Source of the DNA: a virus
IMG/VR virus record: IMGVR_UViG_3300033145_001588
Location: 1-58,137 of that record
Length of the DNA stretch: 58,137 nt
Reading direction: 5' to 3' (one strand)
The position numbers and the translations under genes were made by a program. Positions 1 through 58,137 of the stretch are shown in pieces. The notes below the pieces were generated by a model. The model was not told where the DNA came from and did no database searches. It was given only the letters and a program-made list of their open reading frames with translations. The first letter of the stretch is position 1. Each line of letters opens with the position of its first letter.

Positions 1-192
1 ATCGCATACAAATATTTTGCCTTTTATCAGGCCGTTAAGCTCTGATTCTCCAAAAGAAAAGGTTACTGAGCCGTCATAGTTATTAATTCGTTTTGGGTGC
101 CAATCAGATCGGGCGCTTTTAAAAAGGCTATCAACCGGAATAATAAAATTTTCTATTTTTTTCAAATTAAATACACCACAATTGTAACTCAT
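1..192 (-). CDS. Partial protein of unknown function, cut by the left edge
   Basis: An open frame begins at an ATG at 192 preceded by a GGGGG-rich ribosome site and stays open for 64 codons to the window edge, so the C-terminus is missing. The visible part (starting MSYNCGVFNL) has no motif I recognise. It is the last visible gene of the leftward transcription unit and lies about 100 bases downstream of the 67-residue gene. Function unknown. Confidence 0.6.
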   Translation of the reverse strand, partial: MSYNCGVFNLKKIENFIIPVDSLFKSARSDWHPKRINNYDGSVTFSFGESELNGLIKGKIFVCD

Positions 193-296
193 AGCTACCC
201 CCTAAATATAACCATTAAGTGTCATGCAATAAATCAATGATATGAAATATTGTATAATTAATTTCTGGCTATATTTCATCTTCAATAATTAATAAT

Positions 297-500
297 CTAC
301 TTAATTTCTTCATTATCCTTTTTTACCCAAGTACAAGCAAAGCATATTTTCATCATGTATCGCACAAATTTATTCGGTAAATTTTTTTCCACTGGAGTAT
401 ATATAAATCCTCCGCTTTCTTCAGGGTTACTACCGAACATATAACATGACCAATTTGATAATTTAGGTTGAGAATTAATATCGAATTTGATATCTTTCAT
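297..500 (-). CDS. Small phage protein, unknown function
   Basis: This 67-residue protein carries the segments FIYTPVEKNLPNKF and MMKICFACTWV near its end, a pattern I associate with small conserved proteins in many phages, but I know of no assigned function. ATG at 500 is preferred over the overlapping GTG at 503 because the purine-rich GGAAA ribosome site is better spaced. It belongs to the left-end run of small - strand genes behind the SbcC C-terminal half. Confidence 0.6.
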   Translation of the reverse strand: MKDIKFDINSQPKLSNWSCYMFGSNPEESGGFIYTPVEKNLPNKFVRYMMKICFACTWVKKDNEEIK

Positions 501-517
501 CACATTTTCCTTTTCTA

Positions 518-709
518 TTATTTATTGAGAGTTCCTGAAAAAAGAAGCACCAATTCTTCTGCATTTACATTGTTAATCCCTAAAAATTCATCAGTGAACA
601 CTCTATCATTTGCATCCTTTTCCCCGGTCGAAATATCAACCGAGATAGTATAAGGTTTATCAGGCAACGCCAATAGTTCACGTGCCCATTCATGTAGAGA
701 TTTTTCCAT
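518..709 (-). CDS. Small hypothetical protein
   Basis: A 63-residue acidic protein starting MEKSLHEWARELL, with a clear GAGGAG ribosome site a few bases before its ATG. It has no transmembrane segment, cysteine motif or fold I recognise. It sits between two other short phage genes in a collinear leftward run, the usual setting for small host-takeover or accessory proteins; that role is only a guess from position. Confidence 0.6.
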   Translation of the reverse strand: MEKSLHEWARELLALPDKPYTISVDISTGEKDANDRVFTDEFLGINNVNAEELVLLFSGTLNK

Positions 710-758
710 TTTATTTCTCCTCTTGGTAGATAACGTTCCGGATCACCGGCGCTTCTTT

Positions 759-953
759 TCAGCGTCCGCTCAAGCGACCGGTTATTGACCTCCTGTCATT
801 TCGGATTAATGATTGTGTTTTAATATCACCGCATACAGTACATCTGTATTGTCGAGGATGCCCAGAGTTAGAAGCCAGGGCATTGTGGACACGCTTTCCA
901 GTACCATACTTTTCATCTTGATATTCATGTATACATGTACATTTTTTAATCAT
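759..953 (-). CDS. Small Cys-rich protein, probable zinc binder
   Basis: This 64-residue protein has an N-terminal CTC with nearby His (KKCTCIHEYQDEKYG) and a second pair CTVCG about 30 residues later, a plausible four-ligand zinc site. Similar short proteins with an N-terminal CxC and a later CTVCG are familiar in phage genomes, without known function. A GGAG-type ribosome site precedes the ATG. It follows the SbcC C-terminal half by about 20 bases and is probably cotranscribed. Confidence 0.6.
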   Translation of the reverse strand: MIKKCTCIHEYQDEKYGTGKRVHNALASNSGHPRQYRCTVCGDIKTQSLIRNDRRSITGRLSGR

Positions 954-971
954 AATTTTTCTCCTCTCTTC

Positions 972-1598
972 TTAGTTTTGGCATGTTCCTTGCTTAATTA
1001 TTTCACTGATACTTTTTATTTGTTTTACTTTGAAAGTTTTATCAGCACTTTCCATCAGTTCTTCTGAATGGGTTACCATGATTATTTGTAATCCTAATTC
1101 TTTTGCAAGTTGTTTGAGCATTTCTCCTGCCTGTGAAAGTAATTCCATGGAGAGATATCTGAAAGGTTCGTCCAGTATCAAGGTATTCTGGGAATGTGGC
1201 AAAGCCATTGACCAAGAAGCTACACGGAGAGCAAACGAAGCAACATCCACGGCGCCCCCACCAGAAGCTGTGATTGGGTCAATTCTTTCTTCATTGCGAA
1301 CAAAAAACAAATCGCATTCTGTTCGGTTACGGCGCTCAACAAAGCCAACTCCAAACGTATAGGGATCAGGAAATACCGCTTCTAATGCTAAACTAACGAT
1401 GTCGGAAATATGCACTTGTAACTGTTGTTGAGTTGCCAAACCAACCTCCCTAATAATTTCACGGGCTTTTTCATGGTTAGACAATTGCTGTTTCAGTGCC
1501 TTGATTTGGGCTTTTGTCTCCTTGATGGACTTTCTGATTTGGGCACGCTGTCCCTTTCTTTGTTCCAGAGTCTGTCGGAGAGAGATTGTATTTGTCAT
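972..1598 (-). CDS. SbcC/Rad50-like ATPase, C-terminal half
   Basis: The 208-residue protein starts with a coiled coil (about residues 5-50) followed by the C-terminal ABC-ATPase lobe of the SbcC/Rad50 family: a signature-like region near TASGGGAVDVAS and a Walker B segment LILDEPFRYLS, then MVTHSEE. There is no Walker A and no CxxC zinc hook; both are in the separate gene at 3352-4386. The two polypeptides presumably assemble with the SbcD-like nuclease (2456-3355) to process DNA ends during replication or recombination. Ribosome site AAAGG lies before the ATG. The split arrangement is unusual compared with single-chain SbcC or T4 gp46. Confidence 0.85.
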   Translation of the reverse strand: MTNTISLRQTLEQRKGQRAQIRKSIKETKAQIKALKQQLSNHEKAREIIREVGLATQQQLQVHISDIVSLALEAVFPDPYTFGVGFVERRNRTECDLFFVRNEERIDPITASGGGAVDVASFALRVASWSMALPHSQNTLILDEPFRYLSMELLSQAGEMLKQLAKELGLQIIMVTHSEELMESADKTFKVKQIKSISEIIKQGTCQN

Positions 1599-1773
1599 TT
1601 TGTTTTCCTTTGTTTTTTAAACGCTTAAGGCTGATGGGTTTCTTGCGCTTGATGGCTCGCTTAGCTACCCTAGGTTTCTTGCGCTTGATGGCTCGCTTAG
1701 CTCCCCTGGGTTTCTTGCATTTCTTGGCTCGCTTAAGTTCAATGGGTTTCTTCCATTCAATGGCGGGTCTTCC
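1477..1773 (-). other. Possible readthrough extension, Lys/Arg-rich repeats
   Basis: After the TGA stop of the 79-residue coiled-coil gene (1774-2013) the same frame stays open for 98 more codons and encodes about three 12-residue repeats of the type KKPRxAKRAIKR, an extremely basic, histone-H1-like sequence. No ATG, GTG or TTG opens this frame, so expression would need stop-codon readthrough or a rare ATT start (a GAGGA site lies about 8 bases upstream of an ATT near 1761). The last 120 bases overlap the SbcC C-terminal half in another frame. Speculative. Confidence 0.25.
1637..1760. repeat. 36-bp tandem repeats, about 3.4 copies
   Basis: Units 1637-1672, 1673-1708 and 1709-1744 are each 36 bases and start GGTTTCTTGC on the + strand, followed by a partial fourth unit. 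The first two differ at only a few positions; the third is more diverged. The period is a multiple of three and one - strand frame stays open across all units, encoding a basic 12-residue repeat. They fill the gap between the coiled-coil gene and the SbcC C-terminal half. Confidence 0.85.
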
Positions 1774-2013
1774 TCAAACATCATATTGTGTTCTTATCTT
1801 CTCTACCCGTTCATCTATTTCGTTTGTCAGTTCTTTTATCTCCTCTCCCATGTTTCTTAATTTCTCAACTGCATCTTCCACACTTTCACATTGCCATTCC
1901 AGAAGTTCCTTTTTTAAATAATTTTGTTTCCCCGTCAGCTCTGACACCTTTGTCTTTGCTTTATTAATTTCTTCTTTCAAGTTTAACAATTCTTTTTCTG
2001 TCATTTCCGCCAT
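1774..2013 (-). CDS. Small coiled-coil protein
   Basis: This 79-residue protein is almost entirely charged heptad-like sequence (KELLNLKEEINKAKTKVSEL and similar), predicted to be a single long coiled coil. It starts at an ATG with an AAGGAG ribosome site and is the first gene after a phage-type promoter at 2034-2064. Directly downstream lie the 36-bp repeats and the SbcC C-terminal half, so it may be a detached piece of the SbcC coiled coil or a partner of it; this is inference. The open frame continuing after its TGA is described separately. Confidence 0.65.
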   Translation of the reverse strand: MAEMTEKELLNLKEEINKAKTKVSELTGKQNYLKKELLEWQCESVEDAVEKLRNMGEEIKELTNEIDERVEKIRTQYDV

Positions 2014-2033
2014 AATCTTATCTCCTTTACCAT

Positions 2034-2064
2034 ATTATACTGAAACATCAGTTTTCATTTAAGG
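2034..2064 (-). promoter_or_regulatory. Phage-type promoter, copy 1
   Basis: Contains CCTTAAATGAAAA (2052-2064 read on the - strand), exactly 12 bases, then TATAAT (2034-2039), followed by an AAGGAG ribosome site and the ATG at 2013. The same layout occurs five more times upstream of - strand operons. It lies directly downstream of dispersed repeat copy 1. Confidence 0.75.
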
Positions 2065-2065
2065 G

Positions 2066-2173
2066 CATTTTAATTTTTTTAAGCCTATTATTTTTCTTTC
2101 CCTATACTAATATATACCTTAAGCAATTTAAATTGATTTTAGAGCAAAAAACCCCGACTCAGCCTATGTTTTT
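2066..2173 (-). repeat. Dispersed ~110-bp repeat, copy 1
   Basis: Shares long near-identical blocks with 19407-19520 and 43536-43649: AAAACATAGGCTGAGT, then GGGGTTTTTTGCTCTAAAATC, TATATAT..TATAGGGAAAG and CTTAAAAAAATTAAAATG. It is oriented with - strand transcription. Its first bases overlap the last codons and TAG stop of the Cys-rich gene, and its end abuts the promoter at 2034-2064. This is the most diverged of the three copies. Function unknown. Confidence 0.85.
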
Positions 2174-2469
2174 CTGGAAAATTTACCGCCTACACCACCC
2201 CGATTTGGATTGATTCCTTCCCTGTATGAATAGAGAGGACAGTCTGTTGTAGTACATTCCTTTACCAACTGCCGAGATCCACACATACACAGAAGACATT
2301 GCTTTCGTATTGCCCCAAGAGGTGGTCTACCTTTCCCAAGCCTGTACTTATGGAAAGGGCAGTCTTTCCCACTACAATTTTCTATCTCCGCAGCAGTAAC
2401 GGCACACTGCTTACAGAAACGTAAGACCGCTTTTTTAGGAGTCAATTGAGCTTTCTTAGTTCTTTTCAT
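2164..2469 (-). CDS. Cys-rich protein with two tandem zinc-finger-like repeats
   Basis: The 101-residue protein has two copies of one motif: FCKQC, about 12 residues, C, then KDCPFHKYRLG, and QCLLC, similar spacing, C, then TDCPLYSYREG. Each copy offers four cysteines, consistent with two zinc sites. The CxxC...DCPLxxYRxG pattern is common in phage proteins of unknown function and suggests nucleic acid or protein binding. I chose ATG at 2469, overlapping the SbcD-like end, rather than the longer frame from 2487. The stop codon lies inside dispersed repeat copy 1. Confidence 0.75.
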   Translation of the reverse strand: MKRTKKAQLTPKKAVLRFCKQCAVTAAEIENCSGKDCPFHKYRLGKGRPPLGAIRKQCLLCMCGSRQLVKECTTTDCPLYSYREGINPNRGGVGGKFSRKT

Positions 2470-3355
2470 TGTCAATCGCCTTCTCAATTACCTTGATTAC
2501 TGGATCTGTGATATCGTTGTTTGCCAAAAAATGTTCCAAATTCTCTTCAAAAGAAACTCCTTTCTGCCATTCAGTATTAAGCCTCTCTACAAAGGCCTCT
2601 ATCCGAGCATCCCGACATTCTTTCACATCAATATGTGCCCGTGACATGACTTCTTTTTCTATGGGGAGATATATTCTTTCAACTGTATTTGTCTCCGCAT
2701 AGTATAGAAATACAGAAGGACGATGTTCTACTTGATCGATTGCCTGCCGAGTTAGCGAGCCTGGATTAAGTAATATTCTTTTTCCATCTTTCTGTATGAA
2801 GCATTTATGATTATGCCCTGTCAAAATGAAATCATAATTTGAATATTGCCTCAATAACTTGTTTGCTGGGGTATCTGTACAACCAGGCCATGGGGAGTTC
2901 CCTTCGTATGTCATTACATGCCATACCAACGCCTTCCTATCTATTCTGGGAAAAAACAAAGAACTTCTGCCCGTAGGAGTTTGTAACCAGTGACACCCAC
3001 CCAATACTTTTATTTTTCCCGCTTCTTCCAAAACACGAATACCGCATTTGTAGGCAAGTTCAAGATTGTGTTGAGGAAGATCATGATTACCATATATCGT
3101 GATAAATTGCTTCGGAAGGTATTGCATTGTTTTTGTAAGTAATGCTGGGCTTGGCTTCCAATGATTAAACAAATCCCCGGCATGCACAACAGGGCAATTA
3201 TGTTTATGTTGCAAATCCTTAATGAAAATGACTTTCTTCCATTGTGCTTCCTGAAAATCATCCGTCCGGCAAACAGGGATATCTTCCCGTAAATGAAAAT
3301 CAGCGCATAAAATAGCGCTTACTTTTTTTGATTTATATGGTATTGTTCGTTTCAT
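2456..3355 (-). CDS. SbcD/Mre11-like DNA repair exonuclease
   Basis: This 299-residue calcineurin-like phosphoesterase has the metal-binding motifs of the family in order: DFH near the N-terminus, HAGDLFNHW, YGNHDLP, WHVMTYEGN and TGHNHK. Family members (SbcD, Mre11, T4 gp47) are Mn-dependent nucleases that work with SbcC/Rad50 ATPases on DNA ends and hairpins. The ATG overlaps the stop of the SbcC N-terminal half (ATGA), indicating coupled translation. It lies between the two separated SbcC halves, as if the ATPase gene had been broken and reordered. Confidence 0.92.
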   Translation of the reverse strand: MKRTIPYKSKKVSAILCADFHLREDIPVCRTDDFQEAQWKKVIFIKDLQHKHNCPVVHAGDLFNHWKPSPALLTKTMQYLPKQFITIYGNHDLPQHNLELAYKCGIRVLEEAGKIKVLGGCHWLQTPTGRSSLFFPRIDRKALVWHVMTYEGNSPWPGCTDTPANKLLRQYSNYDFILTGHNHKCFIQKDGKRILLNPGSLTRQAIDQVEHRPSVFLYYAETNTVERIYLPIEKEVMSRAHIDVKECRDARIEAFVERLNTEWQKGVSFEENLEHFLANNDITDPVIKVIEKAIDNEKN

Positions 3356-4386
3356 ATTTCAAGTATCCTTTGCCCACAGAAAGGGCATATTGTTGGCATC
3401 TGACTTTCTAACTTCTCTATTTTCTTCTGTGTAATTTCTATGTTTTTTGCAGTTGTTTTGATACTGTCAATGAGAACCCTCAAAGTTTGACAATGATCTT
3501 GTAAGGTGTTTCTTTTCTTCAGCATCGTGGATACATGCTCCAAAGGTTTCTCTATTTCCAGGAATTGTATAACTTTCTCATATTCCTGATCTACCTTTTC
3601 AATTTCTTCCGCCAATTTTTTCAATTTGAATTGCTGGTCATTCAGGAATTTCTTTTGCGTAAAAAGAGAAAGAAGTGGAACTACTTGCTCCTCAAGATCA
3701 AGAATACCGTCACAGGAATGTATTTCTTCCTCAATCTGTTGCAATTCTTCTACTATTTTCTTGAGCGCTGTCTCCTGTTGGAAAATAGAAATCTTCTCCT
3801 TTTCCAAATACTCAACAGCCTGAACATCCGTCTCCATCTTATCAAGGTAATCATAGGTCTTCAATTCCCCTATTGATTCTTTTAGTTGCTTGCGTCTTGC
3901 TTTGTTATCTTGCTCTATTTCTCTGATCCATCGTTTGACATTCGCCATGCTACTATCAATTACATCGAGCTGGGCGACTTTGTTGAAATGCTGGGCAACT
4001 TCCCCTGAGGAATCATCTAACAGGAATGGACGCTCTAATTGTTGTTGTAGGTTGAGATCATTGAAGTTGATTTCCTTTTGAATTTCCTCAGGGACATCTG
4101 TTCCAAAAGCCTTGAATTCTATATCATTCAGTTTGTAGAGATTTTCTTTGCCTTTGATTCGAGAAATAGTGGAAGTAGGGAGGGTGAGTGTTACCTCTGT
4201 ATCTCCTCCCCACCATGACCGAATTGAATCACCGGAGGGGCGGTTCCAGATTAACCACCGCAAAGCTCGGATAATTGCAGTCTTGCCTGAATCTGAGGAG
4301 CCTACGATAACATTCACGCCGGGATCAAATTCTAAGGTGGAATGTTTATGGGATTGAAAGTTTGAGATTTCTATAGACTGGATCAT
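3352..4386 (-). CDS. SbcC/Rad50-like ATPase, N-terminal half with zinc hook
   Basis: The 344-residue protein begins with the Rad50 N-terminal ATPase lobe (IEISNFQSHKHSTLEF, Walker A GSSDSGKTAII near residue 32), continues through about 180 residues of coiled coil and ends almost immediately after a CPFCG zinc hook. A full SbcC would continue from the hook into a returning coiled coil and the Walker B lobe, which here is the separate gene 972-1598. Ribosome site AAGGA precedes the ATG. It forms an operon with the SbcD-like nuclease (4-base overlap). Confidence 0.9.
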   Translation of the reverse strand: MIQSIEISNFQSHKHSTLEFDPGVNVIVGSSDSGKTAIIRALRWLIWNRPSGDSIRSWWGGDTEVTLTLPTSTISRIKGKENLYKLNDIEFKAFGTDVPEEIQKEINFNDLNLQQQLERPFLLDDSSGEVAQHFNKVAQLDVIDSSMANVKRWIREIEQDNKARRKQLKESIGELKTYDYLDKMETDVQAVEYLEKEKISIFQQETALKKIVEELQQIEEEIHSCDGILDLEEQVVPLLSLFTQKKFLNDQQFKLKKLAEEIEKVDQEYEKVIQFLEIEKPLEHVSTMLKKRNTLQDHCQTLRVLIDSIKTTAKNIEITQKKIEKLESQMPTICPFCGQRILEI

Positions 4387-4411
4387 TTTGTTTCCTTTTC
4401 ATTGATTTGTA

Positions 4412-4573
4412 GAGGGAGGCAGGATTCGAACCTGCACAAAGTTTTTGACCTTCGACGTGTTGCTTTCTCACAAAGGGATTAAGCCCATAACGTCTGCGTC
4501 TTCCAATGGCAAGGATTCCAGTACCAAGATTTCTCTTTCGCCCGATGCGACTTGCCAGTTCCGCCACTCCCTC
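4412..4573 (-). tRNA. tRNA-like gene with an internal insertion
   Basis: Both ends look like a tRNA: a perfect 7-bp acceptor stem (GAGGGAG with CTCCCTC), U8-G9, a D-arm GCG..CGC with a GG-containing 12-nt loop, a long-variable-arm-like hairpin (AAGGT/ACTTT) and a perfect T-arm GCAGG-TTCGAAT-CCTGC. The whole is 162 nt, about 75 longer than a class II tRNA. The extra middle part folds plausibly into small hairpins (TCGC/GCGA; AAGA-GAAA-TCTT) and TGGCAAG can pair with CTTGCCA. CCA is not encoded. The anticodon cannot be assigned; GGGCTTAATCCC, offering TAA (Leu), is one candidate. It could be an intron-bearing tRNA, a tRNA fusion or a pseudogene. Confidence 0.5.
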
Positions 4574-4590
4574 TGTTTCCCTTTCACTAT

Positions 4591-4621
4591 ATTATACGCA
4601 AAAATCTATTTTCATTTAAGG
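4591..4621 (-). promoter_or_regulatory. Phage-type promoter, copy 2
   Basis: CCTTAAATGAAAA at 4609-4621, 12 bases, TATAAT at 4591-4596 on the - strand. The TAA of the conserved block is the stop codon of the RuvC-like gene. The transcript would begin just upstream of the tRNA-like gene and continue into SbcC-N and SbcD. Confidence 0.75.
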
Positions 4622-5161
4622 TAAAAGACGTAAAACATTAGAATTCTTCATTGCGTAATGGAAAACCGCCATGGCATCCGCTACTGCCTCATCAATGTAT
4701 TTTGTTCCAGTGAAAGGTACTGCCGGGTAAAGTTTTTTAATGGCTTGAATTGTTTCATCTTTACTTGCACTTCTCTTTCCCAGTAAACATTTTTTGCAAT
4801 CTCCTTCGCTGTACCATTCAACGCCGATATGCAAACTATCCGCAAGAGTCTGCACAACACCTAAACAAATTCCGATCATAATTGCAGCGACGGCGCTTTG
4901 ACTTCCATGAGGTTGTTCTGAAAGAATGAAACGGACGTTGTATTTTTCAATTACAGATAGGAGTTCTTGATTTATCTCGCTCACCCTTCGGCATCTGTCA
5001 TCCCCTTTCCTGATACGGAGTTTTTTGCTACTGGGGGCTGTTTTGATACAACCAGAATCCAGCACGCCCCCTTTCAGGTTGAGAACTACCCACCCCCATG
5101 CTGTAAGACTGGGATCACACGCAAGGATTGTTATCTCTCCTTTGCGAGGTGTTCTTTTCAT
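4616..5161 (-). CDS. RuvC-like Holliday junction resolvase
   Basis: The 181-residue protein has the RNase H-fold nuclease pattern of RuvC: first acidic residue in LACDPSLTAWGW, a second in ILSEQPHGSQS, and a C-terminal DEAVADAMAVFHY. RuvC-like enzymes cut Holliday junctions or branched DNA in late replication intermediates before packaging. ATG at 5161 is chosen over the longer frame from 5215 because GGAGG lies just upstream. It ends in ...LLP with its TAA inside promoter copy 2 and is last in the SSB/RecA operon. Confidence 0.85.
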   Translation of the reverse strand: MKRTPRKGEITILACDPSLTAWGWVVLNLKGGVLDSGCIKTAPSSKKLRIRKGDDRCRRVSEINQELLSVIEKYNVRFILSEQPHGSQSAVAAIMIGICLGVVQTLADSLHIGVEWYSEGDCKKCLLGKRSASKDETIQAIKKLYPAVPFTGTKYIDEAVADAMAVFHYAMKNSNVLRLLP

Positions 5162-5342
5162 TCCTTTTCCTCCATTGATTTTTTCTCCAATACCAAACGA
5201 TCTCATCTGTTCCATCTGTGCAGAAGTGGACTATACACGCTTTTCTTTCCCCGATAGTTTCAAGTGCTTCTACTTCGGTTTCGAAAGGCCCATCTGTCAT
5301 TCCGATTTCACGTGGTGCATGCCGTATTCCTATCCCCCACAT
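5115..5342 (-). CDS. Hypothetical protein
   Basis: A 75-residue protein starting MWGIGIRHAPREIGM. I chose ATG at 5342, which has AAGGAG nine bases upstream and leaves a small gap after recA; a longer frame from 5450 would overlap recA by 55 bases with a poorly placed ribosome site. Its 3' end overlaps the RuvC-like gene by 47 bases. No recognised domain. Position suggests a recombination-linked accessory protein. Confidence 0.5.
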   Translation of the reverse strand: MWGIGIRHAPREIGMTDGPFETEVEALETIGERKACIVHFCTDGTDEIVWYWRKNQWRKRNEKNTSQRRDNNPCV

Positions 5343-5395
5343 CTCCTTTCGCTCCTTCGGGGGCGTCTCTCTTAAGGAAGAAGGAGTGTAAGAAG

Positions 5396-6448
5396 TTATC
5401 TCTTCTTCGGGGCTCTTTCGCTTGAAAACTGTGCTTCTATTTTCGTCCATAATCCTATGACATCCTCCTTTAATTGTTGAATAAGCCCATCTTCCTCCAC
5501 CATATCAATCGCTTTTTTCATTGAATTACTGAGTACTTTATCTCCTACCTGGTAATTAGTATTATTCGTATAATCTTTAATGAATTGAAGATTCGCACGT
5601 ACATCATCAATTCCGTAATCAAAGACAATAGTAACAGGCGCTGTTCGATACGGTTTCCACACCGTGGATTTAAATATTTCAAACTCTGTTTTTACCCCTA
5701 TAACACGAGTGACTTTCTTTCCTGCTACTATTACCGTTTCTTTTATTTTTTGCGGTTTCTGTGCTCGCAAACGTAAACTGGAATAAAAACCAATCGCTTC
5801 CCCTCCGGGAGTGGTATATTTCTGCCCCCATGGTCCGGCATCTATATTTACCCGCACCTGATTAGAACAAACCATCAGATGTTTCTTATTAGTAATCACT
5901 CTGCAAGTTTTTCGGAGCTCCTCACTAAATTCCTTTGCCCTGCGCATCCCCATCTTATCCCCTTCTTCATTTTCCATTTCCATGTTTGTGGAAAGGGCCG
6001 CTAATGAATCCGCAAATATACCATTCAATCCCTCCGGGGGTTCCCAACTTCTTATTGCTTTGAAAACCTCAGTGACTGTGTCTGGAGTAGAATATACAAC
6101 AGAGGAGATATCAAGACCAAACATCCGGGCAAATTGCTTATTCAGACGTGCTTCTGGATCATGAAACATCACTTCCCCTTTCGAGCGTTGAATAGCCCCC
6201 GCAATCTCACAAAGAAGTACTGTTTTCCCACAACTTGCCGGACCAAATATCTCTACCAAGATACCTGCCGGAATGCCTCCTCCATACACACGCCCTCCTG
6301 AAATAGCGAGATCAAGTAGGGTGGATCCCGTAGAAATCATTGAGGAGACATCCCCATCATATTCCGATCGTTTCTCTGCTTTCTTATTGGCGTGGGCTTT
6401 GACTTGAGCGCTCAATTTATTTGACTTCTTGATCTTTGTTCTTTGCAT
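5396..6448 (-). CDS. recA: RecA-like recombinase
   Basis: At 350 residues this matches bacterial and phage RecA. It has the Walker A loop GPASCGKT, a Walker B-like segment NGIFADSLAAL, a loop region rich in GPWGQKYTTPGGEAIGFYSS, and the conserved entry MISTGSTLLDLAISGG. It should form ATP-dependent filaments on single-stranded DNA for strand exchange and replication restart. It sits downstream of the SSB and upstream of a RuvC-like resolvase, together a small recombination operon. The ATG overlaps the preceding gene by about 30 bases with a GAGG ribosome site. Confidence 0.92.
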   Translation of the reverse strand: MQRTKIKKSNKLSAQVKAHANKKAEKRSEYDGDVSSMISTGSTLLDLAISGGRVYGGGIPAGILVEIFGPASCGKTVLLCEIAGAIQRSKGEVMFHDPEARLNKQFARMFGLDISSVVYSTPDTVTEVFKAIRSWEPPEGLNGIFADSLAALSTNMEMENEEGDKMGMRRAKEFSEELRKTCRVITNKKHLMVCSNQVRVNIDAGPWGQKYTTPGGEAIGFYSSLRLRAQKPQKIKETVIVAGKKVTRVIGVKTEFEIFKSTVWKPYRTAPVTIVFDYGIDDVRANLQFIKDYTNNTNYQVGDKVLSNSMKKAIDMVEEDGLIQQLKEDVIGLWTKIEAQFSSERAPKKR

Positions 6449-6776
6449 GAAAATGCCTCACTTTTGAAATGATTTGATCGATATGTTTTGCACCGATTTT
6501 CTTTCTTTCCAATACACGCCTCGCCTTGGATAGAAAAGCTACCTTTTTGGAAGTGACTAATCCTTCTACTTTTTGAGATAGTCGCTTTCCAATTTCTTCG
6601 ATCATTTCTTTTTCATTATACTGGGATAATTGTTTTTCCAGAAGGGCAGCAATTATTTTTGATCGTGTTCGTGTACTGCACAGGCAATATAGACTAAGTT
6701 TGTCCGCCAGAGGTTGGGGGACTATGCCCCCAACCAATCTATTTTTCTGTTTGAATATATCATTTTCCTTTTTCAT
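6417..6776 (-). CDS. Small basic protein, possible DNA-binding regulator
   Basis: A 119-residue basic, largely helical protein (MKKENDIFKQ...). The segment PQPLADKLSLYCLCSTRTRSKIIAALLEKQL resembles a ribbon-helix-helix unit, but I cannot confirm this by eye. It lies between the SSB and recA and overlaps both closely, so it is translated with them. ATG at 6776 has a GAGG site. Other explanations are a RecA mediator or an uncharacterised phage protein. Confidence 0.6.
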   Translation of the reverse strand: MKKENDIFKQKNRLVGGIVPQPLADKLSLYCLCSTRTRSKIIAALLEKQLSQYNEKEMIEEIGKRLSQKVEGLVTSKKVAFLSKARRVLERKKIGAKHIDQIISKVRHFHAKNKDQEVK

Positions 6777-6793
6777 ATACATGCCTCATTTTT

Positions 6794-7879
6794 TTAGAAA
6801 GGAATATCATCCTGGGCATCAATACAATCATCCCATTTATCACAATCGTCGCACTCTGGGAATTTTTCACAATCCTCCCCAAATACATGGCCAGAAGGAC
6901 ACTGATTCTCTGCTGTCTTTTTCTTCTCAGATGATTTTCTCTTTCTTTTGGTAGAAGGAGCTTTCTTTTCCTCTTCCTCTACGTTTTCCTCTTTTTCTTT
7001 CTCAGATTTTACGCCAGTACCATTACAAATTCGACATTTACCGCCTTTGGAATTCTCTCCGGTTCCTCCACAAGCAATACATTCCTCTCCTGCATTTTCT
7101 TCTGAATCTTCCGTACTATTATCGTTTTCTGAAACATCATCTTCATCTTCCAATTCAAGGAACATCCTCTCCAACTTCTCATAAGGATGAATAAGCAAGC
7201 ACTCGTCCAGATTAGGAACTTTTTTCAATATTTTTTCGCCATATCCTTCTTTCCTTTTTTTGAAATCAATTCGGGAAGTCTCCGCAAATTTGTTACTCCC
7301 AATAACCCCTTCACTAAAACGTATTCGAAGTGTTAATCCATCTTCCAAATCCGGAAAAATTGCATTTTCTGGATCATCTTCAATTTCATCATTAAGCATA
7401 TCTTGAAATAGATATTGACTGATATCCCAAATATGAGGTTTCTCCTCATATTCCTTGTGTTCAATTGGAACCACTACATACAGATTTCTACGGGATATTT
7501 TGAGAGCGTCTGTTTCTTCTTTGCTAGCGCCGTCCTTGAAAAGTTTGGATCTGTATTCACAGATGGGGCATTTCTTCCCGATTGATGTCGGGCATACAAC
7601 AACATCATTCCCCCCGCCGATGTTTCTATGAATAAGAAAAGGCCGTTTGTACCAAAGCTCCCCAGGAACGGCAATGCCGAGCGGGTCATCTCTATCCATA
7701 TGTTTCTCTGATGCGACTTCATAAGGTAAGAAATCCAGAGAAACTCTTGAAGAAGGTTCTTCTTTGAATATGTCTACCCCTTTTGGTATTTGCAGGTACC
7801 CATAAGCCGCCCCCTGTGTCTTTTGTTTGTGACTGTTGTTTGCCACCTTGTCTCTGAAACTACTTTTTCTCCTGGCCAT
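6794..7879 (-). CDS. Phage single-stranded DNA-binding protein
   Basis: The 361-residue protein resembles gp32-type phage SSBs: a basic N-terminus (MARRKSSFRDK), a core with a zinc-like site (VVCPTSIGKKCPICEY) in the position expected for such proteins, a long acidic linker and the C-terminal tip DDIPF that SSBs use to recruit partners. The linker additionally carries a DnaJ-type pair CIACGGTG...CRICNGTG and further cysteines near the C-terminus (CEKFPECDDC). ATG at 7879 has GGAGG six bases upstream. It should coat single-stranded DNA for the helicase, polymerase and RecA encoded nearby. Confidence 0.8.
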   Translation of the reverse strand: MARRKSSFRDKVANNSHKQKTQGAAYGYLQIPKGVDIFKEEPSSRVSLDFLPYEVASEKHMDRDDPLGIAVPGELWYKRPFLIHRNIGGGNDVVVCPTSIGKKCPICEYRSKLFKDGASKEETDALKISRRNLYVVVPIEHKEYEEKPHIWDISQYLFQDMLNDEIEDDPENAIFPDLEDGLTLRIRFSEGVIGSNKFAETSRIDFKKRKEGYGEKILKKVPNLDECLLIHPYEKLERMFLELEDEDDVSENDNSTEDSEENAGEECIACGGTGENSKGGKCRICNGTGVKSEKEKEENVEEEEKKAPSTKRKRKSSEKKKTAENQCPSGHVFGEDCEKFPECDDCDKWDDCIDAQDDIPF

Positions 7880-8024
7880 TTGTTTCCTCCTTAGATTCAT
7901 GTTTTAATAATAAATTCAGATACCTTATCGCATCTATCTTACCCATCATAGCACTCTTACTCATTACGAATGTATAGAATGGAAGAAGTAGAAGAATTAT
8001 GAGCACAAGTATCCACCATTTCAT
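7860..8024 (-). CDS. Small single-pass membrane protein
   Basis: A 54-residue protein with an almost pure hydrophobic N-terminal helix (MKWWILVLIILLLLPFYTFV) and a charged tail ending HESKEETNGQEKK. It starts at an ATG with AGGAGGT upstream, overlaps the preceding stop by ATGA and overlaps the SSB start by 20 bases, so it is embedded in a translationally coupled series. Function unknown; a single transmembrane helix with a charged tail could be a membrane-targeted host-takeover peptide or a lysis accessory. Confidence 0.65.
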   Translation of the reverse strand: MKWWILVLIILLLLPFYTFVMSKSAMMGKIDAIRYLNLLLKHESKEETNGQEKK

Positions 8025-8530
8025 TTTATACCTCCTTTTTTACGCATACCACGAGCAACCGTAGTATTTGTATCTCTTTGTTTTTGCTTTGCTTCCCATT
8101 CTTTACTGATGTTTCTGGGTACTTTTGGGCCTGCAAAATACTGTTGCCCATGTAGGATAACAAGATTTTCCAATGCTGCTTTTCGTGTATAACAAATTTC
8201 GTTTTTAGCCACTTCCGCAAATTCCAACTCATATTCTGCTTCTTGTGCTGCCTCTACTGCCAGTTTGTAATCATCATGAGAACGATAGTATGCCTCAATG
8301 TCTGCTGCATTTGGTTTAGCTTTATTACAACATCCTTCCGGGTCATCATTTGCCCTCCTGATTAGTTCAGAACGAACAGTTTTAACCTTCTCCCTAAGCT
8401 GCTTTACCTCCGCCTGCAAAGCACAAAGATGTTTTCCATATTTCAAAGCAAGGCTCGCTTGTTCCAACCATTCAATATCAAGCGAGTCTGAATCGATTTT
8501 CATGTCTTTTTCATAATCAAGATTTGTCAT
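8021..8530 (-). CDS. Coiled-coil hypothetical protein
   Basis: This 169-residue protein is largely helical with a central coiled coil (ALQAEVKQLREKVKTVRSEL) and a basic end. It starts at an ATG with a GGAGAAG site, overlaps the upstream gene by four bases and the small membrane protein by ATGA. No enzymatic motif is visible. Its position between the clamp loader and SSB suggests a replication or recombination accessory factor, which is inference only. Confidence 0.65.
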   Translation of the reverse strand: MTNLDYEKDMKIDSDSLDIEWLEQASLALKYGKHLCALQAEVKQLREKVKTVRSELIRRANDDPEGCCNKAKPNAADIEAYYRSHDDYKLAVEAAQEAEYELEFAEVAKNEICYTRKAALENLVILHGQQYFAGPKVPRNISKEWEAKQKQRDTNTTVARGMRKKGGIK

Positions 8531-8754
8531 TTTGTTCTTCTCCTTTTAAGTTGTCTCTTCATGTCATCACGAATTGTGAATAACTCATTCATTATTTTTT
8601 CTGTTAGATCACTGCGAGCTTCTGCTTCATCTTCCCCAGGAGCCAAGGTATAGCTACTCCCATTCATAATTTTTATATTTTCATAATTTCCTAAGTTTAT
8701 CGTGATTTCTCCAGATACCCAAATTTTATCTCCTTTTTCAATTATATTTTCCAT
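8527..8754 (-). CDS. Small protein, unknown function
   Basis: A 75-residue protein, MENIIEKGDKIWVSGEITINLG followed by an Ala/Glu-rich helix and a basic end (MKRQLKRRRTK). The N-terminal half is beta-strand-like. Short proteins of this shape are familiar beside phage SSB genes, but no role is established to my knowledge. It begins two bases after the clamp loader stop, with that gene's last codons providing the ribosome site. Confidence 0.65.
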   Translation of the reverse strand: MENIIEKGDKIWVSGEITINLGNYENIKIMNGSSYTLAPGEDEAEARSDLTEKIMNELFTIRDDMKRQLKRRRTK

Positions 8755-8756
8755 CC

Positions 8757-9671
8757 TTATTCACCTCCCCTCACAATTCTATAACAGCGTAGAGTTAAAC
8801 CAGAAAATCCAGTGTCAAATAAATTCTCTTCCATCTCGTCCATTACAATTCCGGCCTTATCATTCTCTCCCTTCAATAATATACTATTACAATACCCGAG
8901 GACTGCCCGACGTATACTTTCTGGAGCTTCGTCTTTCAATCCGGAAAGGATGTTTGCTACTTTCTTCCAACCTGTTGCAGATAACAATGCCCGACATAAT
9001 TCAATTACCTGAGATTGTTGTTCTGCTGCTCGCTTTGCTAATTCCAGCCTTTTCTCTGGAGTAACTCCTAAGACTTGATCAAGGATTTGTAAGGCGTTCC
9101 TGGGGTGTCCCTGACTGTCTTGAATGATTTGCTCGTATATTTCAGGGGCAAGTATTTCCTTCTCTTTTTTCACTACTGTTCGGAGTAATCTATACATCTC
9201 CTTTTCCTTCAATGGAGTAACAGTATATTGTGAACATCGTCCTTTAATAGTGGTAAGTAATTTTTGAGGATCAGTAGTTGCCAGAATATAGTATACATGT
9301 GAAGGGGTATCCTCCAATGCCTTGAGTAGGGCATTCTGTGCGTCATTGGTAAGTTTGTGGCACTCATCTATCAACCAAACCCGACAACTACCTTCCAATG
9401 GCTTGAATTGAGATTGTTTTCTTATCTCCCGGACAGTATCAATCCCGCGGAAATCAGCGCTATCTACTTCTCGAAAATCATTCCCATTCGCTCCTAACCC
9501 CCTTGCTATGATACGTCCCAAGGTTGTTTTGCCACAGCCCGTTGGCCCGTGAAATAAGTAAACGTGACTTCTATTCTCTTTGCTCAATTCAGCTTGAAGT
9601 GCAGTCACGGTCTCTTTGTTGCCTCGAATTTCTGAGAATCCTTGCGGCCTGTATTTATGGTATAATGACAT
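8757..9671 (-). CDS. Clamp loader subunit, DnaX-like AAA+ ATPase
   Basis: The 304-residue protein has the DnaX (gamma/tau) signature: YHKYRP at the N-terminus, Walker A GPTGCGKTT, DECH Walker B in VWLIDECHKL, LLKALEDTP, an ILATTDPQKL sensor and the Arg-containing GRCSQY. Cellular DnaX has a zinc site after Walker A, which is absent here. It should load the phage clamp (12483-13508) for the phage PolA. ATG with GGAG site, first gene after promoter copy 3. A single subunit implies a homo-oligomer or a mixed complex with host subunits. Confidence 0.9.
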   Translation of the reverse strand: MSLYHKYRPQGFSEIRGNKETVTALQAELSKENRSHVYLFHGPTGCGKTTLGRIIARGLGANGNDFREVDSADFRGIDTVREIRKQSQFKPLEGSCRVWLIDECHKLTNDAQNALLKALEDTPSHVYYILATTDPQKLLTTIKGRCSQYTVTPLKEKEMYRLLRTVVKKEKEILAPEIYEQIIQDSQGHPRNALQILDQVLGVTPEKRLELAKRAAEQQSQVIELCRALLSATGWKKVANILSGLKDEAPESIRRAVLGYCNSILLKGENDKAGIVMDEMEENLFDTGFSGLTLRCYRIVRGGE

Positions 9672-9691
9672 TTGTTTTTCTCCTTTGTTAT

Positions 9692-9722
9692 ATTATACTA
9701 AAAAACGTATTTTCATTTAAGG
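9692..9722 (-). promoter_or_regulatory. Phage-type promoter, copy 3
   Basis: CCTTAAATGAAAA variant at 9710-9722, 12 bases, TATAAT at 9692-9697 on the - strand. The TAA within the block terminates the polA gene. It drives the clamp loader, SSB, RecA, RuvC group. Confidence 0.75.
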
Positions 9723-11105
9723 GTATGCATAAAATTTCTTTTCTGCCAGAGATTGATCAACCTCGCCTTTATCCATCTCCACTTCCAAAGGAATATTAAT
9801 CCATTCCCATTGCTGTAGCAATTCTTTCGTGGCAATTCTATGCATCTCATGGGTAACCATATCAAATTCTGCTGGATTGACATCCAATGTTACATCATCA
9901 TGTACCTGGAACACAGGAAAACTATCCCAATTCTTAGAGTAAGCAAGCCTATCCAATTCAATGAAAACTTTCAAGAGACAATGAAAAGCTGTTCCTTGGA
10001 AAGGGTAGTTAGTAACATCCTTCTTGTTCATCAATCCGGAACAACGAAAACCTGTGAACATATCTACATATCCTCTTCTCTGATAATCTTTCCATACCCT
10101 GTTTTTCCACCGTGTGTATTTTTTATATCGAATATTCCAGAAATAGTCTTCCACTTTCTTGACATGCCCCATGAATTTATCACCATTTTTTACTTCTCCT
10201 GCTCGATTGAGTTTTATAAGCCCTTTCCTCTCCAAATGGACAAGGGCGGGAGTATCGTCTTTTAGATATGCTTTTGCTGCCCATTTCAATAAGTTAGGCG
10301 CACAATTGCCATAATAATCACCGTAGAATTGCGGGAAAACAAAGCCACTCTTACCGCCTTGCCGTAGGTTCCCTTCACCTTTATGATGTTTATCCAATGA
10401 ATCTAACATATACAATTCAATTGCCATATCACGATGCATGTCACCTTTGATAGTATCATGAATTAACTGTGGATCTTCTGTGTATACACACGCCATTCGA
10501 ACTTCAATTCCTGAGAAATCCATCCCTGCAAATTGGTAACCTTTACGGGGAAAAATTGCCCCTCGTGTCACTCTCCTAGCCTGTTCATCCCGTTTTGGTA
10601 TGTTTTGGAAATTCGGGGAATCTGAACTGGAGCGGAAAGTACGTACCAAATGCAAATTGAAAGAAGGATGAATCACTCCGTTTACTTGTTCACGCATATA
10701 GGCATCTAAATATGTATCTCTAACTTTCATTAGTTTGCGTACTCGTATTATTGCGTCTAATTCAGGAATTCCGAGAGCACTAAGTGCCTCCTCATCTGTT
10801 GCCCCTCTGCCGGAGGCAGTTGTTTTTGCCGGTTTGATTTTTTTGATATCATAGAGAAGATGCGCAACTTGATAATTAGAATTGAAATTGTACTTCGCTC
10901 CATATACATGTTTCCAATGCCGTCCAAGTTTGCTTTGCTCTACTTTTTCTTTCAGATGATTTATTTTTTTGGTGAGCTTGTCTTTTTCTTTTTTGCAGTA
11001 TTCTACATCAATTCTCAATCCAGCACGCTCGGCTCGTGCGAAGGCAAGCGTGCCCTCGTGGAAAAGATCATAAGCAGATTTAGTCATGGGGTTGGTTTTA
11101 ATCAT
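9717..11105 (-). CDS. Family A DNA polymerase, polymerase domain only
   Basis: The 462-residue protein contains the PolA palm and fingers: motif A DFSGIEVRMA (Asp196), motif B region LRQGGKSGFVFPQFYG (about 247-262) and motif C QVHDD (His402-Asp403-Asp404, where most PolA enzymes have HDE). There is no 3'-5' exonuclease domain; that activity is in the upstream fusion gene at 11269-12486. It is the likely replicative polymerase, working with the phage clamp and loader. ATG at 11105 has GGAGAT upstream and overlaps the preceding stop (ATGA). It ends inside promoter copy 3. Confidence 0.92.
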   Translation of the reverse strand: MIKTNPMTKSAYDLFHEGTLAFARAERAGLRIDVEYCKKEKDKLTKKINHLKEKVEQSKLGRHWKHVYGAKYNFNSNYQVAHLLYDIKKIKPAKTTASGRGATDEEALSALGIPELDAIIRVRKLMKVRDTYLDAYMREQVNGVIHPSFNLHLVRTFRSSSDSPNFQNIPKRDEQARRVTRGAIFPRKGYQFAGMDFSGIEVRMACVYTEDPQLIHDTIKGDMHRDMAIELYMLDSLDKHHKGEGNLRQGGKSGFVFPQFYGDYYGNCAPNLLKWAAKAYLKDDTPALVHLERKGLIKLNRAGEVKNGDKFMGHVKKVEDYFWNIRYKKYTRWKNRVWKDYQRRGYVDMFTGFRCSGLMNKKDVTNYPFQGTAFHCLLKVFIELDRLAYSKNWDSFPVFQVHDDVTLDVNPAEFDMVTHEMHRIATKELLQQWEWINIPLEVEMDKGEVDQSLAEKKFYAYP

Positions 11106-11272
11106 GATATCTCCAATTTGATTTCAATTATTCTTTGACGGGCTCTTGCATTATTCACATCTTTATCAGGAAAACGTTCTATATTGATTCTTTGGATATA
11201 CGTTCCCGTCGATTCCTCATGTGTAGTTAGTATAGACAGTAGATCTTCTACGAATTTTTCTGTTGGATTCAT
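11102..11272 (-). CDS. Small hypothetical protein between exonuclease and polymerase
   Basis: A 56-residue frame (MNPTEKFVEDLLSIL...) starts at an ATG with GGAGATGGG upstream, overlaps the stop of the UDG-exonuclease fusion and ends in an ATGA overlap with polA. The tight coupling on both sides argues it is a real gene. It is helical and charged, with no motif I recognise. Confidence 0.65.
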   Translation of the reverse strand: MNPTEKFVEDLLSILTTHEESTGTYIQRINIERFPDKDVNNARARQRIIEIKLEIS

Positions 11273-12486
11273 ATTCCCATCTCCTCTCTTTGTTGCATTG
11301 CCAATCTATATGTATATAATGAATCAAGCGCGCAATATGTCAGGAGTTTTTCCTTTCCTCCAGGTTTCTCTATCAATTCCAATACTTTGTTAAGCGAATT
11401 TGCATTCTTTGATTCTACTCCTTTCAAGTAAGGGGAGATTTCACTATCATAATCAATAATACCTTGCTGCACATACGTCTGAAATTTTAGGGAATTTACT
11501 CCTGGTCTATTATCAAGGATATGTGCTGCCAACATTGAATCCCAGAACCACCCTTGTACAGTTTGACGCAGTCTGATGGCACTCCAGGTATCTTCAAATT
11601 TAATGTTATGCGCTATCTTTTTGATATTGGGATTGCTCAGCATCCCAGTAAATTTTCTTCTACCGGTAAGAGAAGAAGGCATCATAAAAGCATATACCTC
11701 ATTCTCATTGTATGCAATAGAAGCGCAAACAATTCGATGTCCTTTCGCATGCGGTTTTATTCCCGTTGTTTCGTAATCAAATGCTACTAAAGTAGGAAAT
11801 GTGGGCAAATCAGATGGACTGTCTATAATATGAATACACTCTTCCGCTGTCTTGTATGCTGGAAAAGGTTCTTCCAACATTGAAAAAGCTCTGGATAAAT
11901 CTTGTTTCCATATTGTATTGGCTTCATCCGTACTGAGTCTTTCAATGTAAGAAGGATGGAAAGTAGGACATAACCAACCTTGCGCATCTAAATCTGGAAT
12001 AGCCCAACCACGCCACTTAGTAATCCCACCGAAATTCTTTTTCCACCGGTGCCCAATCAACGAAGTGATTGCTGCATTTCCTAAGGCAACTACAACTTTT
12101 GGTTTCTTCTCCTCTATGACTTTCCACACCCGGGAACGACAGCAAGCTATTTCATAATCAGTTGGGGCTCTGTTATTTCCTTTCTTATCCATTGGTCGGC
12201 AATTCGCCGAGTTAATATTCAAGCAATCTTCAAAGAGATCAATCCCGAGTTCCTTGTACGTCCGTTGTAATAACCGGCCTACTTTTCCTTGCCATTGTTT
12301 ACCACGGGCGTCCTCCGTTTCACCTGGCGCTTCTCCTACATTAAGAATTCCCTTTTTGAAGTTCCCGAAGGGTTCCATGCGAGGTGATTTGGCATGCTGA
12401 TAAAGACCACAGGCAGCACAAGAAACGGGCTTGCCTTTTACACGATTAATGTTTTCCTTCTTAGGGAGATCAAAGAATCCTCTCAT
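11269..12486 (-). CDS. Uracil-DNA glycosylase-like domain fused to 3'-5' exonuclease
   Basis: Residues 1-200 resemble family 4/5 uracil-DNA glycosylases: CAACGLYQHAKSPR with iron-sulphur-type cysteines, motif 1 GEAPGETED (51-59), further cysteines in CRP and CCRSR, and HPSYI. The C-terminal 170 residues are a DnaQ/PolA-type exonuclease: AFDYETTG (DxE), AHNIKFED and a late CALDSLYTY. The downstream polA lacks an exonuclease, so this protein probably proofreads in trans while the glycosylase domain links uracil recognition to the replisome. ATG at 12486 overlaps the clamp stop (ATGA). Comparable UDG-polymerase associations are known in Bacillus phages. Confidence 0.85.
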   Translation of the reverse strand: MRGFFDLPKKENINRVKGKPVSCAACGLYQHAKSPRMEPFGNFKKGILNVGEAPGETEDARGKQWQGKVGRLLQRTYKELGIDLFEDCLNINSANCRPMDKKGNNRAPTDYEIACCRSRVWKVIEEKKPKVVVALGNAAITSLIGHRWKKNFGGITKWRGWAIPDLDAQGWLCPTFHPSYIERLSTDEANTIWKQDLSRAFSMLEEPFPAYKTAEECIHIIDSPSDLPTFPTLVAFDYETTGIKPHAKGHRIVCASIAYNENEVYAFMMPSSLTGRRKFTGMLSNPNIKKIAHNIKFEDTWSAIRLRQTVQGWFWDSMLAAHILDNRPGVNSLKFQTYVQQGIIDYDSEISPYLKGVESKNANSLNKVLELIEKPGGKEKLLTYCALDSLYTYRLAMQQREEMGI

Positions 12487-13508
12487 GCCTCTTCCTCTTT
12501 TCCTGTGGTTAACGCCATCACATGTTCCCAATTTTCCCCTATAAATTTAAGCCGATCTTTTTCAAGATAACTGGTTCGAATTTCTTCACAGATTTCTCGT
12601 AAGAATAATGGATGGGCTTGAAACGAGACAGGTTCCCCGGAATAACGAGCGTTGATTTCTTCTTCAAACCACCCGGATTCTCCTTCTGCCCGGATATATG
12701 TTTTTTTACTACCAAGACGAATAGATACTACTTCATCCAGAAGGAATTCCTTTTTTGAAAACACTGAAGCTTTCTCCAAGATTTCTTTTATTCTTTTTGG
12801 AAAGACAATTTTCTCCCCTTGCATTTGAAGAATAGGAGTTAAGTCCGGGTATTTCTCTTCTAAGATACGGCAACTGAAAATGGTTTTATCCTCCATCTTA
12901 AAATGAAGCCATCCTTTACTTTTGGCAACATTCTTGATATTATATCGTATAAGTTTCTCAACGATCCGACCAGGGATTAACATGTCATTGATAGGTAGAG
13001 TTACCCCTAACGAATATTGAGTGCCTCTAACATTATCACAAGATTCAATTATTCCATCTTTTTGCAGATGAATACAAGTAAGAACAGGACGACTCATATC
13101 ATTTGAGCAAGAGAAAAGACAAAATTGCATTGCTGTAGAAAGATTGTCAGGGAGTTCCTTCCAAGCGGATAATTCTTCTGTATTCATCAGTGGAAGGGTT
13201 ATCTCCTTCTGAAGAGAGAAACCGGCCTTTGCTTTTTCACTTTGGATAAGTACTTCTGTTCCAGTAATCTCGATTTCAAGCTCCTCCCCAGTTAATTTGC
13301 TAAGTAATTTGTATAGCTCTTCAGCCTTGATAGCGCCAGTAATATCAAGATTTTTCACTGGATGTGAAATAGAAATTTCATCATTGTAAGTAACAATCCT
13401 TCCATTGACAAACGCAAAGGAAGTTGATTGCTCAATCATTTCCTTGCTGGCTAATCCCGGCCGGACTACTTCTAACGCCTTTACCAATTCTTGCCTATTG
13501 ATTTTCAT
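12483..13508 (-). CDS. DNA polymerase sliding clamp, DnaN-like
   Basis: The 341-residue length and the pattern MKINRQELVKALEVVRPGLA, NGRIVTYNDEISIS, a central CSNDMSRPVLTCIHL and a C-terminal EHVMAL fit the beta clamp, with three repeated domains. It would encircle DNA and tether the phage PolA. The ATG at 13508 has AAGGAG eight bases upstream; the longer frame from 13541 lacks a site. It sits directly downstream of the DpdA-like gene and overlaps the UDG-exonuclease fusion. Confidence 0.85.
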   Translation of the reverse strand: MKINRQELVKALEVVRPGLASKEMIEQSTSFAFVNGRIVTYNDEISISHPVKNLDITGAIKAEELYKLLSKLTGEELEIEITGTEVLIQSEKAKAGFSLQKEITLPLMNTEELSAWKELPDNLSTAMQFCLFSCSNDMSRPVLTCIHLQKDGIIESCDNVRGTQYSLGVTLPINDMLIPGRIVEKLIRYNIKNVAKSKGWLHFKMEDKTIFSCRILEEKYPDLTPILQMQGEKIVFPKRIKEILEKASVFSKKEFLLDEVVSIRLGSKKTYIRAEGESGWFEEEINARYSGEPVSFQAHPLFLREICEEIRTSYLEKDRLKFIGENWEHVMALTTGKEEEA

Positions 13509-13527
13509 TGAGTAAACTCCTTTTTGA

Positions 13528-14505
13528 TCATATGAATCCAAAATTTGTACGTGGAATATATTCGGTTTTTGCTTTGCATTCGTTTAACCAACCCTCCAAA
13601 CCAAGTAGATATCGCACATTTATCAACGCTCGACATTGCCATGTTTGCAGTGCATCATATGCATACCCATCTTCCTCAAGTTTCTGTAAGAGGAGAGGTT
13701 GCATGTGTTTCACTCCTTTCCCTGCTGTCCGTGCAGAAACATTGAATGTGGAAGGAGGGCATTCATAATCCGGATTCGTAAAACCTCCTTTTGGGTAATT
13801 GATATTTCCCATCCCCGCCGCAATTCGCCACGACGCAGCATCACAACTTGTCCATGGAAACGTTCTCAGTGTGGTGTAGTTCGTTACAGCAAATCCATGC
13901 GTGTCAACGGCAGTTCCTTCTTTGTGAAGGTATTCAAATACTGTTTCTATCCATCGAATGCGTGTTGTTGACGGCATATCATTCGCAGGGGAAATTCCGA
14001 TATAAGGGAGGTACTCAAGCATCTTATCAAGCCATCGGAAGCTTTCTCCTTGATGAAATACATGAATAGGTGTTATTCCTTCCTTAAGCATTCTTCGCAT
14101 ATTCTTGTATCCTTCACGAGCAGCTTTTTCAATCAAATCGAGATTTTCTTGTTTTCGATTACTATTCAAAGCATGCGTCTCTCCCACACGACCTGGAATG
14201 ACATCGAGATTAACAATATACATCTTCTGATTTTTGAAGATTGCAATTTTCTTGAGTACCTCATGTGCATACTGAATATACGTTTGCAGATCAATTTGTT
14301 TCCCTTTATTCCAAGCTGTGAAAGCACCCGAATCTACCATGATACACCCATCAGCATCGAGGGGAAGACTATTTACCCAACCTTCAAATTGTGCAGGATA
14401 CACGTATGAAACAAGCTTATTTTTTACACCTGCTTCAATCAAGTTTATTTCACCTTCTCCTCCTCCTGACCATGGTGCAGCAAAGTATAGTTTAATCGGT
14501 TTCAT
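13528..14505 (-). CDS. dpdA: DpdA-like 7-deazaguanine DNA transglycosylase
   Basis: The 325-residue protein resembles phage DpdA, the tRNA-guanine-transglycosylase relative that exchanges guanine in DNA for a 7-deazaguanine. Visible are MVDSGAFTAW (Asp58, matching the TGT active-site DSG motif), HVFHQGES, GISPAND, THGFAV and CDAASWRIAAGMG (221-233), the region where DpdA has its candidate nucleophile Asp. ATG at 14505 has GGAGG upstream and overlaps queF by 14 bases. All precursor synthesis genes (queD, queE, queC, folE, queF) are immediately upstream, which strongly supports the assignment. The base inserted is predicted to be preQ1 or a derivative. Confidence 0.85.
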   Translation of the reverse strand: MKPIKLYFAAPWSGGGEGEINLIEAGVKNKLVSYVYPAQFEGWVNSLPLDADGCIMVDSGAFTAWNKGKQIDLQTYIQYAHEVLKKIAIFKNQKMYIVNLDVIPGRVGETHALNSNRKQENLDLIEKAAREGYKNMRRMLKEGITPIHVFHQGESFRWLDKMLEYLPYIGISPANDMPSTTRIRWIETVFEYLHKEGTAVDTHGFAVTNYTTLRTFPWTSCDAASWRIAAGMGNINYPKGGFTNPDYECPPSTFNVSARTAGKGVKHMQPLLLQKLEEDGYAYDALQTWQCRALINVRYLLGLEGWLNECKAKTEYIPRTNFGFI

Positions 14506-15271
14506 ATTCTGCCTCCACGTTGATATGTGTTCCTCCACGAACATTGAATTCTCCTATTACTTTCATCCATCTGGGGGAACAAATTGCAACACAATCTTCC
14601 AAAATTCTATTTGTGATAGTTTCCATGAAAGAACCATACTGGCGAAAAGAAAGAAAATATAATTTCAAACTCTTCGTCTCAATACAGAGTTCATCTGGAA
14701 TGTATATAATCTTGATAATAGCGAAATCGGGCTGGCCCGTTCGAGGGCAGAGACTTGTGAATTCATCAAAGATAAATTCCGTCTTGTAATCTCGATGCGG
14801 ATATTGATTTTGAAAAGTTTCAAGAACACCCTTTGAGGGTGCTTCATATTGATACTGTGTTTTATTTGATCCAAGACTTTTCAAATGTTTTACCACATCC
14901 CTTTTCTCTTTCTTCTTTGTATTTGTATTACTCTGTTTTTTATGCGCCTTATATTTTTTTCCTTTGCAAGAATATTCCCAGTAATGATTATAAAACCACC
15001 GCCTATCTCTCTCTTCAAAAGCCCGTACAATTCGGTATTCACCTCTTTTTGAGGTTCTCTCAAACACTCTACCTACAAGTGTGCGAATACCGTCACAAAG
15101 TGCAGTTGCATCACTCACGCAATTATTTGGGTATTTCTTGTTGTGCTCACGTACCAACTTGGTTTTGACATATCTCAGAGAAAAGGTTTCCCCTTCATCA
15201 TATTCTCTCGTAAAGAAAGTAGATACTATCGTGTATACTCTCCGCATAGATTCTGTATTTTTTACAGTCAT
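14492..15271 (-). CDS. queF: QueF-like nitrile reductase fused to an N-terminal domain
   Basis: The C-terminal ~110 of 259 residues are QueF: FTSLCPRTGQPD (171-182) with catalytic Cys175 and Asp182, IETKSLKLY (197-205) matching the family's E(S/T)KSxK motif, and RGGTHI. QueF reduces the nitrile preQ0 to the amine preQ1 with NADPH. Residues 1-150 are an extra basic, helical domain unknown in short QueF proteins, linked by a Lys-rich stretch (110-125). At the usual FHE motif the sequence reads FME (Met216), so a conserved His is missing. Start at ATG 15271 with AAGGAGGTG. Altered activity, such as an amidinotransferase-like reaction, is possible. Confidence 0.85.
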   Translation of the reverse strand: MTVKNTESMRRVYTIVSTFFTREYDEGETFSLRYVKTKLVREHNKKYPNNCVSDATALCDGIRTLVGRVFERTSKRGEYRIVRAFEERDRRWFYNHYWEYSCKGKKYKAHKKQSNTNTKKKEKRDVVKHLKSLGSNKTQYQYEAPSKGVLETFQNQYPHRDYKTEFIFDEFTSLCPRTGQPDFAIIKIIYIPDELCIETKSLKLYFLSFRQYGSFMETITNRILEDCVAICSPRWMKVIGEFNVRGGTHINVEAEYETD

Positions 15272-15301
15272 CACTTCACCTCCTTGTTATTATTTGTTTT
15301 G

Positions 15302-15949
15302 TTATGGTGTTAGAATTATCTTCTCTGTTAACGCTCCCGATTTTTCAAGAATAGTAAGAATGGATGGTATGTACGTGTTTTCAATTCCTGCGTATGACAT
15401 CCAAATCTCTAACCGTAAAAGCTTCCTCTTCACTTCTGCAACAGAATGTAGAGACGGAGGTGTCATTACACAACGTGCCCCTTTTGTGTTATCAATCTTT
15501 GTCAATGCCCATGCCCTCCCAAATAACTTCTGTGTGAGAATGTTTGGCGTTTCCTTATCTCGAAAAATGAGAGGGCGGATGAGTTCGAAATCACAAGAGA
15601 AAGGTTGTTTCCCATGGATTTTGCACCTTCCATCTATGTGAGATGCGTACATGCACCATTTTGAAGTATTTTCATTTTGAAAATCAGTGAACACAGTGAC
15701 TGCCTTTCCATTGATATAGATTTCACGACGTGTAAGTGGGATAGGAGGCACTTCTTCAAGAGGAATGTAATCAAGGGAAAACACAAGGCAACACGCAGCA
15801 CAATTTGAGGGGCAGGTAAAACCTCGTAAGAGCAATGGAGAAATATGTAATTTCTTAGGGACATATGTTTTCTTCTTGTATGTGAATTCCTCTTTTGTTA
15901 GGACAGAAAAATATCTCCCTACTATCTTATCTATAGAATCTATGTTCAT
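15302..15949 (-). CDS. YkgJ-like Cys-cluster protein in the base-modification operon
   Basis: The 215-residue protein has a cysteine cluster CPSNCAACC (about 46-54), then CMYASHIDGRCKIHGKQPFSC around residues 98-118, the arrangement of the CxxCxxCC (YkgJ) family, thought to bind iron or zinc. It lies between folE and queF in the 7-deazaguanine operon with short gaps. No function follows directly; it could modify the preQ1 side chain further, mature a metal centre, or act on a precursor. The position makes a role in base modification the leading inference. Confidence 0.7.
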   Translation of the reverse strand: MNIDSIDKIVGRYFSVLTKEEFTYKKKTYVPKKLHISPLLLRGFTCPSNCAACCLVFSLDYIPLEEVPPIPLTRREIYINGKAVTVFTDFQNENTSKWCMYASHIDGRCKIHGKQPFSCDFELIRPLIFRDKETPNILTQKLFGRAWALTKIDNTKGARCVMTPPSLHSVAEVKRKLLRLEIWMSYAGIENTYIPSILTILEKSGALTEKIILTP

Positions 15950-15964
15950 CTTGTTTTCCTTTTT

Positions 15965-16519
15965 CTATGAATTGATGAGCCCCATTAACTCCGTCCTCGT
16001 GGCAATTTCATCTAAGAAAGCACCTTTCAAACTTGATGTAAACATGACTGAATTCTGTTTGGAACACCCTCTCATTCGCATACACATGTGTTGTGCTTCA
16101 ATGATGCAGGCTGCACCTTTTGGTTGTAGTATTTCCATCAAAGTGGAAGTAACTTGTTCTCCTATCCTCTCTTGAATTTGGAGCCTTCGTGCATATATAT
16201 CTACTAACCGTGCAAGCTTACTGATTCCTATCACCCTCTTGTTAGGAATGTATGCAACGTGCGCCTTGCCGAAAAAAGGGAGAATGTGGTGCTCACACAT
16301 AGAATATAGTTCAATATCCTTGAGGAGTACAATCTGGTCATACCCGTCAGAAGCGAAGGTAGTAAGTAATGTAGAAGGATCTTCAGAATACCCGGAAAAC
16401 AATTCTTCACATGCTCTGATAATACGTTGTGGAGTTTCTTTCAACCCTTCTCTATCTGGATCTTCACCTATGTATTGAAGTAAGTGTGTTATACTTTCTG
16501 CTATGATGTCTTTTTTCAT
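15965..16519 (-). CDS. folE: GTP cyclohydrolase I
   Basis: At 184 residues this is a typical Fol[15 protein letters not shown], the zinc-binding [33 protein letters not shown], and MRGCSKQNS with the late zinc Cys. It opens GTP to 7,8-dihydroneopterin triphosphate, the first step toward 7-deazaguanines. Ribosome site GGAGG before the ATG. Having its own FolE lets the phage raise precursor flux without depending on host folate synthesis. Confidence 0.95.
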
Positions 16520-16554
16520 GTGACCTCCTTCGTGATGTTGAGAAGTCCCCTTCT

Positions 16555-17220
16555 CTAATCTTTAGCATATTCCGCGGGATCTTGTGTGTTATTCAAACGG
16601 AAGGCTTCAAGTCTTTCCCGGCAAGCACCACAAACCTCACAAGCAAGTTCCTGTGATTTGTAACAAGTACGTGTCAGATGGAAAGGCACATTATGCTCCA
16701 ATCCCCATTTGACAATCCCTGTTTTATCTGTTTTTATGAAAGGCGCTAACGTTTGTACTTTGCCTCCTGTCGCTAAGAAAATAGCAAGATCAACCGCTTT
16801 GTAGAACTCAATCCTACAATCAGGGTAAATGGCGTGATCCCCTTGATGCGCTCCGAAAGCGATTGCATCTGCCCCTTGAGATTCTGCAATCCCCGCCAGA
16901 ATAGATAAGAAAATCATATTCCTGGCAGGGACAACTGTTTGTGACATTGATTTATCTTCGTAAGATCCTTCAGGAATAGCACCTCCTGTTAAAAGAAGAT
17001 TTGATTTAAACAAGTTCATCATCTCTGAAAGATTGATAAAAGATAAATCATTTTCCAATCCATAATATGCTGACACTCGTTTTGCAGCCTCATTTTCATA
17101 TTTATTGTGTTTACTTGCATAGTAAAAACTAACGGGCATCACCTCATATTTCTGGGCAAGTGCCCACGCCAATACCGTAGTGGAATCTACCCCACCTGAC
17201 AATGATATAATCACTTTCAT
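16555..17220 (-). CDS. queC: 7-cyano-7-deazaguanine synthase
   Basis: The 221-residue protein has the PP-loop SGGVDSTT at residues 8-15, [20 protein letters not shown] and the C-terminal zinc cysteines in [21 protein letters not shown]. QueC converts 7-carboxy-7-deazaguanine to preQ0 using ATP and ammonia. I start at ATG 17220, which has GAGGTG about 8 bases upstream; the longer frame from 17274 overlaps the preceding gene without a site. No glutamine amidotransferase-like fusion (as in archaeosine-type phage QueC fusions) is present, consistent with a preQ0 to preQ1 route. Confidence 0.95.
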
Positions 17221-17254
17221 ATACATACACCTCTTCCATGATTCTCTCTTAGTT

Positions 17255-18199
17255 TTAGAAGGAGAGGGTCCCATCCTTTCTTTGTTTCACCAATTTATCA
17301 AATTTGTTGTACTTAGGATTTTTACTATCTGTAATCATTGTTCCCCATGCATCTCTTGAAGAAGAAGGAAACTCTTTCATTCCTTTTTCTATCATTTCTT
17401 TGCGAGAATATTTCCCTTCTTCAAGTAGAGAGAGGAGAAACAAAGTTCTTTCACCAAATCTTCTTCCCTTGGAACTATCTTTCTTATCAGTACTCTCCTT
17501 TTTCTCCTCTTGAACACCTTCTTTTTTATCATCCACACTTTCATCTTTCTGAGAATCTTTCTCATTCTTGACTTCTTTCTTTTCCTTTGTAACTCCAGCA
17601 ATCACTGATAATGTATCATCAGTAAGATCGTCCAACTCTGGGTCAACCAATTTTGCTGCTTCTTTGATCAATACAATTAGTTTCTCCGGTTTCTCCTTAG
17701 TATTAATCTGTGGATCAAGGCCAAGTACCTCATTCAATTCTTTTGCTGCTTTTACCAACGCACTCCTTTTCATAATACTCTCCTCCATTTTTCTTAAATC
17801 TTGTTTGGGGTATATTCTATGCTTAATAGATTCATACTCACTATTTCCTCTTAACTTATCGCCCCATCTGTTCGAGAAGCCAAAACCATGGAGGCGACCG
17901 AGGCCTTCTGCCACAAGTATTTTTTCATAGAATGCTTCCAATAGTCTTCTACGGCTATTTGGTAGCTTTGTATTCTTCTCATTCCGATTGATGTATCTTG
18001 TTAATGCTGCCCGTTCGCCTCCTTTCTTATCTTCCCGTTCTACCTTTGCCATTTCAAGAGAAAGTTCTGTCACCACACGATAAAGTTCTTGCAATGCTTC
18101 TGTAGAACGGAATTTTAAATCAGGTAATGCTTCAAGAACAATGGCCGGAAGTTTGCAAGGGTCATTATCAATTTTGACTCCGTTTAATTTCCAAACCAT
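17255..18199 (-). CDS. Unknown protein within the base-modification cluster
   Basis: The 314-residue protein has a helical N-terminal domain (about 1-130; FRSTEALQELYRVVTEL, LHGFGFSNRWGDKL), a very long Lys/Glu/Asp linker (about 205-245) and a small C-terminal domain (FGERTLFLLSLLEEGKYSRKEMIEKGMKEFPSSSRDAWGTMITDSK) that looks like a winged-helix. I do not recognise it. It is the first gene behind promoter copy 4 and is followed closely by queC, so it is coexpressed with the modification enzymes. It could be a DNA-binding partner that guides modification, but nothing in the sequence proves this. Confidence 0.65.
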   Translation of the reverse strand: MVWKLNGVKIDNDPCKLPAIVLEALPDLKFRSTEALQELYRVVTELSLEMAKVEREDKKGGERAALTRYINRNEKNTKLPNSRRRLLEAFYEKILVAEGLGRLHGFGFSNRWGDKLRGNSEYESIKHRIYPKQDLRKMEESIMKRSALVKAAKELNEVLGLDPQINTKEKPEKLIVLIKEAAKLVDPELDDLTDDTLSVIAGVTKEKKEVKNEKDSQKDESVDDKKEGVQEEKKESTDKKDSSKGRRFGERTLFLLSLLEEGKYSRKEMIEKGMKEFPSSSRDAWGTMITDSKNPKYNKFDKLVKQRKDGTLSF

Positions 18200-18219
18200 T
18201 TTCTATCCTCCTTTGTTAT

Positions 18220-18250
18220 ATTATACTGAAAAACCTATTTTCATTTAAGG
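18220..18250 (-). promoter_or_regulatory. Phage-type promoter, copy 4
   Basis: CCTTAAATGAAAA at 18238-18250, 12 bases, TATAAT at 18220-18225 on the - strand, then a GGAGG ribosome site. The TAA is the queE stop codon. It drives the unknown gene, queC, folE and probably everything down to polA. Confidence 0.78.
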
Positions 18251-18943
18251 TAAATTAGCGAGTTTATGTAATTGGACAGAAAATATCACGTAATCCAATA
18301 GCATAGAATATACTTGTTCTATATCCTGAACAATATCTGGAATCATCATTCCCTTGGCATTTATTGGACTGATAATAAAATTCTGATTCTTGGGGAATTC
18401 ACTACGTAGCATCAATTTTTTACAAATGCTAATCGCCTGAGAAAGATCCTCCTTATTAGCAACAACAAATTTTAAGTAATTGTGAATTGAACTACGTAGA
18501 ATATCAGCGAATACTGATAAACTAAGCATTTTATCAGTCATTCCAGATGAAGCCAATTTGTAATCTACTACCCAACTTACACGTGAATTCTGCGTGGTTA
18601 AATTAGGAGGACAAATACTTCCGTTTGTTTCTATCTGTATTTGACAATCAGTATACGTAAGGAGATAAGCAATTAAAGAATTTAAAGCTCCTTTTTGCAT
18701 CAAGGGTTCTCCTCCGGTAATGAGGATATGTCGTTGAAAAATACGACTGGATATCTCTCGTAGTGTCATCCATCTGCCTTCTTCTTTGTTTTGTGCCTGT
18801 GAGGTATCGCAATAATTACAAGGTTTCGGAAAGAAATTACACCCTTGTAAACGAATGAATGTGCACCAAGTCCCTTGTGGAAAGAAACCAGCTTCCCCGG
18901 ATATAGATTCAAAAATAGAATGCACCTTCAGTTTGTTTTTCAT
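18245..18943 (-). CDS. queE: 7-carboxy-7-deazaguanine synthase, radical SAM
   Basis: The 232-residue protein has FESISGEAGFFPQG at the N-terminus, the cluster loop GCNFFPKPCNYCDT (Cys35, Cys42, Cys45) and ILITGGEPLMQ. It matches QueE, which rearranges 6-carboxytetrahydropterin to 7-carboxy-7-deazaguanine. The cluster spacing is CX6CX2C rather than the usual CX3CX2C; insertions here are known in some QueE (for example CX14CX2C in a Burkholderia enzyme). The ATG at 18943 overlaps the queD stop (TGATG) with GGAG upstream; the longer frame from 18982 is less likely. Confidence 0.92.
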   Translation of the reverse strand: MKNKLKVHSIFESISGEAGFFPQGTWCTFIRLQGCNFFPKPCNYCDTSQAQNKEEGRWMTLREISSRIFQRHILITGGEPLMQKGALNSLIAYLLTYTDCQIQIETNGSICPPNLTTQNSRVSWVVDYKLASSGMTDKMLSLSVFADILRSSIHNYLKFVVANKEDLSQAISICKKLMLRSEFPKNQNFIISPINAKGMMIPDIVQDIEQVYSMLLDYVIFSVQLHKLANLP

Positions 18944-19350
18944 CACTTTCTCCATTCCACATAGCTGGTTGACGTTTCCCATAAACGGACAAGTGCAATT
19001 TCACCTTCCTTCCATCCCGCATTACCACATATGTACTCCAATCGCCATAATATCCAATCTACTATATTTTCTGCCGTAGGCATCACCCATGGAAAGTTGA
19101 TCACTTGTAACGTGTTCCCTTGTAACGTGTTCAGAAAGGTATGATCCAGAATATCTATAATCTCACGGGATACTATTTCTTTCAATCGGGAAAAATCCAT
19201 CACCATTCCTGTCTTGTTATTTATATATCCTTCTACCCCAATTTCCAAAAGATACGAATGCCCATGAATGTTCTTGCATTTTCCATTGTACTCCGGTAAA
19301 AAATGGGCAGCCTCGAACTTGAATTGCTTTACTATCATCATCTTCTTCAT
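18943..19350 (-). CDS. queD: 6-carboxy-5,6,7,8-tetrahydropterin synthase
   Basis: The 135-residue protein is a typical QueD: FKFEAAHFLP with a zinc His, KCKNIHGHSY with catalytic Cys and two zinc His, VMDFSRLKEIV, LDHTFLN and PTAENIV, ending in WETSTSYVEW. It makes 6-carboxytetrahydropterin from dihydroneopterin triphosphate. AGGAGG precedes the ATG, and promoter copy 5 lies just upstream. It is translationally coupled to queE. Confidence 0.95.
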   Translation of the reverse strand: MKKMMIVKQFKFEAAHFLPEYNGKCKNIHGHSYLLEIGVEGYINNKTGMVMDFSRLKEIVSREIIDILDHTFLNTLQGNTLQVINFPWVMPTAENIVDWILWRLEYICGNAGWKEGEIALVRLWETSTSYVEWRK

Positions 19351-19374
19351 TTCCTTTTCTTCCTCCTTTGTTAT

Positions 19375-19405
19375 ATTATACTGAAAAACCTGATTTCATT
19401 TAAGG
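19375..19405 (-). promoter_or_regulatory. Phage-type promoter, copy 5
   Basis: CCTTAAATGAAAT at 19393-19405 (one mismatch to the family), 12 bases, TATAAT at 19375-19380 on the - strand. It lies between dispersed repeat copy 2 and queD, and drives queD and queE. Confidence 0.75.
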
Positions 19406-19406
19406 G

Positions 19407-19520
19407 CATTTTAATTTTTTTAAGCCCCTTCTTTTTCTTTCCCTATATAAATATATACCCTTACCTGAGAAAATTGATTTTAGAACGAAAAACCCCAACT
19501 CAGCCTATGTTTTTTGAGGA
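19407..19520 (-). repeat. Dispersed ~110-bp repeat, copy 2
   Basis: Nearly identical to the + strand copy at 43536-43649 and related to 2066-2173, oriented with - strand transcription. It begins a few bases after the DnaB-like gene's stop and ends at an ATG that opens only a 12-codon frame. It fills the gap between the helicase and promoter copy 5. Function unknown. Confidence 0.88.
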
Positions 19521-19524
19521 AGAA

Positions 19525-21042
19525 TCAGTAACTCTCTAACACCGGTTTCCCTATTTGTAATCGCTGAAGTACATGGACAGGTTTACTTGTAAGAAAATCA
19601 TCCTCCCTTACTACGATTTGATTGATTCTCATAATACCAATCTGCTTCTCCTCATCAGTCTGATTCAGACCAAAAAGTGCAGTAACGTGCGCCATCTTCC
19701 TTTTATCTTCGCTGAAATCAGACATAGTAAGCAAATCCTTTCCATAGGCGCTGGCCGCCGCCTGAGTAGCTGTGATTACCAAACAATGTCTTTGTTGAGA
19801 TAATGCGCGAAGTCTCTGCCAAATTATATTCTGTCTATTTCTAAAGTCCAATCCCCGTATATCTGGATCAGAAGTGAGCAAATCTGCATAATCAATTATG
19901 ATTACATCTGGAACAAATTCTTCATTCCGTTCCCATATATCCAATATGGCCTTTATTTCAGATATAGATAATGTTTCATTCGCATACGTGCTCAAGCGAA
20001 AGTGCTTTTTGTATTTCTTTCTCCATTTCCGAGCAGCCTTATACGCCTCTTTCCAAGTCAATGGATTTGTCGCAGGCTTAGGAATAAGCCAGGGAGCGCC
20101 TTCTATATCTTTACAATTTCGGCATATTCTGTATTCCGGATTGTTTTTGAAGGCCATTTGTAAGGATTCGTAGTTTATTTCTTCACCGTGTTCAAAAACT
20201 CCTATCAAGCTTTCTCTCTCTTCTTTATCACATTCATCAAATTGATTACGTTTACAATCAAGCACTGGAATCCATACATCAGTGCAGTATTTCTCCTTGT
20301 GAGGACGCTTTGTCAAATAAATACTCTGCCGCAGTATATATTGATTCTCTGTCATATCCCCAGCCTGAAAAAATGCTACATTACACCCGGAACGGTTCGC
20401 TCTCATGGCTATTTCAATTAGCATCCACGTTTTCCCGATTTTTTCTCTTCCCATGAATGCCACAAAAGCATCTCTGGCCATTTCTTGATTCAAGAATTGC
20501 CCGAGTGCTTTTCCAAATCGGATTAGTGGTTTTTGCCTTTCTGCGAATGCTTCTTTGATTTTGCTGGCGGACGAGAAAGGGTCTATTGAATTTACCTGCC
20601 CTGCCTCCACAGGATGGTAACTGGAAGCGAGTTTCTCTGCTTCTGTAAGTTGCCCGGAAGTAATTTCCCCTTTGACATTCTCCACAAACTGACGTAGGTT
20701 TTGTTCTTGGAAATACTTATGTGTCTGATCCAGAAGGTATTGAAAATTGAATTGCCCCCTTTCATACTCATGACTCAGGTTTCCCAGTATCCCGGAGATG
20801 TCTTCAACACGTTCTTCATCAAGGTTTTTCATCTGGGAGGTGAAGATCCCCTCTATGTCTTTTTTCGGTGAGCATTGATACTGCTTGAAATAATCTAAAC
20901 ACCAGCTGGATAGTAATCGAGCAGTAGTGGATTCAAGAAATCTGGATTCCCATACTTTCGATATTTCTCTGATGTAATCATCGCTGACAATAAGGCCTGT
21001 GATTATTCTTCTCTCAATGAACTTCTCTTGTACCATTTGCAT
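19525..21042 (-). CDS. DnaB-like replicative helicase with Cys-rich insertion
   Basis: The 505-residue protein has an N-terminal helical region (1-130) and a RecA-fold motor: Walker A GREKIGKTWM, a Walker B VIIIDYADLL, RLRALSQQRHCLVITATQ and a C-terminal RINQIVVRED. Between Walker A and B lies an insertion with cysteine pairs (LDCKRNQFDEC and CRNCKD) that may bind zinc; similar insertions occur in other phage helicases. It should be the hexameric replication helicase, loaded by the DnaC-like protein (22037-22663). It is last in its operon, followed by dispersed repeat copy 2. Confidence 0.88.
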   Translation of the reverse strand: MQMVQEKFIERRIITGLIVSDDYIREISKVWESRFLESTTARLLSSWCLDYFKQYQCSPKKDIEGIFTSQMKNLDEERVEDISGILGNLSHEYERGQFNFQYLLDQTHKYFQEQNLRQFVENVKGEITSGQLTEAEKLASSYHPVEAGQVNSIDPFSSASKIKEAFAERQKPLIRFGKALGQFLNQEMARDAFVAFMGREKIGKTWMLIEIAMRANRSGCNVAFFQAGDMTENQYILRQSIYLTKRPHKEKYCTDVWIPVLDCKRNQFDECDKEERESLIGVFEHGEEINYESLQMAFKNNPEYRICRNCKDIEGAPWLIPKPATNPLTWKEAYKAARKWRKKYKKHFRLSTYANETLSISEIKAILDIWERNEEFVPDVIIIDYADLLTSDPDIRGLDFRNRQNIIWQRLRALSQQRHCLVITATQAAASAYGKDLLTMSDFSEDKRKMAHVTALFGLNQTDEEKQIGIMRINQIVVREDDFLTSKPVHVLQRLQIGKPVLESY

Positions 21043-21046
21043 CTAA

Positions 21047-21238
21047 TCATGCCTCCTTGTCAGAATTGATAACAATGGAGGCTCTTTGCCCATTACAATC
21101 TGTAAAATAATCAGCCAAAATATCAGCCTTACCATAAGCCTGTTGGCGATTCATCGCCCATGCCTTTCGCACAAGCTTTTTGTCATAAACTGTAATATCC
21201 CAACCGTTTTGCTCTTTTGTGACTACTACTATTGCCAT
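21047..21238 (-). CDS. Small hypothetical protein
   Basis: A 63-residue protein (MAIVVVTKEQNGWDITVYD...) with alternating hydrophobic strands, starting with an AGGAG-type site. It lies between the methyltransferase and helicase genes with gaps of only a few bases, so it is part of the same transcript. No recognised family. Confidence 0.6.
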   Translation of the reverse strand: MAIVVVTKEQNGWDITVYDKKLVRKAWAMNRQQAYGKADILADYFTDCNGQRASIVINSDKEA

Positions 21239-21251
21239 GATTCACTCCTTT

Positions 21252-22040
21252 CTAAAAGAAAAATCCTTTCTTTTTCTTTTCCGGATGTTCCTCCATGAAT
21301 TTAATAATATTCAATCTCTTGGCTGCTATTTCACAGTAGCGCTCTTCTATTTCTATGCCGATACATTTTCTGCCTATGTTTTGACAGGCCGCCGCCGTAG
21401 TCCCTGAACCCATTGCAAAGTCGAGTACCGTGTCGCCTTCATTTGTGTAAGTCTTGATAAGGTACTCCATGAGGGCTATTGGTTTTTGGGTAGGGTGTGC
21501 CTTGCCTTTTTGTGATGCATTTGAACTTTCAATTATTGTCGTAGGGTATTTGTGCGTATAGGTATAGATTTTGTCTTCTCTTTTTCTATCCCCACCAAAA
21601 GCCTCACCCGTTCCACAATTCTTGGATCGTATTATTTTATTCCGTAAAATCATCTGCGGATTATATTTAACTCTCCCATCAGCAAACACAAGCACATTTT
21701 CATGTATTTTCATTGGTTGATATTTGGCAAGAAATATGTTCCCTGCTTTTTTCTTGTTCCAAATCCACTCATACATAAACATTTCCATATTGCTTGAAAT
21801 TAGAATAGTGGTAAATGGCTGGCTTGCAGTCATTACAATAGCCCTATTCGGTTTTATAAGGCGCTTTAATTCCTTCCACATAGGTTCAAAGGGTATGATG
21901 GAATCCCACGAACACGCAGTCATACCGTAAGGTGGGTCTGCTAAAACCATATCAATGTCATTTTCAAGTTCTGGCATAACTTTAAGACAGTCTCCGTGAT
22001 AAATCACAATTCCATTTCCATCATCATAATATGGTTTCAT
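21252..22040 (-). CDS. DNA (adenine or N4-cytosine) methyltransferase
   Basis: The 262-residue protein has the amino-methyltransferase motifs in beta-class order: DPPYG near residue 40 (catalytic, motif IV), HPTQKP, and the SAM-binding LDFAMGSGTT near the C-terminus. Such enzymes methylate adenine N6 or cytosine N4 at a short target. The ATG at 22040 overlaps the DnaC-like stop (ATGA). Together with the 7-deazaguanine pathway it gives the phage a second DNA modification, probably against host restriction. No partner endonuclease is encoded nearby, so it looks like an orphan enzyme. Confidence 0.9.
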   Translation of the reverse strand: MKPYYDDGNGIVIYHGDCLKVMPELENDIDMVLADPPYGMTACSWDSIIPFEPMWKELKRLIKPNRAIVMTASQPFTTILISSNMEMFMYEWIWNKKKAGNIFLAKYQPMKIHENVLVFADGRVKYNPQMILRNKIIRSKNCGTGEAFGGDRKREDKIYTYTHKYPTTIIESSNASQKGKAHPTQKPIALMEYLIKTYTNEGDTVLDFAMGSGTTAAACQNIGRKCIGIEIEERYCEIAAKRLNIIKFMEEHPEKKKKGFFF

Positions 22041-22663
22041 TCCTCCAACCGCCTGTCTGTATTTTTCATACTGTGAATATAGCACATACCAAAAATCCGT
22101 GATGGTATCCTGTCATCCCCTAACTTCTCCGCCAGTTGATCCAAATTGAAATTACTGGTAAAGATAGTAGATTTGAGATATTCATAGCGATTGTTAATGA
22201 TGATGGATAAAGATTGCAAAGTCCAATCCGAAACTTTCTCTGCTCCTATATCATCCAGGATCAGATATTTCGTTGTACTGTATTTTTCAATAATTTCCAT
22301 CTCAGTGTGTTCTTGATTTGTGAAAGTGTTTCTGAGCTCCCCTAATAAATTACATACGGGAAGAAAATACGTCCATGGTTCATAGATAGTTTCCCCATTC
22401 TCATCTTTTGGAAGTGGAGTCGGGTACAGATAGTCTTCCAGTCTGAGCGCCTCCAAGAGCATAGCCGCCAAAACCGTTTTCCCGGAACCAGCATTTCCAT
22501 GAATATAAACACCTCTTCCTTTCTCCTGCTGTATCTTTACAATCAAGGTATCTATCTCATCAGGTGATTCAAATTTTTCCAAGTCTCTGACTATCCTTGG
22601 TGGAAAAGTTTTTTCTCTAAAACGATCTCTAAATCTTTTTTTCCAATCTTCTGCAGTTTTCAT
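22037..22663 (-). CDS. DnaC-like helicase loader ATPase
   Basis: The 208-residue AAA+ protein has Walker A GNAGSGKTVLA, Walker B YLILDDIGAEK, a sensor-like FTSNF and the arginine-rich DRRLEE end, the pattern of DnaC/IstB-type loaders. It probably loads the phage DnaB-like helicase (19525-21042) onto DNA bound by the replisome organiser directly upstream (22666-23601). It is coupled to the methyltransferase gene by ATGA. Confidence 0.88.
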   Translation of the reverse strand: MKTAEDWKKRFRDRFREKTFPPRIVRDLEKFESPDEIDTLIVKIQQEKGRGVYIHGNAGSGKTVLAAMLLEALRLEDYLYPTPLPKDENGETIYEPWTYFLPVCNLLGELRNTFTNQEHTEMEIIEKYSTTKYLILDDIGAEKVSDWTLQSLSIIINNRYEYLKSTIFTSNFNLDQLAEKLGDDRIPSRIFGMCYIHSMKNTDRRLEE

Positions 22664-22665
22664 AG

Positions 22666-23601
22666 TTAAACCTCCTGTCTGTTATTTTCTGCTCTTTGCT
22701 TTCTTCTTGCAAGCGCCTGTGCATATTTATCCTTTGAAGGAATGGAAACACTGCGGGTGCCACTACTGGTTGGATTTTGTTTATTTTTATCATCTTCAAA
22801 GCCGTGCATTTCCTTTGGATCATCTAACCACCGTTGTTGATTTAACCAAGTGGTTGGGTGCGGAATGTATTTTAGATCTTGCCAACGTTCTGTTTTCCTT
22901 TGCTCATGAATAGCCAATCTTATTTGTTTCCAGGTAGGTCTTTCTTTAACGAGCTTATTACATATCTTTTCCCAACATGTTTTGGCTTTGCCTTTATCAA
23001 TCTTTCTGGGGTACGCTTTCCAGAAGAATTCAAATTGGGAAGGGGTAATATTTCCATTGGAAGAATTACTATGGGGAATCCTTTCTTTTTCCTCCTCTGC
23101 ATACGAAGAATAATCTTCTTTAGAATTAGTCTTTTTATATGTTAGTCTTTTTAGTCTTTGGTTTCCCATATTGGGAAAACCCATATGTGGGTTTTCCATA
23201 TGTGGGTTTTCCGGTAGATATAGTTCCCAATCTCTTTCATCTGCCATGGGCAGTATTTCCTCCAAACTAAAATTATAAGGGATATCAGCATACACCCATA
23301 GAGAACCTACCCATTCTTTTGTGTCTTTCTTTCTATATCTGATTCGTGCAAGGTAGCCAAAACTTTCTAATTCTTTCAATCCAGTATCTATTGCACTCAG
23401 ACCCTCCTTCATAATCTTTTGTAGGGATGCTCTGTATGTTTTCCATCCCTCCTTGTTTGAAAGAAGGATACAAAGAATTGCTTTTGCTTTAGCGCTTATT
23501 TCTGGATTTCGCAGTAGCTCATTTGGGATTTGTGTGAATTCTTTTGTAATACTGCAATTAATACAATCTGGTAATTTATCATGGTATGTTGTTCTTTCCA
23601 T
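22666..23601 (-). CDS. Replisome organiser, helix-turn-helix replication initiator
   Basis: The 311-residue protein has an N-terminal winged-helix domain (FTQIPNELLRNPEISAKAKAILCILLS, YRASLQKIMKEGLSAIDTGLKELESFGYL), a short NPHM repeat linker (near residues 133-148) and a C-terminal domain FEFFWKAYPRKIDKGKAKTCW with HPTTWLNQQRW, as in many phage replication initiators. It should bind the origin and recruit the loader and helicase encoded downstream. The origin itself could lie within this gene, as in other phages, though I see no clear iterons here. It begins shortly after the 53-residue gene. Confidence 0.85.
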   Translation of the reverse strand: MERTTYHDKLPDCINCSITKEFTQIPNELLRNPEISAKAKAILCILLSNKEGWKTYRASLQKIMKEGLSAIDTGLKELESFGYLARIRYRKKDTKEWVGSLWVYADIPYNFSLEEILPMADERDWELYLPENPHMENPHMGFPNMGNQRLKRLTYKKTNSKEDYSSYAEEEKERIPHSNSSNGNITPSQFEFFWKAYPRKIDKGKAKTCWEKICNKLVKERPTWKQIRLAIHEQRKTERWQDLKYIPHPTTWLNQQRWLDDPKEMHGFEDDKNKQNPTSSGTRSVSIPSKDKYAQALARRKQRAENNRQEV

Positions 23602-23606
23602 CTTAA

Positions 23607-23768
23607 TTATTCCTTCCCTTTTTCCAGATGTTCATGCTCCTTTCGGAATCTATTGATTTCCAGATAGGCAAATTTAGCGTCGTTTGTTTTTACGCCTTCA
23701 ATAACGCCACATTCAGGGCAATACATAATAACAACATTATGCGTCTCATATTCTGTTATTTTTACCAT
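23607..23768 (-). CDS. Small protein with CPECG motif
   Basis: A 53-residue protein starting MVKITEYETHNVVIMYCPECG with one CxxC pair and a charged helical tail. ATG at 23768 has AAGGAGA upstream; the longer frame from 23882 overlaps the 3D-domain gene and has no site, so it is rejected. A single CxxC could bind metal only as a dimer or with His ligands (HEHLEK at the end). Function unknown. Confidence 0.6.
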   Translation of the reverse strand: MVKITEYETHNVVIMYCPECGVIEGVKTNDAKFAYLEINRFRKEHEHLEKGKE

Positions 23769-23781
23769 TTTCTTTCTCCTT

Positions 23782-24201
23782 TCATTTTCCCAGGTAAACG
23801 ACCATTCGGGTTTGTTTTCCAAATGTCTTTGCATCTTTCGCCTTCCCCATGTATATATCCACACTTTTTGTGTATCGGGCATTCATCAGATCATTAACCC
23901 GTCTTACCCCTATTCCTTTGATATATACACGTCCGCCTAACCAATGCAACAGATCTTGACTAACTGCACAAGTCCATCCCGCTATTGGTTTCTCCAGAAT
24001 GGTTGTTCGTTTGTTATCTGAATTGCATTCTTTGATGCGATTAGTATATGCCGTGACTTGACATGAAAGGTAGGCAATATTATTTCTGTAGATAATTTTT
24101 TCTGTTACAGATGTTTGTGTTGGGATTTGATTGACCTTGTGAATTGTATAGATTTGGAAAATCAGAATAATTACAAGTGAAATCAAATAGCCTTTTTTCA
24201 T
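23782..24201 (-). CDS. Membrane-anchored 3D-domain protein, possible cell-wall enzyme
   Basis: The 139-residue protein has an N-terminal membrane anchor (MKKGYLISLVIILIFQIYTI), then a double-psi-barrel-like domain with CQVTAYTN, AVSQDLLHWLGGRVYIKGIG, VNDLMNARYTKSVDIYMG and MVVYLGK. The D...VDIY spacing matches the 3D/RlpA-like fold shared with lytic transglycosylases. It could act on peptidoglycan, although its place in the early region is odd for a lysis gene. ATG at 24201 has AGGAGG six bases upstream. A host-type promoter and a leader hairpin precede it. Confidence 0.75.
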   Translation of the reverse strand: MKKGYLISLVIILIFQIYTIHKVNQIPTQTSVTEKIIYRNNIAYLSCQVTAYTNRIKECNSDNKRTTILEKPIAGWTCAVSQDLLHWLGGRVYIKGIGVRRVNDLMNARYTKSVDIYMGKAKDAKTFGKQTRMVVYLGK

Positions 24202-24237
24202 GAGATACCTCCTGTTCAAGTAATTAGGATGTGGCTT

Positions 24238-24260
24238 GGGAGGAGGAACAGGCTCCTCCC
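24238..24260. other. Hairpin in the leader of the 3D-domain gene
   Basis: An 8-bp inverted repeat GGGAGGAG / CTCCTCCC with a 7-base loop lies between the promoter and start codon of the 3D-domain gene. On the + strand it is followed by TCTTTTC, on the - strand by no T-run, so it is not a convincing - strand terminator. It may affect message stability or translation. Confidence 0.5.
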
Positions 24261-24301
24261 TCTTTTCGATACCGCCCGGCCTGGCAGCGCCACTTTCAAA
24301 T

Positions 24302-24330
24302 AATATAGAGTATTATTAAGAAAAAGTCAA
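24302..24330 (-). promoter_or_regulatory. Host-type promoter upstream of the 3D-domain gene
   Basis: TTGACT (24325-24330) and TATATT (24302-24307) on the - strand, separated by exactly 17 bases. The same two hexamers with the same spacing occur at 29295-29323. This fits a vegetative sigma-70/sigma-A promoter and differs from the phage-type promoter family. Confidence 0.7.
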
Positions 24331-24342
24331 GGAAAATTTTTT

Positions 24343-25248
24343 TCAATAAATTCGTCGGGTTAGCTCTTTCACAAGAATATTTGCATCTTCTTGGCTCAAA
24401 GAAGCGGGATCCCCTATGATGTTTTCTTTCCAGGTTTCTACTCCTCGAAATCGTAATTCCCCCATCAGTTTTTTTGCTTGTTCTTGCGCTTGTGGGTCAT
24501 CATCAAATAGAATAATTACACGAGTGAAGTGCCTTGCGATGTTACGTACCTGGGAAGGGGTGAAACTGATGCCAAACGTGGCAAAGGAGGAGAAACCCAA
24601 ACGCCAGACATCAGTCACTCCTTCTACACAGATTCCGATATCCCCCCATGTCTCTTGTTTACCATATAGAATCGTTTGGTGGGGGGTTAACTCTCTATCT
24701 TGTGGGCATGCCTTGTATCTTATTTCAGATTTACCTGTTATGTCCCTGCCTTGAAAAGAGACAATTTTTCCACCCCATCTGATTGGAATAATGATTCTGT
24801 GCTTGTAATACTTTCTATCTAATAGACTGATTGGGCCTGCTCCCATTAGATTCCAATCACGTTCAAGTTGCTCCGGGTTGAATTTTCTTTGTATCAGATA
24901 GCTTCGGTGAGGTTTTTTCATCTGTTCACAGTTTGAAGGGAATTTGAAGTTCTTTACTCGTGGTTTGATAGAGGTAGGTCGTGGAGAAGAATATCCTCCA
25001 TATTGCCGCATCAGATTCCGTGCTTCTCTTCGAGAAACATGTAGCAAGGCAATCAGGACATCTTCTGTTCTATGTACCCCACAGCGCCAACATGTGCAGA
25101 AGTTCTTTTCTATATTGTACCCCAGATGGTAATTTCTTGATCCAGCACAAAATGGGCAGTGCAAATTTATCCATCCGGGAGTACAATGTTTATTTCCTTC
25201 CGTCATATATTCAATATTATAATCATCTAGTAATTGCGTAAATTTCAT
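24343..25248 (-). CDS. DnaG-type DNA primase, zinc-finger plus Toprim
   Basis: The 301-residue protein has an N-terminal CHC2-like zinc finger (INLHCPFCAGSRNYHLGY...CWRCG), a linker, and a Toprim domain: ICVEGVTDVWR with the catalytic Glu, FGISFTPSQ and ILFDDDPQA. It is shorter than cellular DnaG and lacks the C-terminal helicase-interaction domain, as in many phage primases. It makes RNA primers for lagging-strand synthesis. ATG at 25248 lies three bases after the upstream gene's stop with a weak ribosome site, suggesting coupled translation; the longer frame is a shadow. Confidence 0.9.
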   Translation of the reverse strand: MKFTQLLDDYNIEYMTEGNKHCTPGWINLHCPFCAGSRNYHLGYNIEKNFCTCWRCGVHRTEDVLIALLHVSRREARNLMRQYGGYSSPRPTSIKPRVKNFKFPSNCEQMKKPHRSYLIQRKFNPEQLERDWNLMGAGPISLLDRKYYKHRIIIPIRWGGKIVSFQGRDITGKSEIRYKACPQDRELTPHQTILYGKQETWGDIGICVEGVTDVWRLGFSSFATFGISFTPSQVRNIARHFTRVIILFDDDPQAQEQAKKLMGELRFRGVETWKENIIGDPASLSQEDANILVKELTRRIY

Positions 25249-25250
25249 GA

Positions 25251-25430
25251 TTATAATAATTCCATGATATAGTCTGGCTCTAATCCGAAATATTCTTCGC
25301 AAATATCATATGGTATTTCCCCTTCCATAAGTCGATCATGCAGATCAGCTCTTACAGCATCTATCAGGGCTTCTGCTTCTTCTGCTGTTACCCGATCTCT
25401 ACGCATTAGTATTTCTTTGATTGTTTCCAT
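25251..25430 (-). CDS. Small acidic conserved-type protein
   Basis: A 59-residue protein, METIKEILMRRDRV then TAEEAEALIDAVRADLHDRL and a FGLEPDYIMELL end. Short acidic helical proteins ending in GLEPDY(I/L)xxLL are familiar from phages and plasmids, without an assigned function. AGGAGG lies directly before its ATG, and it is the first gene behind promoter copy 6. The primase gene begins three bases after its stop. Confidence 0.75.
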   Translation of the reverse strand: METIKEILMRRDRVTAEEAEALIDAVRADLHDRLMEGEIPYDICEEYFGLEPDYIMELL

Positions 25431-25443
25431 ATTTCCTCCTTTA

Positions 25444-25935
25444 TCATATTATACTAAATTCTTCCTTTTCATTTAAGGAGGTTTTCATATTTCTTATCCC
25501 ATTCCATATTCTTGGCCAACTCCATTCCATTCTTCTTAATTTTTTGATAAGTTTTCCTCTGGAAGCCTTCGGGTACGCCTCAAGAATCTCTTCTGGTGCT
25601 TTAAAAATGGTTTTGCAGATTAGTTGGAGATCTTGTGGGAGGTCTTGTAGCCATTCTCTAAACAAGTATCGCCCTTCAATATCATCCTGTCCGGGGATAT
25701 TGTCCTCGAAAAATCCTGGAAAATTGATATATGTTTTTTCCTTTGCACAAAAGGTAATGAGATGGTTTGTCATGATTTTTACTGCCCACGTACTCAGTTT
25801 GGCTTTCTCTGGATCATAAGATTGTAGAGCTTCGACGTATGCCAATGCTGCTTCTGAAAACAGCTCGTCGAATTCCTTCCCCGTTGATTTAGCAAAACTC
25901 CATGCTACTTTTCTAATCAAATTCAGATCCTTCAT
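25444..25935 (-). CDS. Sigma-70 region 2-like protein
   Basis: The 163-residue protein opens with a region 2-like segment: LIRKVAWSFAKSTGKEFDELFSEAALAYVEALQSYDPEKAKLSTWAVKIMTNHL, matching the helices sigma factors use to bind RNA polymerase and open the -10 element. The C-terminal part (LPQDLQLICKTIF, ASRGKLIKKLRRMEWSWPRIWNGI) could be a degenerate region 4. ATG at 25935 overlaps the previous stop (ATGA). Its final 12 codons run through promoter copy 6. It may direct the CCTTAAATGAAAA promoter family; this is inference. Confidence 0.75.
   Translation of the reverse strand: MKDLNLIRKVAWSFAKSTGKEFDELFSEAALAYVEALQSYDPEKAKLSTWAVKIMTNHLITFCAKEKTYINFPGFFEDNIPGQDDIEGRYLFREWLQDLPQDLQLICKTIFKAPEEILEAYPKASRGKLIKKLRRMEWSWPRIWNGIRNMKTSLNEKEEFSII
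25448..25478 (-). promoter_or_regulatory. Phage-type promoter, copy 6
   Basis: CCTTAAATGAAAA at 25466-25478, 12 bases, TATAAT at 25448-25453 on the - strand, then AAGGAGG and the ATG at 25430. Unlike the other copies the upstream block is read through in frame, so the end of the sigma-like protein (TSLNEKEEFSII) is encoded by the promoter itself. Confidence 0.75.
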
Positions 25936-26219
25936 TTCCCCATCCTCCCTGTTTTTTGCTCCCAAAGTTCCATGTGCATACGGATTTTTCCAGTTAGACT
26001 AACAGAATTTGAAATTGTTTTACCCGCCCGGACGGCGCCAGCTTTTCCTACATGATATCGAAGGTCGCTTTTTACAAACAATCTGTAACGGTTTTTGGAA
26101 GGCTTTTCTACGAATTCCAATCCCTCTGTAAGGAATCTAATTACTCGGTCTGTTAGAGTCTTAGGTTTCCCCTTTCTGGGACCTGCTTGAAAAGTTGCAT
26201 ATGCTGTGTTTTTCATCAT
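25932..26219 (-). CDS. Hypothetical basic protein
   Basis: A 95-residue basic protein (MMKNTAYATFQAGPRKGKPKTLTDRV...) with a YRLFVKSDLRYHVGKAGAVRAGKT segment. It overlaps the SNF2 helicase stop on one side and the sigma-like gene on the other, so all three are translated as a coupled unit, with AAGGAG as ribosome site. No known family; a nucleic-acid-binding role is possible given its charge. Confidence 0.65.
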   Translation of the reverse strand: MMKNTAYATFQAGPRKGKPKTLTDRVIRFLTEGLEFVEKPSKNRYRLFVKSDLRYHVGKAGAVRAGKTISNSVSLTGKIRMHMELWEQKTGRMGK

Positions 26220-28081
26220 TTTTTCTCCTTGTATTCATTAATTAGTGTTGAGAGCAAACTTTCTTGCTCTGTTTCTTTTCCATCCAATACACTATCCAGA
26301 ACCTTTCTTTTGCTATCCAGCATCCGTGCGATTTTTTCATCAATCGTGTTGGATGCAATCAGATGGTACACATTGACCGCATTTTTCTGTCCTATTCTAT
26401 GACAGCGGTCTTCCGCCTGAGCCAGTTCCCCAGGAGTCCATGGCAGTTCCAAAAATGCTATATTGGAAGCTGCCGTAAGAGTAATGCCAACGCCGGCGGC
26501 TTTAATGTTACCAACAAACAGCCGACAGGTTTCATCATTTTGAAACCTGTCAATGGCATCCTGCCGGGCTTGTCCGGAAACGGAACCATCTACTTTTACT
26601 GCCCTATCTCCAAATTTTTGCATCAATGTATCGATGGTGGTTTTATGTGTGGCAAATACCACCAACTTTCCATCTACATCCAGGAAGTTTTCAATCCATT
26701 CTATAGCTTGTTTCATCTTTCCTTTGATGGCAAGTTGTTTTAGGATTTCTATTTGCGCAAAAGCCTCCGCGTTGGATGCTTTTTCAGCAGCTTCCTTCCC
26801 TCTGTTTTTTCTGACCCATGTAATAAGATTACCTTCTGCGTGGGCATATTCCGAAGGATTATCAATTTCGATTGGGAGTATTGAATGTATTTTATCTGGC
26901 AGATCCTTGAGAACATCTTTTTTGAGCCTCCTCAACATAACAGTATTTACCAGTTTTTCATGCAGCTCTTCCGTATGGGATGCCCCTGAGAAATCCCATC
27001 CAAAACCGTTATGTTTAGCGCCGCAATACCGTTGAGCGTATGCCCAGAAGTTAGGAACAATTGTATCATCTATCAGTTTCAAGGCATTATACATTTCCAC
27101 AGGGCGGTTAACTACAGGGGTTCCGGATAATGCAATTACATGCGTGATCTTCTTTCCAAGCATTTTAACTGCCTTGGTACGCTTGGCAGTGTTTGATTTC
27201 GTATAATGCACCTCGTCTATAATAAGTGTCTGGGCATTGTATTGTTGTAATTTCCCTACCCAGGCAGATAAGATATCATAATTGATTATGATGATATCTC
27301 CAGTGAGATCTTCTTTTGCTTTTGTCCCGGATAACACCTGTGTTTTGGGGTTATCCATCCAGGCATGTGCTTCTCTTTCCCAGTTGAGTTTTAAGGAAGC
27401 GGGGACAACTATTACTGCGGGACGTTTCTCTGGATGCAATTGTAACCATGCCAATGCTTGTACTGTTTTCCCTAATCCCATCTCATCGGCAATCAATGCT
27501 CTTCCATCTTTTGCCTCGATGAATGCAACTCCCTTTTTCTGGAATGGGAAAAGTTTTCCTCCAAGTCCTGGAATTTGAATCTCCTCCACTTGATTTACAT
27601 GGAGTTTCTTCTTTTCCAAGAAGGCGTCTAATTCCTCATCCAAAACAAATCCCCACCATTTCAAGCTTTCCACTGAATCAACTTTCAATGGGCACGTCCA
27701 GAACTTTGGGTACTGGCTGCCGTGAAATTTTCGGCCAGATAATGTCTTGACGTGATCTAAGTCGTCCCTGTTGAAAGGGAAGGTTATTTTTATGAGGGGT
27801 TTTCCTCCGTTTTTTTGTATTAATTCAGCATGTTTTCCTTTTTGAGTAGTAGAAGAATTGAGCATGGGATGTTTTTCTGGGATATGAATTTCCTCTCCCC
27901 ATAGCTCTTCTTCTTCTTCGATACTATACTTGGGAAGCCACCCATCTACTTTATGACCGTATAGATATACGGCCTTATCGGTTTCCTTCAGGGTGGTTGC
28001 AATAAAGGTGATAGGCCAATCCTTATTTGTTGCCATCCTTGAAGTGATAGTGTATCTTTTTACTTTCAGGTTTTGTGACAT
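26216..28081 (-). CDS. SNF2-family DNA helicase/translocase
   Basis: The 621-residue protein carries the SNF2 set: PFQKKGVAFIE, Walker A DEMGLGKT, IINYDIL, DEVHYTKS (motif II), ALSGTPVVNRP (motif III), LRRLKKDVL, then in the second lobe VFATHKTTID, GITLTAASN and EDRCHRIGQ (motif VI). The compact layout resembles SMARCAL1-type annealing helicases seen in phages. An N-terminal ~180-residue domain precedes the motor. It may remodel replication forks or recombination intermediates. It belongs to the operon expressed from the host-type promoter at 29295-29323. Confidence 0.92.
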   Translation of the reverse strand: MSQNLKVKRYTITSRMATNKDWPITFIATTLKETDKAVYLYGHKVDGWLPKYSIEEEEELWGEEIHIPEKHPMLNSSTTQKGKHAELIQKNGGKPLIKITFPFNRDDLDHVKTLSGRKFHGSQYPKFWTCPLKVDSVESLKWWGFVLDEELDAFLEKKKLHVNQVEEIQIPGLGGKLFPFQKKGVAFIEAKDGRALIADEMGLGKTVQALAWLQLHPEKRPAVIVVPASLKLNWEREAHAWMDNPKTQVLSGTKAKEDLTGDIIIINYDILSAWVGKLQQYNAQTLIIDEVHYTKSNTAKRTKAVKMLGKKITHVIALSGTPVVNRPVEMYNALKLIDDTIVPNFWAYAQRYCGAKHNGFGWDFSGASHTEELHEKLVNTVMLRRLKKDVLKDLPDKIHSILPIEIDNPSEYAHAEGNLITWVRKNRGKEAAEKASNAEAFAQIEILKQLAIKGKMKQAIEWIENFLDVDGKLVVFATHKTTIDTLMQKFGDRAVKVDGSVSGQARQDAIDRFQNDETCRLFVGNIKAAGVGITLTAASNIAFLELPWTPGELAQAEDRCHRIGQKNAVNVYHLIASNTIDEKIARMLDSKRKVLDSVLDGKETEQESLLSTLINEYKEKK

Positions 28082-28162
28082 TTGTCAGCTCCTTTCCTTT
28101 CCCGGTTTATTGACAATCAGGGAAAGTTATTTTATTTTGATTTGATGGAGATCTCATTAAGT

Positions 28163-28621
28163 TTATAACCCCGCCTTTTTGAGCGCATCCGCTAAGGCAG
28201 AGTTAATTGACGGCGGGGTTGTGTCTACTGCCGCTTTTTTGACAGGGATCAATCCCATTGCTGCCATGATTGATGCCGGCATCTTAATTTCCTCCCCATT
28301 TTTCATGGCATGAATGGAGGATGAACGTCCTTTGTAGCCGAATCTTTTCCACGCCATAAATCCCCCGCCAGCAAGAATAGTTGCTATATCAGAAGATTGT
28401 AAATCTTCCTTAATGATGATCTTGCATCCTGTGATAGGATCAAGATCATCCCCAATAACAATCCAGTCACCGCCTTTATTACTAATGAACTGGAAGGTTT
28501 TGTGCCCCTCTATTGTCCCGAGGTACACTAGGATTCCTTTGGAAGGGAATTCTACATTGTCTTCACAGACAACAATAACTCCCCATCTGCCATTCGTGGA
28601 ACTTCTTTTAATCTCTTTCAT
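28163..28621 (-). CDS. Hypothetical protein
   Basis: A 152-residue protein. The N-terminal two thirds is strand-rich (RWGVIVVCEDNVEFPSKGILVYLG, FQFISNKGGDWIVIGDDLD) and the end is an Ala-rich helix (PSINSALADALKKAGL). The ATG forms an ATGA overlap with the upstream 56-residue gene. No family recognised. About 80 bases without a gene separate it from the SNF2 helicase. Confidence 0.65.
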   Translation of the reverse strand: MKEIKRSSTNGRWGVIVVCEDNVEFPSKGILVYLGTIEGHKTFQFISNKGGDWIVIGDDLDPITGCKIIIKEDLQSSDIATILAGGGFMAWKRFGYKGRSSSIHAMKNGEEIKMPASIMAAMGLIPVKKAAVDTTPPSINSALADALKKAGL

Positions 28622-28788
28622 CTTTTCCCTCCTTGCTTGGGTTTGTGTCGTTTAAAATCGGTGTGATATATTACCACACCATTTTTTTTCAGAGTGCCGT
28701 CGGTTAATTTATTGACGACACGTATTGCCTTGATGCGATTATTAAAGCGTCGCACCTCTAGAGTGTTATTATTTATTACTATCCACAT
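28618..28788 (-). CDS. Small basic hypothetical protein
   Basis: A 56-residue basic protein (MWIVINNNTLEVRRFNNRIKAIRVVNKL...) with beta-strand character and a Lys/Arg-rich end. ATG at 28788 has GGGAGGT upstream, whereas the longer frame from 28848 is inside the neighbouring gene. It overlaps both neighbours and is part of the probable early operon. Function unknown. Confidence 0.65.
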   Translation of the reverse strand: MWIVINNNTLEVRRFNNRIKAIRVVNKLTDGTLKKNGVVIYHTDFKRHKPKQGGKR

Positions 28789-29264
28789 ATTGCACCTCCC
28801 CGACATCCCTCGTTGTCGCAAACGCCCCAGGTTGTGAGGCCTCCGCATATTGCGCAGGGCTTAGATTTAGCGAGCCGCTTCGTCTCCGGGGTCGGTGTTA
28901 CCGTATCCGGTCCCGCCGGCACCCAGCCTAAATGTCTGAAAATGGATTTTTTAACACCATTTACCTCAACCGCCTCTCGGCGGCTGAATGCGTACAAGGG
29001 CACTATTTTATATTGTCTCAGTGCCGCCTCTAAAAATCCCATAAAAAAAGGCGCTCCGCCTATCATTGCGGCATGTGCGCCTCTCTCGTGAGCCAGACAG
29101 GCAATTCTGTCGGCTCGGAGATACATATCTTGACTATCCGGGATTGACTCAAATGTAAGCGTATCTCGAACTATTTTTTGGTCAGCCGGGGTTAAATCAA
29201 CTACCCCAGCTTCGATCTGTTCCTGACTCGCTGCGTGCTGAGTCAGATTAAATATTTTTTTCAT
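28779..29264 (-). CDS. Phage protein with NLTQH N-terminus and C-terminal zinc ribbon
   Basis: The 161-residue protein starts MKKIFNLTQHAASQEQIEAGVVDL and contains GAHAAMIGGAPFFMGFLEAAL, LYAFSRREAVEVNGVKKSIFRHLGWV and a C-terminal CAICGGLTTWGVCDNEGC. Proteins with this NLTQH...AMIGGAP...AFSRRES pattern are familiar in many phages but have no assigned function; the fold looks like an alpha/beta nucleotide-binding type. The four-cysteine tail suggests zinc. It is the first gene of the operon behind the host-type promoter, so it is probably expressed very early. Confidence 0.7.
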   Translation of the reverse strand: MKKIFNLTQHAASQEQIEAGVVDLTPADQKIVRDTLTFESIPDSQDMYLRADRIACLAHERGAHAAMIGGAPFFMGFLEAALRQYKIVPLYAFSRREAVEVNGVKKSIFRHLGWVPAGPDTVTPTPETKRLAKSKPCAICGGLTTWGVCDNEGCRGGAICG

Positions 29265-29294
29265 TTTTCTCTCCTTTTTTGTTTTTTTATTTTT

Positions 29295-29323
29295 AATATA
29301 ATATCCTTTTTTTTAAAAGTCAA
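29295..29323 (-). promoter_or_regulatory. Host-type promoter of the early operon
   Basis: TTGACT at 29318-29323 and TATATT at 29295-29300 on the - strand with exactly 17 bases between, followed by GGAGAG and the ATG at 29264. The hexamers and spacing are identical to those at 24302-24330. The rest of the divergent gap, 29324-29467, is extremely A/T-rich and must hold the rightward late promoter, but I see no clear hexamers for it. Confidence 0.72.
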
Positions 29324-29467
29324 GCTTTTTTTAATAATTATTAAAATTTTTATCTTTAATAATATCATATAGTTATTTCTTTTCCTTAATTTTTTTCCAA
29401 ATTTCTTTGTTTTTTTCTTGTTTTTTCTTATTTTTTCTTTATTATTTTGAACAAGGAGAGGAACGGA

Positions 29468-29917
29468 ATGGGTTGCAAAAAAGTAAAGTTCACACAAAAA
29501 CAAATCAATCAGGTAGAGGCTTTGGCATCTGTTCTGACTGTTGAACAGATATCCGAATATTTCGGGATTTCTTATGTTACTTTTGGACGATTACGAAAAG
29601 ATAATCCTGAAATTGATAAGGCATACAAGAAAGGCAAAGCCAACGCCATCCGTGAGGTAGCTGAAGGATTACTGGATAAGGCTAAAGCAGGAAATCTGTC
29701 AGCCAGTATATTCTTTCTAAAAACACGTGGTGGATGGAGAGAAACAAATCGTACTGAACTTACAGGGGCAGATGGAAAACCTATCCAAGCCAATGTGAAT
29801 AATGAGGCAAGAGTTACTGTGGACTTGTCTGATAAGACTACAGAAGAATTATTGGCTTTCCGAAAAGGATTGAAAGTATTGAAAGATGTTACAAGCAGCT
29901 CGAGTACAGAAGAATAA
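29468..29917 (+). CDS. terS: Terminase small subunit
   Basis: The 149-residue protein has an N-terminal helix-turn-helix (QVEALASVLTVEQISEYFGISYVTFGRLRKDNPEI) and the segment VAEGLLDKAKAGNLSASIFFLKTRGGWRE, typical of small terminase or TerS-like DNA-recognition proteins. It should bind the packaging site and deliver DNA to the large subunit. ATG at 29468 has AAGGAG nine bases upstream; a TTG at 29447 is less likely. It is the first gene of the rightward block and overlaps the large subunit. Confidence 0.8.
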   Translation: MGCKKVKFTQKQINQVEALASVLTVEQISEYFGISYVTFGRLRKDNPEIDKAYKKGKANAIREVAEGLLDKAKAGNLSASIFFLKTRGGWRETNRTELTGADGKPIQANVNNEARVTVDLSDKTTEELLAFRKGLKVLKDVTSSSSTEE

Positions 29918-31460
29918 TAATCAGCGCAGTAATTCTATGTCTTTACGACGGACTAGATTTACTGTTCCTGAAACTCCGCTCTCCATGGTGACTCCTCTCT
30001 ACAATGAAACTACTGCAATTCTCTGTCGACGTTCTTTATATTTTTTCATGCAAGAATTCTGGGGAGAGGTTTCTAACGATGTATTCAAGCCAAATTGGCA
30101 TCTCAAATTATTCTGCGATGAATTACAAATTATAGCAGAAAGAGTTGCACACAATAAACCAAAAGAATATGATTTGATAGTGAATGTTCCTCCGGGTACA
30201 ACTAAAACAACCACATTCATGATAATGTTTCCAGTATGGTGTTGGATCAATTGGTATTGGATGAGATTTATCACAGCATCTTACTCGTCAGCGTTATCAT
30301 TAGAATCTGCGGAATACAGCAGGGATTTGATACGCTCAACAAAATTTACTAATGTTTTCAAAGAGTTATCTATAAAGCAAGATAAGGATACCAAGTCAAA
30401 CTTTAAGATTATAAAGACAATGCCTGATAACACTGTGAAATTAGGGGGTAATAGATATAGTACATCAGTAGGAGGAACGCTGACAGGTTTTCATGGTCAT
30501 ATATTATTAGTGGATGATCCTCTTGATCCAAATAGAGCAGTAAGTGAAGTGGAATTGGCGAATGCAAATAGATGGATTGACCAAACTCTATCTACCAGAA
30601 AGATTGATAAAGCAATCACACCAACTATCATGATTATGCAAAGACTCCATGAAAACGATCCATCCGGGCATCTTCTCGCAAAACAAAAAGCTAATCTCAA
30701 ACATATCAGTTTACCAGGGGAGATTCGTAATTATAGGAAAAACCTGAAACCGGAGAGGCTTGCAGAAAACTATATAGATGATTTGTTAGATCCGGAACGC
30801 ATGAGTTGGGATGTATTAAAGGATATGGAAGCGGATCTGGGGCAGTATGGTTATGCTGGTCAGGTAGGACAAACTCCCACTCCTCCTGAAGGAGGGATGT
30901 TCAAGGTAGAACATTTCCAGATAATAGACCAACTTCCAGCGCCAGTGAATTTCATTAAGTCTGTCCGCTACTGGGATAAGGCAGCTTCAGATGGAAAAGG
31001 GGCATTCACTGTTGGGACAAAGATGTCTGTATTGCGAAATGGCAAATTCATTATTCACGATGTAGTTAGAGGACAATGGTCGACCGAAGTGAGAGAGAAG
31101 ATTATTAAGGAAACCGCTGAAGCGGATGGAACAAGTGTTCAGATATATACAGAACAGGAACCTGGATCAGGAGGGAAAGAATCAGCAGAAGCTACAATAA
31201 CTAATCTGGTAGGATTCTCTGCATTCAAGGATCGACCAACCGGTGATAAGGTGTTTAGGGCGGATCCTTATTCGGTTCAAGTGAATAATGGTAATGTAAT
31301 GTTATTGAGAGGAGATTGGATTACCGTTTTCAAGGAGGAACATCGGAATTTCCCATTTTCCACATACAAGGATCAGGTGGACAGCGCAAGTGGGTGCTTT
31401 TCAAAATTGGCAGGAAAGAAAAGGGCTGGTATGTTGTTTTCAAGGCGAAGGAGACGTTAA
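29886..31460 (+). CDS. terL: Terminase large subunit
   Basis: The 524-residue packaging motor has an ATPase domain with an atypical Walker A (NVPPGTTKTTT), Walker B ILLVDDPL and a coupling segment IMQRLHENDPSG, followed by the RNase H-like nuclease domain (RYWDKAAS, QIYTEQEPGSGGK, KDQVDSASG). It cuts and translocates the genome into proheads. Start is uncertain: ATG at 29886 overlaps terS; ATG at 29937 also fits and neither has a strong ribosome site. Confidence 0.93.
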   Translation: MLQAARVQKNNNQRSNSMSLRRTRFTVPETPLSMVTPLYNETTAILCRRSLYFFMQEFWGEVSNDVFKPNWHLKLFCDELQIIAERVAHNKPKEYDLIVNVPPGTTKTTTFMIMFPVWCWINWYWMRFITASYSSALSLESAEYSRDLIRSTKFTNVFKELSIKQDKDTKSNFKIIKTMPDNTVKLGGNRYSTSVGGTLTGFHGHILLVDDPLDPNRAVSEVELANANRWIDQTLSTRKIDKAITPTIMIMQRLHENDPSGHLLAKQKANLKHISLPGEIRNYRKNLKPERLAENYIDDLLDPERMSWDVLKDMEADLGQYGYAGQVGQTPTPPEGGMFKVEHFQIIDQLPAPVNFIKSVRYWDKAASDGKGAFTVGTKMSVLRNGKFIIHDVVRGQWSTEVREKIIKETAEADGTSVQIYTEQEPGSGGKESAEATITNLVGFSAFKDRPTGDKVFRADPYSVQVNNGNVMLLRGDWITVFKEEHRNFPFSTYKDQVDSASGCFSKLAGKKRAGMLFSRRRRR

Positions 31461-31477
31461 GAAAGTGGGAGGGCACA

Positions 31478-31807
31478 ATGACATCTGAACAGTTTGATGC
31501 ATTTTTGGATTACGCAATCGAATTATGTCGAGACACGATGAAAACAAAGGCTGGTGAATATGCCATAGAAGATAGTCGGTTTTACAATTTCATCTGCGCA
31601 GGAAGCATAAAGAGAGAAACACCAGAAAAAGCTTTGTGGGGTATGTATGTTAAGCATTTAGTATCAGTAATAGACATTGTTGAAGCGGTGGAAGCAGGAA
31701 AGGACGTGCCACGTGATCATTATACTGAAAAATTGAAAGATTCGATAGTTTATCATTTGCTTTTTTGGGGGATGTTGGAAGGGAGAGTAGGCGAGGGTTA
31801 TGTCTAA
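31478..31807 (+). CDS. Small helical protein, MazG/DUF1599-like
   Basis: A 109-residue all-helical protein: FDAFLDYAIELCRDTMKTKAGEYA, RFYNFICAGSI, YVKHLVSVIDIVEAV and EKLKDSIVYHLLFWGML. The KxxEY...FxNF...KHxxS...KLxD pattern resembles the nucleotide-modification-associated (DUF1599) and MazG-like pyrophosphatase folds, which could act on nucleotide pools. ATG at 31478 has GGGAGGG upstream, which sets the start. It is placed between terminase and portal, unusual for an enzyme. The assignment is tentative. Confidence 0.55.
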   Translation: MTSEQFDAFLDYAIELCRDTMKTKAGEYAIEDSRFYNFICAGSIKRETPEKALWGMYVKHLVSVIDIVEAVEAGKDVPRDHYTEKLKDSIVYHLLFWGMLEGRVGEGYV

Positions 31808-33164
31808 GAAAAATACCGAAGAATTACAAATACAAGTTAATCGAATCAAGACGCTTTCCGAATTAGTGTCCAGAGTGAAGCTTGCTGGAAGATTAGGGCA
31901 GCAATATGGGACTGATCGAGATATTTATGAGGCATTGGGGTACCCTAAAACGCTTACTTATAGAGACTTTGCTGCCCGTTATGAAAGACAAGACATTGCC
32001 CGGGCGGTGATCGATAAACCGGTGGATGCTTCTTGGCAAGGGGGTTGTCTTATCCAAGAATCCACGGAAGAAGATACTTCTCTGGAGAATGCTTGGAAGA
32101 ATTTGGTTCAAGATGCCGAGTTGGATGTAATTGATAAGCTGTGCCGATTGGATAAACTTGTAGGAATAGGGGAATATGCTATTCTGTTATTTGGATTAGG
32201 GGATGTCTCGAACAAGGAGCAATTTGCAATGCCGGCGGGAAAGTCTTCTCAACTAATATACTTACGTCCTCTGGGTGAAGGAAGCGTGGCAATCAATCAG
32301 TGGGAAACCAACACGCAGGATCCTCGATATGGTTTGCCCTTGATGTATGAATTGAAATTATCTCAGGCGGATTCTGACATAACAACAAGTCTGCGGGTGC
32401 ATCATTCTCGAATTCTCCATGTTGCGGGTGAGCTTCTGGAAGGAACTGTTAAAGGTTCTTCTCGATTGCTTCCAATATATAATAGATTGTTTGACCTGGA
32501 GAAATTAGTAGGTGCTTCTGCTGAAATGTTCTGGAGGGGAGCACGACCCGGATACAAGGGGAAGGTGGATAAGGATTATATGTTGACTTCTGATGAAGAG
32601 GAGGATTTCCGGGATCAGTTGGATGAATATGAGCATAACTTGAGAAGATTCTTGATCAGTACCGGAATAGATTTATCCGCTATGGAAACTCAGGTGGCAG
32701 ATCCAAGTAACCATGTTGATATCCAAATTCAAATGATAAGTGCGCAGACTGGGATACCAAAACGGATACTGACAGGAAGCGAGAGAGGGGAACTTGCTAG
32801 TACTCAGGATCTTGCTTCGTGGTATTCCTTAATACAGGGAAGAAGGGATAATTATGTTGAGGGGAATATCCTCAGGCCATTCATTCGGAAGTGCCAGGAG
32901 TTTGGGATTCTTCCTCCTGTGAAAAATGAAGAGGAAGGTTATTCCATAATCTGGAAACCGATGTTTGAAAAATCGGATAAGGAAAAAGCGGAGGTTGGGG
33001 AGATACGGGCAAAGGCACTTAATCAATATGCAGCGCAGCCTATGGCGGAATCAATCGTTCCACCGGAAGCCTTTTACAAGTATTTCTTGGGATTTGACCA
33101 GGATCAAATTGATATGATTACAGAAATGCAAGAAACTGCGGTTAAAGAGGAAGAAGAAGTATGA
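31800..33164 (+). CDS. Portal protein
   Basis: The 454-residue protein resembles the DUF1073/gp6-like portal family: YRDFAARYERQDIARAVIDKPVDASW near the N-terminus, VGIGEYAILLFGL, HHSRILHVAG, SRLLPIYNRLFDLEKL and a QTGIPKRILTGSERGELASTQD segment typical of portal stems. Twelve copies would form the DNA entry vertex. It overlaps the preceding gene by 8 bases and the next by ATGA. Confidence 0.88.
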   Translation: MSKKNTEELQIQVNRIKTLSELVSRVKLAGRLGQQYGTDRDIYEALGYPKTLTYRDFAARYERQDIARAVIDKPVDASWQGGCLIQESTEEDTSLENAWKNLVQDAELDVIDKLCRLDKLVGIGEYAILLFGLGDVSNKEQFAMPAGKSSQLIYLRPLGEGSVAINQWETNTQDPRYGLPLMYELKLSQADSDITTSLRVHHSRILHVAGELLEGTVKGSSRLLPIYNRLFDLEKLVGASAEMFWRGARPGYKGKVDKDYMLTSDEEEDFRDQLDEYEHNLRRFLISTGIDLSAMETQVADPSNHVDIQIQMISAQTGIPKRILTGSERGELASTQDLASWYSLIQGRRDNYVEGNILRPFIRKCQEFGILPPVKNEEEGYSIIWKPMFEKSDKEKAEVGEIRAKALNQYAAQPMAESIVPPEAFYKYFLGFDQDQIDMITEMQETAVKEEEEV

Positions 33165-33898
33165 CATTATCCAGCAAGATAACAGAAATACAGCATCGTA
33201 TTGGATTATCCACGGATGAGAAACCTTCGGGAATGGCTCCTGGGTCTACTATCTACGAGTATGACACCGGTCGAGTGATGGAAACCTATGATGGAACGAA
33301 CTGGGTGGAGAAATTTAATCCCGGAGTTCCTATCAAGGGGTACCGGGTATCTGATGAGACATACCAATCCTTACGATTATGTGCATGCTATGGTTCTTTG
33401 GTAGTTTCCATGGAGGAATGTATTGCAGTTTCGGAAGGGAGGGATTATTATTACTATGATGTTCTTGACCCTCTTGGTGCTAGTGCTTCTCAAGATTATC
33501 TGCTAACTATACCGAATTCAGATTTGAAAATCTACTTTGATCTAATTGTTACATTTGGTGATGGGGCAGGGTCTCTTGAAATATATGAGGGCGGCGATAG
33601 AGTAGGTAGCGTTCTCCAAACAATAATAAATAGGAATAGAAATTCCTTGAACAATACCATGGCCACGCTTCATAAAGGGCAAAGTGGTGGAACAGAGGAT
33701 GGTACTATAATATATTGGAAACGAATAGGTAAGAGCGGGGGCAATGTTAAGTCTGATACTGGTGGGGCTGTAGGAGCAGCGAAATACAAGATATTGAAGA
33801 AAAATACTAAATATATTATTCGTATTACTGATAAATCAGCGGCGGAAAATAATGTATCTTTTGAAATGCGTTTGATCGAGCATGAGGATATAGTATAG
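33161..33898 (+). CDS. Unknown protein in the head module
   Basis: The 245-residue protein has an N-terminal tag-like part (PSGMAPGSTIYEYDTGRVMETYDGTNWVEK) and a beta-rich body (GDGAGSLEIYEGG, NTKYIIRITDKSA), suggesting a virion surface or decoration protein. Its ATG overlaps the portal stop (ATGA), and the Mu-F-like gene begins two bases after its stop. I do not recognise a family; the strand-rich composition and position are the only guides. Confidence 0.65.
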   Translation: MTLSSKITEIQHRIGLSTDEKPSGMAPGSTIYEYDTGRVMETYDGTNWVEKFNPGVPIKGYRVSDETYQSLRLCACYGSLVVSMEECIAVSEGRDYYYYDVLDPLGASASQDYLLTIPNSDLKIYFDLIVTFGDGAGSLEIYEGGDRVGSVLQTIINRNRNSLNNTMATLHKGQSGGTEDGTIIYWKRIGKSGGNVKSDTGGAVGAAKYKILKKNTKYIIRITDKSAAENNVSFEMRLIEHEDIV

Positions 33899-33899
33899 C

Positions 33900-34037
33900 A
33901 TGGGACTTCCCGCCAGAAAGATAGAGACAATTATCACTCAGAAAAAGAAAGCAGTGGCTGTTTCACGGTATGACCCTACCAGAACAACCCATCTGAGAAA
34001 TGCTTTTGTTCGTGATTTGAATAAACGATTCCGATAA
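33900..34037 (+). CDS. N-terminal fragment of the Mu-F-like head protein
   Basis: A 45-residue frame (MGLPARKIETIITQ...) ends in DPTRTTHLRNAFVRDLNKRFR and then TAA. Such a sequence is the usual N-terminus of Mu-F-like minor head proteins, which continues as (I)IRRAIIEQDCFGM. Exactly that continuation is present in the -1 frame immediately after the stop and leads into the 34073 gene. So this appears to be the start of that gene, separated by a one-base frame break near 34034. GAGGA ribosome site upstream. Confidence 0.7.
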   Translation: MGLPARKIETIITQKKKAVAVSRYDPTRTTHLRNAFVRDLNKRFR

Positions 34038-34072
34038 TCCGTAGAGCCATCATAGAGCAAGACTGTTTTGGC

Positions 34073-35833
34073 ATGCTGGATACGGAATTCAAAGTAGTGA
34101 CTCTGGCAGCCTCTGATTTCTCCCTCCCGGGAAGAAAGGCTTTTACGTTTCCTCGATCTGAAGAGAAAGTCAATGCTTTCATGAATTGGTTACAGGGGCA
34201 GGAGGCAAAGGGAATCCTCGAAGTAGGAACAATGCAACAGATAGGCACCCCCATTGAAACAGCATGGACGAACAAGTATATTAAGGATTCATATCAGAGA
34301 GGAGTTCAGAGGGCACGGTGGGAGATGAAAAGCGCAGGGTACAAAGTGCCTCCTATATCAGAGACTGGTGGAATATCTGCAAGCATGTCAACCCCCTTCC
34401 ACATGGATCGAGTCGGTGTTCTGTATACCCGTGTTTTTCAGGAGTTAAAAGGTATCACAAGTCAGATGGATACCCAGATAAGCCGGGTGCTTTCACAAGG
34501 GATTGCTGATGGGAAACACCCAACGGAACTTGCAAAATTATTGACCAGGGCAATATCAGGACCTGTAGGGGATCTTGGAATAACAGATACTCTGGGAAGA
34601 TTCATTCCAGCAGAGCGGAGAGCGCAGACTTTAGCAAGAACCGAGATAATCAGGGCACATCATCAGGGAAATATACAGGAGATGAAGAATTGGGCGGTTG
34701 AAGGAGTAAAGGTCAAAGCGGAGTGGGTGACGGCCGGATACAAGGTATGCCCTGAATGCGCAGCGTTGGAAGGTAAAGTTTATAACTTGGATGAAATACA
34801 GAACAAAATACCTTTACACCCAAATTGCAGGTGCTGTGCAATCCCCGTGAAGGCAGGAGAGAAGAAAGTAGGAGAGTTTCCTAAGGTTCCTAAGGCACCG
34901 AAGAAGGCTCGCGACTTTGAGAAGGAATTTCGAGAAATCAGAGAATCTTATGAAAGAAAGGTAGGGAAAGAAGGTCTTGCAAAGGCTGCTTCTCTGCGAA
35001 TTGAAATGAGGAAAGCAAAAATTCGTTGGGTGAATTCTTTACCAGAGGAAGCTTATGAAGAGGAACGTAAGAAGATTCTTCTACATCTGATAGGAAATGA
35101 AAAGAAATATCTTAAGAAAATAGAAGCAGGTACTCATTGGATACCTTATGATGCGTTGGAGACTTTGAAGGAAAATGGATTGGAAGTTACTTACAAGGCG
35201 GATGTACGGTCTTTCTATCGTGCTTCTTCTGAAGTTATTACACTTTCCAGAAGGGATTCCGCCCAAGTGATTGCACATGAATTTGGACATGCTATTGATG
35301 ATCTTGTGATGAATCGAAAATTTGATACTTCATTTTCTTTCAAAGGAACAGGCTTCATCGGGGAAGGAAATGAGTATGTTTCTAAGGAACAATTAGATGC
35401 TCTTAGAAAGGAGTACAAGTCTCTTAGTAGTGGTATCAAAGGGGTTTTCAAGAACGGGGATGGTGCATATTGGAAGAATAATTGGCTGGATGTTTATGAA
35501 GGGCGTATTTACAAAGGTTCTTCTGGTTTAGGGGAAGAGTGGTGGGCAATGAATTGCCAACGTTATCAGAAATACAGGGCGGGATTGATTAAGTATGATG
35601 CTGATTTACAGAGACTCAAAAATGATTACATGCATTCTCTAAAGGTTAGGGGGGAGGAGCATTCATTCACCAAAACAATGAAGAAAAGATACGAGACGTT
35701 GTTGCAGGAAGGAAAAGAAGTTTGGTCTGCTCGCCTTTCTAAGTGGGACAAGGTACGAGAAAGATACTCAGAATTATCACAGTTTGTTGAAGAATCTTTC
35801 TCTGGTAGACTAATGAGGAAGGATTTATTATGA
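34073..35833 (+). CDS. Mu-F-like minor head protein with metallopeptidase-like C-terminus
   Basis: Frame-wise the protein opens at ATG 34073 (586 residues) but coding similarity extends upstream to about 34034. The Mu-F domain spans residues 100-265: LARTEIIRAHHQGNIQEMKNW, CPECAALEGKVYNLDEI and PLHPNCRCCAIPV. After a linker, a C-terminal domain carries VIAHEFGHAID (HExxH, a zincin-type zinc site) and a Glu-rich GEEWWAMNCQRY. The Mu-F part acts in head assembly or is injected; the HEFGH domain could be an internal protease. No ribosome site precedes the ATG, supporting translation from 33900 in the intact gene. Confidence 0.8.
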   Translation: MLDTEFKVVTLAASDFSLPGRKAFTFPRSEEKVNAFMNWLQGQEAKGILEVGTMQQIGTPIETAWTNKYIKDSYQRGVQRARWEMKSAGYKVPPISETGGISASMSTPFHMDRVGVLYTRVFQELKGITSQMDTQISRVLSQGIADGKHPTELAKLLTRAISGPVGDLGITDTLGRFIPAERRAQTLARTEIIRAHHQGNIQEMKNWAVEGVKVKAEWVTAGYKVCPECAALEGKVYNLDEIQNKIPLHPNCRCCAIPVKAGEKKVGEFPKVPKAPKKARDFEKEFREIRESYERKVGKEGLAKAASLRIEMRKAKIRWVNSLPEEAYEEERKKILLHLIGNEKKYLKKIEAGTHWIPYDALETLKENGLEVTYKADVRSFYRASSEVITLSRRDSAQVIAHEFGHAIDDLVMNRKFDTSFSFKGTGFIGEGNEYVSKEQLDALRKEYKSLSSGIKGVFKNGDGAYWKNNWLDVYEGRIYKGSSGLGEEWWAMNCQRYQKYRAGLIKYDADLQRLKNDYMHSLKVRGEEHSFTKTMKKRYETLLQEGKEVWSARLSKWDKVRERYSELSQFVEESFSGRLMRKDLL

Positions 35834-36096
35834 GAATAAAAATATCACACGGGGATTCAGAAGGTTTTGTAACATATAATGAGAAGGAACAAGAGATCCT
35901 TGTTGATTTTGAGGATGCGCTGGTTCAGGAAGAAGTAGACACGTATTTACATACGCAACGCTCTTTTACGATTCCTGAAAGTAATGTTGTTGATGATTTC
36001 CGTCGAGACTTTGTATACCCTTATGAGAATTTAACGTACTTTGAATTAGCAATGAGTGAGTTGCACGCACATACGGATGTGTGGGTGCATTGGTAA
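35830..36096 (+). CDS. Small acidic hypothetical protein
   Basis: An 88-residue acidic protein (MRIKISHGDSEGFVTYNEKEQEILVDF...) with a FRRDFVYPYENLTYFELAMSELHAHTDVWVHW end. It overlaps the Mu-F-like stop (ATGA). No family identified. Its place between the minor head protein and protease makes a head-assembly or Mu-F-partner role (for instance an inhibitor of the metallopeptidase-like domain) conceivable, without direct evidence. Confidence 0.65.
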   Translation: MRIKISHGDSEGFVTYNEKEQEILVDFEDALVQEEVDTYLHTQRSFTIPESNVVDDFRRDFVYPYENLTYFELAMSELHAHTDVWVHW

Positions 36097-36109
36097 GGAA
36101 GGAGAGAGA

Positions 36110-37660
36110 ATGCCCCTACCAAAACCACGCAAGGATGAAAAACAAGATGCTTTCATTTCCAGATGTATGGGAAATGATTTGATGAATACAGAATACCCAG
36201 ATAATAGTCAACGGGTAGCTGTATGTTATAGTCAGTGGAGGAGCAAAATGAAGAATCAACAGTACAAAGTATTAACAACGAATAATTATACAATTCGAAC
36301 GGAGGCACACCAGGGGGCAAAGCATCTTGTTATCCCAGTGGTCATGATGGTTGAGGGGGTACACAATGGAAGTGCAGGGCCACTACTTCATACCCAAGAT
36401 GAGTTAGGTAAGTTTCCAGCGGCATGGAATGGAATACCGGTATCAATTGGTCATCCGGAAGAGAATGGGCAACCAATATCTGCTAATTCTCCAAGTGTTA
36501 TCGATCAGTCGGTAATTGGTAGGGTGTATAATAGTAAGATGGAAGATGGTAAGTTGAAAGGGGAAGTTTGGGCGGATGTAGAGAAGTTGAAACAACTATC
36601 CCCGTTGGCTTACGCGTATATCATGCAACAGAAACCGCTGGATGTTAGTGTTGGTGTTTTTTCAGATGATGAACCTACTTCTGGTGAATGGGGAGGTGAG
36701 AATTACGTGGCTATTGCGAAGAATTATCGACCAGATCACCTTGCTCTATTACCAGAAGCTACAGGAGCCTGTAGTTGGCAGGATGGGTGTGGTATAAGAG
36801 CAAACTCAGAAGGGCTTTTAGAGGCAATAAATTTGGTAAGGGATAAACTTTACTCCTTAGATAGCGATACGGATTCGTATTACCTTGAGGAGGTTTATGA
36901 TGACGGTACTTTCATTTACAGGAGAAATGTACGAGGAGCAGGTGAGAAATATTACAAGAGAACGTATCAAATCAAAGATGAGGGGGTGCAATTTGGCAAT
37001 GATGAAGAGGAGGTGGTAAAGGAGATAAAGTATAAGAAGATAGTAACTATGAAGAGAACGAAAAATACAAAAAACAATATAGGAGGTAAAAGAATGGACA
37101 AAGTGCAGGAACTTCTAACCATTGCTCCTTCGGTGTATACCGAAGATGATAAGGAGTGGTTGGAGAAATTGGAAGAGGGGCAGGTTGATAAGATGATTAC
37201 GTGCGCCAAAGTGAACGCAGAAGTCACTGCTGCAAAGGAAACTGCAGAAGCAGACAAGGTGAAGGCAGAAGAAAGGGTCGTCGTTTTGGAAGGCGAGATT
37301 GCGGAACTGAAGAAAGGAGCTCCCCAGGTTAATGAGGAAGCTGCTATGAAGATTCTGAAGGAAAAGGTTTCTGATGTTAAGATTTTCAGTGAGCTTCTTC
37401 CTGATGAGTTGAAGGAGCAGTTCAACTATGGGCAGAAAACCTATGCGGCGCATCGGGAAGAATTGGTAACTCATATCGTAACTAATCAGCCTGGAAAGAG
37501 TTGGACGAGAGAAAAATTAGATGCGTTGAACATGGATATGCTGGAGGATATCGCGGATTCTATCAAAGCTCCTGTTTCTTATGAAGGCGCAGTCGGTGGA
37601 TTCTCCGTGAACACGGATGAGGAAATTCTTCTCCCGCCAGGAGTTGAAAAAATACTCTAA
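36110..37660 (+). CDS. Prohead protease fused to scaffold (DUF2213-like)
   Basis: The 517-residue protein begins MPLPKPRKDEKQDAFISRCMGND with a CYSQW motif common at the start of phage prohead-protease proteins. A protease-like domain follows (VEGVHNGSAGPLLHTQDEL, WNGIPVSIGHPEENG, PLDVSVGVFSDDE, HLALLPEATGACS). The last 190 residues are charged coiled coil with a C-terminal capsid-like tail, typical of scaffolds. GGAGAG precedes the ATG at 36110. The scaffold part also has its own start (next entry). Confidence 0.82.
   Translation: MPLPKPRKDEKQDAFISRCMGNDLMNTEYPDNSQRVAVCYSQWRSKMKNQQYKVLTTNNYTIRTEAHQGAKHLVIPVVMMVEGVHNGSAGPLLHTQDELGKFPAAWNGIPVSIGHPEENGQPISANSPSVIDQSVIGRVYNSKMEDGKLKGEVWADVEKLKQLSPLAYAYIMQQKPLDVSVGVFSDDEPTSGEWGGENYVAIAKNYRPDHLALLPEATGACSWQDGCGIRANSEGLLEAINLVRDKLYSLDSDTDSYYLEEVYDDGTFIYRRNVRGAGEKYYKRTYQIKDEGVQFGNDEEEVVKEIKYKKIVTMKRTKNTKNNIGGKRMDKVQELLTIAPSVYTEDDKEWLEKLEEGQVDKMITCAKVNAEVTAAKETAEADKVKAEERVVVLEGEIAELKKGAPQVNEEAAMKILKEKVSDVKIFSELLPDELKEQFNYGQKTYAAHREELVTHIVTNQPGKSWTREKLDALNMDMLEDIADSIKAPVSYEGAVGGFSVNTDEEILLPPGVEKIL
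37094..37660 (+). CDS. Nested scaffold protein, in-frame internal start
   Basis: Inside the protease gene, ATG 37094 is in frame (codon 329) and is preceded by a perfect AGGAGGT six bases upstream, better than the site of the full-length gene. It would give a 188-residue protein starting MDKVQELLTIAPSVY with a coiled coil (VTAAKETAEADKVKAEERVVVLEGEIAELKK) and a C-terminal domain. This is the lambda C/Nu3-type nested arrangement that supplies extra scaffold relative to protease. Confidence 0.75.
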   Translation: MDKVQELLTIAPSVYTEDDKEWLEKLEEGQVDKMITCAKVNAEVTAAKETAEADKVKAEERVVVLEGEIAELKKGAPQVNEEAAMKILKEKVSDVKIFSELLPDELKEQFNYGQKTYAAHREELVTHIVTNQPGKSWTREKLDALNMDMLEDIADSIKAPVSYEGAVGGFSVNTDEEILLPPGVEKIL

Positions 37661-37715
37661 TATTATTAGAGTTGAGGTAGAGAAAAATAACAATAAATTA
37701 TAGGAGGTACAAACA

Positions 37716-38174
37716 ATGTCGTATAACACGATTAAGTTAAAGAAATACTCTGATATCATAGAAGAGTATGAGGCCGCAGGGACTATTACCCCCGGCATGC
37801 TGATCGCATTGAATAGTGACGGAAAAGTTGTTGCGCATGCCAATGCCGGGAAGTTTGCAGAGAAAATATTCGCCCTTGAAAATGAATTAGAGGGTGAGAG
37901 TATTAGTGACACTTACGCCTCTGGTGATCAGGTACAGTGTTGGGTTGCGGGTAGAGGCGACCAGGCGTATGCACTTCTTGCAGATGGGGAAAGCGTGAGT
38001 ATTGGCGATGCCTTGGAATCACATGGGGATGGTTACCTACAGGCAAGTGTAGCAGAAACAGCCAGCGGAATTACATATCCTGATTCTGTAGTTGGCGTTG
38101 CTCTTGAAGCCGTGGATATGTCAGGTTCTTCTGGTGAAGATCCTAGCGGTAGAATCAAAATTCGAATTATATAA
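37716..38174 (+). CDS. Head decoration protein
   Basis: The 152-residue protein (MSYNTIKLKKYSDIIEEYEAAGTITPGMLIALNSDGKVVAHA...) matches the small beta-rich decoration/cement proteins found between scaffold and major capsid genes (TPGMLI, HANAGKFAEKIFALEN, VVGVALE). AGGAGGT upstream. It probably trimerises on the capsid surface to stabilise the shell, as lambda gpD does. Confidence 0.8.
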   Translation: MSYNTIKLKKYSDIIEEYEAAGTITPGMLIALNSDGKVVAHANAGKFAEKIFALENELEGESISDTYASGDQVQCWVAGRGDQAYALLADGESVSIGDALESHGDGYLQASVAETASGITYPDSVVGVALEAVDMSGSSGEDPSGRIKIRII

Positions 38175-38191
38175 CAAGGAGGTAAATAATA

Positions 38192-39283
38192 ATGATTGAT
38201 GCTATATTAGGAAATGGGCAGGTGCATGGCGATGTGGCGGCATATATGGCAGGGGAAGGGAGACTGAACCCCGGTAATATGCGTCCTTGGCTTGGTAAAG
38301 ATGGGGGAGCTTACGTCACTGTATTCACTGGTGGGGATGCAAAGAACCCCAAAAATTACAAGGCTATGCAGGTGAATGCAGCTACTCTACGACGGGATGA
38401 GTGGAAGACTTTAGATGATGCTGTAGTTAAGGTCAGTGAAACTCGTTTGAATGGTATTGCAGATCTCATTGCAAATGGCCTGACGTATGATCTTGGGAAT
38501 GCAATGGGTACTACAGTGCTTGAGTGGCATGATGTATCGGATGCTATGGAGGCTGATTTGACAATGGACGGGGTTTCTCGGAGTAGAGGGGATCGTCCTG
38601 TTTATCAGACGAACTATCTTCCGATTCCGATAATCCACGTTGATTATGAAATTAATGCGAGGGTGCTTGAGGCCAGCAGGAAGTTGGGGAATCCTCTGGA
38701 CACCACTTCTGCCGAGAGAGCTGCTCGTAAGGTGAATGAAAAATTGGAGGAAATGCTATTTACTGATGTTGATTATGCTTGGGGTACTAAGGATGATCGC
38801 TCCAGGAATAAGATTTACTCCTATCTTAATTACCCTGATATTAACAGCGTAACTCTCAGCGCAAACTGGGACGCATCTGGAAAAACAGCGGCACAGATCC
38901 TGGCAGACGTCTTAAACATGAAACAGTCCAGCATTGATGCGAAGCATTATGGCCCGTGGATGCTGTATATCCCAACTGCATATGAAACGGTATTGGATGA
39001 GGACTATGATACCACGACTCCGGGTACTACTATCAGGGAAAGAATCCTGAAGATAGCTGGAATCAAGGATATCAAGGTGGTGGATACTCTTACAGCGGAT
39101 CATGTACTGCTAGTGCAGATGACAAGTGATGTTGTTCGGCTGGTACGGGGGATGCCTATTCAGAATGTTGAGTGGCAGACTGAAGGTAAGTTCATTACGA
39201 AGTACAAAGTGCTGACCATTCAGGTTCCTCAGATTCGTTCTGACCAGGATGGGAACTGCGGAGTTGTGTTGCTTGCTGCATAA
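38192..39283 (+). CDS. Major capsid protein
   Basis: The 363-residue protein occupies the usual place after the decoration gene and has the HK97-fold features of the group: GAYVTVFTGGD, an E-loop-like region, INARVLEASRKLGNPLDT, LEEMLFTDVDY, GPWMLYIPTAYETVLDEDY and IKVVDTLTADHVLLVQMT toward the end. AAGGAGG precedes the ATG. It should assemble the icosahedral shell; no long delta domain is visible, agreeing with a separate scaffold. Confidence 0.9.
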   Translation: MIDAILGNGQVHGDVAAYMAGEGRLNPGNMRPWLGKDGGAYVTVFTGGDAKNPKNYKAMQVNAATLRRDEWKTLDDAVVKVSETRLNGIADLIANGLTYDLGNAMGTTVLEWHDVSDAMEADLTMDGVSRSRGDRPVYQTNYLPIPIIHVDYEINARVLEASRKLGNPLDTTSAERAARKVNEKLEEMLFTDVDYAWGTKDDRSRNKIYSYLNYPDINSVTLSANWDASGKTAAQILADVLNMKQSSIDAKHYGPWMLYIPTAYETVLDEDYDTTTPGTTIRERILKIAGIKDIKVVDTLTADHVLLVQMTSDVVRLVRGMPIQNVEWQTEGKFITKYKVLTIQVPQIRSDQDGNCGVVLLAA

Positions 39284-39315
39284 GGTAATCTTAACAGATG
39301 GTGAAGGAGATTGTG

Positions 39316-39681
39316 ATGCACGAAAGTAAAGAGATCCGATGGCGGAAAATAGGGGGTGGTTCCCTCCGGTATATTCGTGGTAGGATTATAAAACCAAATG
39401 AGGTTTTCACTGCACGACCGGAGGAAGTTCCGCTTGCCTTTCGTAAGCAGGTAGTAGCGTTGGAAGATATTCCGGAGACGGTGATTGAACCTATGCGGTC
39501 TTTTACAGCCCTTCGGAGAGAGCCTTCCCCAGACATTGAAGAAGGAGATGTATACGAGGTACAAAAGCGTTCTACCGGTGGTTGGTGGGATGTGGTGAAT
39601 TCTGTATCCGGTAAGATTATCAACGAAAAAGGTCTTCGGGAAGGGGCAGCAAGAGAATTAGTAGAGGAATTAAATACATGA
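39316..39681 (+). CDS. Small protein with GGGSLRY domain
   Basis: The 121-residue protein starts MHESKEIRWRKIGGGSLRY...IIKPNEVFTARPEEVPLAFRKQVVALE. The same domain recurs at the N-terminus of the protein at 40728-41675, where it precedes a transferase-like part. ATG at 39316 has AAGGAG upstream; an ATG at 39298 is less likely. It opens the cassette between the capsid gene and the connectors and overlaps the next gene by ATGA. Function unknown; a virion-binding or substrate-tethering domain is plausible. Confidence 0.65.
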   Translation: MHESKEIRWRKIGGGSLRYIRGRIIKPNEVFTARPEEVPLAFRKQVVALEDIPETVIEPMRSFTALRREPSPDIEEGDVYEVQKRSTGGWWDVVNSVSGKIINEKGLREGAARELVEELNT

Positions 39682-40391
39682 TCTGGACTGTCCCCCGATT
39701 GTGGGAAGGCGCTACGTGTTGGATTGTAGGGGGAGGAACTTCCATGCCCTTGCAATTTGGAGTTCCCCAGGAGATAATACAGAAGGTATATGAAGGAAGG
39801 CTCTCTCCTTCTGTATACTCTGATTATATGAAACCTCTTCACAAACAGCATGTAATAGGGATTAATAATGCATACCAACTAGGGATGTGGATTGATATTC
39901 TGTTCTTTGGTGATGGTGATTGGTATTCGAAACATCGTATGAAGTTGGCAGAATGGCCGGGATTGAAAGTATGCTGTGATCAGAAATTAGCAAACTGTTT
40001 GCGGAATAAGATGGAAGGTATTAAATTTCTTGAACGTGATAAGGAGCGAAAGGAAGGGATAACTTCTGATCCTTCGAAGGTTTCTTGGAATGCAAATTCA
40101 GGGGCGGCTGCTATTAGTTTGACGCATCATTTGGGGGTGCGAAGAATAAATCTGTTAGGGTTTGATATGGCTATGGATGATAAGAAAACTCATAGTCATT
40201 GGCATGGTTCTCATATGCCGCCGGGACAGAAGGTAAAGCTTCGCCCTCCATTTGAGAAGCATTTGAAAGGATTCCCAGCGATAGCACAAGACGCAGAAAA
40301 ATTGGGAATAGAAATATACAATCTCAGTTCCGTTAGTAAAATTGATTGTTTTTCAAAAATTACATTGGAGGAAGCATTAAAAAATGGATAG
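39678..40391 (+). CDS. MptE/DUF115-like or sialyltransferase-like glycan protein
   Basis: The 237-residue protein begins WTVPRLWEGATCWIVGGGTSM, a Rossmann-like nucleotide-sugar-binding start, and continues VIGINNAYQLGMWIDILFFGDGDWY, WNANSGAAAISLTHHLGVRRINLLGFDM. This resembles DUF115/MptE-like and sialyltransferase-like proteins found in phages. It would add or prepare a sugar or related group, perhaps on the virion. It is embedded in a cassette with a cupin, an FkbM methyltransferase and a GT9-like protein. Confidence 0.65.
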   Translation: MIWTVPRLWEGATCWIVGGGTSMPLQFGVPQEIIQKVYEGRLSPSVYSDYMKPLHKQHVIGINNAYQLGMWIDILFFGDGDWYSKHRMKLAEWPGLKVCCDQKLANCLRNKMEGIKFLERDKERKEGITSDPSKVSWNANSGAAAISLTHHLGVRRINLLGFDMAMDDKKTHSHWHGSHMPPGQKVKLRPPFEKHLKGFPAIAQDAEKLGIEIYNLSSVSKIDCFSKITLEEALKNG

Positions 40392-40731
40392 GCAAAACAA
40401 AGTATGGGGAGAAAGATGGATAATTCGTCAAGATTCTACGCATTGTACTTCCTTTTTGAAATTGTTGACAAATCATAGATGTAGCTGGCATTCTCATACG
40501 GCCAAGTATAACCTGTTTGTTTTATTATGGGGAAGGGTAGGAATTGTAACAGAGGAGTTAAACGGGGAGCGTAGAGAAATGATGTTAACGGAAGGGCAAT
40601 GTTTTACTACACGGCCAGGACAATTACATGAATTCAGAGTATATGAAGATTCGGGGATGATTGAGGAGATGTACGTGGAGTACAATGAAGATGATATTAA
40701 GAGAATAACACTTGGAGGAGAATTAACATGA
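40384..40731 (+). CDS. Cupin-domain protein
   Basis: The 115-residue protein has a single cupin barrel: HRCSWHSHTAKYNLFVLLWGRVGI (metal His residues) and GQCFTTRPGQLHEFRVYED. It resembles the type of cupin in mannose-6-phosphate isomerases and sugar epimerases, so sugar isomerisation or binding is likely. It overlaps the preceding gene by 8 bases and the next by ATGA, so it belongs to the sugar cassette. Confidence 0.75.
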   Translation: MDRQNKVWGERWIIRQDSTHCTSFLKLLTNHRCSWHSHTAKYNLFVLLWGRVGIVTEELNGERREMMLTEGQCFTTRPGQLHEFRVYEDSGMIEEMYVEYNEDDIKRITLGGELT

Positions 40732-41675
40732 AATCTTCTGCCGCCAACGCAGAAATATGTGGATGGAAGAAAGTTGGTGGTGGAAGTTTGCGTTGGAATG
40801 GACAAATTATAAAACCAGGACGGATTTTTTATGCTACAAAAGAAGATTTACCAAAAGCATTTTTAAAACAGATCGTGCCAGTTACTCACAAAGCTCGTAT
40901 AGCTTCTTCTTCTATAGAGGATTTGAAAATTTATTATGTATCCAGTGAGAAAACATCCCCTCGTTTTGCGAAGGCATTTGCTATAGGTAGTGGCGGTATG
41001 CTGATAGAAGGAGATACTTATCAATTAGGTAATTGGGCAGGATTTGGTTCACCAGTAACCTGGTTGAGTTTACAACAAGCGCAAAAGATGGGTTTCGATT
41101 GGTATTATGGTGATCATGGTTACTTTAACAGGAATAGAAGTTTTCGGGTGACGCGGAATGCCTATCAAATGGCACATATTCAAACTGATGGATACAAAGA
41201 AACGGCGGCGAATCAAAAACGATTGGATGTATGTAAGATAGTAGAAAAACCCTGGGAAAAGACTGGAAGAAATATTCTAATATGTCCTCCTGATATAAAT
41301 ATTTCTCGTTTACTTGGTTTTTCTATATCAGCATGGAAAAAGAAAATCATTGAACGAGTAAAAAAATATACAGATAGATCAATCATGATCAGAGAACGGC
41401 GTGATAAAACACCTCTAATAAAAGCATTAAAGAACACCTGGTTTCTAATCACCGCATTTTCTAATGTAGCAGTAGATGCTCTTATTGCAGGGATACCAGT
41501 GCATACTACTGATATATGCGGAGCTTTTCCATTATCCACTCCATTGAAGAATATTGAGAAACCCACATACCCGGAGAATAGAAGGGAATGGTTATTGAAC
41601 CTTTGCGCAAATCAATGGACGCTACGCGAGATTACATCAGGGATGTGTTGGGATAGGATAGGAAAAAAGATATGA
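40728..41675 (+). CDS. Glycosyltransferase-like protein with GGGSLR domain
   Basis: The 315-residue protein starts with the domain shared with 39316-39681 (GWKKVGGGSLRW...IIKPGRIFYATKEDLPKAFLKQIV). The remainder has ILICPPDINISRLLGF, SNVAVDALIAGIPVHTTDICGAF and ANQWTLREITSGMCWDRI, a pattern seen in phage proteins of glycosyltransferase-like fold where a nucleotide-sugar site precedes a conserved end. Enzymatic role is inferred. It overlaps its neighbours by ATGA on both sides. Confidence 0.65.
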   Translation: MKSSAANAEICGWKKVGGGSLRWNGQIIKPGRIFYATKEDLPKAFLKQIVPVTHKARIASSSIEDLKIYYVSSEKTSPRFAKAFAIGSGGMLIEGDTYQLGNWAGFGSPVTWLSLQQAQKMGFDWYYGDHGYFNRNRSFRVTRNAYQMAHIQTDGYKETAANQKRLDVCKIVEKPWEKTGRNILICPPDINISRLLGFSISAWKKKIIERVKKYTDRSIMIRERRDKTPLIKALKNTWFLITAFSNVAVDALIAGIPVHTTDICGAFPLSTPLKNIEKPTYPENRREWLLNLCANQWTLREITSGMCWDRIGKKI

Positions 41676-42352
41676 AATTTTCTAAAGAAATTGGATGGTG
41701 GTTTCCTGATAAAGAAAGGCATATGATACAATGGATGTTGTCGGTAAATAAAAAGGTTGCTGGAAGAAAGGCTTATCAATATCACAAATATGAAGCATGT
41801 TTTCCCTTTATACGAGCTACAAAAGATATTTGCATTGATGTTGGTGCTCATATTGGAACATGGTCATATTATATGGCTCAAGATTTTCAAAAACTTATCG
41901 CATTTGAACCAATATCAATTCATGCGAATTGTTGGAAAAAGAATGTAAAAGCAAAAAATGCTACTTTAATACGACATGCTTTAGGGAATTATAATGGAAG
42001 AGCTTATCTTTCTACAAGAACAATAGATTCTTCTGGGGATACCGGTATTGATGTGGAAGAGGTAGAAGATGCTCAAGAGACTTTGATACTTCGCTTAGAT
42101 GATCTGGAACTTCCAGAAGGAAGTATTGATTTTGTTAAGATTGATTGTGAGGGTTTTGAGTTGTTTGTCCTGCAAGGGATGGAAAGATTGCTCTTAGAAC
42201 ATAAACCCTGTGTCATCGTTGAGCAGAAACCAGAAACAGGAGGTTTCAAGAAATATGGCATATCCAGTACAGCAGCCATTGATTATTTGAAGGCATTAGG
42301 TGCTATTCAATGTAGACGAATACAAGGAGATTACATTTTAAGTTGGTCATGA
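41672..42352 (+). CDS. FkbM-family methyltransferase
   Basis: The 226-residue protein has the SAM-binding start CIDVGAHIGTWSYYMAQ, FEPISIHANCWKKNV, TLILRLDDLEL, FVKIDCEGFELFVLQGM and VIVEQKPE, all FkbM-type. FkbM enzymes usually O-methylate sugars or related groups, which fits the neighbouring sugar transferases. ATGA overlap with the previous gene. Confidence 0.88.
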   Translation: MKFSKEIGWWFPDKERHMIQWMLSVNKKVAGRKAYQYHKYEACFPFIRATKDICIDVGAHIGTWSYYMAQDFQKLIAFEPISIHANCWKKNVKAKNATLIRHALGNYNGRAYLSTRTIDSSGDTGIDVEEVEDAQETLILRLDDLELPEGSIDFVKIDCEGFELFVLQGMERLLLEHKPCVIVEQKPETGGFKKYGISSTAAIDYLKALGAIQCRRIQGDYILSWS

Positions 42353-42364
42353 GGAAATGATGAA

Positions 42365-43162
42365 ATGGGTTATGGCGATGAAATAATGGCTTTGGGAAGA
42401 GCGGAGGCGATTTACGCTATCCTTGGAAAACCCGTGGCTATTCATGGAGTGAGCGACAATCGTCGAAAGCATCCTGTATGGAGAAATCATCCGGCAGTGG
42501 ATTTCAATTCTCCATTACATATTGTTGATGGACCTTCTGCTCGTCCATATATTCTGCGGTGGAGTCGTAATCCAGGATTGATAACTATATGGAATACAAA
42601 GTATCGTGCACGCGCAGGTCATATTCGCTTGACTGCACAAGAACAGGCCGAGGCGCTATGCCTAACTCCGGAAATGCCGTTTGCAATTGTAGAACCTATT
42701 GTAAGGAGAGGGAGTAGTAAGAATAAGGATTGGGGATTTGAACGTTGGAAAGCGGTTGTTAAAGATTTTCCAATCCCAGTATATCAATTCGATCCGGATG
42801 GGAAAACGAAGATTCTTCCTAAAGTAATTGCAATAGATTCTCCGAGTTTTCGGGTATCTGCAGGTATAGTAGAACATGCTTCTTTGGTGATGACAGTTGA
42901 CGGGGGTATGCATCACATGGCGGCAAGTATGAATACCCCTGCCGTGGTGGTGCTTGGCGGGTTTGCCCACCCGAAGATTACAGGATATGCTTACCAAAGG
43001 AATTTCTATGTTGATCTTCCAGAATCACCTTGTGGAAGATATTATCCTTGTGAACATTGTAAGAAAGCAATGTCTATGATTAAGCCTGAAGAAGTTCGTC
43101 AAGCAGCGTTAGAAATGTTGAATAAGGAGGACTGTGATGGCAGTTCGAGTAACAGCCGCTGA
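42365..43162 (+). CDS. Glycosyltransferase family 9-like (heptosyltransferase fold)
   Basis: The 265-residue protein begins MGYGDEIMALGRAEAIYAILG and contains KDWGFERWKAVVKDF and VMTVDGGMHHMAASMNTPAVVVLGG, the C-terminal nucleotide-sugar-binding pattern of GT9 (ADP-heptose:LPS transferase) enzymes, though shortened. It ends CGRYYPCEHCKKAM, where related proteins also have paired cysteines. It closes the sugar cassette and overlaps the start of the connector gene by 26 bases. Confidence 0.75.
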   Translation: MGYGDEIMALGRAEAIYAILGKPVAIHGVSDNRRKHPVWRNHPAVDFNSPLHIVDGPSARPYILRWSRNPGLITIWNTKYRARAGHIRLTAQEQAEALCLTPEMPFAIVEPIVRRGSSKNKDWGFERWKAVVKDFPIPVYQFDPDGKTKILPKVIAIDSPSFRVSAGIVEHASLVMTVDGGMHHMAASMNTPAVVVLGGFAHPKITGYAYQRNFYVDLPESPCGRYYPCEHCKKAMSMIKPEEVRQAALEMLNKEDCDGSSSNSR

Positions 43163-43511
43163 AGTGAAACAGATTATAGATACTGATCTTGCAGATGAGG
43201 TAGTAGACGCCTTCATTCTTGGGGCTAATCATACTGTAACGGAAGTGCTCGGAGATGATACGAATCTTTCTGATGGGCATAAAAAAGAGATTGAGAGGTG
43301 GCTTGCTGCCCATCTGATCGCTGCTACAAGAGAACAGCAAATACAAAAGGCAGGCGCTGGTGGAGCGAATGTAACTTACCAGGGACAAACTGGTATGGGA
43401 TTGGAGGCTACTTTATACGGGCAACAATGTATTCGTCTTGATACAACTGGTAAATTGGCGGCACTTGGTGCAAAACGAGCTAAGATAACAGCAATAACTT
43501 CGTTTGATTGA
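43137..43511 (+). CDS. Head-tail connector (gp6-like adaptor)
   Basis: The 124-residue helical protein (MAVRVTAAEVKQIIDTDLADEVVDAFILGANHTV..., EIERWLAAHLIAAT) with a strand-rich end matches the small connector proteins that sit between portal and tail. ATG at 43137 has AAGGAGG six bases upstream. It resumes the structural series after the sugar cassette. Confidence 0.75.
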   Translation: MAVRVTAAEVKQIIDTDLADEVVDAFILGANHTVTEVLGDDTNLSDGHKKEIERWLAAHLIAATREQQIQKAGAGGANVTYQGQTGMGLEATLYGQQCIRLDTTGKLAALGAKRAKITAITSFD

Positions 43512-43535
43512 AAGGGGTAGAAAGCCATTAAATTT

Positions 43536-43649
43536 TCCTCAAAAAACATAGGCTGAGTTGGGGTTTTTTGCTCTAAAATCAATTTTCTTAGGTAAGGGTA
43601 TATATTTATATAGGGAAAGAAAAAGAAGGGGCTTAAAAAAATTAAAATG
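43536..43649 (+). repeat. Dispersed ~110-bp repeat, copy 3
   Basis: Nearly identical to 19407-19520 read on the opposite strand and related to 2066-2173. Here it lies in the rightward late block, oriented with transcription, between the connector and the head-closure genes. Its last three bases are the ATG of the 43647 gene; the phage-type promoter that follows the other two copies is absent. A/T-rich with a TATATATTTATATA inverted core. Confidence 0.88.
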
Positions 43650-44015
43650 ACAAAACCAATAGAAAAATTTCTTAGAAAATTGAGCGTGCAAACTGCAGTG
43701 TATTGGGGGGCACCTGTAAACGATGGGTACGGCGGTTATACTTACTCTACTCCAGTTGAAATTGCAGTTCGTTGGGAGGGTTCGACAAAAGTAATCACCA
43801 TTTCTAAAGGGGTAGAATATGTTAGTCGGGCGGAAGTCATAGTTAATCAGGATGTAGATGAAGAAGGGTATTTGTATTTGGGAACATTATTAGATTTGAC
43901 GGAGGAGCAGAAAGTAGATCCACAGTTGGTAGATGGCACATGGAAGATTATGAGATTTGATAAGACTCCTATGATTTTCAAGACTGACGAATTCGTAAGA
44001 AAGGTTTTCCTCTAA
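43647..44015 (+). CDS. Head closure or neck protein
   Basis: The 122-residue beta-rich protein (VQTAVYWGAPVNDGYGGYTYSTPVEIAVRWEGSTKVI...) fits head-closure/stopper proteins by size, fold impression and position between the connector and the HK97 gp10-like protein. Its start codon is the end of dispersed repeat copy 3, so its 5' leader is the repeat; the ribosome site (GGGG about 15 bases upstream) is weak. Confidence 0.65.
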   Translation: MTKPIEKFLRKLSVQTAVYWGAPVNDGYGGYTYSTPVEIAVRWEGSTKVITISKGVEYVSRAEVIVNQDVDEEGYLYLGTLLDLTEEQKVDPQLVDGTWKIMRFDKTPMIFKTDEFVRKVFL

Positions 44016-44509
44016 TGAGCACGGCAATAGAAAAAGCAAGTCTTCAGGAAGTGGTAAAAAATCTTAATAAAGAGATTAAGGGAATTGAAGGGCGTTCCTT
44101 GAAAGGCATGATTGAAGGCGTGATTGATGTTCGGCGTGATATGGATAAGACATCTCCTATGATTCCGGTGGATACTGGAAATTTGAGGCAGAGTTGGTTT
44201 GTTACAACTTCTAAAGGCGCAACGCCACAAGGTAAATCCCCTAATTTCAAGGGTGAGAATGCGGGAAAAATGGCATCTGAACATTCCTCAGTAAAAACAG
44301 TTGCTGCTGGAAGAGCGAAGGCTAAATCACGAAAAGGGCCTGTAGTAGCTTTTGGTTTCTCTGCGAATTATGCTTTGAAAGTGCATGAAATGTACGGGAA
44401 GCATTTTCGACGTCCGGATGCAGGTGCCGGGTTCTTTGTAGCGTCAATAAAACGAAACAAAGAAAAGATTTTGAAGGCGATCAAAGAAAATGCAAAGGTA
44501 AAAAAGTGA
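44015..44509 (+). CDS. HK97 gp10-like head-tail joining protein
   Basis: The 164-residue protein has the gp10-type pattern: SPMIPVDTGNLRQSWFV, VAFGFSANYALKVHEMYGKHFRRPDAGAGFFVAS, a helical C-terminus and a basic end. It helps join head and tail. The ATG overlaps the preceding stop (TAATG). Confidence 0.85.
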   Translation: MSTAIEKASLQEVVKNLNKEIKGIEGRSLKGMIEGVIDVRRDMDKTSPMIPVDTGNLRQSWFVTTSKGATPQGKSPNFKGENAGKMASEHSSVKTVAAGRAKAKSRKGPVVAFGFSANYALKVHEMYGKHFRRPDAGAGFFVASIKRNKEKILKAIKENAKVKK

Positions 44510-44910
44510 ACCCGACAAGCGTTGATGTATGCTCATTGTTAGAAGCGGATTCCAGTCTTGGATTGACATTTGCTACTAATTTGTTTGTTGGCAAAGAGCC
44601 GGCATCTCCAGATAATTGTGTGACTATATTTGATATCTCAGGAGATGCCCCATTACTCACATTGGGAGGAAAAGGAGGGATTACTTATTATCAACCATCT
44701 ATTCAGGTGCGAGTCAGAGACAATAGTTACTTAACGGGATGGGGATTAATTCACGATATACAAGAATACCTGCATGGTATTAATGGAGAAGTAGAGGGCG
44801 GTACAGAGTATCTGCTTATCAAAGGAGTAGATGAGCCTGCTCTACTTGATAGAGATGAGAATGATCGTGTGAGATTCATAGCAACATTTTCAGTACATCG
44901 TAGGCAGTAA
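44506..44910 (+). CDS. Tail terminator/completion protein
   Basis: The 134-residue protein (starting with GTG, GTGA overlap with gp10) has NCVTIFDISGDAPLLTLGGKGGITYYQPSIQVRVRDNSYLTGW and a late VRFIATFSVHRR, like minor capsid/tail completion proteins upstream of the tail tube gene. It probably caps the tail tube. Confidence 0.75.
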   Translation: MNPTSVDVCSLLEADSSLGLTFATNLFVGKEPASPDNCVTIFDISGDAPLLTLGGKGGITYYQPSIQVRVRDNSYLTGWGLIHDIQEYLHGINGEVEGGTEYLLIKGVDEPALLDRDENDRVRFIATFSVHRRQ

Positions 44911-44937
44911 TATAAACAAAATAGGAGGTAAATAATT

Positions 44938-45381
44938 ATGACAGCAGTAGAGGGAGTTACAGGAGTTGGGACAGTATTCCGTAGATGGAATACTACATCC
45001 AGTGAATGGGAAACAATAGCAGGAATTACTAATATTGGCGGTCCCTCAGCATCACGAGAAACACATGATACCACGGCGTTGGATACCGCAGGAGGGTATA
45101 AAACATTCATTACCGGATTTCGAGATGCTGGGGAAATTACTCTTTCAATGATTTTCAATCGAACAGAATATGATATTATGGTTGGTGATTTTCAATCAGA
45201 TGACGCACAGAATTATGAGATAGTCCTTCCAGATGACGAAGATACCTCAATTGAATTTGAGGGGTTGGTCACAGGCATTCCATTAACAATTCCGGCAGCG
45301 CCTATAACATTAGAGGTGACCATTAAGATTTCAGGTGCAATCACCATAAACTCAGGTAGCTATTCAGGATCACCAGCATAA
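44938..45381 (+). CDS. Major tail tube protein
   Basis: The 147-residue protein has the lambda gpV-like pattern: GVGTVFRRWNTTSSEWETIAGITNIGGPSASRETHDTTALD, YKTFITGFRDAGEITLSMIFN and a C-terminal TLEVTIKISGAI. It forms the stacked rings of the siphovirus tail. AGGAGGT before the ATG; the tail chaperone genes follow. Confidence 0.88.
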   Translation: MTAVEGVTGVGTVFRRWNTTSSEWETIAGITNIGGPSASRETHDTTALDTAGGYKTFITGFRDAGEITLSMIFNRTEYDIMVGDFQSDDAQNYEIVLPDDEDTSIEFEGLVTGIPLTIPAAPITLEVTIKISGAITINSGSYSGSPA

Positions 45382-45407
45382 ACTAACACAGATGGGAGAA
45401 TTATAGA

Positions 45408-45830
45408 ATGAAAGTATTGACAAGAGAAAGTTTATTAAAAAAGGAGAAGTTGAAAAAGGAGAAAGTTGATCTTGGAAAGGGTGAGTTCGTGTTTGTTCGT
45501 CAAATGACTGGACGTGAGCGTGATCGATTTGAGCAAAGTTTGGTGAAGGAAGTGACAGATGGCAAAGGGCAATCGGAATTCAAACGCTCCCTTGATGACT
45601 TCCGTGCGAAATTAGCAGTTCATACGGTTTGTGATGAAGAAGGGGACAATCTTCTGAGACCAGAAGATGTTTCTACCTTGTCTCAGAATATGAGTGCAGC
45701 AAGATTGGAATTGATTGTGAATAAGGCGCAGGAATTGAATAGAATTTCAGAGGAGGATAAGGAAAATCTGGTAAAAAACTCAGAAGCCGTCCACAGCGCC
45801 GATTCTACTTCCGACTCTGTCGTGAGTTAG
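45408..45830 (+). CDS. Tail assembly chaperone G
   Basis: The 140-residue protein (EFVFVRQMTGRERDRFEQSL...) is the short, frame-0 product of the tail chaperone pair. It has the usual charged helical body ending in a poorly structured tail. The slippery sequence at 45773-45779 allows a fraction of ribosomes to extend it into the T frame. It should bind the tape measure protein during tail assembly. Confidence 0.85.
   Translation: MKVLTRESLLKKEKLKKEKVDLGKGEFVFVRQMTGRERDRFEQSLVKEVTDGKGQSEFKRSLDDFRAKLAVHTVCDEEGDNLLRPEDVSTLSQNMSAARLELIVNKAQELNRISEEDKENLVKNSEAVHSADSTSDSVVS
45773..45779 (+). other. Programmed -1 frameshift site
   Basis: A AAA AAC lies in frame in gene G (codons AAA at 45774 and AAC at 45777). 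Slippage by one base back continues in the frame coding for CREL.GYAHPDYLLDELTS, the expected start of the T part. This is the classical X XXY YYZ heptamer of siphovirus tail chaperones. Confidence 0.88.
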
Positions 45831-46168
45831 GTTATGCTCACCCAGATTATTTGCTGGATGAGTTGACGTCGGAACAGGTTGGTGAATGGATGGCTTATGA
45901 TAGTATTGATCCTATCGGGAAACATAGGGATGATTATGGTTGGGCAATGGTGTGTTCAGTGATGTATAATTTGGTGCTTGATATATATTCAAAGAAAGGG
46001 GAATATCCAAAACGAACCACCCCCAGTGATTTCATCCCAAAATGGGGCGCAGAGAAAAGAAGAGATGTTCAGAAAGTGCAGTCAGTAGAGGAGCAGAAGG
46101 CTATTTTGTTAGGATTAGCGGAAAGACATAATAGGGCAAGTAATAAGAAGGAAAAAAAGCATGGCTGA
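45779..46168 (+). CDS. Tail assembly chaperone T, made by -1 frameshift
   Basis: In the -1 frame the sequence reads RPQRRFYFRLCRELGYAHPDYLLDELTSEQVGEWMAYD, typical of gpT proteins, to a stop at 46168 (129 residues beyond the slip). The fused GT product would be 253 residues. It has no ribosome site or ATG of its own near the slip; a TTG at 45851 exists but is not needed. It overlaps the start of the tape measure region. Confidence 0.85.
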   Translation, partial: LRSRPQRRFYFRLCRELGYAHPDYLLDELTSEQVGEWMAYDSIDPIGKHRDDYGWAMVCSVMYNLVLDIYSKKGEYPKRTTPSDFIPKWGAEKRRDVQKVQSVEEQKAILLGLAERHNRASNKKEKKHG

Positions 46169-46182
46169 TTTAGGGACATTAT

Positions 46183-48426
46183 ATGGAAACCCAGTTTCAC
46201 AAGTTTCAGAAAGGTGGGGTAGCCGCGCTCAGAAAGGTAAAGAAAGCTGTTTTTAGTCTGCAAACAGTTATAGGTGGTTTGGCTATTGGGATGGTAGCAC
46301 GTGATGTTATCAAAACCAAAAATGAATTTGTGAAATACCAGAAAACGCTTGAAACACTTGAAGGTTCTCAAAAAGCAGCAAACAAGAAATGGCAAGAAAT
46401 GCTTCAGTTTGCTGAGGAAACCCCTTTCAAAATAAATCAAGTTATGGAATCGTATAAAACGTTGAAAGCATTTGGGCTTGATCCTACTGTAGAAACTATG
46501 CGAATTATGGGGGATACCGCGGCGGCATTAGGTGGATCGGATGTGCTTGGTAGGATTGCTCTGGTATTGGGGCAAATTCGAGCACAAGGTTTTATGACGG
46601 CACAAGATATGAATCAGCTCGCGAATGCAGGTATCAATGCTGGAAAGGTAATGAAAGACACTTTTGGCGCTGCAAGGGATGAGGTTGCCAAACTCAAAGA
46701 TCAAGGCGTCACCGCTAATATGATTATTGAAGCCTTGATGAAAAATATGGAAAAAAAGTTTGGTGGCCAGATGTTCGCCATGAACCGCGAATTATCCGGA
46801 CAGTGGGAAATGCTAATTTCCATCTGGGAGCGGTTCGAAGTATCGATCATGGACAGTGGATTGTATGAGTATATCAACAAAAGATTAACATTCTTGAACA
46901 AACAAATTATTAAATTAAGGGCAGACGGGACTCTAAAAAAATGGGCTGAAGAAATCAGTGATAGCTTGACAAAATCAATGGATGTTGTTTCAAGAAAAGG
47001 TATTCCGCTGATAGCAACGGTCGGAAAAACTCTTTTTCAATTAATCGATAAATTAAATGAGCACCCTGAAATAGTAAAATATGGATTAATAGGGTACTTC
47101 TTTTGGGGGAAAAAGGGGCTTGCTCTCGGCGCCATAATAGGGGCAAACATTGATAAACTGAAAAAAGGTTGGGAAGAAAGCGGCCCATTGGGTGTAATGT
47201 GGGAAGCCGCTGATGTAATGACGAAGCTTGAAAAATCACTGTTAGGCATAGGGCATGCATCTAACAAAGCAGACCCTACAGATTTTGCGAATAAATGGAT
47301 AGTAGCTATTGAAAAAATAAAAAAAGAATGGGAAAAAGAACAGGCGATGCCGCCTGTTCCTCCGCCAAAAAAGAAGGTAGGAGTAGGCGATAAACAAGGA
47401 AGAGTTGGTAGTATTATAGAGAATACAAATAAAACAATAGATGCTTACAACAAATTAATTGACCAGTTAGAATTTGAAAAATCCTTGTTAGGAGAAAATG
47501 AAGTGACACAGCGTGCAATGACCCTTGCACGTCAGAATGACATCAAAATAGGTTCCACACAGTATAATAGAATCCTGAAATTGGTGAAGGCTTATGATGC
47601 AGAAGTAAACAAACAGAAGACCCGTAATAAAATTATAGAGGAAGGTAAATCTTTGACGGAATCCTTATTAACCCCTCAGGAGCAATACGCCAAGACAATA
47701 AAGAGACTGAATACTTTGCTTGGGGCTGGCGCAATTACTCAAGAAACATATAATAGAGCAGTTGAAAAAGCAAAAGAGGACTTCACCGGATTGGAAGATA
47801 AAGGGAAAACTGCTATGGAGACCTTGACGGATGCCGTAAATGGGTTTGGTCAGGATTCAGCTCAAGCGATTACTGACTTTGCTCTCCATGGGAAGATGAC
47901 TTTTTCTGATATGATTGATTCGATGATTTCGGATCTCGTGCGAATGATGATTTATGAACAAATCACGGCTCCCTTTTTCAGGAGTATTTCAGGGTTTTTC
48001 GCTCCTGCTCCTGTTAGCCCTACTCCTGTTAGCCCTGCTATCACTATGGCCGCCAAAGGTAATGTATTTCAAAGTGGGAAAGTAATCCCCTTTGCTCGAG
48101 GAGGTGTCGTAGCGAAACCAACAGTCTTTCCAATGGCAAGCGGTGTTGGCCTTATGGGGGAAGCAGGCCCTGAAGCAGTTTTCCCGCTAAAAAGAGGGCC
48201 TGGCGGTAATCTTGGAATTGAGGCATCAGGAGGAGGGGCGATAGTGAATATCTACAATAATGTTGGTGCTGATGTATCCACTTCAGAACGCAAAACTGCC
48301 GGGGGGACGGAGATTGATGTAATGATAGATAATGCTGTTGCTAAGAAACTCGGTCAATTCGGATCACAATCAAACAAAGCTATGCGGCATAACTTTGGCG
48401 CACGGCAGCAATTAACAGGGAGATAG
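46183..48426 (+). CDS. Tail tape measure protein, start uncertain
   Basis: The 747-residue protein has a membrane-like segment near residue 24 (LQTVIGGLAIGMV), a long helical body and the C-terminal glycine-rich PFARGGVVAKPTVFPMASGVGLMGEAGPEAVFPLKR of tape measures. ATG 46183 starts in the middle of what looks like the gene; the usual N-terminus MADLGTLY lies at 46160 in the adjacent frame and stops after 32 codons. A single-base break near 46183 would explain this. Its length suggests a tail of about 110 nm by the rule of roughly 1.5 angstrom per residue. Confidence 0.85.
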   Translation: METQFHKFQKGGVAALRKVKKAVFSLQTVIGGLAIGMVARDVIKTKNEFVKYQKTLETLEGSQKAANKKWQEMLQFAEETPFKINQVMESYKTLKAFGLDPTVETMRIMGDTAAALGGSDVLGRIALVLGQIRAQGFMTAQDMNQLANAGINAGKVMKDTFGAARDEVAKLKDQGVTANMIIEALMKNMEKKFGGQMFAMNRELSGQWEMLISIWERFEVSIMDSGLYEYINKRLTFLNKQIIKLRADGTLKKWAEEISDSLTKSMDVVSRKGIPLIATVGKTLFQLIDKLNEHPEIVKYGLIGYFFWGKKGLALGAIIGANIDKLKKGWEESGPLGVMWEAADVMTKLEKSLLGIGHASNKADPTDFANKWIVAIEKIKKEWEKEQAMPPVPPPKKKVGVGDKQGRVGSIIENTNKTIDAYNKLIDQLEFEKSLLGENEVTQRAMTLARQNDIKIGSTQYNRILKLVKAYDAEVNKQKTRNKIIEEGKSLTESLLTPQEQYAKTIKRLNTLLGAGAITQETYNRAVEKAKEDFTGLEDKGKTAMETLTDAVNGFGQDSAQAITDFALHGKMTFSDMIDSMISDLVRMMIYEQITAPFFRSISGFFAPAPVSPTPVSPAITMAAKGNVFQSGKVIPFARGGVVAKPTVFPMASGVGLMGEAGPEAVFPLKRGPGGNLGIEASGGGAIVNIYNNVGADVSTSERKTAGGTEIDVMIDNAVAKKLGQFGSQSNKAMRHNFGARQQLTGR

Positions 48427-48428
48427 TT

Positions 48429-48788
48429 ATGAGTATCCCATCATGGCCTGTATCGCTCCCACAAACACTATTCATTGAGGGATATAAACAATCACTTCCT
48501 GATGTGACAATGAAGTCTGATATGGATGCGGGCCCTGCAAAGGTTCGGCGCAGATTCACGGCAGGGGTAACGCCAGTTTCTGGGACGCAGAAATATACAG
48601 CGGCACAATTAAGCACGTTCCAGTCTTTCTTTGAAGATACTCTTCTAGGGGGATCTCTTCGCTTTTCTTGGACGAAACCGCCTGCGCATACTGAAGCATG
48701 TGAAATGAGGTTTACCGCTGCCCCAACATTCACCGCTCTAGGTGACGGAATCTATCAAGTTGAGTTAGCTCTGGAGGTATTACCATGA
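48429..48788 (+). CDS. Minor tail protein
   Basis: The 119-residue protein (PSWPVSLPQTLFIEGYKQSLPDVTMKSDMDAGPAKVRRRF...) with KYTAAQLSTFQSFFEDTLLGGSLRFSW is typical of small minor tail proteins following the tape measure, in the position of lambda gpM. AGGGAGA precedes the ATG. It overlaps the next gene by ATGA. Confidence 0.82.
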   Translation: MSIPSWPVSLPQTLFIEGYKQSLPDVTMKSDMDAGPAKVRRRFTAGVTPVSGTQKYTAAQLSTFQSFFEDTLLGGSLRFSWTKPPAHTEACEMRFTAAPTFTALGDGIYQVELALEVLP

Positions 48789-49297
48789 CCACCGTATCAT
48801 TGAATTTCAAAGAGGCGGCATTTTCGCAAGAGACTGATAGAGTTCCAATTGCGCTGATTACCCTTTCTCATTCTGATCTTACAGATGATATCAGGATCAG
48901 TACTGATCCGACACAAGAGCTGATTGAATATACTACAGACACAGAAAAAGTTTATGGCACAGTATCAAATGGAAAGACATATATTTTTCTGCCTGTAAGG
49001 ATTAAGCTCCCTGACAGTACAGATGAAGGGCCCAGCGAGATGCGTCTTGAAATTGATAACATCCACCGCTCATATATGGAAACAATCAGGAGTATTTCTA
49101 CGCCAGCAACCTGCCAAGTTGATCTTGTGATGGATAATGCACTTGATACAATAGATGCAAGTTGGCCAGAATTCAAACTGGTCAATATTACATATGATGC
49201 AACGACAATCATAGGAACGTTGAAACTTGAAACATTAGAAACCGAGCCATATCCGGCTGGCCGTTTTGTGCCAAGCTATTTCCCGGGGTTATTCTGA
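48785..49297 (+). CDS. DUF1833-like minor tail protein
   Basis: The 170-residue protein (FSQETDRVPIALITLSHSDLTDDIRISTDPTQE..., EMRLEIDNIHRSYMETIRS) matches DUF1833 tail proteins, which occupy the place of lambda gpL between gpM-like and NlpC/P60 proteins. GGAGG before ATG. Ends overlapping the next gene (TGATG). Confidence 0.85.
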   Translation: MTTVSLNFKEAAFSQETDRVPIALITLSHSDLTDDIRISTDPTQELIEYTTDTEKVYGTVSNGKTYIFLPVRIKLPDSTDEGPSEMRLEIDNIHRSYMETIRSISTPATCQVDLVMDNALDTIDASWPEFKLVNITYDATTIIGTLKLETLETEPYPAGRFVPSYFPGLF

Positions 49298-49695
49298 TGA
49301 TTGACTATGTTGGGATCCCATTTCAAAAGAACAACGGAACAAGAGAAGGCTGTGATTGTTGGCGACTTGTGGTTCTGATCTATAGAGAAAGACTTGGGAT
49401 TGGTCTTCCAGACTTCACGGGGATTTATGTTGATGGTTCGTTGGCATCGTTGAAAAAAGTTACCCGAATAATTCGGGATAAGAAAAAGGAATGGAAGAGG
49501 GTAGTTACACCGGCTCCGTATGATGTGATTCTCATTAGGACAGGAAGTATGTTATACCATTGTGGAATTGTCATAGATAAGAAACGAATGTTGCATGTGA
49601 TGGAAGGAACGGATTCGACAATCGAGGAATTCACAAGTCTGCAATGGAGAAATAAGGTTGAAGGATTTTATAGATGGAAAAGAATAGAGAAATAA
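49297..49695 (+). CDS. NlpC/P60-family tail assembly protein
   Basis: The 132-residue protein has the NlpC/P60 fold: GCDCWRLVVLIYRERLG with the catalytic Cys, PAPYDVILIRTG, YHCGIVIDKKRMLHVMEGTDS with the candidate His. In gpK-like tail proteins this domain helps tail maturation or cell-wall penetration. It lies just before the J-like gene, its normal position, and overlaps it by 22 bases. Confidence 0.85.
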   Translation: MIDYVGIPFQKNNGTREGCDCWRLVVLIYRERLGIGLPDFTGIYVDGSLASLKKVTRIIRDKKKEWKRVVTPAPYDVILIRTGSMLYHCGIVIDKKRMLHVMEGTDSTIEEFTSLQWRNKVEGFYRWKRIEK

Positions 49696-52600
49696 TAGTT
49701 TCACCGCTTGCTTTTCATGCGCCAAGGATAGCTCATGTTTCACATGGGGCAAGTATTCGAGAGATTGTGTATAATCTCTATCCTGATCTCAATGTGATTG
49801 TAGAGATTGATGGCACACCTATCCCTCGTGAGAAATGGAATATTGTCCCGGATGTTGATTCCCATATCTTGATAAGTATCCCATTACATGGCGGCGGAGG
49901 GAAAGATCCATTCCGGACTTTGCTGACAATTGCGGTTATTGCTGCGGCAACCGCTTTTGGCGGTCCTGCTGGAGGGGCATTGGCGGCTCAAATGGGCATT
50001 ACGTCAACGGCAGGTATTACAGCAGTATCTGCATTTGCAACCGCATCGATTGCAACCGCTGGAATGGCCTTAGTTAATGCTATTGCCCCAATTAAGCTTC
50101 CTGAACTATCAGTGGATAGATATGAGGATTCCCCTACGTATTCGATTGGGGCGAGTTCAAATCAGGAGCGCCCTTGGAAGACAATTCCTTCAATTCTTGG
50201 AAAACATCGGGTTTACCCGGCGTTTGGCGCAAGGTCGTATACTGGATTAGTAGGTGCATACGAAGATCTCCCTGAAGCGGAGGGGTACTACGCAGATATT
50301 ATAGCGCATCTTGAATTAGTCCATTCAGATGAATACCTCCGGATGCTTATTGTTTGGGGGTACGGACCAATGAAAATTGAGGATATTAAATTAGGAGAGA
50401 CCCTTTTATCCTCATACGAAGATGTGGAAATTGAAACGAAAGAAGGATGGACTACAGACACAAAAGTAACGCTTTTCCCATCTTCGATCACACAGGAATC
50501 GATTGGCGCAAAGATAACCTCAGAATCTGGACAGGTTGTCAGAACTGCTCAAGCAGATGCTGATGAGCTTACAGCCGAGATTTCCTTCGTCCATGGGCTT
50601 GTACAATTCGACGACTATGGCGCACGGGAGGATCGAAGTGTCACCGTATTGGTACAATACAGGGAGGTGGGAGGTAGTACATGGACAACTGTTGAAGAAA
50701 AAACATTCACGGATAAAACTACTTCGGCTGTTCGATATGCTTATCAGTGGAAGGTAGATAACACGAAGCAATATGAAATTGGCCTGACTCGTGTAACAGC
50801 TGATACTAATGATAATAAGATTATTGATGATGTGTATTGGGTATATCTCAGAAGTACCAAAACAGAATATCCTATTAATTTCCCGCATCCTCTGGCAGTA
50901 ACGGCGATTCGAATCAAAGCGACTGATCAATTACAAGGTCAGATTAATAATCTGAATGGCGTAGTATCATCATACTGTCCGGTATGGGATGATATCGGAA
51001 AGGAATGGGGAAGTGCAGAAAGTGAGTATGCAGTTACCAATAATCCAGCAGCTCTAATCCGTCATGTGCTTACCGGCAATGCGAATGCGAAGAAGAGAAC
51101 AGCTTCGCAGGTTGATGATGTTACTCTTGGTGAGTTCTACGAGTTTTGCGAAACTAATGGCTATGCTTTCAATATGTACAGGGATTACAAATCTTCTGTA
51201 TTTGAAACTTGTCAAGATATTGCTTCGGTGGCAAGAGCAGCAATTACTTTGAAGGATGGGCTCTGGTCAGTTGTATCAGATACAGGGGATCAGATACTCA
51301 CGCAACATATCACTCCTCGAAATTCATGGGGCTTCAGCTCGAAAAAAGTCCTCTATGAACATCCCCATGCTTTCAGGATCAAGTTCAAAAATGAAGATAA
51401 TGGGTATGAGGATGATGAGCGGATTGTTTATGATGATGGCTATTCTGAAGAAAATGCCACACTGTTTGAGACGGTGACGTTTCCTGGCATCACCGACCCA
51501 GATTTGATTTGGAAATTCGGAAGATTTCATATTGCGCAGGCAAGACTGAGACCAGAAATGTATTCTCTATATATGGATTTTGAGCATCTGGTCTGCCGGA
51601 GAGGGGATAAGGTTCGTATTTCACATGATGTGCCTCTCTGGGGGTCAGGTTGGGGGAGAGTGAAATCTCTTACCACCATAGATGGAAATATCACGCATAT
51701 CATCCTTGATGAGTTAGTTACAATGGAGACGGGTAAATCTTATGCTTGCAGATTCCGGCTGTCTGATGGGAGCTCCTTGATATTGTCTATTGTAACAAAC
51801 CCAGGGGAGACTGATACGCTTGAATTGCAGACATCTGTAGCTGAAGCATCAGGACCGAAGGTCGGCGACCTTGCTATGTTCGGCGAAGCGAATAGAGAAA
51901 CTGTTGAGCTCCTAGTCCACTCAATCCAACGGACAGGGGATTTCACTGCGCAGTTGTTTCTTGTTGATGTAGCGGATGAGATTTATGATGCTGATACTGG
52001 AGAAATACCAGCGTTCGACCCACAAATAACAACCCCAATTGATATTACGCAACGTCCCCCTAACCCTCCCATAATAGATGGTACGGCATCAGGAACGGAT
52101 GTTTCTACCATTTCCGGAGGGGGTTCGGTATCATCTCTGATTGTGTATCTGGCAGATCCTGCCAAGGGCGTGAGGGTTAGAGGATACAGACTAAGATACA
52201 GAGTAACTGGTGAGAGCCAATGGCAATATACGCCAGAGATGGAGAATCTAACAATCACAATACCGTCTGTGATTGAGGGCGTAGAATATGAGATACAAGC
52301 GCAATCAATATCAGTTTTCGGGGTATTTTCTACATGGACATCAATGACTACGGGGACGCCAGCAACACCACAAATAGTCCCGGCGCATCCTACGGGGATT
52401 TCTGCTGAATTAGTAGCCGGGGGAGAGGCATATAATTACTGCGCTATACATATTACTTTCACGTCCCCTCCTGATCCTGTTTTCTCTCATTGTGATATCT
52501 ATGCGTCTAATGATGATGTAACATATCATTATGTCGGTACTAATAGTTCAGGTTCTTTTACTTTTTCGGGGCTCGGTTCTGTGTATGAGACGGGGGATCT

Positions 52601-53069
52601 CTGTTACATTAAATTACGCAGCATTTCGATATATGAATTAGCAGAGCCTACGCCCTCCACCTATGACGTCTCGGTCTTAATTGAGGGGTATATTCGACTT
52701 GGAGGGTTCTATGTAGGGCCTACTTCTTTCAGGGATAATATTAATGCAGATGATGCTAAAATCCTGATAGACAAGACGAATACTTTAATGCGGCTTGGGG
52801 ATACTGCTACTCCATATTTGGTAATGGACGGGGATTATTCGGGAGTTCCGGCGGTCAGAAGTTCAGATTATGTTTCTGGCTTTATGGGTGCTGGATTTTT
52901 ATTAAACCATAATCTTCTGGAAGTTGGGAACATAGCTTCCAGGGGGATTCTCAGGACGTCTGTTTTTGAAACCAATTCAGTAACGGTAAACTCTGGTAGT
53001 AATATTACGGTGAAAGGCGGCGATGTACTTGCAGAGGATATGTCTGCGGATGATAATGAAACTTTTTAG
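49674..53069 (+). CDS. Central tail tip protein, J-like with fibronectin type III parts
   Basis: The 1131-residue protein has a gpI-like N-terminus (1-90), a hydrophobic region (about 85-130, AAATAFGGPAGGALAAQ, often in J-like proteins), long beta-rich domains and fibronectin-like segments around residues 790-960 (PPNPPIIDG, VRGYRLRYRVTGESQW, VEYEIQAQSISVFGVFS). It closes with a region containing RLGDTATPYLVMD. It should form the tail tip and contact the host surface. GAAGGA ribosome site 10 bases before the ATG. Confidence 0.88.
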   Translation: MEKNREIIVSPLAFHAPRIAHVSHGASIREIVYNLYPDLNVIVEIDGTPIPREKWNIVPDVDSHILISIPLHGGGGKDPFRTLLTIAVIAAATAFGGPAGGALAAQMGITSTAGITAVSAFATASIATAGMALVNAIAPIKLPELSVDRYEDSPTYSIGASSNQERPWKTIPSILGKHRVYPAFGARSYTGLVGAYEDLPEAEGYYADIIAHLELVHSDEYLRMLIVWGYGPMKIEDIKLGETLLSSYEDVEIETKEGWTTDTKVTLFPSSITQESIGAKITSESGQVVRTAQADADELTAEISFVHGLVQFDDYGAREDRSVTVLVQYREVGGSTWTTVEEKTFTDKTTSAVRYAYQWKVDNTKQYEIGLTRVTADTNDNKIIDDVYWVYLRSTKTEYPINFPHPLAVTAIRIKATDQLQGQINNLNGVVSSYCPVWDDIGKEWGSAESEYAVTNNPAALIRHVLTGNANAKKRTASQVDDVTLGEFYEFCETNGYAFNMYRDYKSSVFETCQDIASVARAAITLKDGLWSVVSDTGDQILTQHITPRNSWGFSSKKVLYEHPHAFRIKFKNEDNGYEDDERIVYDDGYSEENATLFETVTFPGITDPDLIWKFGRFHIAQARLRPEMYSLYMDFEHLVCRRGDKVRISHDVPLWGSGWGRVKSLTTIDGNITHIILDELVTMETGKSYACRFRLSDGSSLILSIVTNPGETDTLELQTSVAEASGPKVGDLAMFGEANRETVELLVHSIQRTGDFTAQLFLVDVADEIYDADTGEIPAFDPQITTPIDITQRPPNPPIIDGTASGTDVSTISGGGSVSSLIVYLADPAKGVRVRGYRLRYRVTGESQWQYTPEMENLTITIPSVIEGVEYEIQAQSISVFGVFSTWTSMTTGTPATPQIVPAHPTGISAELVAGGEAYNYCAIHITFTSPPDPVFSHCDIYASNDDVTYHYVGTNSSGSFTFSGLGSVYETGDLCYIKLRSISIYELAEPTPSTYDVSVLIEGYIRLGGFYVGPTSFRDNINADDAKILIDKTNTLMRLGDTATPYLVMDGDYSGVPAVRSSDYVSGFMGAGFLLNHNLLEVGNIASRGILRTSVFETNSVTVNSGSNITVKGGDVLAEDMSADDNETF

Positions 53070-53081
53070 GAGGGTGTGATA

Positions 53082-53642
53082 ATGAATGTAAAAATAAACG
53101 ATAAAGTGGAGGTAAATGTAATGAGAAATGTTAATGGAAAAGAAGGAATTAAATTGATGGCGCATTGGGAATGGGAACATTTCCGAAAAGGAAAACTCAT
53201 TGATAAGTGGGGGTATGATAATATCTGTTCGGATGAGGGTCTTAATCATATGCTTGATGTGACATTTCATGGGGTAACTCCTGTTTCACCGTGGTATGTA
53301 GAGATATTCGAATCAGATACCACTCCAGATGGAGCCACTACCTATGCTACACCTGTTTACACTCCTTGTACTTCTTATGATGAGACTACAAGACCTGAAT
53401 ACGTAGAAGCAGCGGCAAGCGGTAAAGTTATTACAAATGCTGCAAGTAAGGCTGTTTTCACTATTAATGCTAGTAAGACAGTTTATGGAGCTTCTCTTGT
53501 AGGGGGAGGTACAGCGGCTGCAACCAAAGGAGATACTGCAGGAGGAGGAGTACTTTTCAGCGCAAAGAAGTTCACAGCAGCTAAAAATGTTGTCGATGAC
53601 GATGTTCTCAACGTAACGATTGCGATTACATTAGCTAACTAA
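53082..53642 (+). CDS. Probable tail fibre or tip-associated protein
   Basis: The 186-residue protein starts MNVKINDKVEVNVM at ATG 53082 (AGGAGG seven bases upstream) and contains HWEWEHFRKGKLIDKWGYDNICSDEGLNHMLDVTFHG, a pattern recurring in phage tip/fibre proteins, then a beta-rich body with an Ala/Thr-rich end. A second strong site (GGAGGT) sits before ATG 53121, so a shorter product of 173 residues is also possible. Function in host adsorption is inferred from position. Confidence 0.75.
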   Translation: MNVKINDKVEVNVMRNVNGKEGIKLMAHWEWEHFRKGKLIDKWGYDNICSDEGLNHMLDVTFHGVTPVSPWYVEIFESDTTPDGATTYATPVYTPCTSYDETTRPEYVEAAASGKVITNAASKAVFTINASKTVYGASLVGGGTAAATKGDTAGGGVLFSAKKFTAAKNVVDDDVLNVTIAITLAN

Positions 53643-53650
53643 GGTTCATT

Positions 53651-56600
53651 ATGGCGGTATATGAAGGCATTCTTGAAACCTGTATTCGTATAACAGAAGG
53701 CGGAGATACCCGTATAACAGAAGCGGGCGATATTCGCCTTCTGGAATATGATGGTGAGACTGTATTTTCAGTTGATTCTATTACGTCTACATGGGCAGCT
53801 CAGGCGGCCATAGATGAATCGGTTGGGGTGAGTGATTTTTCTCCGGTTCTTTGGGATGCTCAGGTTGCTATAGATGAATCAATTGGAGTATATGATAATG
53901 TATTAGTAGAGGTTTTTGTTGCTATAGATGAATCGGTTGGGGTGAGTGATTCTTCTCCGGTTCTTTGGGATGCTCAAGGATTCCTTGCTGAATTGGTTTC
54001 CATAGATGATTCTGTACCCACTACTTGGAATGCTCAAGTTGAACTCTCCGAATCGGTATCGTTAAGCGATACTTATGTACTTGCGAGAGTTTACGGCAAA
54101 ATACTGAATGAATTGATTTCTGCATCAGATGTTTTATCGGTTGACTGGAATGCTCAGGGTGCCACAGATGAATTCATTTCTGCATCAGATGTTTTATCGG
54201 TTGACTGGAATGCCCAAGTCGAACTCTCCGAATCGGTTTTCATAGAGGATTCTGTACCAGTTGCTTGGAACATTCAAGGGGTACTCACTGAATCAATTGC
54301 GGCGGGCGACAATATATTAGTAGAGATTTCTGTTGCTATAGATGAATCCGTTTTGGTATCAGATGCAATTTCTGTGTCAGGATATATAATCGGATGCTGG
54401 CTGACAATCGAAGGCAATGATACATTCCAAGTTGGCGATATTCTGTATATGAAGGAAGGGCTTGATGCAGAATGGTTGGAGGTGACTGACGTAACGTTCG
54501 CCCCTTCTTATAAGGTCACTAGAGACAAAGCGGGGGTCTATGCTGATGGCGCTAATCCGCAATGGACTAAAGGTGCTTCAATTGTCAATTACGGACAGGC
54601 AGGAGATGGCGGAATCTACCTCACTGCCTCTGATACCAATGCTCCTCATCTGTCGATTTTTACTCATAATGGTGCGCCTTGGAATTCTATCACAACTCAT
54701 ATTCGTGAAGGTAATCTCAATGGTTATGCCGGATATGAGACTGATATCTATGGCTGGGCAAGTTATATTGATGCTAATAATTACATCACGATTGACCCTG
54801 CAAATGGTATCAGGATGTCGGGAGAGATAGTAATTACTGGTGGTTCGGGCATAACATTGTTAAGTGATGCCGGCGATCTTGTAACAGCAAATGACCTTGA
54901 TGACATTGCTGACGGTACTAATTACGGTAAGATCTTAAAGACTGCTATTAGTGCTGGTAAGATAATTCTGACAGAAACAATAGGTAATCTTGATGATATT
55001 GCTGATGGTGATTCTTATGGTAGGGTAGCTACAACTGCTATTAGTGCTGGTAAGATAGTCTTGTCAAGTGGGACTGGGGTAGATGGGATTCTTCCAGTAA
55101 GCCATACAGAAGCGGATGTAACAGCTGAACATCCTTTCGTGGCTTATAGAATTTATGAATTTAGAAATTCCGCTGATGATTTTTCTGCGGATAATGCAGA
55201 TATAACACTTAATCCCGATAGTATTGTTATAACTCCCACTACAGATGACCCAAAGTTTGTGAGAGCTGTCAGTATCGACGGGAGTCTGTATGACAGAGTT
55301 AGAGTACGAATTAAAAGAAATTCTGGAAGCACTTGGCAGGGAACACTTTATTATGCCACAAGTGGGCATGGGTTCTCAGCTTCATATTATAAGCAAATTA
55401 GTTTTCCTGACATTTCCAATGGAGAATATACGGTTCTTGAATGGGATATGTCCGATTTAACTGCGGGCGGAGATGATTGGATTACAAACACCATAACAGA
55501 TATTAGATTTGATTTTGCAACGTCTACAGATACTGTTTATGAGGTCGACTGGGTTGCAATAGGAAAAAAGAGTGTTGGGGATATAACCGGAGAAAATACC
55601 GCTGCTGCTATAGCAGATCAGGGCGCTCTTGCGACAGAAAATGCCGCTGACTGGTCAACCCAGGTTGCTGGTACTAATAAACCTGATGATAACGCTGACG
55701 TTACTTCGGCGCAGTTTACCAATCCCCTTTCGGATATCGATATCGGTATTAGCAGGGCGCTTAACGGACTGGACGCAAGCTCAATGATTACCAAAGCGGT
55801 TAAGGCATCCCTGCTTGCCGGTACTCCGGATTACGCTGGGTTATGGCTGACCTCTGGGTATTTCGGGTATTACGATGGTGCATCTTGGCCGGTGTATATC
55901 AAGGACAATGGGGATTTCTGGTTCGGCAAGGATGATGACAATTATTTTGCATATACCAGCGGGAACCTGGTGTTCAGCACGTCTCAAGCCAACGGTTTCC
56001 GGATTTTAAACGGTGGCGGGATGAAGGTTTATGATGGCGGTGATATCACATTAACCGGGACGAATGCTCGGTTAATTTTTGATGGAGGCGAGTTGGTCAG
56101 TAATGACAGTCAGAATCTCCAGATGATTGGTTGGGATTCCCATGTTTTGATTTCCGCCACCGGTTCGGAGTATGAGTTATCTCTCGATGCTGGATCCCGC
56201 ATACGAATGACCACCGGACAGGGTACTTTAACATTGGGACAGGGGCAATGCAATATTAGTGAGTATTTGTGGGTTGATAATGATATCGCTTTGTCTGGTA
56301 AAATTGATCTGACTACGGAAGGCGACATTGTAGCTGACGATGCTGTCCGGCTGAAAGCTACGGCGTCAGGAGGTACAATTGCTCATTATGCGTATAACAC
56401 CGCTTTTTTATGGACTTCTACCAATTTTTATGCAGACAACACAACAGAAACTATCGATTGCGGAAGCAGTACTCGTTATTGGAAAACTGTGTACGCTAAA
56501 ACATATTATGAGAGCGGCGGGGGGTATAATGATGCATGGAAAAATCCCAAAACCGGGAAAATTGAGCAGATTGATGATTTAGCAATTATTATGTCTATGG

Positions 56601-56911
56601 GGACAACCGGGGAATACGATGAAGAAACCGGGCAACTAAAACTCGATCATGCTAAATCGCACCCCATACTTTTTGGGTATCATTCAGAAGATGGAGAGGA
56701 GATTGATGAAACAGGCAGGACAGTTAAAACCTGGAAAAAGGGAGACATGATCACAAGAGCAAATGGAAAGCCCGCATATAATATCAGCACCAGAATTGGA
56801 GTGGCGCATGGCGCTATTCGGCAATTGAACGCAAAAATTGAAAAGATTAATCAAGATGTATCGAAAATTAAAAAAATACTGGTTGACAATGGGATTGCAG
56901 CTGTTTCTTAG
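53651..56911 (+). CDS. Large tail fibre protein with repeated motifs
   Basis: The 1086-residue protein begins with repeats of the type (I)DESVxVSDxxxVxWxAQ over residues 45-240. A second pair of repeats, LDDIADGxxYGKxxxTAISAGKI, lies near residues 415-475. Beta-rich shaft and a C-terminal part (YNDAWKNPKTGKIEQIDD, ISTRIGVAHGAIRQLNAKIEKI) complete it. Repeats of both types are common in phage fibres. It should be a trimeric receptor-binding fibre; no auto-chaperone cleavage motif was recognised. Confidence 0.85.
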   Translation: MAVYEGILETCIRITEGGDTRITEAGDIRLLEYDGETVFSVDSITSTWAAQAAIDESVGVSDFSPVLWDAQVAIDESIGVYDNVLVEVFVAIDESVGVSDSSPVLWDAQGFLAELVSIDDSVPTTWNAQVELSESVSLSDTYVLARVYGKILNELISASDVLSVDWNAQGATDEFISASDVLSVDWNAQVELSESVFIEDSVPVAWNIQGVLTESIAAGDNILVEISVAIDESVLVSDAISVSGYIIGCWLTIEGNDTFQVGDILYMKEGLDAEWLEVTDVTFAPSYKVTRDKAGVYADGANPQWTKGASIVNYGQAGDGGIYLTASDTNAPHLSIFTHNGAPWNSITTHIREGNLNGYAGYETDIYGWASYIDANNYITIDPANGIRMSGEIVITGGSGITLLSDAGDLVTANDLDDIADGTNYGKILKTAISAGKIILTETIGNLDDIADGDSYGRVATTAISAGKIVLSSGTGVDGILPVSHTEADVTAEHPFVAYRIYEFRNSADDFSADNADITLNPDSIVITPTTDDPKFVRAVSIDGSLYDRVRVRIKRNSGSTWQGTLYYATSGHGFSASYYKQISFPDISNGEYTVLEWDMSDLTAGGDDWITNTITDIRFDFATSTDTVYEVDWVAIGKKSVGDITGENTAAAIADQGALATENAADWSTQVAGTNKPDDNADVTSAQFTNPLSDIDIGISRALNGLDASSMITKAVKASLLAGTPDYAGLWLTSGYFGYYDGASWPVYIKDNGDFWFGKDDDNYFAYTSGNLVFSTSQANGFRILNGGGMKVYDGGDITLTGTNARLIFDGGELVSNDSQNLQMIGWDSHVLISATGSEYELSLDAGSRIRMTTGQGTLTLGQGQCNISEYLWVDNDIALSGKIDLTTEGDIVADDAVRLKATASGGTIAHYAYNTAFLWTSTNFYADNTTETIDCGSSTRYWKTVYAKTYYESGGGYNDAWKNPKTGKIEQIDDLAIIMSMGTTGEYDEETGQLKLDHAKSHPILFGYHSEDGEEIDETGRTVKTWKKGDMITRANGKPAYNISTRIGVAHGAIRQLNAKIEKINQDVSKIKKILVDNGIAAVS
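53805..54370 (+). repeat. Coding repeat array in the fibre gene
   Basis: Degenerate units of roughly 50-60 bases. 54109-54168 and 54169-54228 are close tandem 60-base copies (GCATCAGATGTTTTATCGG shared), and GAATCGGTTGGGGTGAGTGA recurs at about 53816 and 53931. Such arrays allow fibre length change by recombination. Confidence 0.8.
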
Positions 56912-57284
56912 TATAACGGTTCTGTTCAATCTGTTTTGTGATTGGGACTCGACCGAACGAGCCATGCTCGGAGCGATTATCGGCCTTCAGCTCCTGGATG
57001 TGGCGCAGACCCAGACCATGACCTGTGGCGGTGGGTATAAGGAGGTTGATCCTTTTACCAGCCGGATCACCGGGGACCGGGCAGCCTGGTATGAGACCAG
57101 CGGGGTTAAAGCGACGATATTGATACCGACCCTGTATTTTGTGGGTTGTCATACAAGTAGCGGATGGTTCCGCAAACTTTTACTGATAGGGATTATGGGT
57201 ATTTCCGCAGAACCGGTATTGCACAATGAATACTTACGTGATGGGCATAACCGTATTCATATTCAATTTAATTACGCTTTTTAA
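56889..57284 (+). CDS. Small membrane protein of unknown function
   Basis: The 131-residue protein has an N-terminal hydrophobic segment (MGLQLFLSITVLFNLFC), a second hydrophobic stretch (MLGAIIGLQLLDVAQT), a third at ILIPTLYFVGC and a fourth at LLLIGIMGISAE, with a DVAQTQTMTCGGGYKEVDPF core. Proteins with D-x-x-Q-T and E-x-(N/D)P motifs of this kind are common near phage lysis or fibre genes and have no established role. ATG 56889 overlaps the fibre gene end; the longer frame from 56838 is a shadow. Confidence 0.65.
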   Translation: MGLQLFLSITVLFNLFCDWDSTERAMLGAIIGLQLLDVAQTQTMTCGGGYKEVDPFTSRITGDRAAWYETSGVKATILIPTLYFVGCHTSSGWFRKLLLIGIMGISAEPVLHNEYLRDGHNRIHIQFNYAF

Positions 57285-57319
57285 TGAAAAACAATTAAAA
57301 AATTATTAAGGAGGAAACC

Positions 57320-57448
57320 ATGACAGCAGAACAATTATTTCAGATAATAGGCGAGCTATTCACTGAGAACAAATTGCTAAGAGTTGAAATAGCTAAACTC
57401 CAAAAAGAAATAGCAGAATTGAAAAAGAAGGATGTAGAAAATGGCTAA
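57320..57448 (+). CDS. Small coiled-coil protein
   Basis: A 42-residue protein, MTAEQLFQIIGELFTENKLL followed by IAKLQKEIAELKKKDVENG, a single coiled coil. AAGGAGG lies just before its ATG, and its stop overlaps the next gene by 8 bases. Function unknown; it might chaperone or cap the neighbouring fibre protein. Confidence 0.65.
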   Translation: MTAEQLFQIIGELFTENKLLRVEIAKLQKEIAELKKKDVENG

Positions 57449-58137
57449 TATAAAAATAACTGATTTACCAGAACTTGCAACGATCCCAGATGATACTGAT
57501 TTATTGGAAATAGTAGATGACGTTGCAGGAACGCCGACAAGTAAGAAAATAACTGCCGGGAATTTAAGAAAGGGGCTTGCAGCTTCGGGCGCAAACTCTG
57601 ACATAACCTCAATGACGGGGCTTACCCAAATCACACGAGCGACCGGCGGAGCTTTCGACATAGCTATTGGCGGAGCGGCTGGTGATGATTTTACTGTCGA
57701 TACTGATAAGCTGGTGGTCGAAGGGGATACAGGTAACGTCGGCATCGGTACGACGAGTCCGGTACCAGCCTATCGATTAGATGTATATGGTAAAACACGA
57801 ATACATGGGAATCAATTGATAATTGAACCATCACAATCATCTTTAACTAATACACAGGTACAGAGTACGGGCTTTTCGTGGGTTGGAATAGTTTTAGGAT
57901 CCAGTAATGGTACAAATGAATATGGGAGTTTCTCTTTGGGAGGAACCTACCGTTCCTCTGATTCACCGATGGGAAAATTAGGATTTCATTCTTTTAATAC
58001 TGATAATAACTTGGCCGCTACTATTGGGGCATTGATTTGTTCGCTTAGTGATAATTCAACACTTACTGATTATGGAATGCACTTAGCTTTTCACACGAGA
58101 GAAAGTGGTGGGTCTTTAGCGGAAAGGGTAAGAATTT
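57441..58137 (+). CDS. Partial tail fibre protein, cut by the right edge
   Basis: From ATG 57441 the frame is open for 232 codons to the window end. It begins MANIKITDLPELATIPDDTDLLEIVDD with SKKITAGNLRKGL, a typical fibre N-terminus that attaches to the tail or a partner fibre, followed by NVGIGTTSPVPAYRLDVYG, the motif seen upstream of S74-type intramolecular chaperone fibres. The C-terminus is outside the window. Confidence 0.8.
   Translation, partial: MANIKITDLPELATIPDDTDLLEIVDDVAGTPTSKKITAGNLRKGLAASGANSDITSMTGLTQITRATGGAFDIAIGGAAGDDFTVDTDKLVVEGDTGNVGIGTTSPVPAYRLDVYGKTRIHGNQLIIEPSQSSLTNTQVQSTGFSWVGIVLGSSNGTNEYGSFSLGGTYRSSDSPMGKLGFHSFNTDNNLAATIGALICSLSDNSTLTDYGMHLAFHTRESGGSLAERVRI

Follow-up and report, generated by a model that had tools for sequence, protein, structure and literature searches.

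The window examined here, a viral record analysed over its full length of 58,137 bases, carries on its minus strand an operon in the order queD, queE, a gene for a 314-residue protein, queC, folE, a cysteine-cluster gene, queF and dpdA. The assigned genes were queD (6-carboxytetrahydropterin synthase, 18943..19350; PF01242, E=4.8e-34), queE (radical SAM 7-carboxy-7-deazaguanine synthase, 18245..18982; PF04055, E=7e-7, and a purpose-built QueE profile), queC (preQ0 synthase, 16555..17274; PF06508, E=6.5e-56), folE (GTP cyclohydrolase I, 15965..16519; PF01227, E=1.6e-73), queF (7-cyano-7-deazaguanine reductase, which makes preQ1, 14492..15274; PF14489, E=1.4e-30, residues 182–258) and dpdA (DNA guanine transglycosylase, 13528..14544; phrog_887, E=3e-42). 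The clustering of folE, queD, queE and queC with a DpdA transglycosylase marks this as a 7-deazaguanine DNA-modification operon in the sense of Hutinet et al. (2019), and relatives of the window dpdA were found in 181 phage records, including CAjan, 9g and Dp-1.

Other features of the region were also recorded. Neither Pfam nor PHROG assigned a family to the 314-residue operon gene between queC and queE (17255–18199; best E 0.02–0.05), and the window queF has an N-terminal extension of approximately 110 residues (14945–15274) that the short QueF proteins of phages Knocker and phi38:2 lack. On the 3' side of dpdA lie a sliding-clamp-like protein, named from its neighbourhood as it had no Pfam match, and then DNA polymerase pieces; across 11269–12531 and 9717–11105 one gene joins a uracil-DNA-glycosylase domain to a 3'-5' exonuclease, and the family A polymerase domain is encoded separately. 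An N6/N4 DNA methylase gene (21252–22085), a second DNA modification gene of this phage, lies some 1.9 kb upstream of queD and has the same orientation.

The cysteine-cluster gene (15302..15949, minus strand) is an ORF of 215 codons with an ATG start and the sequence AGGA 8 bases upstream of it; 15 bases separate it from folE upstream and 27 from queF downstream. The ORF, its motif and the profiles of the flanking genes thus confirmed the original prediction of a CxxxCxxCC protein between folE and queF in an operon serving a single pathway. Profile, homology, operon and model evidence is used below to propose that this YkgJ/PF03692-like protein of 215 aa is a DpdM-like dPreQ1 N-methyltransferase. 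The motif, CPSNCAACC, occupies residues 46–54 (codons 15788..15814, minus strand) and would supply ligands for a metal or a [4Fe-4S] cluster; the other cysteines are at positions 99, 109, 119 and 160. Among 56 relatives all eight cysteines were at least 91 % conserved and six were invariant, the four motif cysteines being either invariant or 98 % conserved. Further conserved blocks in these relatives were RGF.CP..C..CC..FSLDY, GRC.IH, PFSCDFELIR and FGRGW.

PF03692 matched the window protein with E=2e-4 and 22.4 bits, 0.6 bits below the Pfam gathering score (23 bits), and its cysteine signature is present in the protein; the same profile matched 44 of the 56 relatives at E≤0.01 (best 2.5e-8). 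AlphaFold gave a confident model of the window protein (pLDDT 95.3, pTM 0.90). A search of the PDB with this model by Foldseek and VIA-align returned nothing that reached E≤0.001 or Z≥2, a result that does not in itself prove a new fold, and no SAM-binding fold was recognized. Fold searches of a viral structure library returned three relatives only. A sequence-based search of solved structures matched only RPB3, which was judged to be a chance hit.

Relatives with 22–49 % identity, usually adjoining queF, were found in phages that infect Vibrio, Mycobacterium, Cellulophaga or cyanobacteria, as well as in 47 viral contigs. Scanning the viral contigs with the single window sequence detected none of these, and the 47 contig loci were recovered with a profile built from seven relatives; no relatives were found in plasmids. 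By tblastn, near full-length matches (30–46 % identity) were obtained in 27 phage records, of which 18 are from Vibrio and seven from Cellulophaga, the other two being a Pseudanabaena cyanophage and Mycobacterium phage Knocker. In Pan1, Knocker and phi38:2, which represent three of the four unrelated host groups, the gene is placed next to queF and dpdA or between the two. A chance origin of the ORF was dismissed because of these near full-length relatives and the operon position shared by distant phages. A tandem pair of cysteine-cluster genes was observed in a Syntrophobacteraceae bin (L297:131-1893).

To compare gene content, the viral contigs were scanned separately with QueF, QueC and DpdA profiles, the loci were scored with seven family profiles and overlapping loci were merged; the pathway was regarded as visible when a contig contained at least three of folE, queC, queD and queE. 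QueF was present in 40 of the 42 gene-bearing contigs with a visible pathway, and in 41 of 42 once the whole record was searched, compared with 16 of 57 contigs in a QueC-based sample selected for neither gene. The co-occurrence with queF and dpdA in other phages on which the original prediction had been staked was therefore found. After thinning at 70 % QueC identity, QueF was present in 26 of 27 gene-bearing clusters and in 14 of 54 from the QueC sample (P=4e-10), the two sets having come from different queries, so that P values comparing them are a guide only. Within the QueC scan by itself the contrast was modest: the cysteine-cluster gene occurred in 4 of 16 contigs with QueF and in 1 of 41 without it (P=0.019; P=0.049 after thinning). 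No QueF contrast emerged from the DpdA-based sample (6/37 versus 1/8, P=1), since nearly every contig in that sample carries QueF.

The two genes are also physically close. In 34 of the 49 contigs that contain both, they are on one strand and separated by no more than 300 bases, and the cysteine-cluster gene keeps with queF even when the transglycosylase belongs to another subfamily. It was seen without a visible QueF in L026, L041, L050, L182 and two short contigs, all of which may be fragments, and two bacterial genomes carried a relative with no QueF match above the cut-off. Overall the distribution is nested, with the cysteine-cluster gene falling within the QueF-bearing phages and these within the DpdA-bearing phages.

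Many phages that make the same precursors manage without the gene. The cysteine-cluster gene was absent from 111 contigs that have three or more preQ0 genes, and 63 of these carried QueF. Phages infecting one host, Mycobacterium smegmatis, form a natural series: the DNA of Rosebush contains dPreQ0 (PMC6884629), queF occurs without the cysteine-cluster gene in Funsized and Rinkes, and Knocker has both genes, with the cysteine-cluster gene placed cleanly between dpdA and queC. Among the Vibrio Schizotequatroviruses, VH7D-type QueF was found in 46 Vibrio records and the cysteine-cluster gene in 18, all of them within those 46; here the gene stands alone and QueF is encoded elsewhere in the genome. 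Vibrio phage 6E35.1a (MW824377), taken to be 6E351A of PMC12028318, has QueF and lacks the cysteine-cluster gene, and its modified nucleoside is plain dPreQ1 with a mass of 295 Da (PMC12028318). dPreQ1 is likewise made by Streptococcus phage Dp-1 and by halovirus HVTV-1 (PMC6884629), neither of which was among the tblastn matches to the gene. As most QueF phages lack the gene and three of them make plain dPreQ1, QueE and QueF, and the synthesis and insertion of preQ1, do not depend on it.

This bears on the suggestion, also part of the original prediction, that the protein loads metal into QueE or QueF. The name of PF03692, a putative zinc- or iron-chelating domain, would suit a factor that loads metal into, or repairs, QueE, a radical SAM enzyme, or another enzyme of the pathway. 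Such a role is nevertheless very unlikely, given the 111 contigs that have the pathway alone and the modified bases made without the gene by Rosebush, CAjan, Dp-1, HVTV-1 and 6E35.1a (PMC6884629, PMC12028318). Most phages bearing QueE and QueF lack the gene, among them phages in which mass spectrometry has shown dPreQ0 or dPreQ1 (PMC6884629, PMC12028318). The gene is, moreover, linked to QueF and not to QueE. QueF is not known to be a metalloenzyme, which also counts against this role.

A gene that is needless for making preQ1, and is not retained in the absence of preQ1 synthesis, points to a step after preQ1. The further modification of preQ1 that had been suggested is thus well supported, the gene tracking queF and the deazaguanine genes across unrelated phages. 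The only difference between preQ1 and preQ0 is a primary amine on a CH2. We consider that the window protein is probably a tailoring enzyme of the 7-deazaguanine DNA pathway, most likely one that uses SAM to N-methylate the preQ1 amine with the help of a cysteine-held metal. In the proposed scheme FolE, QueD, QueE and QueC would produce preQ0, QueF would reduce it to preQ1 (7-aminomethyl-7-deazaguanine) and DpdA would swap guanine in DNA for preQ1. The window protein would modify the exposed primary amine, before or after insertion into DNA. Addition of one methyl group from S-adenosylmethionine would give the likeliest product, 2'-deoxy-7-(methylamino)methyl-7-deazaguanine (methyl-dPreQ1).

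The model for this chemistry is FliB, the flagellin lysine N-methylase and the only biochemically studied protein found to have a motif of this type. It uses SAM to methylate a primary amine, has a CX4CX3CC motif and eight conserved cysteines, and binds a single [4Fe-4S] cluster; cluster and activity were both lost on replacement of the four cysteines of the motif (PMC8598068). As FliB methylates amines and preQ1 carries a primary amine, amine methylation is the most economical proposal, and the conserved cysteines of the window protein, inside and outside the CxxxCxxCC motif, would hold a metal, which by comparison with FliB is probably a [4Fe-4S] cluster. Methylation, use of SAM and the type of cluster are thus inferred by analogy. 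Location and distribution place the step after QueF but do not define its chemistry, and the structure-based search revealed no SAM site, so preQ1 or dPreQ1 might instead be formylated, oxidized or given a larger group, yielding a base other than methyl-dPreQ1. We regard this as rather unlikely, as the characterized protein with such a motif, FliB, is an amine methyltransferase (PMC8598068), and for formylation Formyl_trans_N proteins would be expected, one of which adjoins queF in another contig.

That formyltransferase is not the only candidate for modification of the same amine. A GNAT-family acyltransferase gene was present in the operon of 10 of 72 QueF contigs without the cysteine-cluster gene, but never in the 43 contigs with it or in the 55 contigs lacking QueF (P=0.013 and 0.03); examples are L108:10417-10851, L117:5053-5496, L128:2345-2788, L134:3456-3902, L222:9022-9492 and L276:6681-7079, among others. 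The absence of GNAT genes alongside the cysteine-cluster gene, together with the formyltransferase beside queF, fits an operon position that can be filled by different modifiers of the preQ1 amine, the GNAT gene being a candidate for making an acylated preQ1 base.

Bacterial relatives of the cysteine-cluster protein were nested inside the phage family. They came from Methylobacterium sp. Leaf117 (L303) and from two bins, one alphaproteobacterial (L301) and one acidobacterial (L298), and none of these three genomes contained a DpdA match. Each relative has a DUF6610 gene nearby (L303:9239-10630, L301:8889-10621, L298:1201-3545 for the pairs), directly before it in L303 and L301 and close by on the opposite strand in L298. 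The best Foldseek match of the DUF6610 model (pLDDT 86) was to tRNA-guanine transglycosylases (E=1e-4, probability 1.0); by VIA-align these scored Z 13, equal to other TIM barrels. DUF6610 retains an HLLGG...SxD pattern, and its comparison with DpdA by hhalign was not significant, although its structural resemblance to the tRNA-guanine transglycosylases is clear. DUF6610 is thus predicted to have a tRNA-guanine-transglycosylase fold, so that the cysteine-cluster protein would accompany a transglycosylase-like fold even far from preQ0 genes. Leaf117 carries its own QueF, and the bacterial pair is possibly a two-gene modification module acting on host preQ1. ParB-like proteins with a C-terminal DUF6610 domain were also found at queF-bearing phage loci (L002:1-1314, L027:7170-8432, L034:7173-8948, L042:7047-8549, L115:7016-8239, L119:6989-8227 and L200:7655-8938); DpdA1 was not found at these loci, with the exception of L002, and the ParB–DUF6610 fusion may be the transglycosylase where DpdA1 is absent.

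Another reading is that the protein has no enzymatic part in the base pathway and is a structural or regulatory zinc protein that binds DNA or DpdA and travels with queF. The pairing with a transglycosylase-fold protein in some bacteria, where preQ0 genes are not nearby, would also suit a transglycosylase partner. This seems the least probable explanation, as the link is to QueF and not to one type of transglycosylase, and the eight strictly conserved cysteines and the compact, confidently modelled fold (AlphaFold) suit a cluster enzyme. It is likewise unlikely, though less remotely so, that the phage product is a non-methyl dPreQ1 derivative or the result of cluster chemistry undescribed for DNA bases, combined with a bacterial DUF6610 two-gene module that draws preQ1 from the host queuosine pathway.

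If N-methylation of the preQ1 amine is the correct reading, phage genes listed as 'hypothetical' or 'YkgJ family' beside queF become nameable, and the DNA base of such phages could be predicted as methyl-dPreQ1 and not dPreQ1, which bears on the restriction enzymes that they escape. The poorly understood CxxCxxCC family would then include amine methyltransferases acting on two unlike substrates, lysine in flagellin and a base in DNA.

The window protein can be compared with three known systems. It shares with the YkgJ/YcgN-type proteins (PF03692) the CxxxCxxCC motif and a later C...C.IH..P..C pattern, whilst the phage set differs in its additional SLDY, GRC.IH, PFSCDFE and GRGW blocks and in its tie to QueF. 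With FliB it has in common a motif of the CxnCxnCC kind, eight conserved cysteines, a likely cluster and, as predicted here, a primary-amine substrate, but the spacing is CX3CX2CC in place of CX4CX3CC and the substrate of FliB is a protein. The FliB family model (NF038110) did not match the window protein, and matched only one of the 56 relatives (E=0.041); the protein was therefore not classed as a FliB. The third system is DpdM, which Cui and colleagues reportedly described in 2023 as a dPreQ1 methyltransferase with a 'unique fold', unlike known nucleic-acid methylases. The likeness to DpdM lies in methylation of dPreQ1 (predicted for the window protein) and a phage context with QueF and DpdA. 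The window protein is only 30–46 % identical to its relatives in named phages. The co-occurrence of DpdM with preQ1-making enzymes is shared by the window gene family, and the lack of a PDB match to the predicted structure is in line with the reported fold. Of the 'possible new base-tailoring enzyme' originally predicted, the tailoring role therefore stands and the novelty is doubtful: the window protein is probably a DpdM-type enzyme, of a kind believed to have been described already.

Follow-up and report, generated by a model that had tools for sequence, protein, structure and literature searches.

The genes between the major capsid protein (MCP) gene and the head-tail connector gene of this tailed phage probably encode a modular apparatus for decorating the virion, in which interchangeable enzymes of sugar and sulfate modification are docked on the capsid during its assembly, or on the small protein gA encoded just after it. 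Gene order, conservation, domain sharing, co-occurrence and predicted folds were observed in the window (the whole stretch of DNA analysed, 58,137 nucleotides of IMG/VR record IMGVR_UViG_3300033145_001588) or in a comparison set of 124 relatives with enough sequence, and from these we infer that virion glycosylation is the most likely activity of the enzymes of this island. The preliminary description had also suggested virion glycosylation; this is still the best reading and has gained support from the Maf-like fold of gB, the position of the genes, a shared domain and the solubility of the enzymes, although the unit had been wrongly delimited.

The terminase, portal, head-morphogenesis, capsid and tail genes occupy the plus strand from 29.9 kb, and the replication genes the minus strand. 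Six ORFs on the same strand (named gA to gF; Table 1) lie between the MCP and connector genes, and the tightly overlapped arrangement that had been described there was recovered together with both flanking genes (PF19774 for the MCP, DUF4054-like for the connector). Successive genes from gA to gE overlap by 4, 8, 4 and 4 bp, gE and gF are separated by 12 bp, and gF overlaps the connector gene by 29 bp. A promoter and terminator scan of positions 37500-45000 gave counts equal to those of shuffled sequences, with no internal regulatory signal, and PADLOC returned no defence match. Values of dN/dS of about 0.09-0.14 showed purifying selection on gA, gB, gD, gE and gF. The notion of a six-gene sugar cassette was correct in the number of genes, but gA is not a sugar enzyme, gA and gB (the latter nearly universal in the phage group, after gA) are a conserved core, and the exchangeable insert consists of gC-gF only. 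A relative with an MCP 95% identical to that of the window (L002) carries gA-gB followed directly by the connector gene and lacks exactly gC-gF; the comparison of presence and absence advised in the preliminary description identifies gC-gF as accessory, and gA and gB as core genes and not part of the insert.

Table 1. Features of the capsid-connector interval and its flanking genes (positions in the window).
Feature	Position	Strand	Remarks
MCP (HK97-like; DUF6260/Linocin/Major_capside relatives)	38192..39283	+	PF19774 E 8e-20, phrog_771 head; upstream anchor
gA, two-domain post-capsid protein, 127 aa	39298..39681	+	No Pfam/PHROG family above cutoff
gA N-domain, residues 13-57, SH3-like small beta domain	39334..39468	+	Also in glyco-enzymes
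gA C-domain, residues 84-127	39547..39678	+	Seen only with a glyco/sulfo gene downstream
gB, Maf/Cst (GT42-like) fold glycosyltransferase, 237 aa, core	39678..40391	+	phrog_4603, structure model
gC, small cupin, 115 aa, accessory	40384..40731	+	PF07883 E 2e-4 (below its cutoff), phrog_7851 E 5e-12
gD, gA-type N-domain plus putative GT-B-like transferase body, 315 aa, accessory	40728..41675	+	
gA-type N-domain on gD, residues 11-57	40758..40898	+	HMM E 6e-18
gE, FkbM-family methyltransferase, 226 aa, accessory	41672..42352	+	PF05050, TIGR01444
gF, GT9-like (heptosyltransferase family) glycosyltransferase, 265 aa, accessory	42365..43162	+	PF01075
Head-tail connector (DUF4054-like)	43134..43511	+	Downstream anchor

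The first gene of the interval codes for a non-enzyme that had no significant match among 50,697 isolate phage records; searches of PDB sequences with the gA and gB profiles also gave nothing significant. Almost all uncultivated relatives that were found via the capsid protein have gA after the capsid gene (loci seeded by the gA profile are gA-positive by design, and an MCP scan seeded with L173 yielded no relatives). Its N-domain carries the motif W+KIGGGSLR..IIKP.EIF.A and its C-domain the motif GW.DVVN..GK.INEK.LR..A..L. The structure model (pLDDT 76) comprises a small, SH3-like barrel together with a beta-beta-alpha unit, for which Foldseek found no match at E <= 0.001 in PDB and BFVD. A GINS-like identity, suggested by the best VIA match (Z 5.3), was rejected as a common small-barrel arrangement. 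Alignment of gA with the post-capsid protein of the outgroup phages by hhalign gave the same register at an insignificant E value of 0.16.

The two domains of gA behave differently among the relatives. The N-domain is also borne by enzymes: by gD (314-315 aa) in the window, L004, L097 and L101, by a protein of 705-706 aa in L003, L005 and L164, by a 490-aa gB-like plus FkbM protein in L012 and, internally, by a 763-aa protein in L006. Over residues 1-57, gD of the window is about 70% identical to the 706-aa enzyme, with no detectable similarity beyond, and the enzyme-borne N-domains group in a single clade (support 0.97) that is distinct from the gA proteins of the respective genomes; the tag has thus been retained through exchange of the enzyme body. 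In the window the N-domain of gD has a higher dN against L004 than the gD body, which indicates weaker constraint on this tag than on the catalytic portion. The C-domain, on the other hand, was never found on enzymes. C-domain and island occurred together in 112 loci (113 after L174 was read by eye), the C-domain alone in 0, neither in 10 (5 of them outgroup) and an island without C-domain in 1 (L181, where gB is present and gA was undetected), a link for which a Fisher value overstates independence, because relatives share ancestry, and is not to be read literally. The C-domain of the gA of L225, which lies below the profile threshold, was read by eye. On the capsid tree these states are spread over several branches, with island-free states on about four in-group branches. 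Island-free phages had either an N-domain-only gA (L020, 74 aa; L173, 63 aa) or no gA (L169, L203 and L205), and gA is therefore dispensable.

By its predicted fold, gB is a Maf/Cst-type glycosyltransferase. The protein matched phrog_4603, annotated as 'alpha-2,3-sialyltransferase', with an E value of 1e-32, and its AlphaFold model (pLDDT 93.6, pTM 0.92) was closest among solved structures to the Magnetospirillum Maf glycosyltransferase 5mu5 (VIA Z 14.9, 4.2 A over 192 residues), followed by Campylobacter Cst-I (Z 12.4) and CstII (Z 12.0; Foldseek E 7e-5) and by the HPPK of M. jannaschii, 8sd5 (Z 10.8). An alignment of 51 relatives contained 24 invariant columns, including G18-G20, S22, N63, D79, G161-F162-D163 and H195, with the conserved motifs GGGpS, SGAAAI and GFDM, and L018, L061 and L069 encode gB as a fusion with GT2 domains. 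Maf enzymes attach O-linked glycans to Ser/Thr of flagellin (PMC11339370). The fold is common to gB, Maf flagellin glycosyltransferases and GT42 Cst sialyltransferases, but gB is a stand-alone phage protein with a sequence identity of 11-17% to them. Phage P1 pmgO is a homologue (25% identity) which, unlike gB, is a single gene among pmg genes without an adaptor.

Regarding the accessory genes, the FkbM and GT9-like assignments of the preliminary description were confirmed: gE exceeded the cutoffs of both PF05050 (E 2e-16, 61.0 bits, cutoff 22.7) and TIGR01444 (E 6e-24, 85.1 bits, cutoff 37.7), and gF that of PF01075 (E 4e-6, 26.7 bits, cutoff 22) with its C-terminal part only. The cupin call for gC mostly holds, but with its PF07883 match below the cutoff; the gene was found in 8 loci, and a role in the modification of a sugar precursor is a guess. 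gD had no Pfam or NCBIfam match of its own, and its body is homologous to proteins of Caulobacter jumbo phages and a Pelagibacter phage that adjoin glycosyltransferases; in the Pelagibacter phage, the gD- and FkbM-like genes adjoin a sulfotransferase. In the Caulobacter jumbo phages, homologues of gB, the gD body and GT9 occur in one block beside structural (tail) genes (CcrColossus gp126-gp131; E 3e-33 for the gF homologue). That block differs from the island in its placement after tail genes, in belonging to another virus lineage and in that neither gA nor a gA tag was detected in it.

Both in the window and in the island-bearing relatives with both ends read, the island lies between the MCP and connector genes. 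Five relatives had 68-264 bp between these genes, whereas most of the others in which both ends were read had about 1-8 kb (up to 7.8 kb). In the 124 relatives the slot was anything between empty and filled with about 7 kb of genes for soluble glycosyl-, sulfo- and methyltransferases and nucleotide-sugar enzymes. Among 123 non-redundant island proteins, 24 matched Sulfotransfer_3 and 15 GT2; the set also contained many methyltransferases, five proteins of GDP-mannose-dehydratase/epimerase types, three APS kinases and three GT29 sialyltransferases, and PHROGs and NCBIfam added further glycosyltransferase and sugar-nucleotide families. The presence of APS kinases together with sulfotransferases suggests sulfated sugars in some relatives. 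The smallest islands consisted of gA and gB (L002) or of gA and one sulfotransferase (L172, L199 and L225). Because lone sulfotransferases come after gA in these last three, sulfation of a tyrosine in the gA C-domain was examined as a possibility; it was rejected as a general role, the aromatic residue after GW being Trp in the window and in L199. Nine MAG contigs containing relatives were assigned to Bacteroidota, Balneolales, Spirochaetota, Marinimicrobia, Syntrophomonadaceae, Deltaproteobacteria and Puniceicoccales, a mixture too broad to name a host.

It is fairly unlikely that the enzymes act instead on the host envelope late in infection (on sugars of the LPS, the capsule or the teichoic type) and thereby prevent superinfection or re-adsorption to the receptor, with the late operon serving for timing only. 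O-antigen conversion systems require a flippase and a membrane transferase. In gtr-type seroconversion the latter is polytopic, whereas 160 of the 164 island proteins, and gA-gF of the window, have no predicted transmembrane segment (the annotated holin and spanin were positive as controls). GT9 is the LPS heptosyltransferase family, capsule-type Capsule_synth matches occur in tagged relatives, and an envelope role has been proposed for a glycosyltransferase of a gut phage family (PMC8008677). An action on the envelope, however, leaves unexplained both the gA N-domain on enzymes and the link between C-domain and island, and the closest match of gB is a protein glycosyltransferase.

Location of gA just after the MCP gene also bears on the part played by this protein. 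The genes of lambda gpFI and of YqbF likewise sit after a capsid gene, and gA weakly matched the gpFI C-domain (2lsm) and YqbF (2hjq) with Z 3.6, among unrelated SH3-like matches; taken with the position, the model comparison is only suggestive of a kinship. On this basis gA might be a gpFI-like assembly chaperone, absent from the virion, that brings the enzymes to the procapsid, and the sugar would be on the capsid or tail-tube protein rather than on gA. In mycobacteriophages the glycans are carried C-terminally by capsid and tail-tube subunits (PMC12619734), which fits such a role. Nevertheless, we consider it quite unlikely, since the gpFI match is within noise and the gA C-domain varies with the island, as if it were involved more directly in the modification.

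The same genome encodes GTP cyclohydrolase I, QueC, QueD-like, radical SAM and QueF-like proteins, so its DNA probably contains 7-deazaguanine, and virus glycosyltransferases that hypermodify DNA exist (reference in PMC12619734). It is nonetheless very improbable that the island products modify phage DNA bases and not proteins, since the former genes lie in the other, minus-strand arm of the genome and the island in the head operon, and the top fold matches of gB are protein or glycan transferases. Finally, the label MptE-like, given to gB in the preliminary description, falls in the same superfamily, but a 6-hydroxymethylpterin diphosphokinase within a block of metabolic cargo unrelated to the virion is scarcely credible: the PF01973 match (E 0.11, 12.8 bits) is below the curated cutoff of 34.6, Maf and Cst-I rank above HPPK over longer alignments, phrog_4603 is matched instead and the neighbours in relatives are glyco- and sulfotransferases, even if the GTP cyclohydrolase gene could supply pterin-like precursors.

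Based on the preferred reading, modification of the virion, we propose gA as a capsid-docking adaptor or glycan acceptor. The late operon would make the island enzymes together with the capsid protein, and the N-domain would anchor gA to the capsid shell or procapsid, and likewise the tagged enzymes, gD among them. gB would then attach the initial (nonulosonic-acid-like) sugar to an acceptor protein, most probably the gA C-domain or the capsid, the GT9 protein, gD and the FkbM protein would extend and cap the glycan, and the cupin would modify a sugar precursor; in relatives, tagged and untagged accessory enzymes would extend, methylate or sulfate it. More tentatively, the small capsid-docking domain may be an address tag, which together with the C-terminal acceptor domain would form a decoration protein and, fused to interchangeable enzymes, would recruit glycosyltransferases and methyltransferases to the shell, joined in relatives by sulfotransferases that lack the tag. 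Coats would thus differ between phages in a capsule-like manner, some being sulfated, and exchange of accessory genes would alter the coat between related phages as capsule serotypes vary. FlmG of Caulobacter binds its flagellin acceptor through an N-terminal domain and transfers the sugar with a C-terminal one (PMC7591256); gD and the tagged relatives appear to combine an acceptor-binding domain and a transferase body in the same way, although the binding domain of FlmG is a TPR array and that of gA is a small beta domain without a named family that also occurs as a free-standing post-capsid protein.

To our knowledge, sugar modification is established for few phage coats. Mycobacteriophages provide known cases of virion glycosylation by enzymes of the phage: Che8 gp110 and Corndog gp38 are glycosyltransferases taken to modify capsid and tail-tube proteins (Freeman et al. 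2023, as reported in PMC12363180 and PMC12619734). That system shares with the one proposed here phage-encoded glycosyltransferases for virion proteins, and the proposed one differs in having a conserved non-enzymatic adaptor, a tag on several enzymes and a hypervariable, sulfotransferase-rich multi-enzyme island. These three features appear to be new: the literature searched, of incomplete coverage, contained no report of a conserved post-capsid adaptor, a tag shared by glyco-enzymes or such an island at this position, and nothing relevant on phage sulfotransferases in virion glycosylation. These genomes amount to a natural experiment: they include almost identical capsids that differ in whether the island is present, along with candidates for the adaptor and for a tag with a testable partner. 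If the proposal is true, exchange of glyco-genes would make phage surfaces variable in the manner of bacterial capsules, which would affect adsorption, persistence outside cells and the way protists or immune systems recognise the phage, and the island could be mined for cytoplasmic enzymes that glycosylate or sulfate proteins.

Coordinates of the features
Feature	Position	Strand	Motif
GTP cyclohydrolase I, QueC, QueD-type PTPS, radical SAM protein and two QueF-like proteins	window 972-29264	minus	
1,086-aa protein, end of the tail region	window 53651-56911		
S-adenosylmethionine decarboxylase-like gene, between gA and gB	L037:9421-9861		GFVLIAESHISLHTFP...LDVFSCK
~220-240-aa proteins, immediately 3' of gB	L037:10565-11278; L174:12167-12829		TIAAGE.HIGE...
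Post-capsid protein in the gA position, outgroup phages	L088:7034-7426; L089:932-1486; L090:7013-7414; L083:6954-7316		Y.LK.G.EH.Y...GD.V.LT..QY.AF.DKF
Single sulfotransferase immediately 3' of gA	L172:11529-12236; L199:4225-4902; L225:3688-4341		

The minus-strand gene set of the window probably encodes a pathway for 7-deazaguanine DNA modification. The 1,086-aa protein, which had zero PHROG matches at E <= 0.001, was considered a candidate receptor-binding protein.

Tandem pairs of gA-type genes (gA encoding the proposed adaptor) were observed 3' of the capsid gene in L028, L045, L050, L051, L066 and L067. The distinct protein found at this position in the outgroup resembled gA in layout, but the profile match between them was not significant.

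In L037, the decarboxylase likeness was judged by eye; if true, polyamine chemistry inside a capsid operon would be odd. The proteins encoded next to the glycosyltransferase gene gB in L037 and L174 were similar to each other and lacked likeness to any known enzyme, and they may be island-borne surface or fibre proteins. Finally, the lone sulfotransferase constituted the entire island in three loci, and its combination with gA offers a minimal system in which to ask which target is sulfated.
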